Positions 1-37,360 of a stretch of DNA of 37,360 bases are shown piece by piece. The DNA lies in assembly GCA_945906715.1 (NCBI GenBank), contig CAMDRK010000002.1:1-37360 (forward strand). Reading direction: 5' to 3'. The notes beneath the pieces are model-generated. The model made no database searches, was not told the DNA's origin, and worked only from the letters and a program-made list of their open reading frames with translations. Position 1 is the first letter of the stretch. Every line of letters begins with the position of its first letter. This stretch comes from Nitrospira lenta (GTDB taxonomy: Bacteria > Nitrospirota > Nitrospiria > Nitrospirales > Nitrospiraceae). The translations under genes and the position numbers were made by a program.

Positions 1-179
1 GCAGCCGGGTCATGGGATGGGTGACGGTGAGGTACTGACTGCAGAGTTCGGGGTTCTGGTTCGAGTGCGTGCCAAGCTTAGTTGGAAATTGACGAATCGG
101 GCGCGACGCAGGACTTACTGCGAATGGGGCGGTATTCCCCCGTGTATGGCGAGTACGGCCAGCGAGTGAAGCAAGCCAC

Positions 180-290
180 CTCAGCTCTGGTCTCTGGGAA
201 TACGATGTTGGAAGGGTTGGGGAGGCACAAAAGGCATGTGGGCTGACCCGCAGCCGGTGCCGCCGTGGGAGTGGATTGCAAGTTCAATAC
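180..290 (+). pseudogene. Decayed thermonuclease (SNase-like) C-terminal fragment
   Basis: Plus-strand translation ...MWADPQPVPPWEW resembles the SNase-family C-terminal tail; upstream part is frame-disrupted. Shares the exact 18-mer gtgccgccgtgggagtgg with 2287-2304. Confidence 0.45.
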
Positions 291-511
291 ATGAACGCTA
301 TCGTTCTCCTATGTTCTCCTTCGCGACGCCATGTCACCCCTGAGATCAAAACCCCTACCGTGTTATGGCCACGGGTGCGTTTGATTTATCAGGGCTTTTC
401 TCTATCATCGTGACGGGTCATAAACAAATGCATTTGACCATAGCTGCCAGGCGTTGCGTTCCAGCGGGCTACGCGTCACTATGGTGACCGATTTAACCCT
501 GTGTCGGTGAG

Positions 512-2038
512 ATGATGGCCGCCGAAGAACTTTCCTCCCAACTCTCCTCCCTACTCATTGTGGATAATGAGCCGGATATCTGCCGGGCTCTCGAAGATCT
601 TCTTCGACATGTGGGCTATACGGTGCGTAGCGTGATGACGGGAAGGGAGGCGCTGCAGGCAGCTGAACAGGGTTCGTTTGGAGCAGTGATCTTAGATCTG
701 GGGCTGCCGGATCTGAGCGGGTTCGAGGTCCTTCGGGGGGTAGAGGCCCTCGATCCCGGACTGCCAGTGATTGTCCTCACCGCATCCACACAAGAGAGCC
801 ACACAGTGGAGTCCCTCCGCCAAGGCGCCTTTGCCTACATTACTAAGCCGTACCACCGGGATGAGCTCCTCTTCACGCTCCGTCAAGCCATTGCTGTACG
901 GAAAGTGGCGCTCAAGATGCATCATGCCGAGCATGCGCTGAATGCGAGTGAAGAGCAGTTTCGACAGGTTGTCCGCGCGGCACCGGACGGGATCGTGGTG
1001 GCTGATGACGACGGCACGATTGTCTCATGGAATACGGCTGCCGAACGGCTCTTTGGATATACAGCAGGAGAGATACTGGGGCACCCGCTGACTGCCATCA
1101 TGCCCACTCGGTTTCGCGAGGACCATCAGCGCGGGCTTGCGCGCGCCAAGGCCGCTGACAGAGTACCCGTGACCGGGCGAACGATCGAACTGCATGGCTT
1201 ACGAAAAGACGGGAGCGAATTTCCCATGGAGGTCTCGCTCAGCACCTGGAGAGTCGGCGATAAGATGTATAGCTGTGGCATTGTCCGCGACAGCACCCTG
1301 CGGAAGCAGGCTGAAGCAACGCTTCTGCAGCAGCAGATCGAGCAGCAGGTCCTATTGGATCTCATTCCGGCCATGGTCTGGTACAAGGACACCCACAATC
1401 GCATCGTGCGAACGAACCGGCGTGCGGCTGAATCCATCAATAAGACTGTGGCAGAAGTGGAAGGACAGCCCACCTCTGCCCTATATCCGGAAGAAGCGGA
1501 ACACTACTACCGGGATGACCTCCAGGTCATCGCTTCGGGCCTGCCAACACTCGGCATCGTGGAACTGTACCGAACGGCTTCCGGAGAGCAACGCTGGGTA
1601 CAGACGGACAAGGTGCCCTATCGTGATTCCGAGGGGAACGTGAAGGGGGTGCTAGTTTTTGCTCAAGATATTACCGAGCGCAAGCACACGGAAGCGGCGC
1701 TGCAAGAACGTGAACAGCAATATCGACTCCTGATGGAGGAGGCATCGGACGGGATGGTCGTGTTAGATCGAGACGGATATTTTCTGATGGCGAATCCGAA
1801 GGCCTGTGCCATGTTGGGGCGTACGAGAGAGGAGGTGCTCCAGCTTCATGTGAGGGGCACCTATGTTCCCTCAGAAAGACCCCTAGCTCAGCAACGCCTC
1901 GAACAACTTCGCGCTGAAAAGAACTTACGTTATACCCGATTACTCCAGCGAAAAGATGGAACGGTCATTTCGGTTGAAGTCAGTGCAACCAAGACGTCCG
2001 ATGACCGGTTTGTAGGTATTTTAAGAGACCTCACGTGA
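512..2038 (+). CDS. Response regulator receiver (REC) protein with three PAS/PAC domains, no output domain
   Basis: ORF 508 aa. N-terminal REC (LLIVDNEPDICRALEDLL...VILDLGLPDLSGFEVL...ITKPY), then repeated PAS/PAC segments (ITERKHTEAAL; ILRDLT at the C-terminus). Confidence 0.85.
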   Translation: MMAAEELSSQLSSLLIVDNEPDICRALEDLLRHVGYTVRSVMTGREALQAAEQGSFGAVILDLGLPDLSGFEVLRGVEALDPGLPVIVLTASTQESHTVESLRQGAFAYITKPYHRDELLFTLRQAIAVRKVALKMHHAEHALNASEEQFRQVVRAAPDGIVVADDDGTIVSWNTAAERLFGYTAGEILGHPLTAIMPTRFREDHQRGLARAKAADRVPVTGRTIELHGLRKDGSEFPMEVSLSTWRVGDKMYSCGIVRDSTLRKQAEATLLQQQIEQQVLLDLIPAMVWYKDTHNRIVRTNRRAAESINKTVAEVEGQPTSALYPEEAEHYYRDDLQVIASGLPTLGIVELYRTASGEQRWVQTDKVPYRDSEGNVKGVLVFAQDITERKHTEAALQEREQQYRLLMEEASDGMVVLDRDGYFLMANPKACAMLGRTREEVLQLHVRGTYVPSERPLAQQRLEQLRAEKNLRYTRLLQRKDGTVISVEVSATKTSDDRFVGILRDLT

Positions 2039-2160
2039 CAGAAGTTGAGTCCATCGCACACTCAAAATCAGTTGGGTCTGACCTCGATGATTGCCCGTCT
2101 TGATCCTCAAACAAATCACACAGATATCCGCTAGGGATTTCACAAACCTTTTGGACTCAT

Positions 2161-2325
2161 CAGGAACTCGTCAGGCAAGGGATGTGCTGGCGGTATCGGA
2201 AATACGCTCCTCTGGATGCGGAGCTTGAAAAGCTAGAGAGGGATGCACGAGAGGTAAAGAAAGGTTTGTGGGTGGAACCGAATCCCGTGCCGCCGTGGGA
2301 GTGGCGGAAGCGACAAAGAGTCTGA
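2161..2325 (+). pseudogene. Thermonuclease (SNase-like) C-terminal fragment
   Basis: Translation from 2161: QELVRQGMCWRYRKYAPLDAELEKLERDAREVKKGLWVEPNPVPPWEWRKRQRV*, typical of the SNase C-terminal region. No N-terminal half in frame upstream. Confidence 0.7.
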
Positions 2326-2617
2326 TGATGCACCGCAAAGCGCCGCACCACGTGGTCAGGATGCGATCACTGGCCAAGATCTACGCAGAGTGGTGGGTCA
2401 CATACGAGCAACACGCTATTCAAAGATTGAGTGGGGCAGAACAAGACAGCCAACGCAGAACAGCAAAGTCTTCTTCGCCGGGCACTGTTGTAGCGAGCTC
2501 CCTTTGCAGTGACATTTTTTTAAAAAAAATGGTGCCGGGCAATTTATACCGAGAATGAGCACCTCGGCCAGAAATGGGGGGTCCCAATCAGCGATTGAAA
2601 AAGGGGGCCTGTGGGGG

Positions 2618-3115
2618 TCAGCCGAATCGGTTTTCGGATTCACGACCTGACAGGCTGGCAATTCCTTTTTGCCTTTCGCGCCGAACTTCTACCTCTGTTC
2701 TTATGGCCAGCAACGTCTCGGTACTTGCATCGTCCAGGACGCCGTAACGATGCGTCACGTGTAGGTCGTCACTCAACAACTTCGCGAGCGTCGCCTGCAT
2801 CTCAATGGCCTTGAGCATCGCCCTTGGGTCGCCCTTCTCATAAGCCAGGTCCCACGCGATCTCGCACTGCCCAAACGCCTTCTGTAATCCATACTCGATA
2901 CGACGACGCAGTTTGCGGATCACCGGGCGCCGGAGCTCCTGCACGCGGAGGCGCATATCGGTCATGGCCATCAGGCGTGATCCTTCTTCAGCCGCCAGCT
3001 TCCGCTCGTAGTCGGCCGGCTTCTGGTAGGCTTCGAGATAGGCGTCGGTGTACGTCGAGCCGACTGCGACCAGCTGGCAGAATGCCTCACGCTTTCCGGT
3101 CAATGATTGGATCAT
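2618..3115 (-). CDS. Phage terminase small subunit-like protein
   Basis: 165 aa. N-terminus LTGKREAFCQLVAVGSTYTDAYLEAY resembles the terminase small subunit (Terminase_2-type) HTH region. Confidence 0.6.
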   Translation of the reverse strand: MIQSLTGKREAFCQLVAVGSTYTDAYLEAYQKPADYERKLAAEEGSRLMAMTDMRLRVQELRRPVIRKLRRRIEYGLQKAFGQCEIAWDLAYEKGDPRAMLKAIEMQATLAKLLSDDLHVTHRYGVLDDASTETLLAIRTEVEVRRERQKGIASLSGRESENRFG

Positions 3116-3363
3116 AGGTCTCCGGCGTCGAACGGCTCTTCGAGAGCATCAGAGGGATGCTGAAAAATAGCCCAACTTTGGACTTGATCGGCCCGCGCGG
3201 CGCTCGGGTAAAAGTGTAACCTTTTTTGTAACCATCAGTCCTCACACCCCTCACACCCAGCGCAACAGGATGCAATGACTCGAAATGCTATTCTCCGCTC
3301 CTATCAAGGATTTCGTCGACTAAATGCGGGGATTGGCCTTCCTCAAAATCTGACTTGGTTGGT

Positions 3364-3422
3364 CTCGAAAACTGCTGTCCTGGCAACGGGACCGTGGGTT
3401 CGATCCCCACCCTCTCCGCCAA
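3364..3422 (+). pseudogene. tRNA-Ser(CGA) 3' fragment, candidate attachment site
   Basis: ggtctcgaaaactgctgtcctggcaacgggaccgtgggttcgatccccaccctctccgcca: anticodon loop with CGA, 3' anticodon stem, variable arm, T-arm GTGGG/CCCAC and 3' acceptor ending CCA. The upstream 5' half does not match or pair. Confidence 0.75.
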
Positions 3423-3459
3423 AAACCACGCTCGCTCATGCCGACGACGTTTCGGGCGC

Positions 3460-3569
3460 CTGTCTTGTTCATTTGGTCAGTTCGGTCTGTCTGGTCTATT
3501 CGGTCTGTGTCGTGTGTTTGGCTGGACAAAACGAACCAGATGAACCGGACAGACCAGATCAACCAGTCT
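3460..3569. repeat. Nonamer inverted-repeat element A1
   Basis: Left arm TTGTTCATTTGGTCAGTTCGGTCTGTCTGGTCTATTCGGTCTG; right arm AACGAACCAGATGAACCGGACAGACCAGATCAACCAG. Confidence 0.85.
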
Positions 3570-5091
3570 CGCCTTTCATCTGCGCTTTTTCCTTCAGTGC
3601 TCGCCTGAGCTCAACCATCGCCAGAGTGTCGCGCTTACAGTAGGCTAACAACGCTTCCTGGATAGTCGCCCGTTCGACCCAATCCGTTTCGACAAAGACC
3701 ATGCGGTAGTATTGACTAGCCGCATGCCCTCCCTCTTTAATCGTCAAATCATCATAGGCCAGTGAGGGAACCATAGCCGGCAGCACCGACTTGATGGAAT
3801 AGGATCCGCCGAAGGCCGGATGGTAGTAGTGATCGCGTATGATCGGAAAGAGGTCCCAAAGCCGGCCAACAATGCGCAACAGTGCTTGCCTCAGTGACGG
3901 AACTGCAACCGCCAGCTGCTCCAAAATAGACCGTTCGTACGGCGAATAGACGCAGATACTCCCCTTATCCCCTAGAGATTCCAGCAAGGCTTCGGCAAGA
4001 ACCTTCCGGGGATCGCTCACATCCTTGTGCAAAAACTCCTCGTGGCGCAGTTCGCCGCTTGCCTGTTCGATGTGGTTCGACCACTGAACAGCCAGGGCTT
4101 GATAGGGTCTTGTCTCCGAGAACCGAGGCACCGACAGCATGACCGTTTCGAAATCGAGGTGATGCACCGGATGCTGCACGGCCTTCAACACAGAACCGAG
4201 CTTCGCAGACACCCACTCGACATTCTCCTTCACATGGCGCTGCACCGGCGACAGCTTCGTACCGTCAGGAATCTCATCGATCGTCGTCACCCCCTGTTGA
4301 GCCAACTGAGTGACCACCTGCTTCGATCCCGGCAAGTAATGAATCCACCGGGCTGGTTTGTCTTTGGTGCAATGTTCCCAGAAGGGGCAATCGTAGGGTA
4401 TATGACAATGCCGATCAGGCTCAATCTCAGGGGCTTGGGGCTGAAGCAACATGCGGCTCATCGTGGCCAACCGCTCGGGCACTGCAACCCGTCGTTGAGC
4501 CACCGCCTCGGACAGGTCCTGAATCGTAAATAACGCTGTTAGATCGATCGCTCCCTCTCGATACAGATACCCAGTATTGATATGCATGAGACCGACAGAC
4601 ACAAGCGTCAGCCCCACGCCCAGTATCACTTCGCTTTGCACGGCGAGATCTTCGAGATGTACGTCTTTGACCTTTGTTGAAGACTTGACCTCGATCAGGC
4701 GCCAGCCACAGGGCTGACCTTCCGCGGTCAGGACACGTTCCAACACATCCGCGCGAATCAACACCCCGCTGTACAAAAATGCCGCTTCGAAAATGGCCGG
4801 CACCATGGGGTCCTGGACCAGTTCAGCTGTCTGCGCAAGAGCGGCTTCTGTCTGGCGATAGCTCGCTGTCGCCAAGACACCGCCTGGGAAGCGACTCCGG
4901 GCCAACTCCCCGACTTCTGTTCCCATATCGAACATCGCCTGAGTCGCCGCATCCGGCTTGGTCGCGAGAGAGGGTTGATGGACTTCAAGATACAGGCGTT
5001 TGTGGCATTGCAGACCGGACAGGAATTTCGACTTTGACAAACGCGGGGCCTTCGGAAGAGGAGCGGGTGAGAGGTCGCTGAGATCAGTCAT
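3559..5091 (-). CDS. DUF2779 domain protein with N-terminal Cas4/RecB-like PD-(D/E)XK nuclease region
   Basis: 510 aa. LSKSKFLSGLQCHKRLYLEVHQPSL N-terminus; GWRLIEVKSSTKVKDVHLEDLAVQ nuclease-like motif; HHLDFETVMLSVPRFSETRPYQALAVQWSNHIE, DUF2779-like. Confidence 0.8.
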   Translation of the reverse strand: MTDLSDLSPAPLPKAPRLSKSKFLSGLQCHKRLYLEVHQPSLATKPDAATQAMFDMGTEVGELARSRFPGGVLATASYRQTEAALAQTAELVQDPMVPAIFEAAFLYSGVLIRADVLERVLTAEGQPCGWRLIEVKSSTKVKDVHLEDLAVQSEVILGVGLTLVSVGLMHINTGYLYREGAIDLTALFTIQDLSEAVAQRRVAVPERLATMSRMLLQPQAPEIEPDRHCHIPYDCPFWEHCTKDKPARWIHYLPGSKQVVTQLAQQGVTTIDEIPDGTKLSPVQRHVKENVEWVSAKLGSVLKAVQHPVHHLDFETVMLSVPRFSETRPYQALAVQWSNHIEQASGELRHEEFLHKDVSDPRKVLAEALLESLGDKGSICVYSPYERSILEQLAVAVPSLRQALLRIVGRLWDLFPIIRDHYYHPAFGGSYSIKSVLPAMVPSLAYDDLTIKEGGHAASQYYRMVFVETDWVERATIQEALLAYCKRDTLAMVELRRALKEKAQMKGETG

Positions 5092-5160
5092 GATGAAATG
5101 ACACTAATCGGCCAGACACACGTTTGTCCAGCCCGCAGAATAATCGTGCGAGACACACGA

Positions 5161-5266
5161 GACTGGTCTATCTGGTCTATTCGGTCTGTCCAGTCTGTCT
5201 AGTTCATCGGATTAGCTTCATTCAACCAAACAGACGAGACAGACCGAATAGACCAGACAGACTGAC
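5161..5266. repeat. Nonamer inverted-repeat element A2
   Basis: ctatctggtctattcggtctgtc pairs with gacagaccgaatagaccagacag; located between divergent genes. Confidence 0.9.
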
Positions 5267-5314
5267 GTATTTTCCAGCAACCTGTTAGTCAACATCCTGT
5301 TAGGATGGCCCGCC

Positions 5315-6640
5315 ATGACATCCGGTGTTTCACAGATCAGAAAGTCCGTCCTGACCCTGGCCTTACCTGTCACGGTCAGCACCCTGCTTCAACGCACCGA
5401 AGGCATCGCCGCGGTCTTCCTTGTGGGTGGCCTCGGCGCCACTTCCATCGCGGCTGTCGGGCTTGGCCAGTTGTTGGCCTTCATGGCCACCACGCTCGTC
5501 TCCGGATTATCGGTGGGAGCCAACGTCCTTATCGCCCAACTGTGGGGCGCTCGCCGCACCAAAGACGTCGGGGAAGCGGCCACCCATCTCCTTGGATTGG
5601 CCGCCATCGTATCCTGTGCGCTTGTGGTACTCGGTTTGTCCCTGAATCGTGTCATCATGGAACTGTTGGGCGCAGAACACGATGTCATCGCGCTGGCCCT
5701 TCCCTACTCGAACTTCATTTTCCTGGTCATTCCCTGCACGATCTTCCTGCAGGTCATCTCTTCCATCATCCAGGGCACCGGAGACACCAAAACTCCCATG
5801 TACGCCTTGATCGCAGTCAATCTCCTGTATCTCACGATAGCCTATCCACTGGTCTACGGACTCTGGGGATTCCCTGCCTTGGGTATCACCGGAGCAGCCG
5901 TTGCTGCGGGTATCGCAGAAGGAACGGGCGTGGCCTATCTCCTCTGGACCTGCCGAAAGCTTTTCAGAAAGTCACTATACGTACGGCGCGATCTCTTGCG
6001 TTCCACCTGGCAGATTGGCGCATCGGTTTCCGGCGAACGGATATTTCAACAGGCAGGGATTATTCTCTACACCAAAATTGTCCTACTTTACGGCACTGTG
6101 ACCTACGCCGCCCATCAAGTCGGCTTATCGATCGAATCCCTCTCGTTCCTGCCGGGGTATGGTTTCGCAATCGCGGCAGCCACGATGGTGGGGCAGAGTA
6201 TCGGCGCGGGGAAATATGTCAGGGCCAAATTGGAAAACTGGGAGGCGAACCGTCTGGCCGGCATCGCGATGGCCTCGATGGGTCTGCTGTTCTTTTTCTT
6301 TCCCTATGCCCTGCTCCGGACCTTTACCAACGACGAAGCCGTCGTCGAACTCGGCACAGTGTTCCTACGCATCGTCGCCATCCTCCAAGTTCCGCTCGCC
6401 CTCACCATGGTTCTGGCCGGATCGCTACGTGGAGCCGGCGACACCAGATTCATCATGGTGGCAACGACAGTCGGCATGTGGGGAATCCGCCTGCCCATCG
6501 CAGTCATCGCAGGCCCCTGGCTCGCACTCGACGTACTTTTCGTCTGGAGCGCCATGATTGCTGATTGGACAGTCCGAATGGGGCTGCTACTCTGGCGCTT
6601 CCGATCGGAACGATGGAAAGCGATTCAGGTTATCCGCTAG
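5315..6640 (+). CDS. MATE family efflux transporter
   Basis: 441 aa multi-spanning hydrophobic protein. LALPVTVSTLLQRTEGIAAVFLVGGLGATSIAAVGL; GTGDTKTPMY; RGAGDTRFIM typical of MATE. Confidence 0.9.
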   Translation: MTSGVSQIRKSVLTLALPVTVSTLLQRTEGIAAVFLVGGLGATSIAAVGLGQLLAFMATTLVSGLSVGANVLIAQLWGARRTKDVGEAATHLLGLAAIVSCALVVLGLSLNRVIMELLGAEHDVIALALPYSNFIFLVIPCTIFLQVISSIIQGTGDTKTPMYALIAVNLLYLTIAYPLVYGLWGFPALGITGAAVAAGIAEGTGVAYLLWTCRKLFRKSLYVRRDLLRSTWQIGASVSGERIFQQAGIILYTKIVLLYGTVTYAAHQVGLSIESLSFLPGYGFAIAAATMVGQSIGAGKYVRAKLENWEANRLAGIAMASMGLLFFFFPYALLRTFTNDEAVVELGTVFLRIVAILQVPLALTMVLAGSLRGAGDTRFIMVATTVGMWGIRLPIAVIAGPWLALDVLFVWSAMIADWTVRMGLLLWRFRSERWKAIQVIR

Positions 6641-6718
6641 ACAGGTCTGTCTGGTCTATTCGGTCTGTCTCGTCGTGGGCTCGGACCAGATAGACCAGAT
6701 GGACCTGAGAGACGAATG
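6641..6718. repeat. Nonamer inverted-repeat element A3
   Basis: acaggtctgtctggtctattcggtctgtctcgtc ... gaccagatagaccagatggacctgagagacg. Confidence 0.85.
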
Positions 6719-6903
6719 ATGCTTCACGCGCCTCTGGGACGCTAATTTTTCTATTGATTTCATTGTCAGATTGTCAGTACGCTACCGTGGCCAGGTAGAC
6801 GGGGGACCGGAAACGTATCTGCTGCCCTGAGCCTGGCGTTGTTTCTACGCTGTTGTGGATACAGTAACATCAATTAAACCATTATCGTTAAAAGGAGATT
6901 ACA

Positions 6904-7140
6904 ATGACAACCAAAGCGATTTTCTATCACGCAGGATGCCCCGTATGCGTTTCAGCCGAGAACAGCGTCGCCAACGCCCTGGATCCGGCGAAGTATACAG
7001 TGGAGAGTGTCCATCTCGGTACGGACAAATCACGGGTGAAAGAAGCCGAAGCAGCCGGGGTCAAGTCTCTGCCGGCTCTGGTCATGAATGGAGCGGCGTT
7101 CCACATTAACTTCGGCGCCAGCATTGACGCAGTGAAGTAA
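6904..7140 (+). CDS. Small thioredoxin/glutaredoxin-like protein (CPVC motif)
   Basis: 78 aa MTTKAIFYHAGCPVCVSAENSVANALDP...; upstream aaggaga SD; followed by a strong terminator. Confidence 0.8.
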   Translation: MTTKAIFYHAGCPVCVSAENSVANALDPAKYTVESVHLGTDKSRVKEAEAAGVKSLPALVMNGAAFHINFGASIDAVK

Positions 7141-7170
7141 CCGTTTCAGTCTGCTGACTGCAAAGATCAA

Positions 7171-7203
7171 GGGGGCGTGCCTAACGGCACGCCCCCTTTT
7201 TTT
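7171..7203 (+). terminator. Rho-independent terminator
   Basis: GGGGGCGTGCC-TAAC-GGCACGCCCCC followed by TTTTTTT. Confidence 0.95.
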
Positions 7204-7241
7204 GCCTCAAATCGTCTGCTCAATCGAACGGATCAGGTGTC

Positions 7242-7529
7242 TCATGCGACTCGGAGCACCAGGCGCTTGCCGCAAGCCTTAACGTACTTGCGCAACGTCG
7301 CAATCGATGGAGAGTGCTTCCCGCTGGCAAGCGCACGTTCCAGACGAGCGATAGCGGGAGCATGGGTCCCCATTCGAGCCGCCACCTGTCCTTGGGTAAG
7401 CCCCGCTTCTTGCCGCGCCTTGAGCAAGGCATCGAGCAGCACAGACTCTTCGCGCTCGATACGTTCCACCTCTGCCCGAACGCCCGGGCGGCGCATGAGC
7501 TTCTTGACGAGTTGATCATGCGTATGCAT
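7242..7529 (-). CDS. XRE/HigA-like HTH antitoxin
   Basis: 95 aa with HTH region ARQEAGLTQGQVAARMGTHAPAIARLERAL; overlaps a toxin-like remnant upstream. Confidence 0.8.
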   Translation of the reverse strand: MHTHDQLVKKLMRRPGVRAEVERIEREESVLLDALLKARQEAGLTQGQVAARMGTHAPAIARLERALASGKHSPSIATLRKYVKACGKRLVLRVA

Positions 7530-7705
7530 CTTTGACCTCCTTCAGCCGCGCCTCAGCGATCTCACGCTCGCGAAGAGGCGTCTTGTCAGACTTCTTGATA
7601 AAGCTATGCAGCATGACGATTCGCTTGGCGACCAGAGTACAGAAAAATACGCGGGCGAGTTGGATCTTAACTATTCAAAACGTAACTCCTCCATGACTCG
7701 GCACA
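7516..7705 (-). pseudogene. HigB/RelE (Gp49-like) toxin remnant
   Basis: Minus-strand translation ...IQLARVFFCTLVAKRIVMLHSFIKKSDKTPLREREIAEARLKEVKDAYA*, preceded in another frame by MEELRFE and a stop; N-terminal half missing. Confidence 0.7.
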
Positions 7706-7713
7706 AAACACGT

Positions 7714-7778
7714 TTACGAAAGAAGCGAAAGCAGCCGGCCTCAAGTCAATTCCGGCACCGGCATTGACGCATTGAAGC
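7714..7778 (+). pseudogene. Internally deleted fragment of the CPVC thioredoxin-like gene
   Basis: agaagcgaaagcagccggcctcaagtcaattccggc aligns with 7041-7076; ggcaccggcattgacgcattgaag aligns with 7114-7137 (ggcgccagcattgacgcagtgaag). Confidence 0.7.
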
Positions 7779-7785
7779 GGAGAAG

Positions 7786-7825
7786 CAGCGGGACAGGCAC
7801 CGCCGCAGACGGCGGAGCCAGTCCC
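7786..7825. repeat. REP-like palindrome copy 1
   Basis: agcGGGACaGGCacCGCCGcagaCGGCGgaGCCaGTCCC; near-identical copy at 12573. Confidence 0.85.
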
Positions 7826-7890
7826 CCCTGCCCTGTGAAGCATCCTTCGTTTGCAGATTCGAACGTTTTACGTTTCACAAACGAATGCGG

Positions 7891-9234
7891 CTAACAATTC
7901 ATCTTTACCGTTGGCCTCGTGTCCTTTCCTGCTCCGATGGTCACCTCAATCCGAGCAACCCCCTTCACATTCGCGCACAGATCTCCCAGCCCGGGGGTGA
8001 CTAATCGGAACGGACCGCCTTTCGCATCAGGCAAGGCCGCTCCATCGAGTTCATAGACAAGTACCCCGTGCTCTCTCGCCTGTTGGAGCGTGAGGCAGAC
8101 TGAATATTTTCCGTCTGCCGAATGCACAGTCACATGATCCGCGCCGATCGCCAGCGCTGGAATATCGAGCAGGCCCTTCACGCGAATCCCTTTCCCCATC
8201 ATGCCTGGCATCACCGTCGAAATATCTAGCTGATGCTCTGCCGGCAAGGATGCGATCGCGGCACGGTCGAGCGAGACAGGTTGAACTACCGCCCCGTCGA
8301 TCCGCACGATACCGGGACCGGTTCGATCCCGCTCGGTAATCGTCTTGATCACTGCCGTCAGCATGTCGTTCAGCGGGGTCGGAATACCGAATTCACGCCC
8401 GAGCTTCGCGACGTACCCATTCAGAAAGTCGATCTCGGTCGGACGACCGGCCTTCCAATCGTCATACATCGAGGTATGGATATCCCGAATTTCTTGTGTC
8501 CAACGAACCACCTTCTCTGCCATGTCATCTGCTAACGGCACCTTCACGGTAGCTGCCACCGCCACGACTTCACCCACAATCTGATGAATCACCCCCAGCA
8601 TCTCGGGATGATCGAGCGCCTTGGCCACTTTGTCGTCGATCATCACGGTCAAGGGATTGAAGACGCAATTCCAACACATCTTCTCCCACTTGCTGCGCCG
8701 GATATCGTCGGTCAACTGGCAAGGAATCCCTGCCTGCTTGAACAGATCCGCGATGGCCAGCAAACGAGCGCTCTGATGCCCCATCAGCTCCCCGATCGCC
8801 ACAGCCCCCTTCTTATAATGGTCGATGACGCCGGGCGCAGCGATCTTGGTATAGATATAGGCGATACCACCAACGACACAATCCCGTTGAACGCGCGCCA
8901 GGATACGGTCTTCTGTATCGACCCCATTTTGCAGGGTCAAGATGACTGTCTTATCGGTCAGGACCGGCTCGATTTGGGTCAGCACCTCATCCAGATCGTA
9001 GGCTTTGACAGAAAGGACGATCAGGTCAGGCTTCGCGAGATCTCGCGGATCGGAAGCGGCTGGTGGATGCACGGTGAAGGAACCATTGGCGCTGCGGATC
9101 GTGAGGCCATTCTGCTTCACAGCTGCGAGCGTCTTGGGCCGCAGCAGGAACGACACAGAGAGATTCGCTTTCGCGAAATGCGCGCCGAAGAACCCACCGA
9201 CTGATCCAGCCCCCACCATGAGAATCTGTTTCAT
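7891..9234 (-). CDS. 2-dehydropantoate 2-reductase-like protein with C-terminal Moco-binding-like domain
   Basis: 447 aa. N-terminal MKQILMVGAGSVGGFFGAHFAKANLSVSFLLRP (PanE/ApbA Rossmann). C-terminal ~125 aa (VTVHSADGKYSVCLTLQQAREHGVLVYELDGAALPDAKGGPFRLVTPG) resembles the sulfite-oxidase/YedY fold. Confidence 0.8.
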   Translation of the reverse strand: MKQILMVGAGSVGGFFGAHFAKANLSVSFLLRPKTLAAVKQNGLTIRSANGSFTVHPPAASDPRDLAKPDLIVLSVKAYDLDEVLTQIEPVLTDKTVILTLQNGVDTEDRILARVQRDCVVGGIAYIYTKIAAPGVIDHYKKGAVAIGELMGHQSARLLAIADLFKQAGIPCQLTDDIRRSKWEKMCWNCVFNPLTVMIDDKVAKALDHPEMLGVIHQIVGEVVAVAATVKVPLADDMAEKVVRWTQEIRDIHTSMYDDWKAGRPTEIDFLNGYVAKLGREFGIPTPLNDMLTAVIKTITERDRTGPGIVRIDGAVVQPVSLDRAAIASLPAEHQLDISTVMPGMMGKGIRVKGLLDIPALAIGADHVTVHSADGKYSVCLTLQQAREHGVLVYELDGAALPDAKGGPFRLVTPGLGDLCANVKGVARIEVTIGAGKDTRPTVKMNC

Positions 9235-9250
9235 TTTGTCCCTCGCGTAA

Positions 9251-9457
9251 CTATTCAGGTGTTCAGGCTGAAGGCTGAAGGTTTAAAGTATTCTCGCAAA
9301 GCACGAATGCGGGGGTAGCAGGATACAGGGATAGTCGGGGTAGGCCCTTGCCCCTCTACCCCGGTGCCCTTACCCCTTTATCCCTTCAAGTAGAGGTGAA
9401 TCCTGGTTGTGCAAGAAGCCCAACCCCTAAAAGCCTTCAGCCTATCTACCTGAATAG
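9251..9457. repeat. Nested heptamer inverted-repeat element E1
   Basis: Outer arms attcaggtgttcaggctgaaggctgaagg / agccttcagcctatctacctgaat; inner arms gggggtagcaggatacagggatagtcggggtagg / ctaccccggtgcccttacccctttatccc. Confidence 0.75.
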
Positions 9458-9539
9458 GCACCTCCACACAAGAATATCGGAGGCGAACTATACCACGCAG
9501 CTTCGTCGACTCAAAATACGGTACAATTCGCGCAACAAT

Positions 9540-9614
9540 CAGGTAGATATGCTGAAGGTATTCAGGCTGAAGTGCTCAGAACTCCGACCTTCGGCCTTCA
9601 GCCTATCCACCTGA
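9540..9614. repeat. Heptamer inverted-repeat element E2
   Basis: caggtagatatgctgaaggtattcaggctgaag ... ccttcggccttcagcctatccacctg. Confidence 0.8.
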
Positions 9615-9622
9615 GTAACCCC

Positions 9623-10351
9623 ATGACCACCGACGATCAGATCCACCTCGCCCGCACACACCTGGCATCCGCTCGGCATGTGACCGTCCTCACAGGAGCC
9701 GGCATTTCAGCCGATAGCGGCGTGCCGACCTTTCGTGGGACAGACGGCTTGTGGCGCACCTTTCGCGCGGAGGATCTCGCGACACCCGAAGCCTTCGAGC
9801 GCGACCCCCGATTAGTCTGGGAATGGTACAACTGGCGGCGTGAATTGATTGCCACGAAACAGCCGAATCCTGCCCACATCGCCCTTGTAGAACTTGAACG
9901 TCGCAGGCCCGATACATTCTGGCTGATTACTCAAAACGTAGATGGCTTGCATCGAACTGCCGGCTCGCAACGGCTCTCCGAAATTCATGGCAACATCTGG
10001 AAGGTTCGTTGTACCGGCTGTGGCATCATCTCGGAGAACCGGGAAGTCCCTCTTCCCATCCTGCCGACATGCCGGCTGTGCCAAGCCCTGCTCCGGCCTC
10101 ATATCGTCTGGTTTGGGGAATCGCTCTTGGGAGAAGACCTGCGCCGCTGCGATCAGGCTCTACGAAACTGCGACCTCCTCCTGGTGATCGGCACTTCGGG
10201 AATCGTCTACCCAGCAGCGGGATTTGCGTCGGTCGCGAAGGAGGTCGGTGCGCTGGTCATCGAGATCAATCTCGATAGCACCCCGCAGTCGGACCTGGTT
10301 GACCTCTCACTGCAGGGCCGCGCGAAAGATCTGGTTCCGCTACTTCTTTAA
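9623..10351 (+). CDS. cobB: NAD-dependent protein deacylase (sirtuin, Sir2 family)
   Basis: VTVLTGAGISADSGVPTFRGTDGLW, TQNVDGLH, CTGC...CRLC zinc ligands, PHIVWFGE. Start at 9623 preferred over 9572, which lies in repeat E2. Confidence 0.9.
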   Translation: MTTDDQIHLARTHLASARHVTVLTGAGISADSGVPTFRGTDGLWRTFRAEDLATPEAFERDPRLVWEWYNWRRELIATKQPNPAHIALVELERRRPDTFWLITQNVDGLHRTAGSQRLSEIHGNIWKVRCTGCGIISENREVPLPILPTCRLCQALLRPHIVWFGESLLGEDLRRCDQALRNCDLLLVIGTSGIVYPAAGFASVAKEVGALVIEINLDSTPQSDLVDLSLQGRAKDLVPLLL

Positions 10352-10479
10352 CCCGGTCTGTCTGGTCTATCTGGTCTATTCGGTCTGTTCGGTCGGTCTA
10401 GTGTGATCGGTTGAACGAAACTAACCAGATGAACCAGAGAGACCAGACAGACCAGATAGACCAAATGAACAAGACCGGT
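10352..10479. repeat. Nonamer inverted-repeat element A4
   Basis: ggtctgtctggtctatctggtctattcggtctgttcggtcggtct ... accagatgaaccagagagaccagacagaccagatagaccaaatgaac, between convergent genes. Confidence 0.9.
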
Positions 10480-10491
10480 TGGCGGACTGTT

Positions 10492-11208
10492 TTAGCATCC
10501 TACCAGTGGAAACAGTTCCTCCAACGTCCGAATCACATGCCCGCCCGACACCTGATGGCGCCCAGTTCGATCCAGCAACACGCCGGTCAGTCCCGCCTTC
10601 GTCGCGCCCTCCAGATCATCCCGGACGCTATCACCCACATGCATCGCTTCATCTGGATCGATCGCGTGCTTTTCAAGGGCGATCTCGAAAATCTTCGATG
10701 CAGGCTTAGCGGCCCTGGCAAGGCTTGCGATCGTCACAGTATCGAAGAGCCGGTCGATGCCGAGCCCCCGCATCACAGGAAAGAGCCGGGAATCGAAGTT
10801 GGACACGATCCCAAGCTCAAACCCCTCCGCACGAAGCCTGGTCAACACGGAATGGGTCTCAGGAAATAATACCCAGGACCGAGGATCTTCAAACACCTGA
10901 AAGACCTGCTCGAAGAATTCATCGAACCGTTCGAACATCCCGACGCGATAAAACACGTTGTGCACGATGTCGAACCACCAAAGCCGTTCACATTGCTTTA
11001 ATTTAACAGGATCTGTTTCGGCAAAAACCGGCGGAGATGAGTCGTGAAAGGCCCGCTGAAAGGCTTGCGCAATCGAGACCTGTGAGCCAGGAGTCTGCCG
11101 AAACCCGTGCTGAACCGCATGCGCGAGGTAGATGTCCGCCACCGAACCGTTGATTTGAAACAACGTCTCGGCTGCATCGAAAAAGATGACATGAATTTTG
11201 GTCTTCAT
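10492..11208 (-). CDS. HAD-superfamily hydrolase
   Basis: 238 aa. IHVIFFDAAETLF; LGIVSNFDSRL; AMHVGDSVRDDLEGATKAGLTGVLLDR. Confidence 0.85.
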   Translation of the reverse strand: MKTKIHVIFFDAAETLFQINGSVADIYLAHAVQHGFRQTPGSQVSIAQAFQRAFHDSSPPVFAETDPVKLKQCERLWWFDIVHNVFYRVGMFERFDEFFEQVFQVFEDPRSWVLFPETHSVLTRLRAEGFELGIVSNFDSRLFPVMRGLGIDRLFDTVTIASLARAAKPASKIFEIALEKHAIDPDEAMHVGDSVRDDLEGATKAGLTGVLLDRTGRHQVSGGHVIRTLEELFPLVGC

Positions 11209-11229
11209 TGGTCGTATAAATCCTATGTT

Positions 11230-11352
11230 CCGGCGAGAGGCACGGGACTAGAGGCTAGGGGTTATATCGTGAGGCGTGAAACGTGAGGCGTTAGGCGAAT
11301 CCCGCTCGACCCCTTTATGCCTTACGTCCCCATTGCCCCTCGCCTGGTTTCC
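11230..11352. repeat. Heptamer inverted-repeat element D1 (short array)
   Basis: ggcgagaggc...ctagaggctaggggttatatCGTGAGGCGTGAAACGTGAGGCGttaggcg...cttacgtccccattgcccctcgcctgg. Confidence 0.85.
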
Positions 11353-11471
11353 AATCAATTGTATGCAGTTCAAAAATCCGGAGTCAAAGTCTGCGCCCAA
11401 TCATGCGATTTCTTGACAAAGAAATACCTCACTGTTAGCTTCGACATAGTTCAATAACATTGGAGGGTTAG

Positions 11472-12563
11472 GTGGCTTCAAGCATCTTTGTCATCGACAG
11501 TAGTCCCGCCGTCCGCCGGTTGGTCGAGCAGATTTCAAAGTCGCACGGGTGCGAGGTCACGGGATTCCAGGATGGCCCCGCAGCCTTGGAAGCGGCACGC
11601 CAGACAAACCCAAACTTCATCATTGCAGACTATCATTTGGAGAACATGACCTTCTCGGGATTCTGCAAAGCAGTCTACAAGCTGGATAACTTGGCAGAGA
11701 CCTACATTATCTCCCTGATCAGCTCTTCGGATCGCGTGGATGAAACCCACTTGCGTTCGCTGGGGGTCAAGGCCTTTCTCAACAAACCTTTTCAGCCAGA
11801 ACACCTCATCGATCTCATCTCGGATCTTGAAACACAGCAGGCATCCAAGACAAATGGAGTAAAGAAGAAGTCTCGCTCCTGGCCCCCGGTCTCAATCGGT
11901 ATGGACTCCGATGATGATGACAGCCTGACTGAGGAAACAGAGGAACAGGCGATCGCACCCCACCCTCAACCGAAAGCCCCCTCCATGATTACCACCGCGC
12001 AGGCGCCGACAGCCGAACCGGAAGAAGCGATGAAGGGCCTCTTCGGTCAACTTCTTAACTCTATGTCGGAACGAACGGAAAAAAAGATTGCCGACATGCT
12101 CCCCCAGATGGTGGGGAAAGAGCTGGCAACCCTCGTGACCAAAAGCGTAGGGGCATCCCTCTCGGAAGAACACCTGACTCGAGCGCTTGAACCGGTGCTC
12201 GCGACGGCACTCCCGAAGTTTCTCTCACAGAAAATGTCTCTCTTCGAACCCCTCATTCGGCAGAGCGTGTCTGAAATCGCGAGCCCCCTGATCAAGGAGC
12301 GTATCGATCAATTCGTCCGCGAAGAACTCAATGCCGTTGGCACCGCGCTGTCTGACATGGTTCGGGAACAACTCGATTCGCTTGAAGGACTCATCAAGGA
12401 AGAAATCCAACAGGCAGCCGCCAAACAAGCTGCGGAAATGACTGAAGCGCTCGTTCAGGCGACGGCCCGAGAAGAGGTCAAACAGGCTGTTTTGCGCCTC
12501 GTCCCGAATCTGGCCGAAGAGCAGATCAAAGCAGAGATCACGCGCCTCACGAAAGCCGCGTAG
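11472..12563 (+). CDS. Response regulator (REC) with long charged helical C-terminal region
   Basis: 363 aa, GTG start. SIFVIDSSPAVRRLVEQISKSHGCEVTGF REC; C-terminus LRLVPNLAEEQIKAEITRLTKAA. Confidence 0.8.
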   Translation: MASSIFVIDSSPAVRRLVEQISKSHGCEVTGFQDGPAALEAARQTNPNFIIADYHLENMTFSGFCKAVYKLDNLAETYIISLISSSDRVDETHLRSLGVKAFLNKPFQPEHLIDLISDLETQQASKTNGVKKKSRSWPPVSIGMDSDDDDSLTEETEEQAIAPHPQPKAPSMITTAQAPTAEPEEAMKGLFGQLLNSMSERTEKKIADMLPQMVGKELATLVTKSVGASLSEEHLTRALEPVLATALPKFLSQKMSLFEPLIRQSVSEIASPLIKERIDQFVREELNAVGTALSDMVREQLDSLEGLIKEEIQQAAAKQAAEMTEALVQATAREEVKQAVLRLVPNLAEEQIKAEITRLTKAA

Positions 12564-12572
12564 ACCGAGGCA

Positions 12573-12612
12573 CAGCGGGACAGGCACTGCCGCAGACGGC
12601 GGAGCCAGTCCC
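12573..12612. repeat. REP-like palindrome copy 2
   Basis: agcgggacaggcactgccgcagacggcggagccagtccc; one mismatch to copy 1 over the core. Confidence 0.85.
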
Positions 12613-12623
12613 TGCGCTCCGGC

Positions 12624-12743
12624 TTACCCCTTCTTGCTCTTCTTACTCTTGCTCCGTCTGGCTGTTACCAGCGCCTTCACCCGTGCGACATTCTTCCGAT
12701 GCTTCTTTTTCGTCTTGCGATCTTTTTCACGGCCTGTGGCCAT
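12624..12743 (-). CDS. Very small Lys/Arg-rich protein (39 aa)
   Basis: MATGREKDRKTKKKHRKNVARVKALVTARRSKSKKSKKG; start chosen downstream of the ORF-track start at 12818. Confidence 0.55.
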   Translation of the reverse strand: MATGREKDRKTKKKHRKNVARVKALVTARRSKSKKSKKG

Positions 12744-12896
12744 AGTCTCTCCCAATTGTAAAAAGTGGAAGCGGAACGAACCCTTCGCCCTCGCCTTGTG
12801 TGAGTCTGTATAGCACAAGGCTCTACACCCCTCAAGCTATCTATGTATCCACGCCGCCTTGAGAGGCCGGCACCCGCATGCTAAGATGCCCCGCTC

Positions 12897-13033
12897 TTGT
12901 TCCTTTGGTCTATCCGGTCTATCTCGTCTATCTGGTCTGTCTCGTCCGGGAGCGCCAGATAGACATGATAGACCTGACAGACCAGACAGACCCACTAGAT
13001 CAGACAGACCAGATAGACCAGACAGACCAGATG
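12897..13033. repeat. Nonamer inverted-repeat element A5
   Basis: ggtctatccggtctatctcgtctatctggtctgtctcgtccgg ... agacagaccagatagaccagacagaccagatg; right end runs into the valS start codon. Confidence 0.9.
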
Positions 13034-15808
13034 AGCACCCCCCAACTCGATAAAACCTACGATCCCAAAGCGGTTGAAGCACGATGGTATGACGTCTGGA
13101 TCCGGCAAGGCTATTTCCGCGCCTCGCCGGCCCATCCAGGGCAACCATACTCCATCGTCATTCCCCCACCCAATGTCACCGGCTCACTCCATGTCGGCCA
13201 CGCGCTGAATCATTCGCTCCAAGACATTCTCATACGCTGGCGGCGCATGCAGGGCCGCAATGTGCTCTGGTTGCCCGGCACCGATCACGCCGGGATTGCC
13301 ACGCAAAACGTCGTGGAAAAGCAGCTCATGGCCGAAGGCGCCTCCCGGGAATCTCTGGGACGCGATGGCTTCATTAAGCGCGTCTGGGAATGGAAGGCCA
13401 CCTCCGGGAATACGATCATCAGTCAACAGAAGCAACTGGGAGAATCCTGCGACTGGGATCGCCTGCGATTTACAATGGATGAGGGACTATCGAAAGCTGT
13501 CCTGGAAGTCTTCGTGCGTCTCTATGAAGACGGGCTGATTTACCGAGGGGAGCGGCTGATCAACTGGTGCCCACGCTGCCTGACGGCTCTCTCGGATATC
13601 GAAGTCGAACATGAAGACATGAAAGGGAAGCTCTACCATATTCGCTACCCGCTTGCGGACGATCCCCTCACAACACTTACCGTGGCGACAACCAGACCGG
13701 AAACGATGCTGGGCGATACGGCAGTGGCAGTCCACCCCGACGACCCGCGTTATCGCCATCTCATCGGAAAAAACGTTCGCTTGCCGCTGACCACTCGAGA
13801 GATACCGATCGTGGGCGATTCAATTTTGGTGGACCTCACGTTCGGCACCGGCGCCGTAAAGATTACCCCCGCGCACGACTTCAACGACTTTGAGGCCGGC
13901 GAGCGGCACAAGCTTTCCAGGATCTCTCTATTTGACCAGGAAGCAAAGATGGATCCTGCAGGTCTGCATGAAGCGAAGGTAGAAGATTCCGTGCTCCAGA
14001 GCCTCACCATGAAGCCTGTTCAAAAGGCACGCTCGATTGTGGTAGAGGCGCTGACAGAGCGCGGTGCGCTTGAGAAAGTCGAAGACCACAAGATGGCGCT
14101 CGGAAAATGTTACCGTTGCAAGACCGTCGTCGAGCCGTATTTGTCGCCACAGTGGTTCGTGAAGATTAAGCCGTTGGCGGAGCCTGCGATCAAGGCGGTG
14201 GAAGACGGACGCATTCGCATCATCCCGGAAGGCTGGACCAACAATTATCTCGGCTGGATGAGGGACATCAAAGACTGGTGTATCTCACGACAAATTTGGT
14301 GGGGACACCAAATTCCAGCGTGGTACTGTAGAAAATGCAACGCCAACTGTATTTTCGAGCCCAACTCCACAGAGGTCCAAGGCGATACGTTAACGGGAAA
14401 ACGCACCCTAGTCATCACGAAGAATGCCCAGCCCATCATCGCCAGATATGCCCCTACGAAATGCTCTACCTGTGGGGAAGGAAATTTTCTTCGCGATCCC
14501 GACGTCCTTGACACTTGGTTCTCTTCCGCCCTCTGGCCCTTCTCCACGCTGGGATGGCCTGAACAAACACCTGAGTTGAAGGCCTACTACCCGACCTCGA
14601 CGCTCGTCACCGGACTCGACATTCTGTTCTTCTGGGTCGCTCGCATGATCATGCTGGGCCTGAAATTCATGGGCGATGTCCCCTTCCGCGACGTCTACAT
14701 CCATGCCTTGGTACGCGATGCCGAAGGACAGAAAATGAGCAAGTCGAAAGGCAACGTCATCGATCCCCTGCATGTCATGGAGCAGTTCGGCACCGATGCG
14801 CTCCGCTTCACGCTCGCCTCGATGGCCTCACCGGGACGCGATATCAAACTCGCGGAGGAACGGATCGAGGGCTATAGAAACTTTGCGAACAAGATCTGGA
14901 ATGCCGCCCGTTTCGCCCACATGCACCTTACCGGCACAAAGGAATCACAGCCTCTGGACGATCGGTCCTTTCCTGGCCTATGGATACGAAGCCGGCTGAA
15001 CAACACCATCCGGATTGTGACGATGGAGCTGGAAGCCTATCGGTTTGATCGAGCGACCAATGCCCTCTACCAATTTTTTTGGCACGAGTACTGCGATTGG
15101 TACCTGGAATTAATCAAACCTATCCTCCAGGATCCTTTACATCCTGAAGGTGCTGCAACCAGACAAACGCTTCAGGATACGCTCGAAGTATTCTTGCGGC
15201 TCCTTCATCCTTTTATGCCCTTTATTTCCGAAGAAATCTGGCAGACCTTACCCCACGAGGGCGAGACCATTGTCACCCAATCCTATCCAGTCCCTCAAAC
15301 ACACTGGCACGACCCATCGGCAGAGGAAACCTTTCGTCTGTTTGAACAGAGCATCGGTCTGATCCGAACCGCACGCGTACTCCTCAACTATCCACCGGGA
15401 CAGGAAGTACGTGTCTTTGTAACCCACGAGGAGCCGGCAACAAGCGCGACACTCGTTACACTTAAACAGAACCTCGCCCATCTCGGGCGAGGACAGATTT
15501 CACCCGTTCCTCTCTCCCAATGGCCGACATCGAATGTACTCCGCCTCATCACAGACGGCATCACGATGGGCGTATCCGTCGAGGGAGACGTGGATCTCAA
15601 GAAAGCGCTTGACCGCCTCGAAAAACAGATTGCAGAAACCGACAAGGAATCCCAGCGGCTCGACGGCAAACTGAACAGTGCGGACTTTGTTTCAAAAGCT
15701 CCGCCGGAAGTGATCACCGACCATCGGGACCGCTTACGCGCACTCTCTCGTGACCGCGCCATGTTGACCAGCAGCGAACAGCAACTGCGCGCGATGCTGG
15801 GGATCTAA
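13031..15808 (+). CDS. valS: Valyl-tRNA synthetase
   Basis: 925 aa from ATG 13031 (MSTPQLDKTYDPKAVEARWYDVW). PPPNVTGSLHVGHAL, KMSKSKGNVIDPL, C-terminal coiled coil. Confidence 0.95.
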   Translation: MSTPQLDKTYDPKAVEARWYDVWIRQGYFRASPAHPGQPYSIVIPPPNVTGSLHVGHALNHSLQDILIRWRRMQGRNVLWLPGTDHAGIATQNVVEKQLMAEGASRESLGRDGFIKRVWEWKATSGNTIISQQKQLGESCDWDRLRFTMDEGLSKAVLEVFVRLYEDGLIYRGERLINWCPRCLTALSDIEVEHEDMKGKLYHIRYPLADDPLTTLTVATTRPETMLGDTAVAVHPDDPRYRHLIGKNVRLPLTTREIPIVGDSILVDLTFGTGAVKITPAHDFNDFEAGERHKLSRISLFDQEAKMDPAGLHEAKVEDSVLQSLTMKPVQKARSIVVEALTERGALEKVEDHKMALGKCYRCKTVVEPYLSPQWFVKIKPLAEPAIKAVEDGRIRIIPEGWTNNYLGWMRDIKDWCISRQIWWGHQIPAWYCRKCNANCIFEPNSTEVQGDTLTGKRTLVITKNAQPIIARYAPTKCSTCGEGNFLRDPDVLDTWFSSALWPFSTLGWPEQTPELKAYYPTSTLVTGLDILFFWVARMIMLGLKFMGDVPFRDVYIHALVRDAEGQKMSKSKGNVIDPLHVMEQFGTDALRFTLASMASPGRDIKLAEERIEGYRNFANKIWNAARFAHMHLTGTKESQPLDDRSFPGLWIRSRLNNTIRIVTMELEAYRFDRATNALYQFFWHEYCDWYLELIKPILQDPLHPEGAATRQTLQDTLEVFLRLLHPFMPFISEEIWQTLPHEGETIVTQSYPVPQTHWHDPSAEETFRLFEQSIGLIRTARVLLNYPPGQEVRVFVTHEEPATSATLVTLKQNLAHLGRGQISPVPLSQWPTSNVLRLITDGITMGVSVEGDVDLKKALDRLEKQIAETDKESQRLDGKLNSADFVSKAPPEVITDHRDRLRALSRDRAMLTSSEQQLRAMLGI

Positions 15809-15810
15809 AG

Positions 15811-16683
15811 ATGATCGCGCTGCCAGCGGTCGACATCCGGCGTGCGGTTCGGAAGGGACTCGAAGAAGACCTCGGCCAAGGCGACATCACGACAACGGCG
15901 CTCTTCCCCGAACCGACCCCTGCCAGCGCCAAGATCATCGCCCAACAACCCCTCGTCGTTGCAGGGATGGCAGCGGCCATTCAAACCTTCATTGCAGTCG
16001 ATGCCTCTCTCAAGCTGACTCCATCCAAGCGAGATGGATCCCATGCCAAAACTGGAGATGTGCTATTGCGGATCGAAGGCGATGGGCGATCCATCTTAAT
16101 GGCTGAACGAGTCGCCTTAAACTTTCTCCAACATCTCTCAGGGATCGCCACCCTGACCAATCGCTTCTGCCATGCCGTACATGGCTATCCAGTCAACATT
16201 ATGGATACAAGAAAGACTCTCCCAGGCTGGAGAACTCTTCAGAAATGGGCTGTGTCGCTTGGCGGAGGAACGAACCACCGTACGTCGCTCGGCGATGGCA
16301 TCTTAATCAAGGACAATCATCTGGCCTTGATAAAAAACAAGAAACCGGCTGTCCTTACAGCTTGCCGAATGGCGCAAGCAAAAGCCTCCAAAGACAAGCC
16401 CGTAATTGTCGAAGTGGAATCGTTATCGGAAGTTCGCGACGCCCTGCATGGTAAAGCCGACATTATTCTCCTGGACAATATGACTCCCGCCAGAGTCAAG
16501 CAAGCGGTGAAACTCATCTGCGGCCGCGCGTTAGTAGAAGTCTCCGGAGGCATCACCCTGAAGAACGTGCAAGCGATGGCGGCAGCCGGCCCAGATCGCA
16601 TCTCCATCGGAGCCCTCACCCATTCAGCTCCAGCCGCAACAATCAACCTGGTGCTCGAACCACTGCGCCGGCGTCGCAGTTAG
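15811..16683 (+). CDS. nadC: Nicotinate-nucleotide pyrophosphorylase (carboxylating)
   Basis: 290 aa. EEDLGQGDITTTALFP; MDTRKTLPGWRTLQKWAVSLGGGTNHRTSLGDGILIKDNH. Confidence 0.95.
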   Translation: MIALPAVDIRRAVRKGLEEDLGQGDITTTALFPEPTPASAKIIAQQPLVVAGMAAAIQTFIAVDASLKLTPSKRDGSHAKTGDVLLRIEGDGRSILMAERVALNFLQHLSGIATLTNRFCHAVHGYPVNIMDTRKTLPGWRTLQKWAVSLGGGTNHRTSLGDGILIKDNHLALIKNKKPAVLTACRMAQAKASKDKPVIVEVESLSEVRDALHGKADIILLDNMTPARVKQAVKLICGRALVEVSGGITLKNVQAMAAAGPDRISIGALTHSAPAATINLVLEPLRRRRS

Positions 16684-16753
16684 CAGAAAGACACTTTTGA
16701 TACGCGAGAGCTTTGAGAATCCAAACATGACCCACGACAACAAATCTTTCTCG

Positions 16754-16922
16754 CAGGATGCTCAAAAGACCGTCCAGCGAGGCCGCAGGCGAGTCGAATC
16801 CGGAGGCGTAGCATTTCCACCCACCCAACCCCGAGCTGTCTGAACAGCTCTTTTCCCGGAGGGGTACGTTGAGGATTTTGATGAGCCGAGAACGAAGCTG
16901 GCGGTTTTTTTCAGCATCCTGT
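16754..16922. repeat. MITE-like dispersed element, copy 1
   Basis: Terminal inverted repeats CAGGATGCTCAAAAGACCGTCCAGC / GCTGGCGGTTTTTTTCAGCATCCTG; core gcgaggccgcaggc...cggaggcgta...gtacgttgagg...gagccgagaacga shared with 22820-22900. Confidence 0.75.
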
Positions 16923-16931
16923 TAGGAGCCC

Positions 16932-17771
16932 GTGCAACCCTCGCCGCCACTGACACGAAACACAATCCACAGCACCCTGTCGACCACGTGGCTGGGGCAA
17001 CGGATCGAGCTGTTCGACAGTCTTCCTTCAACGAACCGGGAGGCAACTCAGCTCGCACAGGCAGAAGTGGAACATGGCACGGTTGTCGCCGCCGATAGCC
17101 AGACCGCCGGACGTGGACGGCTTTCCCGAACCTGGTTTTCTCCACCCAGCACCAATCTCTACTGTTCCGTCATCCTCAGGTCAGCACGCCCACCGGAACG
17201 ACTCACAGAATGGCTCTCCTGGTTACCGCTGGTCACAGCGCTGGCCGCAGCCGAAGCAATCGAACAGGTCTCATCCATCCATGTCTCTGTGAAATGGCCC
17301 AACGATCTCCTGATCTCGGAACGGAAAGTCGGCGGAATCCTCTGTGAAAGCGGCACAGGAACGCGGTCAGGCCCCTTCCAGATCATCGGGATCGGCATCA
17401 ACGTCAACGGTGACCATGATGACTGGCCCACTGACCTTCGCGACTCAGCCACGTCGATATGGCAGGAACGGAAGATCGTCGTCGACCGTAACAGGCTGCT
17501 CGCGCAGCTGCTCCTCGAACTCGAACAGTGCCTCGATGAATTGACCCTTCATGGAATCAATCGGCTCGCGTCGGCCTACCATCAGCGCTGCTCGACCATC
17601 GGCCATACCGTACGAGCAACGTTGGGCAATGGAGACATCGTCGTGGGGCTTGCCGAGGGAATCGGCCAGGATGGATCCTTGCGCGTGCAGCCACAGACGA
17701 CTCAGCCTGGCTCAGCATCGCCGGAGGTTATCCACTTGCGTGTAGCCGACATCATCCACGTGAGAACATAA
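16932..17771 (+). CDS. birA: Biotin--[acetyl-CoA-carboxylase] ligase
   Basis: 279 aa, GTG start. DSLPSTNREATQLAQAEVEHGTVVAADSQTAGRGRLSRTWFSPPSTNLYCS; VKWPNDLLISERKVGGIL. Confidence 0.92.
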   Translation: MQPSPPLTRNTIHSTLSTTWLGQRIELFDSLPSTNREATQLAQAEVEHGTVVAADSQTAGRGRLSRTWFSPPSTNLYCSVILRSARPPERLTEWLSWLPLVTALAAAEAIEQVSSIHVSVKWPNDLLISERKVGGILCESGTGTRSGPFQIIGIGINVNGDHDDWPTDLRDSATSIWQERKIVVDRNRLLAQLLLELEQCLDELTLHGINRLASAYHQRCSTIGHTVRATLGNGDIVVGLAEGIGQDGSLRVQPQTTQPGSASPEVIHLRVADIIHVRT

Positions 17772-17782
17772 ACAGAGTGTTC

Positions 17783-17861
17783 TTTTGGTTTGTTTGGTCT
17801 ATTTGGTTTGTTTGGTTGCACTAGACTAACCAGACAAACGAAACAAACTAGATAACCCAGA
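17783..17861. repeat. Nonamer inverted-repeat element A6 (A/T-rich variant)
   Basis: ttttggtttgtttggtctatttggtttgtttggtt ... aaccagacaaacgaaacaaactagataacccag. Confidence 0.8.
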
Positions 17862-17906
17862 TTGTCTGCTGGCCAAATCACCCAACCAAACCGTACAATA
17901 GATTCC

Positions 17907-18698
17907 ATGCTTCTCGTCGTCGATATCGGCAACACCAACATTGTCTGGGGCGTCTATGACGACCACACCCTCGCAGCCCACTGGCGAATAGCCACAGATG
18001 TGAAAAAAACATCGGACGAGTACGGCATTCTCTTTAGCAATCTCCTGACCGCGGCAGAGATCCCCCCAAAACGTCTCACCGGCGCCATCATCTCCAGCGT
18101 CGTACCGACATTGACCGGAACCATCGAAAATATGCTCGAACAATATTTTCACCAGCATCCGATGATCGTCACCTCGGATACGGACACGGGACTTCGACTC
18201 CGTTACGACAATCCAAAAGAAATCGGCAGCGACCGACTGGTGAACGCCGCAGCTGCGTATCATAAATATCTACGCGATCTCATCGTCGTCGATTTCGGCA
18301 CCGCCACGACCTTTTGCGCCATCACAGCAGACGGCGACTACCTCGGAGGCGTCATCGCCCCAGGCCTCGGGATCTCGGCAGAAGCCCTATTCACACGAGC
18401 CGCCAAACTGGCCAAGGTGGAATTGATCAGGCCTAAGACCGTGATCGGTACCGACACGGCCGGCAGTATTCAATCCGGCCTGTTATTCGGGTATGCAGGA
18501 CTGGTAGATACAGTCGTCCGGCGAATGGAACAGGAATTCGGACGCTCATGCTATGTCATCGGTACCGGAGGACTCAGCTCCATCCTGGCAGCAGAAACGA
18601 CGTCCATTCAAAAAATTGAACCACTCTTGACGTTAGAAGGTCTTGAGCTTCTCTACAGACGAACGAAGGGTCTTCCTCCTCCCACTATGCAGGTCTAA
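17907..18698 (+). CDS. coaX: Type III pantothenate kinase
   Basis: MLLVVDIGNTNIVWGVYDD; VVDFGTATTFCAIT; GGVIAPGLGISAEALF; IGTDTAGSIQSGLLFGYAGLVD. Start at 17907 preferred over 17862. Confidence 0.93.
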   Translation: MLLVVDIGNTNIVWGVYDDHTLAAHWRIATDVKKTSDEYGILFSNLLTAAEIPPKRLTGAIISSVVPTLTGTIENMLEQYFHQHPMIVTSDTDTGLRLRYDNPKEIGSDRLVNAAAAYHKYLRDLIVVDFGTATTFCAITADGDYLGGVIAPGLGISAEALFTRAAKLAKVELIRPKTVIGTDTAGSIQSGLLFGYAGLVDTVVRRMEQEFGRSCYVIGTGGLSSILAAETTSIQKIEPLLTLEGLELLYRRTKGLPPPTMQV

Positions 18699-18737
18699 CC
18701 CGCGTCATTCACGAAGGCTTCAAATGCAATCGCAAAT

Positions 18738-18898
18738 GTTCAGGCGAGAGGCCAGGGGCTAGAGGTTATATCGTGAGACGTGAAACGTGAGACGTGAAAC
18801 GTGAGACGTGAAACGTGAGACGTTAAGCGATTCCCGCTCGACCCCCTCACGCCTTACCCTTTACGCCTTACGTCCCCATTGCCCCTCGCCTGGCTTCC
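18738..18898. repeat. Heptamer inverted-repeat element D2 (expanded array)
   Basis: ggcgagaggccaggggctagaggttatatCGTGAGACGTGAAACGTGAGACGTGAAACGTGAGACGTGAAACGTGAGACGttaagcg...cttacgtccccattgcccctcgcctgg. Confidence 0.9.
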
Positions 18899-18990
18899 AA
18901 AGCGGTTTCGTCGTACAAGTAATTAATTTTTCTGGGCCGGTTGACTTTATAGGCCCTATGGCTATCTCCTGACGGACAGAGGAGTCTTGG

Positions 18991-19593
18991 ATGCCTGAAG
19001 AACACAAGAACACGAATACAATCGGGAACTTGGACACTCCATCGCCCGGCGATTGCACCCCCACTGAGGACACAGGTTTGATTGAAGCACTTCAGCTGGC
19101 ACTTACAGCAAAAGCTGAAGAGGCAAAGAGCTTGAACGACAAATATCTCAGACTTGCCGCCGAGTTCGATAACTATAAGCGATTGATCCAGCGCGACCAG
19201 CGCGACCAGATCCGATTCGGCAATGAGCCATTGCTCAAAGAGCTTTTACCGGTTGTCGATAATCTCGAACGGGCCATCAAGGCCTCGCGCGAGGGCGGGC
19301 ATAACGAGGCTCTCATCCAGGGAGTAGATCTCACCCTCAAGCAATTGACGGGCGCCCTGACGCGATTTCATGTCACACCCGTCCAAACGATCGGTCAGCC
19401 GTTCGATCCCGCCACGCATCAGGCGGTCGTATCCATCGCGTCGGAGAAGGTTCCAGCGCAGCATGTGCTGGACGAGCTTCAGAGAGGCTATCTCTTGCAT
19501 GATCGTATCTTGAGAGCGGCCATGGTGAGCGTGTCCACCGGACAGACAGAGGGTGGCGCGACAGGAACAGACAGTACGATTCGTCCATCGTAA
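18991..19593 (+). CDS. grpE: Nucleotide exchange factor GrpE
   Basis: KYLRLAAEFDNYKRLIQRDQ; LLPVVDNLERAIKA; VTPVQTIGQPFDPATHQAV; adjacent to dnaK. Confidence 0.95.
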   Translation: MPEEHKNTNTIGNLDTPSPGDCTPTEDTGLIEALQLALTAKAEEAKSLNDKYLRLAAEFDNYKRLIQRDQRDQIRFGNEPLLKELLPVVDNLERAIKASREGGHNEALIQGVDLTLKQLTGALTRFHVTPVQTIGQPFDPATHQAVVSIASEKVPAQHVLDELQRGYLLHDRILRAAMVSVSTGQTEGGATGTDSTIRPS

Positions 19594-19633
19594 TTTTTAT
19601 CAAAGCCAGACCTAGTGAGGAAGGAGTAGACAC

Positions 19634-21559
<1,926 letters not shown>

Positions 21560-21576
21560 GTTAGAATACCCTCAGT

Positions 21577-21612
21577 AAGACCGAGCTTCACCGATATAGG
21601 GGGCTCGGTCTT
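21577..21612 (+). other. Stem-loop in the dnaK-dnaJ gap
   Basis: AAGACCGAGC ... GCTCGGTCTT inverted repeat, no clear U-tract. Confidence 0.65.
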
Positions 21613-21642
21613 GCTGCTCTTTCACCGTGAGAGACGGCCCCC

Positions 21643-22758
21643 GTGTCCAAGCCCAACTACTACGAAACTTTAGGTGTCGAGCGAACCGCGTCCGAGGACG
21701 AGCTCAAGAAGGCCTATCGAAAGATGGCCCGCCAACACCATCCTGATCTTCAAACGGGAGAGGCGCAGAAGAAAGCCTCTGAAGAAAAGTTCAAAGAAGT
21801 CAATGAAGCCTACGAGACCCTGAGCGATCAGGACAAGCGCAAACGTTACGACATGTTCGGCCACACCGGAACCCAACAGGGCCCCGGACCAGATGGCTTC
21901 GGCTTTGGTGGAAGCGGCTTCGGCGACGCCTTCAACGACATTTTCGAGGACTTTTTCGGAGGCCAGCGAGGCGGCAATCGCGCAGAGCGCGGCAACGACC
22001 TCCAATACAACCTGGAACTGACTTTCGAAGAAGCCGTCTACGGGAAAGAGGCCAAACTCAAAATCCCTCGCTGGGAAATATGCACTGACTGCAAAGGGAC
22101 CGGCGCCAAGAGCGCGGCATCGGTCAAGACCTGCCCCAGTTGCAAAGGGGCCGGACAGATGAGGTTCCAGCAGGGGTTCTTCAGTATCTCCCGTCCTTGC
22201 GGCCAATGCGAGGGAGCGGGACGAATCGTCACAGAGCCCTGCTCGGCCTGCCAGGGCCGCCAACGCACCTACCGAGAACGGACCATCGCCGTGCATATTC
22301 CGGCCGGCATCGAGTCAGGCATGCGTCTGCGCCTCTCGAACGAAGGGGAGCACGGAACCAACGCAGGCCCGCCGGGCGACCTCTATGTGGCAATTACCGT
22401 CAAGCCGCACCAGCTCTTTCAGCGCCAGGGACAGGATATCCTCTGTGACGTCCCGATCCAATTCGTCACAGCCGTACTCGGAGGAAAGATCGAGGTTCCC
22501 ACGCTGAAAGGCAATACGATCATCAAGATTCCTGCCGGCACGCAACAGGATAAAACTCTGCGCATCAAAGGCCTGGGCGTTCCCAGCCTCAAGAACCAGA
22601 GTACCGGCGATCAGGTATTTGTCATTAAGATTCAGATTCCAACCAAACTGACCGCTCGTCAGAAAGAATTGCTCAAAGAATTTGCCAAAGAGAGCGGCAT
22701 GTTGATGGAAGAGGACAGCGACGGATTCTTTGACAAGATGAAAACCTTCTTCGAATAA
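21643..22758 (+). CDS. dnaJ: Molecular chaperone DnaJ
   Basis: 371 aa, GTG start. J domain with HPD, G/F region, four CxxC zinc-finger repeats (CTDCKGTGA, CPSCKGAG, CGQCEGAG, CSACQGR). Confidence 0.97.
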   Translation: MSKPNYYETLGVERTASEDELKKAYRKMARQHHPDLQTGEAQKKASEEKFKEVNEAYETLSDQDKRKRYDMFGHTGTQQGPGPDGFGFGGSGFGDAFNDIFEDFFGGQRGGNRAERGNDLQYNLELTFEEAVYGKEAKLKIPRWEICTDCKGTGAKSAASVKTCPSCKGAGQMRFQQGFFSISRPCGQCEGAGRIVTEPCSACQGRQRTYRERTIAVHIPAGIESGMRLRLSNEGEHGTNAGPPGDLYVAITVKPHQLFQRQGQDILCDVPIQFVTAVLGGKIEVPTLKGNTIIKIPAGTQQDKTLRIKGLGVPSLKNQSTGDQVFVIKIQIPTKLTARQKELLKEFAKESGMLMEEDSDGFFDKMKTFFE

Positions 22759-22799
22759 CAATGGCGAGCTGGAGTCTGTCCAAGTAATCTTCGGTACGA

Positions 22800-22915
22800 G
22801 GCAAAGGAGCTGCAGGTAGATGCGAGGCCGCAGGCTCGAAAAAACCGGAGGCGTATTCACTGGAATACGTTGAGGCTTTTCTCGAGCCGAGAACGACGCA
22901 GATGCTTGCAGATCG
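22800..22915. repeat. Divergent MITE-like element, copy 2
   Basis: gcgaggccgcaggctcg...ccggaggcgtattc...gaatacgttgaggcttttctcgagccgagaacgacgc; matches the core of 16754-16922. Confidence 0.6.
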
Positions 22916-22928
22916 TTTGCCGCAGCCT

Positions 22929-23672
22929 ATGTCTACATTCTTCGTCAACTCTGACGCCATCACTCCACCCACGATCTGCATGACCGGTGATCTTCTCCAT
23001 CATCTTCGTGATAGTCTCCGCTTGCGCCCAGGAGACGCTCTCATACTCAACGACGGATGCGGAACCCGCTATCGCGTGGAAGTGACCCACGTCACCCCAC
23101 AGGCCATCGACAGCCGCATCATCGACCGACAGACCGAACCGGCGCATAGAACCCCACCGATCGTGCTCGGCCAGGCTTTGATCAAAGGCGACAAGATGGA
23201 CTGGGTCATTCAGAAGTCCACAGAACTCGGCGTTGCGACCATCCTGCCCATTCACAGCACACACAGCGTCATCAAGCCCAACCCTGAACGATCGGAACAT
23301 CAACGGTCCAGATGGGAGCGCATTGCGCGAGACGCGGCGCAACAGTCCGAACGATGGACGCTTCCCACTATCGCAGACCCGGTAAGCCTCGCAGAAATCT
23401 GCCGACGATATGCTACGGCGCCGCTAAAAGGCCTGTTCGCAGAGCGCTCCAACGGCTCCTCTCTCGCAACCATCCCATTGCCGGCAGATCGTCAGCAACC
23501 GATTATCTTGTTGATTGGGCCTGAAGGAGGATGGGCACCGGACGAGCAACGTCTTGCACAGGAGCAGGGTTTCCTCCCGCTCACCCTCGGACCACGAATC
23601 TTGCGAGCCGAGACTGCAGCGATCGCCGCGCTCAGCATTCTCCAGTCAAGGCTCGATCAGATGGAAAACTGA
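22929..23672 (+). CDS. rsmE: 16S rRNA (uracil1498-N3)-methyltransferase
   Basis: MSTFFVNSDA...; QALIKGDKMDWVIQKSTELGV; LLIGPEGGWAPDEQRLAQEQGFLPLTLGPRILRAETAAIAALS. Confidence 0.93.
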   Translation: MSTFFVNSDAITPPTICMTGDLLHHLRDSLRLRPGDALILNDGCGTRYRVEVTHVTPQAIDSRIIDRQTEPAHRTPPIVLGQALIKGDKMDWVIQKSTELGVATILPIHSTHSVIKPNPERSEHQRSRWERIARDAAQQSERWTLPTIADPVSLAEICRRYATAPLKGLFAERSNGSSLATIPLPADRQQPIILLIGPEGGWAPDEQRLAQEQGFLPLTLGPRILRAETAAIAALSILQSRLDQMEN

Positions 23673-23673
23673 T

Positions 23674-23741
23674 TTTGAGTTCGAGGTTCTATGTTCGAGG
23701 TTTCAAGAAAACTTTGAACTTCGAACCTCGAACTTCGAACC
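23674..23741. repeat. Heptamer inverted-repeat element C1
   Basis: ttgagttcgaggttctatgttcgaggttt ... aacttcgaacctcgaacttcgaac. Confidence 0.85.
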
Positions 23742-23746
23742 GCTTA

Positions 23747-24715
23747 TCAGCGCCCGAGACTCAGATGAACGATCGTCCCTTTTCCCCCGCTGGCCCAGCC
23801 CTCCGACCTAGTAGGGAACGAAAGGCCGAATAACGAGGCCTTTGCGATTGCACCCTGCTCAGTCCAGGTAAAACCGCTGTCAGTGCTCCGATAGACCATA
23901 CCCCGTTCCCCCACAATCCATCCGGTCTGGGGATCGGTAAAACGCACTTTCAAGAGATCTGTCAGCTTCGTACAGGTGCTGGTGCAGGGCAACGTGCGAT
24001 CGATCCATTGAAGGCCGCCATTGCTTGTCTGAAAGATGGCTCCGGCGTTTCCAACGGCCCATCCAGTCGACGTATCGGAAAAAAACACATCGAACAACGT
24101 GACAGCCCCCTGAGTCTCCTGAGGAGTCCAGGTGATTCCGCCGTCGTCCGTCATCAAGACAGTCCCTACTGCCCCAACCACCGTCCCGTGCTGTGCGGTA
24201 AGAAATTGAATGCCGTAGAGCGCTGCGCTCGTCTTGCTCGCTTGATCGACCCAGTGCAGTCCACCATCCTTCGTATGGAGAATGGTTCCGTTGCCACCGA
24301 CCACCCACCCCTCGCTGGGCGACACAAACGAGAGACCGTAGAACGCGACCTGGGTATCGGCGAGTTGTGAGGACCAGGTCTCTCCCCCATCTTGGCTCCT
24401 ACGAATCGTCCCATTGGCTCCAATAGCCCACCCCAGCTTCTCATTGAGAAAGAATACTCCCGAGAGGCTTGCAGTGGTGCCACTGACGACCATCTTCCAC
24501 TTCTTCCCGCCATCGATCGTCTTCACAATGGTACCGCCGGACCCCACCGCCCAGCCCAGCAGAGGCGTATGAAAATAGAGCCCCATCAGGATAGCTTCCG
24601 TATGGCTCACTTGAGGGGTAATCGTCAGAGGAGAGTCAGCAGGCCAGGAAGGAGTGATGCATAGCTGCGCTGCCAGCGCCGCGACCGCAAGGTATCCAGG
24701 CAATCCGTATCTCAC
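23747..24715 (-). CDS. YCF48/BNR-like beta-propeller protein, probably secreted
   Basis: 322 aa with about seven GWxVGxxGTIxxTxDGGxxW repeats; N-terminal signal-like segment. Confidence 0.85.
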   Translation of the reverse strand: MRYGLPGYLAVAALAAQLCITPSWPADSPLTITPQVSHTEAILMGLYFHTPLLGWAVGSGGTIVKTIDGGKKWKMVVSGTTASLSGVFFLNEKLGWAIGANGTIRRSQDGGETWSSQLADTQVAFYGLSFVSPSEGWVVGGNGTILHTKDGGLHWVDQASKTSAALYGIQFLTAQHGTVVGAVGTVLMTDDGGITWTPQETQGAVTLFDVFFSDTSTGWAVGNAGAIFQTSNGGLQWIDRTLPCTSTCTKLTDLLKVRFTDPQTGWIVGERGMVYRSTDSGFTWTEQGAIAKASLFGLSFPTRSEGWASGGKGTIVHLSLGR

Positions 24716-26403
24716 TGGGCAGTATCGGCGTCGGGGCGAATGCTTTTGAAGTAGCCTTGATCAGGCATACCCTTGGCAAGAATGGTAAACGTGCCCGCTT
24801 CCAACGTCAGCCACTTCTTCGGAGTGCAACAAGTATCGTCTGGCTGGACATCCCAGGAGCCGCGCCGCACGATCAGCGGTCCCGTCGCGAGCTCGTTAAA
24901 GAATTCATTGCGCTTCCCAATACCATAGAGATTCCGATGGGGCACTCGCACAACGATCTCCGTATCCGTCCAGGACATCACCTGCGCCGCGACATTGCTG
25001 AACAGCACTTCCGTACGCGAGACATTCTCGTCCATCTCGATCTCCCGTCGCTTGTAGGCCCCCTGGTTGAGGCCTAAGTAGGCATGCTCGGCTGTTTTCA
25101 AAAACACGCCGAAGCCAGACCCTTTAATGGTGATCAGCTCATCGAGCCCGCCCGATTGCGGACTGAAGGAGTCGATCTTCGGCGTCACGAGGGTAAAGAC
25201 CCCCGCCTCAGTCTTGAGAGTCTCCTTCGTCGCACAGCAGGAGCCATCCGGATTGGGCTTCGTCGCGCCTCGATAGATCACGACCGGTCCGCTCTTTGCG
25301 CTGAAGGGTACCCACACATCGATGCGATCGTCTTGCCAACGATAGATGACAGCGCGGACCCCTCCGATATCGACTCGATTCTCACCCGTATTGAAATCGG
25401 TAAAGGCGTAGGGAGTCGCTCCACTTTCCGAATAGAATCCGAAATGTTCACCGCTGATTCTGAGCAGCGTACCGATGGGAGCCGCAGGAGGAATCATCGC
25501 CGTCGCCTTTGGCACATGAACCGCAAAAGTCCCGACCATTCGCTCACGCCCTTGCATCGTCAGAACGATCGGTCCGGTCTCCGCATCCATCGGAAGATGT
25601 ACGACGATGGCGCTCTCCGACCACTGGGCAATGGTGGCAGGGTGGCCACCGAACGTCACCTTGTCACCGGCTCCCTTCTCAGAACCGAAGCCTTGGCCAA
25701 AAAAAACGACCTTCGTGCCGACCGGCCCGCTCACCGGATCGACGCGAATGCTCGGAATCAATTTCAGCGGCACAGCGTTACTCACTGTGTACTGGACCGG
25801 TGCGCAACAAGACCCGTCCGGCAAGGGATCGGACGATGCCAATCGAACCATCACATCCCCCGATGCGGCATTCGCAGGAACCTCGACTTCGATAATGTCG
25901 TCTTTCCAGCGACGCGGCCTGACGAGTACGCCCCCGATCATTACATCGTTGACGCCGAACATCGTATTGGGATCGCGAGAACCAGCCGTGACGCCAAAAT
26001 GCGATCCAGCAATCTGCACCGTATGACCTGCCTGGATCTCTGTCGGCGTTACTGAAGTAATCGTCGGCTGAACCACTGTCAATGTCCCGACAACCATCTT
26101 CTTCTTCCCAGCCATGATTTCAACGGGACCGGATTGCGCTTGAAATGGAACCTTCACCTCGATCAAGTCTGACTCCCACCGCTGAATCAACGCAGGGAAC
26201 CCACCCACAGTCACGCGATTGACCTGCACGGATTTAAATGCCCCGAACCCCTTCCCACCGATTGATACAGTAGCGCCCGGTACCGTCGTTGCCGGATGAA
26301 GCTCGAGCGCAGAAGGAGTGGCCGCAAGCACCACGGCGCTCAAACTGGCCCACAACGATAGCGTACCCACGCCGGTTATAAATGCATTCTTTATCTGGTT
26401 CAT
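24712..26403 (-). CDS. IPT/TIG-domain secreted protein
   Basis: Repeated P-x-S/A-G-x3-G...V.IxGxGFG modules; signal peptide MNQIKNAFITGVGTLSLWASLSAVVLAATPSA; 4-nt overlap with the YCF48-like gene. Confidence 0.8.
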   Translation of the reverse strand: MNQIKNAFITGVGTLSLWASLSAVVLAATPSALELHPATTVPGATVSIGGKGFGAFKSVQVNRVTVGGFPALIQRWESDLIEVKVPFQAQSGPVEIMAGKKKMVVGTLTVVQPTITSVTPTEIQAGHTVQIAGSHFGVTAGSRDPNTMFGVNDVMIGGVLVRPRRWKDDIIEVEVPANAASGDVMVRLASSDPLPDGSCCAPVQYTVSNAVPLKLIPSIRVDPVSGPVGTKVVFFGQGFGSEKGAGDKVTFGGHPATIAQWSESAIVVHLPMDAETGPIVLTMQGRERMVGTFAVHVPKATAMIPPAAPIGTLLRISGEHFGFYSESGATPYAFTDFNTGENRVDIGGVRAVIYRWQDDRIDVWVPFSAKSGPVVIYRGATKPNPDGSCCATKETLKTEAGVFTLVTPKIDSFSPQSGGLDELITIKGSGFGVFLKTAEHAYLGLNQGAYKRREIEMDENVSRTEVLFSNVAAQVMSWTDTEIVVRVPHRNLYGIGKRNEFFNELATGPLIVRRGSWDVQPDDTCCTPKKWLTLEAGTFTILAKGMPDQGYFKSIRPDADTAQ

Positions 26404-26498
26404 TTGGTTGATTTGGTCTATTTGGTTCATTTGCTTGATTTAGTTCATCTGGTTGGTCGGTTCAACCAAATAAACAAGACAACCCAAATAAACGAGTT
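26390..26498. repeat. Nonamer inverted-repeat element A7 (A/T-rich variant)
   Basis: tttatctggttcatttggttgatttggtctatttggttcat ... ttcaaccaaataaacaagacaacccaaataaacgag. Confidence 0.8.
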
Positions 26499-26637
26499 CG
26501 ACCGAACTATATCAAGCGGATTTTTCGAGAGTCAATCCGGCGAGCGCACACAAGAGTCATTCGTCAATGGTCAATCGTCATTCGTAGAGACCTTGAAGGA
26601 ATTTCGGTCGGCGTTCGGAACAGAATCGAGAGAACGA

Positions 26638-27096
26638 TCAGGAGACGGAGAGAATCACTTCAATTTCGACCGGAGCTCCGCGTGGCAACTCAGCAGCCCC
26701 CACAGCCGCACGGGCATGACGACCAGCCTCTCCAAAGATCTCAACGAGGAGGTCCGAGGCGCCGTTGAGAACTTGTGGCTGCTGTATAAAGCCTTCGGCC
26801 GATGCCACATGCCCGACAACCTTCACAACTCGTGTGATACGGTCCAACGTCCCAAGTGCCTGCTTGGCAATCGCCAGGGCATTCAAGAGAGCAAGCCTAG
26901 CCGCCTCCATCCCCTGCTCCACCGTCAGATCACGCCCAAGCTTGCCGGAGAAGGCCAACTGCCCATCTCGCATAGGAAGAACGCCGGACAAAAACAAGAG
27001 GTTCCCGGCCTGGACCGCCGGAACATAGATCGCCAACGGTTGCGGCGGCGGCGGCAACTCGATGTGCAGTTCTTTCAGTTTGAGTTCGTAGGACAT
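26638..27096 (-). CDS. RidA family (YjgF/YER057c/UK114) protein
   Basis: 152 aa. AVQAGNLLFLSGVLPMRDGQLAFSGKLGRDLTVEQGMEAARLALLNALA. Confidence 0.9.
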   Translation of the reverse strand: MSYELKLKELHIELPPPPQPLAIYVPAVQAGNLLFLSGVLPMRDGQLAFSGKLGRDLTVEQGMEAARLALLNALAIAKQALGTLDRITRVVKVVGHVASAEGFIQQPQVLNGASDLLVEIFGEAGRHARAAVGAAELPRGAPVEIEVILSVS

Positions 27097-27103
27097 CGCT
27101 GTC

Positions 27104-27197
27104 GAATGTTCAATGTTGAATTTTGAATGGTGGATGTTCGGAAATCATCAGATCGAGTCCGACTCCGACAATTCAACATTGACCATTCACCATTCCT
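27104..27197. repeat. Heptamer inverted-repeat element F
   Basis: tgtcgaatgttcaatgttgaattttgaatggtggatg ... caattcaacattgaccattcaccattc. Confidence 0.75.
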
Positions 27198-27222
27198 AAA
27201 TCCGCTTCACGCGGAACGCGGG

Positions 27223-28380
27223 CTAGCCTGCGCGAAGGGCATCGAGAAAACTTTCACCAACAGGAAGTTGCCCCCCTTGCAGAGCTTCCACAATGGTATG
27301 TCCAAGATCGGCAGCAGAAGCTCTGATGCCAAGATCAACCCCATAGGCCAATTTGGGCCCAGTGGCCAAGAGAGGAACATATTCCCGCGTCGAGGTCTGA
27401 TCCGCCTTCGTCATATCCCGCCCATGATCACCCGTAATGACGAGCAGGTCGCCTGGGCGAAGCTGCTCCAGCAATCCGGATAGCTGCCGATCAAAATCAT
27501 GGAGAGCCGCTGCCGACTGTGCCGCACCCGCTTCCAGGACATCGAGCCCGGCAAAAATCAATCCGCGGGGAACCTTTTTCAACATCCCCGTCACCTCAGT
27601 AAGTAATGAGGCCCAGTGCGCAACGGGAACCGACCGAGTGAGCCCGCGGCCGCTGAAGAGATCGCCGACTTTTCCTACCCCAATCAGGATCTGGCTCACA
27701 CGATTGAGCACATCGAACATGGTCAGCCCTGGTGGTTCAAGCACGAACTCACGGGATTGTGGGCTGAACTGCACCAGACCGGCATCGCCTGAGAGAAGAT
27801 GAGCGGACACACGCAAAATTCCCCAAGGAGCCTTGAGCAATTTCCTCGCGTCCCGGCAACGCTGAAAGAACTCGTCCCGTCGCATGGCGCTCTCATGCGC
27901 TGCCACATGGCAGGTTCGCCGTCCATCCGTCCAGACGATCAACGCACCAGACGACAGATGTTCAGCCTCACACTCGCGAAGCATGGCGACGCCGGACGAG
28001 CGGCGATTGCCGACGATCTTCCTCCCAAATACCTGTTCAAGCGCTGCGACCATGTCAGGAGGAAACCCGTTGGGATACAGCGGCCCGGTAATGTCCGTGG
28101 GATGACCGGCAATTTCCCAATAACCGGCTATGGAATCCAGGCCCTTCGACAGGAATCCAAGACGACCGAAACACCCTTCCGGCTGCCCCATCACCCGCAC
28201 GCCTTTGATGCTTGTAATATGGCCAAGCCCGAGCGCTTCCAGCGTGGGGAGGTCGAGTCCGCCAACGGCATCCGCCAGATGGGACAAGGTGTTGGAACCG
28301 GCATCGCCGTATTCTGCTGCATCGGGCATGGCCCCGACACCGAGTCCATCGATCACCAGCACAATCACACGAGAAATCAT
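27223..28380 (-). CDS. deoB: Phosphopentomutase
   Basis: 385 aa MISRVIVLVIDGLGVGAMPDAAEYGDAGSNTLSHLAD; ITGDHGRDMTKADQTSTREYVPLLATG. Confidence 0.92.
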   Translation of the reverse strand: MISRVIVLVIDGLGVGAMPDAAEYGDAGSNTLSHLADAVGGLDLPTLEALGLGHITSIKGVRVMGQPEGCFGRLGFLSKGLDSIAGYWEIAGHPTDITGPLYPNGFPPDMVAALEQVFGRKIVGNRRSSGVAMLRECEAEHLSSGALIVWTDGRRTCHVAAHESAMRRDEFFQRCRDARKLLKAPWGILRVSAHLLSGDAGLVQFSPQSREFVLEPPGLTMFDVLNRVSQILIGVGKVGDLFSGRGLTRSVPVAHWASLLTEVTGMLKKVPRGLIFAGLDVLEAGAAQSAAALHDFDRQLSGLLEQLRPGDLLVITGDHGRDMTKADQTSTREYVPLLATGPKLAYGVDLGIRASAADLGHTIVEALQGGQLPVGESFLDALRAG

Positions 28381-28412
28381 GCGCGCACTATAGCAGAAGA
28401 GAGAGGGACAAA

Positions 28413-28545
28413 GAAGTTCTGAGTTCTGAGTTCTGGGTTAGATGCGGATACGTGATGGGGGAAGCGGAATTAGGAATGTGGAATGTGGAATTGAAGTGTT
28501 CGGATGTTCGAACCCCATCCTTCAGCCTTCAGCCTTCAGCCTACT
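28413..28545. repeat. Composite of half-elements from several heptamer families
   Basis: agttctgagttctgagttctgggtt (B); ggaattaggaatgtggaatgtggaattg (F); ccttcagccttcagccttcagcc (E). Confidence 0.75.
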
Positions 28546-29199
28546 GGACCATTCGGCCACGATCGCGAGACTTGCGCTGGTGCCAATTCGATCCGCACCG
28601 GCCTCCAGCATGGCCAGCGTGGTCTTCCAGTCCCGAATTCCTCCGGAAGCTTTCACCTTGGCGCGACCAGCCACGGCATCTTTCATCAGCTTCACATCTC
28701 CAACCGTCGCACCGGCGGCGCCGAACCCGGTCGAGGTCTTCACGTAGTCGGCCCCCGCCTCCACGACTAATTGACAGGCTGTACGCTTCTCTTGATCGGT
28801 CAGATAGCAGGTTTCGAGTATGACTTTATGTTCAACACCCGTGGTCGCCTTCACCACTTCAGCAATGTCCTGTCGCACATACTCTCGATCGCCCGACTTC
28901 AGCCGGCTCACATTCATGACCATATCCAGCACCCGCGCGCCGCGCGCGACCGCTTCAACCGCTTCGGCAACTTTGGTTTTCGTCGTGTGACCGCCAAGGG
29001 GAAACCCGATCGGAATGCCGACCAGGATTGGGGTGCCAGCGACAGCTGCCACCGCATCATCCACATAGCAAGGCGGGACAAAAATTACGGAAAACCCAAA
29101 CTCCTTCGCCTCCTGGCATAGCCGCAGGACATCCATTTTTGTCGCGTCCGGACGGAGCACCGTGTGGTCTATAAGATTCGGCACATTCCATTCAGACAT
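28522..29199 (-). CDS. deoC: Deoxyribose-phosphate aldolase
   Basis: 225 aa. NLIDHTVLRPDATKMDVLRLCQEA; VKTSTGFGAAGATVGDVKLM; KASGGIRDWKTTLAMLEAGADRIGTS. Confidence 0.95.
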   Translation of the reverse strand: MSEWNVPNLIDHTVLRPDATKMDVLRLCQEAKEFGFSVIFVPPCYVDDAVAAVAGTPILVGIPIGFPLGGHTTKTKVAEAVEAVARGARVLDMVMNVSRLKSGDREYVRQDIAEVVKATTGVEHKVILETCYLTDQEKRTACQLVVEAGADYVKTSTGFGAAGATVGDVKLMKDAVAGRAKVKASGGIRDWKTTLAMLEAGADRIGTSASLAIVAEWSSRLKAEG

Positions 29200-29218
29200 A
29201 ACAAGCTCCGGGAAAACA

Positions 29219-29310
29219 TGGTTGGTTTGTTTTGTTTATCTGGTTGATTTGGTTTATCTGGTTAGGTTCGTTCAACCAAAAATCCAGACAGACCAGACAA
29301 ACCAAACAAC
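29219..29310. repeat. Nonamer inverted-repeat element A8 (A/T-rich variant)
   Basis: ggttggtttgttttgtttatctggttgatttggtttatctggtt ... aaccaaaaatccagacagaccagacaaaccaaac. Confidence 0.8.
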
Positions 29311-29349
29311 GGCCTTCTTAGGCAGCGGACTTTTTCAGCATCCTGACAC

Positions 29350-30435
29350 TCACGACACTCCTTCTTTGTATGCAAAAGCCCCATCCCCTGGAACGATTGA
29401 CGTCTGGGAAGAACGCGTCCCACGGCGAAAGGGCCGCTTCTGATATTTCTCTACCGCTTTGTTGTGTTCGATCAGCGTCGCGGAAAACTGGTGCGTGCCG
29501 TCGTTCTTAGAAACAAAATACAAGGAGCGTGAATCAGACGGATAGAGCGTCGCGCGAATCGCTTGAATGCCAGGATTGGCAATCGGTCCCGGCGGCAATC
29601 CCTGTACCCGATAGGTATTGTAGGGACTGGGGCTCGAGAGGTCTTTCTTGTGTATATTTCCGTCGAATGCCGGCAACCCATAAATGACAGTTGGATCGCT
29701 CTGTAACGGGATGCGCTGCTTGAGCCGGTTGTGAAATACCGCTGAAATCTCCGGCCGCTCGCTGCCAGACCCGGTTTCCTTTTCGATCACGGAGGCGAGG
29801 GTCAGCACTTCGTGCATCGTCATCTTGCGTTCCTGCATCCGAGCGAGGAGATCAGGACCAACCACCTCCCGCAGCTGTTCGACCATGGCGGCCAACACCT
29901 CTCGCGCCTTGACCCCTCGGGGAAATTTATAGGTGTCGGGATAGAGGTATCCTTCCAGCGTCTCCGCCTTAATCCCAAGCGACGCGATGAACTCACGATC
30001 TTTTGCAAGCCGGAGGAACTCCACACGATCCGCGAGACCCTGTTGCGAGACCACTGCGGCAATTTGGACGATGGTGAGCCCTTCGGGAATGGTCAGCGGA
30101 TGGAACACCACATGGCCATTGAGCAACATCGCAAGAATCTCTGCGGGAGTCATGCCGGGATTCAGCTCATATTCACCTGCATGAACTTTCCGGTCGGCAG
30201 ATTGGGATTTTCCAAACAGGACGAAGGAAAACCGGTTCTTGATCAATCCTTCACGTTCAAGCAGCGCCGCGACCTGTTGGAATGTCGAGCCATCCGGGAT
30301 GACGACGACTTTCGAGGGAGGATGCGTTTCTGTGGGAATAGCCGGGCCTTCAGCCCAGCGAATCGTCTGATAGGCCGCGACGCCAAGTGCGACCGTTACG
30401 ACCAGCAGACTTCCGAGAATGATCCGTAGACTCAT
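29350..30435 (-). CDS. mltG: Endolytic murein transglycosylase MltG (YceG-like)
   Basis: 361 aa. N-terminal TM; LEGYLYPDTYKF; ASVIEKETGSGSERPEISAVFHNRLKQRIPLQSDPTVIYGL; SPYNTYRVQGLPPGPIANPG. Confidence 0.95.
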   Translation of the reverse strand: MSLRIILGSLLVVTVALGVAAYQTIRWAEGPAIPTETHPPSKVVVIPDGSTFQQVAALLEREGLIKNRFSFVLFGKSQSADRKVHAGEYELNPGMTPAEILAMLLNGHVVFHPLTIPEGLTIVQIAAVVSQQGLADRVEFLRLAKDREFIASLGIKAETLEGYLYPDTYKFPRGVKAREVLAAMVEQLREVVGPDLLARMQERKMTMHEVLTLASVIEKETGSGSERPEISAVFHNRLKQRIPLQSDPTVIYGLPAFDGNIHKKDLSSPSPYNTYRVQGLPPGPIANPGIQAIRATLYPSDSRSLYFVSKNDGTHQFSATLIEHNKAVEKYQKRPFRRGTRSSQTSIVPGDGAFAYKEGVS

Positions 30436-30925
30436 GAGGTGGTTCTACCGTTTCTCTGTCGGAATACTCATCCGCCCCTAATGCCGACTCCATCTTCGAT
30501 ACCGGTTCAAGGCTCGCCAGATAGCTCTGGAGCAGAATCGACGCGGCGATGCGATCCACCACACCCTTCCGCTTTCTCCGGCTGACATCGGCTGCGATCA
30601 AGAGATCTTCCGCCGCCTTCGTCGTCAACCGTTCGTCCCACAGAATAACGGGGACTGGCACTCCCTGCTCTAACCGAGCCTGAAACTCGCGCATCGCCTG
30701 GATCGCCGGCCCCTCGCGGCCATCCAATTGGATGGGAAAGCCCAACAGCACTTGTCTGACTGCATACGTCCCTACGAGGGAGGCAATATGGGCAATGTCC
30801 CGATCCAACGTGCGCCGATTGAGTGTCTCAAGCGGTTGCGCGGTCCAGCCCATTTCATCACTGAGGGCCACGCCAATCCGCACCGTTCCGTAATCGAGCG
30901 CGAGCACTCGTTTACCATCCTCCAT
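30350..30925 (-). CDS. ruvX: Holliday junction resolvase-like RuvX (YqgF)
   Basis: MEDGKRVLALDYGTVRIGVALSDEMGWTAQPLETL; VILWDERLTTKAAEDLL. C-terminus overlaps the mltG start. Confidence 0.9.
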   Translation of the reverse strand: MEDGKRVLALDYGTVRIGVALSDEMGWTAQPLETLNRRTLDRDIAHIASLVGTYAVRQVLLGFPIQLDGREGPAIQAMREFQARLEQGVPVPVILWDERLTTKAAEDLLIAADVSRRKRKGVVDRIAASILLQSYLASLEPVSKMESALGADEYSDRETVEPPHESTDHSRKSAGRNGRTWRRGLSDDSLG

Positions 30926-30929
30926 CAGT

Positions 30930-33560
30930 CTACCGCTCCAACATCCGTTCGACCAGTCCAAAGACCTTTTCCAACGCACTATCCAACCTTGCCGGATCCT
31001 TCCCCCCAGCCTGGGCCATCTCAGGCCGGCCACCGCCGGTGCCGCCGACTTCCGCCGCCATCTCCTTAATAATGTCGCCCGCTTTCAGCCGGGCAATCAG
31101 ATCTTTTGTGACGACGACCAGTAACGAAACCTTGCCATCGTTGGCGGCCCCGAGGGCCACGACACCGCTCTTCAACTTATCCCGCAACTGATCGGCCAGC
31201 GCCCGCATGCCGTTCACATCCAGGCCATCGGTGCGTTGCACATGCACCTGAACGCCGGCGATGGTTTTCGCCATGGCCTCGGCGGCTGAGCCGCCGGCCA
31301 TTTTCAATTTCACCTCTTCCAGCTCACGTTCCTTGTCTTTCAGCTGCGTCATAACTTTGCGTGTTTTGGCGACCAGCTCGGACTGGCCGACCTTGAGCAG
31401 ATTCGAAAGTTCTCGAATGTCAGTATCCAACTGCTTCATGTGCGCAAGCGCCCCGCTGCCAGTCTGGGCTTCAATACGGCGGACACCAGCCGCGACGCCG
31501 GTCTCAGAGACCAGCCTGAACAAGCCGATGTCCCCTGTCTGCCGGCAGTGCGTTCCACCACAGAGTTCCTTGCTGAAAGACTCGACCGTGACAACCCGCA
31601 CCTGCTCACCGTACTTATCGCCAAAGAAGGCCAGCGCGCCCTTGGCCACCGCATCCTGAATGCTCATCACCTCGGTCGCGACCCGCTCGTTCTTCCGCAC
31701 CTCGTTGTTCACGACAGTTTCAATCTCATCCACATCACGGGAGGACAGCGGTCTGAAATGGGCAAAATCGAAGCGCAAGCGATTCGGCCCAACCAGTGAC
31801 CCATACTGTTTGACGTGAGGGCCCAGCAAATCGCGTAACGCCGCATGGAGCAAGTGGGTAGCCGTGTGGTTTCGCTGAGCATCCTGCCGCGTCGTGGCAT
31901 TGACGGTCATGTGCAGGGCCTCACCCTCGCGAATCCGCCCTTTCGTCACGGTCCCCTTGTGCAAAATCACCGTCGGCGCAGGCCTCGTGGTTTCCGTAAT
32001 CTCCGCCTGCCCCTCATGGCCCAGTAACAGGCCCCGATCGCCGACCTGCCCGCCGCCTTCTGCGTAGAACGGTGTCACATCCAGAACGATTTCAACTTCA
32101 TCGCCTTCCGCCGCTTCCTTGACCAACCGGTCGCCTTTCAAAATCGCCTGTACGAGACTCTCGCTCTCCAGGCGGTCGTAGCCGATAAACTTCGTTGTCC
32201 CGATACGCCCGGCCAGTTCCGCAACCGCAGGCCGAGCAATCTCCTGTACAAACCCGCCGGTTTTACGCGCGCGATTCCTCTGTTCATCAATGGCCTGATC
32301 GAACCCCGCCTCATCGAGCGTCATCCCCTGCTCGCGGCAAGCCTCTCCCATCAGGTCCATCGGAAACCCGTAGGTGTCGTAGAGCTTGAACACATCTGAA
32401 CCGGTGAGAACCTTGTTCCCAGTCGAGCGGGCCTTCGCAATCATCTCATTGAGAATCGGCAACCCTTGATCGAGCGTAGCGATAAACCGCTCCTCTTCGC
32501 CTCTCGTCGCCTCTGCAATCGTCGCGGCTGCGCTTCGGACTTCTGAATAGACCCCGGCCATCTGACTCACGACCGTCTCCGTCAATCCATAGAGGAAAGG
32601 CTCGACGATGCCCAGCAGCCGCCCATGCCGCGCAGCCCGGCGCAGAATCCGCCGCAGCACATAACCGCGTCCTTCATTCGAGGGTAAGACACCATCTGTC
32701 ATCAAGAACGTGATTGCGCGAAGATGGTCTGCCACCACACGCATCGACCGATCGGTCTGGTCTTGCTCCCCATACCGAACTCCTGCCCTCGCTGCGACGG
32801 CGGTCAGCAACGGCGTGAACACATCGCTGTCATAGTTGCTGTAGACTCCTTGCGCCACTGCCGCCAGCCGTTCCAATCCCATACCCGTATCGATGCTGGG
32901 CTTAGGCAAGGGATGCAACGTCCCAGCTGCATCCCGATTGAACTGCATGAAGACAAGGTTCCAAATCTCGATGACCCGATCGCCCTCGCCGTTCGGCCGA
33001 TCGTCGCCCGGCACCGACGGTCCCTGGTCGAAGTGCAGCTCCGAGCAGGGCCCACAGGGTCCGGTATCGCCCATCTGCCAGAAATTATCCTTCTCGCCGC
33101 ACCGCACGATACGCGAGGGGGAAACCCCGACCTTCTTCCACAGTTCGTCCGCCTCGTCATCATCGCGAAAGATCGTCACCCACATCCGATCCTTTGCCAA
33201 ACCAACCGTCTGGGTCAAAAACTCCCAACCGAACTGAATGGCGTCTTTCTTAAAGTAGTCACCGAAGGAGAAGTTCCCCAACATTTCAAAGAACGTATGG
33301 TGGCGTCTGGTGTAGCCGACATTCTCCAGGTCGTTGTGCTTGCCCCCTGCACGGAGACACTTCTGCACGGTGACCGCCCGTTTGTAACCGCGCGTTTCCT
33401 CGCCGAGGAATATCCGCTTAAATTGGTTCATCCCGGCATTGGTGAAGAGCAACGTAGGATCGGCTTGAGGAATCAAGGCGGAACTTGGCACGGCCTGGTG
33501 GCCATGCTGTTCGAAATATCGAATGAAGGCTTGTCGCAATTCTTCAGTGCTGTTTTTCAT
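30930..33560 (-). CDS. alaS: Alanyl-tRNA synthetase
   Basis: 876 aa. RQAFIRYFEQHGHQAVPSSALIPQADPTLLFTNAGMNQFK; HTATHLLHAALR; CGGTHCRQTGDIG. Confidence 0.97.
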   Translation of the reverse strand: MKNSTEELRQAFIRYFEQHGHQAVPSSALIPQADPTLLFTNAGMNQFKRIFLGEETRGYKRAVTVQKCLRAGGKHNDLENVGYTRRHHTFFEMLGNFSFGDYFKKDAIQFGWEFLTQTVGLAKDRMWVTIFRDDDEADELWKKVGVSPSRIVRCGEKDNFWQMGDTGPCGPCSELHFDQGPSVPGDDRPNGEGDRVIEIWNLVFMQFNRDAAGTLHPLPKPSIDTGMGLERLAAVAQGVYSNYDSDVFTPLLTAVAARAGVRYGEQDQTDRSMRVVADHLRAITFLMTDGVLPSNEGRGYVLRRILRRAARHGRLLGIVEPFLYGLTETVVSQMAGVYSEVRSAAATIAEATRGEEERFIATLDQGLPILNEMIAKARSTGNKVLTGSDVFKLYDTYGFPMDLMGEACREQGMTLDEAGFDQAIDEQRNRARKTGGFVQEIARPAVAELAGRIGTTKFIGYDRLESESLVQAILKGDRLVKEAAEGDEVEIVLDVTPFYAEGGGQVGDRGLLLGHEGQAEITETTRPAPTVILHKGTVTKGRIREGEALHMTVNATTRQDAQRNHTATHLLHAALRDLLGPHVKQYGSLVGPNRLRFDFAHFRPLSSRDVDEIETVVNNEVRKNERVATEVMSIQDAVAKGALAFFGDKYGEQVRVVTVESFSKELCGGTHCRQTGDIGLFRLVSETGVAAGVRRIEAQTGSGALAHMKQLDTDIRELSNLLKVGQSELVAKTRKVMTQLKDKERELEEVKLKMAGGSAAEAMAKTIAGVQVHVQRTDGLDVNGMRALADQLRDKLKSGVVALGAANDGKVSLLVVVTKDLIARLKAGDIIKEMAAEVGGTGGGRPEMAQAGGKDPARLDSALEKVFGLVERMLER

Positions 33561-33582
33561 GCCGTCCTTAGTCTGCAGTCCG

Positions 33583-33703
33583 AAAGCTGAAGGTTGAAGG
33601 TTGAAGGTCGGAATTTAAAGTTCCGAACACTTCGGTCTCCAGCATCGAGACCTCTTTCAATCCCGACAATTCAAAATTCCTCATTGATCATTCCGCATTC
33701 CCA
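33583..33703. repeat. Heptamer half-elements (E and F families) between alaS and recX
   Basis: gctgaaggttgaaggttgaaggtcggaattt ... gacaattcaaaattcctcattgatcattccgcattccc. Confidence 0.7.
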
Positions 33704-34250
33704 ATGCCGCCTCAATGGTGTCTTCGTCAAATCCTCGTTGGCTCAACAGTCTCGCTACACGGCCAAGCGTCTGTGCCGAACTGGTCCGTCCAGCCGTTGC
33801 GATTACCTGCATGGCCAAGTCCTGTTCACTCACCTTGCGGTAGGCGGCTCGTAGCGTCGCCTGCACAATGTTTTCAGGACAACCGGTGGCGAGCAGCTCT
33901 TCTTGCAGGCGCGCACGTCCCATCGGCATGCGGGCGAGTCGCCGATCGGCCCACCGCGCAGCAAACGCAACATCGTCGAGATATCGCAACGATTTCAGCC
34001 GTCGAACTGTGGCTCTTGTCTGCGCGGGAGAGGCCCCCTTGGCCGCAAGCAATTGTTCGATCTGAGTCGTCGTGCGATCGCTGCGGGCCAGCGCGCGCAC
34101 CGCGAGTTGCAACCACCGATCCTGCTCAACACCCGTGAAGCGTGAAACGCGAGACGAGGGAGAGTTCGAGGTTCGAGGTTCGAGGTTTTCGGAACTTCGA
34201 ACCCGGAACTTCGAACTTCGCGTTCCGCCCGTCTCACTCGTTCTGCTCAT
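33681..34250 (-). CDS. recX: Regulatory protein RecX with repeat-derived N-terminal segment
   Basis: WLQLAVRALARSDRTTTQIEQLLAAKG, FAARWADRRLARMPMGRARLQEELLATG; directly downstream of recA. N-terminal ~40 aa encoded by heptamer repeats. Confidence 0.85.
   Translation of the reverse strand: MSRTSETGGTRSSKFRVRSSENLEPRTSNSPSSRVSRFTGVEQDRWLQLAVRALARSDRTTTQIEQLLAAKGASPAQTRATVRRLKSLRYLDDVAFAARWADRRLARMPMGRARLQEELLATGCPENIVQATLRAAYRKVSEQDLAMQVIATAGRTSSAQTLGRVARLLSQRGFDEDTIEAALGMRNDQ
34137..34221. repeat. Heptamer inverted-repeat element C2 with adjacent D-type half-unit, inside the recX ORF
   Basis: gaagcgtgaaacgcgagacg; then agttcgaggttcgaggttcgaggttttcggaacttcgaacccggaacttcgaacttcg. Confidence 0.85.
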
Positions 34251-34275
34251 CCCGCCTGTCGCGCGTGGCTGCTGA

Positions 34276-35370
34276 TCAGGCTCCCACCTTGTGCGGCCGC
34301 CGCTCCTCGCGTTTCTCTTCAGTCTTCTTTTCGTCTTTCACCGGCGCGGCAGAGGGCTTTTCAGGCGTATGACCCGGCAAAGCGGCCAAGTCGCGCAGCT
34401 TCCCTTCAATCTCACGCGCCAACGGCTGATTGCTGAAGAGAAAATCGCGCACCGCGTCACGTCCCTGCCCAAGCCGCTCGCCCTGATAGGAGTACCAGGC
34501 CCCGGACTTCTCAACCACTTTCTTTTCGACCCCGAGATCGACTAACTCGCCGGTCTTTGAAATCCCCTGCGCGAACATGATGTCGAACTCCGCCTGCTTG
34601 AACGGAGGCGCCATCTTGTTTTTCACGACCTTCACACGCACGCGGCTGCCGGTCACCTCCTGCCCTTCCTTGATCGACTCGATGCGCCGGATATCCAGCC
34701 GCACGGACGAGTAGAACTTGAGCGCGTTGCCGCCGGTGGTCGTCTCCGGGTTACCAAACATGACGCCGATCTTCATGCGAATCTGATTGATGAAGATCAG
34801 GGTCGTCTGCGACTTGGAGATGGCCGCCGTCAACTTTCGAAGCGCCTGCGACATGAGTCGCGCTTGCAGCCCCATATGGGCATCGCCCATTTCACCTTCA
34901 ATTTCAGCTCTCGGCACGAGCGCTGCGACAGAGTCCACCACAATGACATCGATCGCCCCGCTCCGGACGAGCGTCTCGGCAATTTCCAACGCCTGTTCGC
35001 CGGTGTCAGGCTGCGACACCAATAGATCGTCCACCTGCACACCCAGCTTCTTGGCATAGGTCAAATCCAGCGCATGCTCCGCATCGATAAAAGCCGCGGT
35101 GCCACCGGCCTTCTGTGCCTCCGCAATCACATGCAGGGTCAACGTCGTCTTGCCCGAAGACTCGGGACCAAAGATCTCGCATACCCGGCCGCGGGGAAGC
35201 CCGCCGACGCCCAGAGCAATATCGAGTCCGAGGGATCCGGTCGAAATCGCCGGAATATCCACCCGGGCATCGGCTCCCCCCAGTTTCATAATCGCCCCCT
35301 TCCCATATTGCTTCTCAATTTGGGATAGGGCCAGATCCAGCGCACGCTTCTTGTCGTCTTTTTCAGCCAT
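34276..35370 (-). CDS. recA: Recombinase RecA
   Basis: 364 aa. [73 protein letters not shown]. Confidence 0.98.
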
Positions 35371-35402
35371 GGGTACTCCTCCGGTAATAAAGAGATCGGC
35401 GG

Positions 35403-35431
35403 ATTATACCCAAGTTGAGAGAAAGAAACCT
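35403..35431 (-). promoter_or_regulatory. Candidate recA promoter
   Basis: Perfect -10 TATAAT on the minus strand (attata at 35403-35408) upstream of recA; -35 weak. Confidence 0.45.
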
Positions 35432-35465
35432 AGCCCTCTGGATGTCGCGCGAACGCGCGGGAACT

Positions 35466-35568
35466 GAAGTTCTGAGTTCTGGGTTCTGAGTTCTGAGTTG
35501 TCCGGAACTAACTCAGAACTCAGAACTTATAACTCAGAACTCGGCGAAGCCGTCGACTCAGAACTTCT
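35466..35568. repeat. Heptamer inverted-repeat element B2
   Basis: gttctgagttctgggttctgagttctgagtt ... aactcagaactcagaacttataactcagaac ... gactcagaactt. Confidence 0.88.
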
Positions 35569-35646
35569 TCACCCGTCTCGCGCATAACCCCGTGCATTCG
35601 CGCGTTTTCCTTGACCGGCAGCGGGTATAGAGATACAAGTGGCACT

Positions 35647-36735
35647 ATGCCTTCGGCTCTTATTCCAACCATTTCCGACCATAAACCGACCGTCCTGATC
35701 ATCGACGATGAGGCAGCGCCCCGCGCGGCCCTCACGCAGATCCTGAGGCAAGACTTCCACATTCTCACTGCGGAAAATGCGCGCACAGCCTTAGCCATCC
35801 TCGGCGATCGTGGCGTCGATCTCGTCACACTGGACATGAAATTACCCGATTGTTCCGGATCGGATCTCCTGCACGACATCAAGCACGCGCATGCCGCGAC
35901 CGAAGTCATCATGGTCACGGCCTATGGCAGTCTTCAGTCGGCAATGGATTGCATTCGCAACGGCGCAGCCGGTTTCCTCCTGAAACCGTTTAATGCCCCG
36001 GAGTTACTCACGATATCGTTGCAAACCGCTCAAAAGAAAATGCGGCTCGATCGGCTACGCCCGATCCTGACGGACTCGACAACCCTCTGGGGTCCAGAAC
36101 CGGATTGCAGCGAATCTTGGCAGGCCCTCGCTGACCGTTACACAATCATGAGCCACACGGGATCGTCTACCGAATCGCGGAGCGATGCGACATCGCCCTT
36201 GGTACCCCTGATCTCCGACCTTTTAGAGGCCAAGGACCGCCACCTGCTTAATCATGGAAGCCGCGTCAGTTTTTATGCAACGCTTGTTGGAAGCCGACTC
36301 AACCTCCCGATCTCCGAGCAACAGTCGCTCGCGATCGGCGCACTCGTGCACGATCTCGATTTGATCAGCCTCCCGAACAGTCATGTGCTCACAGCAGAAC
36401 CAGACCCGCAGATTCATCACCCCGACCTCGGCGCGCGGATGGGCCGGGCGATGGGATTATCGGCAGACGCCGTGCAGATTATCGCCCTCCACCACGAGCG
36501 ATGGGACGGCACAGGTTACCCCTTCGGCTTACAGGAAGAACGCACGCCCTTGCTTGCTCGCATCGTCGGCATCGCCCAAGTATTTGACGACCTGACCGCT
36601 GCAAAACCAGAACCAACCTCTCTCTCTAACAACGACGCCTTGCAACAGATCGAACAGCTAGCAGGCTCCGCCTTCGATCCCACGCTGACCGAACTCTTCT
36701 GCCACATCATGCGCGAACAGCCACAGCAGCAGTAA
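35647..36735 (+). CDS. Response regulator with degenerate HD-GYP-like domain
   Basis: REC: TVLIIDDEAAPRAALTQIL...LVTLDMKLPDCSGSDLL...GFLLKPFNAPEL. HD-type: LLNHGSRVSFYATLVG, ALVHDLDLI, LHHERWDGTGYPFGL. Confidence 0.85.
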   Translation: MPSALIPTISDHKPTVLIIDDEAAPRAALTQILRQDFHILTAENARTALAILGDRGVDLVTLDMKLPDCSGSDLLHDIKHAHAATEVIMVTAYGSLQSAMDCIRNGAAGFLLKPFNAPELLTISLQTAQKKMRLDRLRPILTDSTTLWGPEPDCSESWQALADRYTIMSHTGSSTESRSDATSPLVPLISDLLEAKDRHLLNHGSRVSFYATLVGSRLNLPISEQQSLAIGALVHDLDLISLPNSHVLTAEPDPQIHHPDLGARMGRAMGLSADAVQIIALHHERWDGTGYPFGLQEERTPLLARIVGIAQVFDDLTAAKPEPTSLSNNDALQQIEQLAGSAFDPTLTELFCHIMREQPQQQ

Positions 36736-36760
36736 AAGAGCGCGTCTAGTAAGACTCGCG

Positions 36761-36932
36761 AAGAAGTTCTGAGTGCTGAGTTCTGAGTTATCTTGGAGTA
36801 AACTCAAAACGTCTCTTTCAGCATTTCGGCCAACTCATTCCACATTACTCATTCCTTCGAATCTCCCCAGTCCGCTTTTCCGGCCAACTCAAAACTCAGA
36901 ACCCAGAACTCAGAACTCAGAACTCACAACTC
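36761..36932. repeat. Heptamer inverted-repeat element B3
   Basis: agttctgagtgctgagttctgagtt ... aactcaaaactcagaacccagaactcagaactcagaactcacaactcc; ~100-nt loop. Confidence 0.85.
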
Positions 36933-37226
36933 CTTCCCCCAGCGTATTCGGCAAAGGAGAATCAGTTCTGATTCAGGTAGAATCATTTAAGATTCAGACA
37001 GGATGCCTTCTAAGCTCACCCGTTGCGCGAAAGAGCGATGATGCCCACATGCCAAACACCCTTCTAGTCCTATCGTTTTGATTTTTTCGCCAAATTCTTC
37101 GTCAGCGCGGCAACGCTCTGGCCTACAACTTGCTGTGTACAGGACAGAACCGCAACAACGGGAGCCCAACAGGATAGATTGACTCCCGCAATAAGTACGC
37201 GCTATGGTTGCATCTAGTGTAGTGAT

Positions 37227-37360
37227 TCATGCTGTTCTTGTCTTATCCAGGGCGATCCTGGCCCGGTTCACTTTCACCAAGATCTCCTGTGCCGTTTTGC
37301 TCCACACAAAGGGTGTGGGATGCGCATTACGCTGGGTCATGTATGCGTCAATCGCCGCAA
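37227..37360 (-). mobile_element. IS630-family-like transposase C-terminal end (cut by window edge)
   Basis: Minus-strand translation ...AAIDAYMTQRNAHPTPFVWSKTAQEILVKVNRARIALDKTRTA*, resembling the IS630 C-terminal PFVWTKTADEIL segment. Confidence 0.7.

Follow-up and report, generated by a model that had tools for sequence, protein, structure and literature searches.

That palindromic repeats can become fused in frame to conserved proteins is already known. Rickettsia palindromic elements (RPE; Ogata et al. 2000) are joined to conserved proteins in this way (PMC2229807, PMC10969869), and in the one enzyme described the effects of fusion were judged neutral to slightly detrimental (PMC2229807). 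The MITE-type ERIC/RU elements of enterobacteria and Correia elements of Neisseria likewise give in-frame fusions, and they affect adjacent mRNA (PMC2229807). Heptamer families are known as well. Geobacter metallireducens carries class 3 heptanucleotide elements (consensus MTYCTGA, five tandem repeats, drawn as a hairpin) and a 49-copy GGGACCG heptamer family (PMC2700814). In marine Beggiatoaceae, TAACTGA heptamer arrays abut start codons and a role in translation was proposed (PMC4679880). No description of heptamer repeats in Nitrospira was found in the open literature, which does not prove that none exists.

Here we describe a Nitrospira heptamer element at the start of recX. By analogy it comes close to RPE: it is short (about 100–150 bp), dispersed in multiple copies, palindromic and able to form a hairpin, it contains open frames, and it is joined in frame to a conserved protein and apparently tolerated. 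The likeness is one of organisation: the Nitrospira element is made up of tandem heptamers in two arms, and RPE are inserted within an existing frame, whereas the Nitrospira element replaces a 5' end and supplies the start codon. ERIC/RU and Correia elements share the in-frame fusions but are bounded by defined terminal inverted repeats with target duplications (PMC2229807), features not clearly seen here; the arms of the recX element are inverted, and a clean target duplication was not recognised on inspection by eye. The Geobacter elements are also tandem heptamers dispersed between and within genes. They differ from the recX GTTCGAA family in sequence and, in the portion of the source available, are predicted regulatory sites and not protein termini (PMC2700814). 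The Beggiatoaceae arrays share the position at start codons; unlike the Nitrospira element they are direct repeats with no predicted hairpin, and their forward copies contain stop codons, which limits overlap with coding ends to ≤18 nt (PMC4679880). Judged from the sequences compared, what appears new is the replacement of a native start by a repeat that also supplies the start codon, together with the swapping of the junction between species.

The window, the whole 37,360-nt stretch analysed, is one of the 347 contigs of the draft genome G000 (2.66 Mb, 76% complete) and carries recA, recX and alaS in this order on the minus strand. RecX restrains the DNA-repair protein RecA. From ATG 34250 the recX ORF reads MSRTSETGGTRSSKFRVRSSENLEPRTSNSPSSRVSRFTG and then VEQDRWLQLAV, and its codons 1–40 are palindromic heptamer-repeat DNA. 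An earlier note on this DNA had proposed that heptamer repeats appear to be read as the RecX N-terminus. The underlying sequence observation was borne out by the ORF, by Tandem Repeats Finder arrays at 34164–34187 (GTTCGAG ×3.4, 100%) and 34192–34220 (GAACTTC), and by ~40 further copies of the element DNA in G000 (E 5e-24 to 7e-13, 77–95% identity). With so many genomic copies, the repeat observation is real and far above chance. The same note placed recX soon after recA, correctly, but gave a spacing of 26 nt where 25 nt was measured.

Features of the recX region in the window
Feature	Coordinates	Strand	Remarks
recA	34276..35370	(-)	upstream neighbour, TGA stop 25 nt ahead of recX ATG
recX ORF	33681..34250	(-)	189 aa, ATG start at 34250; RecX_HTH1 and RecX_HTH2 (Pfam)
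Predicted repeat-encoded RecX N-terminus, residues 1–40 (MSRTSETGG...SRFTG)	34131..34250	(-)	own-genome copies; without start codon before core; low pLDDT
Outer left arm (GCGACAGGCGGGATGAGCAGAACGAGTGAGACGGGCGGAACGC region)	34221..34260	(-)	includes start codon ATG 34250–34248
Inner left arm	34190..34220	(-)	GAAGTTC GAAGTTC CGGGTTC GAAGTTC (recX strand)
Inner right arm	34164..34187	(-)	CTCGAAC ×3.4 (recX strand), pairs with left arm
Outer right arm and V-type junction (CTCTCCCTCGTCTCGCGTTTCACGCTTCACGGGT, then GTTGAGCAGGATCGG)	34131..34163	(-)	
Conserved RecX core	33681..34118	(-)	codon 45 onward
Second heptamer element	33588..33634	(-)	recX stop to alaS interval
alaS	30930..33560	(-)	downstream neighbour, synteny marker; assigned by reading sequence

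The element strand folds as a long hairpin with GC-rich outer arms (-66.8 kcal/mol, z -2.84; 3 of 200 shuffles equally stable), which in the 5' coding region may lower RecX output. Comparison with plasmid and phage records gave no match to the recX element, and an element related to that of the V-type loci described below was found in 32 of 32 genus genomes. In most places the repeats respect genes and sit between them: 11% of repeat bases fall inside listed genes, on a partly provisional gene list, whereas genes make up 79% of the window. The window also holds AGTTCTG/AACTCAG heptamer palindromes at 35468–35542 and 36765–36932. These resemble, in part, the MTYCTGA hairpins of Geobacter metallireducens (PMC2700814).

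The protein behind the repeat is a conventional RecX by its three-helix repeat domains and its recA neighbourhood. Pfam assigns RecX_HTH1 to residues 48–85 (5e-11) and RecX_HTH2 to residues 92–133 (2e-10), and phmmer matches 3dfg at 2e-6. Across 22 sequences W46 is invariant, and D44, L47 and L49 are at least 90% conserved. Substitution rates indicate that the core is under purifying selection, with dN/dS of 0.22 against L002, 0.16–0.27 against L003 and L013, and 0.16–0.44 overall (L numbers denote individual loci). AlphaFold2, run with the relatives' alignment, predicts helix 1 at residues 40–56 and residues 1–39 as unstructured; block pLDDT is 46–60 over residues 1–40 and mostly >90 in the core. 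The tail is basic, Ser/Arg-rich and predicted to be disordered, with 40 residues in the window and about 13–28 in relatives. It is probably tolerated rather than useful.

We then oriented and compared 27 distinct Nitrospira-genus recX loci; recX relatives were from Nitrospira or from Nitrospiraceae/Nitrospirota MAGs. Two forms were found. In 19 loci the N-terminus is short (A-type) and the start usually lies close after recA. Seventeen of the 19 begin at codon -10 or -11 relative to the core, with sequences of the (M)SRRVTGKAAPSPDxW kind, e.g. (M)SRRVTGKAAPSPDQW; L015 begins at -7 and L005 at -6. Repeat-bearing A loci (e.g. L013, L016) carry the repeats between the recA stop and an intact start. 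Outgroup genera of the family mostly start recX 9–13 codons before the core, closely after or overlapping recA; the A form is taken as ancestral because they too start near the core. The remaining eight loci, the window included, are V-type. Here the native start is missing, and the stretch from the recA stop to recX codon 44 is repeat DNA. The other seven species share the junction seen in the window's outer right arm: repeat up to ...SR(F/I)TG or similar, then core VEQDRW or a close variant, with ATG, GTG and TTG absent between repeat and core. Gene order recA–recX–alaS is kept. With the native start lost and no start before the core, V-type recX must start inside the repeat or inside its own core.

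In 9 of 9 V loci (duplicate L080 counted) the cassette offers an ATG or GTG in frame with recX and stop-free to the core. The frame-shifted control is of limited force and no weight is put on it, since one shifted frame likewise has a start in most of the nine. L080 (G003:C11:27500-32000) is a second, V-type recA–recX–alaS locus in a genome that also has the A-type L005. It lies on a gapped scaffold, perhaps reflecting strain mixture or contamination, and was left out as an independent species.

In the window, no other ATG, GTG or TTG in frame with recX lies between ATG 34250 and recA. The earlier note had seen no good start ahead of the conserved region, and closer inspection agrees: V41 is GTT, and the first start-like codons within the core are TTG47 and GTG51. 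It had left the choice between a repeat-encoded tail and a poor internal start. The relatives favour the tail, as those without the repeat start ~10 codons upstream of the core, at a site since lost from the window, and not at an internal TTG or GTG; the condition that the note had set for refuting the tail was thus checked and came out in support of it. We propose that a dispersed palindromic Nitrospira heptamer element occupied the recA–recX junction and replaced the native recX start, which ancestrally lay ~10 codons before the core. The gene would have survived because its translation now starts from the element: from ATG 34250 in the window and, in seven other species, from an ATG or GTG of the cassette. 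This would yield a repeat-encoded disordered tail followed by an intact RecX core. The element and its copies, the loss of the ancestral start, the open frame, the lack of an alternative start before the core and the conserved core itself are documented at sequence level in draft assemblies; use of the repeat-encoded N-terminus in vivo is probable on that evidence.

ATG 34250 itself looks repeat-derived. In a matching element stretch identified by blastn, L006 has GGCGGGACGAGCAGAATGA, with ACG at the start position, where the window has GGCGGGATGAGCAGAACGA. We also considered whether the 'MSR' of the window could be the ancestral MSRR start, followed by an insertion. The likeness is probably a coincidence, because in L006, and similarly in L013, the matching element stretch lies apart from the start that the locus itself has. 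A Shine-Dalgarno-like duplex (-8.1 kcal/mol) directly abuts the ATG, which is poor spacing, and recX may therefore rely for initiation on ribosomes that terminate at recA just upstream. Reinitiation after recA is a plausible route for recX translation, and ATG 34250 is presumably the start used.

Several other readings were weighed against a start within the repeat. Translation from TTG47 or GTG51, with the element as an untranslated leader, would agree with the mostly intergenic position of the element elsewhere, and GTG51 is present in all V loci. However, codon 47 is CTG, CTA or ATG in 6 of the 9 V loci, and codon 51 differs from GTG in four A loci: L002, the nearest relative, has GTA, L005 CTG, L006 TTG and L037 GTT. 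W46 and its neighbours are conserved upstream of both codons. As neither codon is conserved as a start, and as both would delete Trp46 and cut into helix 1 (from residue 40, with RecX_HTH1 from 48), sequence and structural model together disfavour internal initiation, which we consider quite improbable. Decay of recX, with an accidental open frame through the repeat, would be compatible with the disrupted native start and with a heptamer core that is stop-free in six frames and makes open frames cheap, but the low core dN/dS, the two intact RecX domains and the retained synteny make it very unlikely. An assembly error that linked the recX core to a repeat copy of another site is conceivable in a draft with many similar genomic copies. 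Gene order is kept, however, and independent assemblies of seven other species share the right-hand sequence of the V junction, so that such a chimera would be extremely unlikely.

The V cassette might instead be a selected regulatory device, in which a hairpin and a short leader peptide, with translational coupling or heptamer number, tune or switch RecX synthesis relative to RecA. An AGGA-preceded ATG opens a leader, MLARSFVKRE..., in 5 of 6 common-cassette loci (L080 counted), and the leader stop overlaps the in-frame recX start as GTGA or ATGA. In L008, which has fewer heptamers, the same leader ATG reads directly into RecX. The hairpin of L004 is strong (z -3.2), and the cassette is more conserved than the flanking genes. 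Against this, the leader is absent from the window, L009 and L022, the L008 hairpin is unremarkable (z -1.0), the six loci are mutually non-independent and the leader ATG region itself belongs to a different dispersed repeat. We regard selection for such a device as unlikely, and retain the repeat-encoded, probably tolerated N-terminus as the preferred reading.

The distribution of V and A forms was compared with recA and recX-core trees built without V/A-specific codons. The two forms are interleaved, with at least five state changes on the recA tree and at least six on the recX tree, and a single V clade was rejected (AU p 0.006 and 2e-11 for the recA and recX-core trees, respectively). The sister loci L008 (V) and L016 (A) share 98% identity in recA, and the first 150 nt of their recX cores do not differ at all; from the recA stop to codon 44 they are unlike, despite these near-identical flanks. 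Conversely, the V cassettes of L004, L029, L008, L007 and L017 are 92–97% identical to each other, whereas their 150-nt flanks are about 73–85% identical in pairs across lineages (Fisher p 9e-4 to 8e-7, on pairs that are not independent). Given the interleaved trees and cassettes more alike than their flanks, the cassette seems to move alone. Horizontal exchange of the short V stretch is the simplest reading of these alignments, and the cassette may have spread between species through short-tract recombination. Long-lived polymorphism with strong constraint on the V cassette would also explain its similarity and keeps some small probability.

Heptamer number varies between species and sets which recX start is in frame. 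The recA–recX junction could be viewed as a swappable cassette of about 100–145 nt (repeat plus first recX codons) that moves without the flanking genes, with heptamer number deciding the RecX start or reading route. This combined proposal is unlikely; were it correct, a brake on RecA would be tuned or switched through slippage of the repeat. The left flank of the V cassette was at one point taken to be unique to recX. That was rejected, as GGAAAAACTATGTTGGCA is also part of another dispersed repeat. A dispersed repeat, (TAG)CAGGCTGCGGAAAAACTATGTTGGCACG..., occurs at L152, L167, L169, L170, L175 and L177, often just behind an apparent stop codon, and the common V cassette has part of this repeat as its left end.

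In the proposed reading a conserved DNA-repair regulator has had its start taken over by an intergenic repeat, and the sister species L008/L016 and L004/L033 preserve the states before and after. These pairs open two questions to testing: whether conserved proteins do no more than tolerate repeat-derived tails, and how ~100 nt can be swapped between two core genes that each keep their own ancestry. The case also warns that automatic start-site calls in such genomes can fall inside repeat DNA.

The element is read as protein at other sites as well. The core of the recX array in the window is stop-free in 6 of 6 frames, so that an open frame through it is cheap, and a heptamer array cycles through three frames and gives a similar peptide (KFEVxGSKFRKPRTSDLEP) in any of them. 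The RecX of L011 (L011:590-725) has a C-terminal tail, ...SKFEVLGSKFRKPRTSDLEPSS, from the recX element (91% identity over 57 nt). The element also encodes the last residues of two G000 proteins whose reading frames terminate in it, IspD (L094) and a GH3 enzyme (L102). At a C-terminus the boundary is fixed by the stop codon, so start-codon choice plays no part. The stop codon and final residues of deoC (28522–29199, minus strand) lie within a CTGAAGG heptamer array at 28519–28542.

Other starts in or beside repeats were also noted. An HlyD-type lipoprotein (L119:314-1690) has either a TTG start directly behind the element or a repeat-encoded signal-peptide n-region. In the window, the 976-aa valS ORF passes through nonamer repeats (12906–13033); its likely start is ATG 13031 (MSTPQLDKTYDPK), built by the final nonamer unit (CAGATGAGC). 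A TIG-domain protein (24712–26430, minus strand, start 26430) begins MNQIDQINQMNQIK, which is signal-peptide-like. Its N-terminus comes from nonamer repeats (26393–26454) and would be the second case of an N-terminus encoded by repeats; with a 9-nt unit, the frame does not cycle here.
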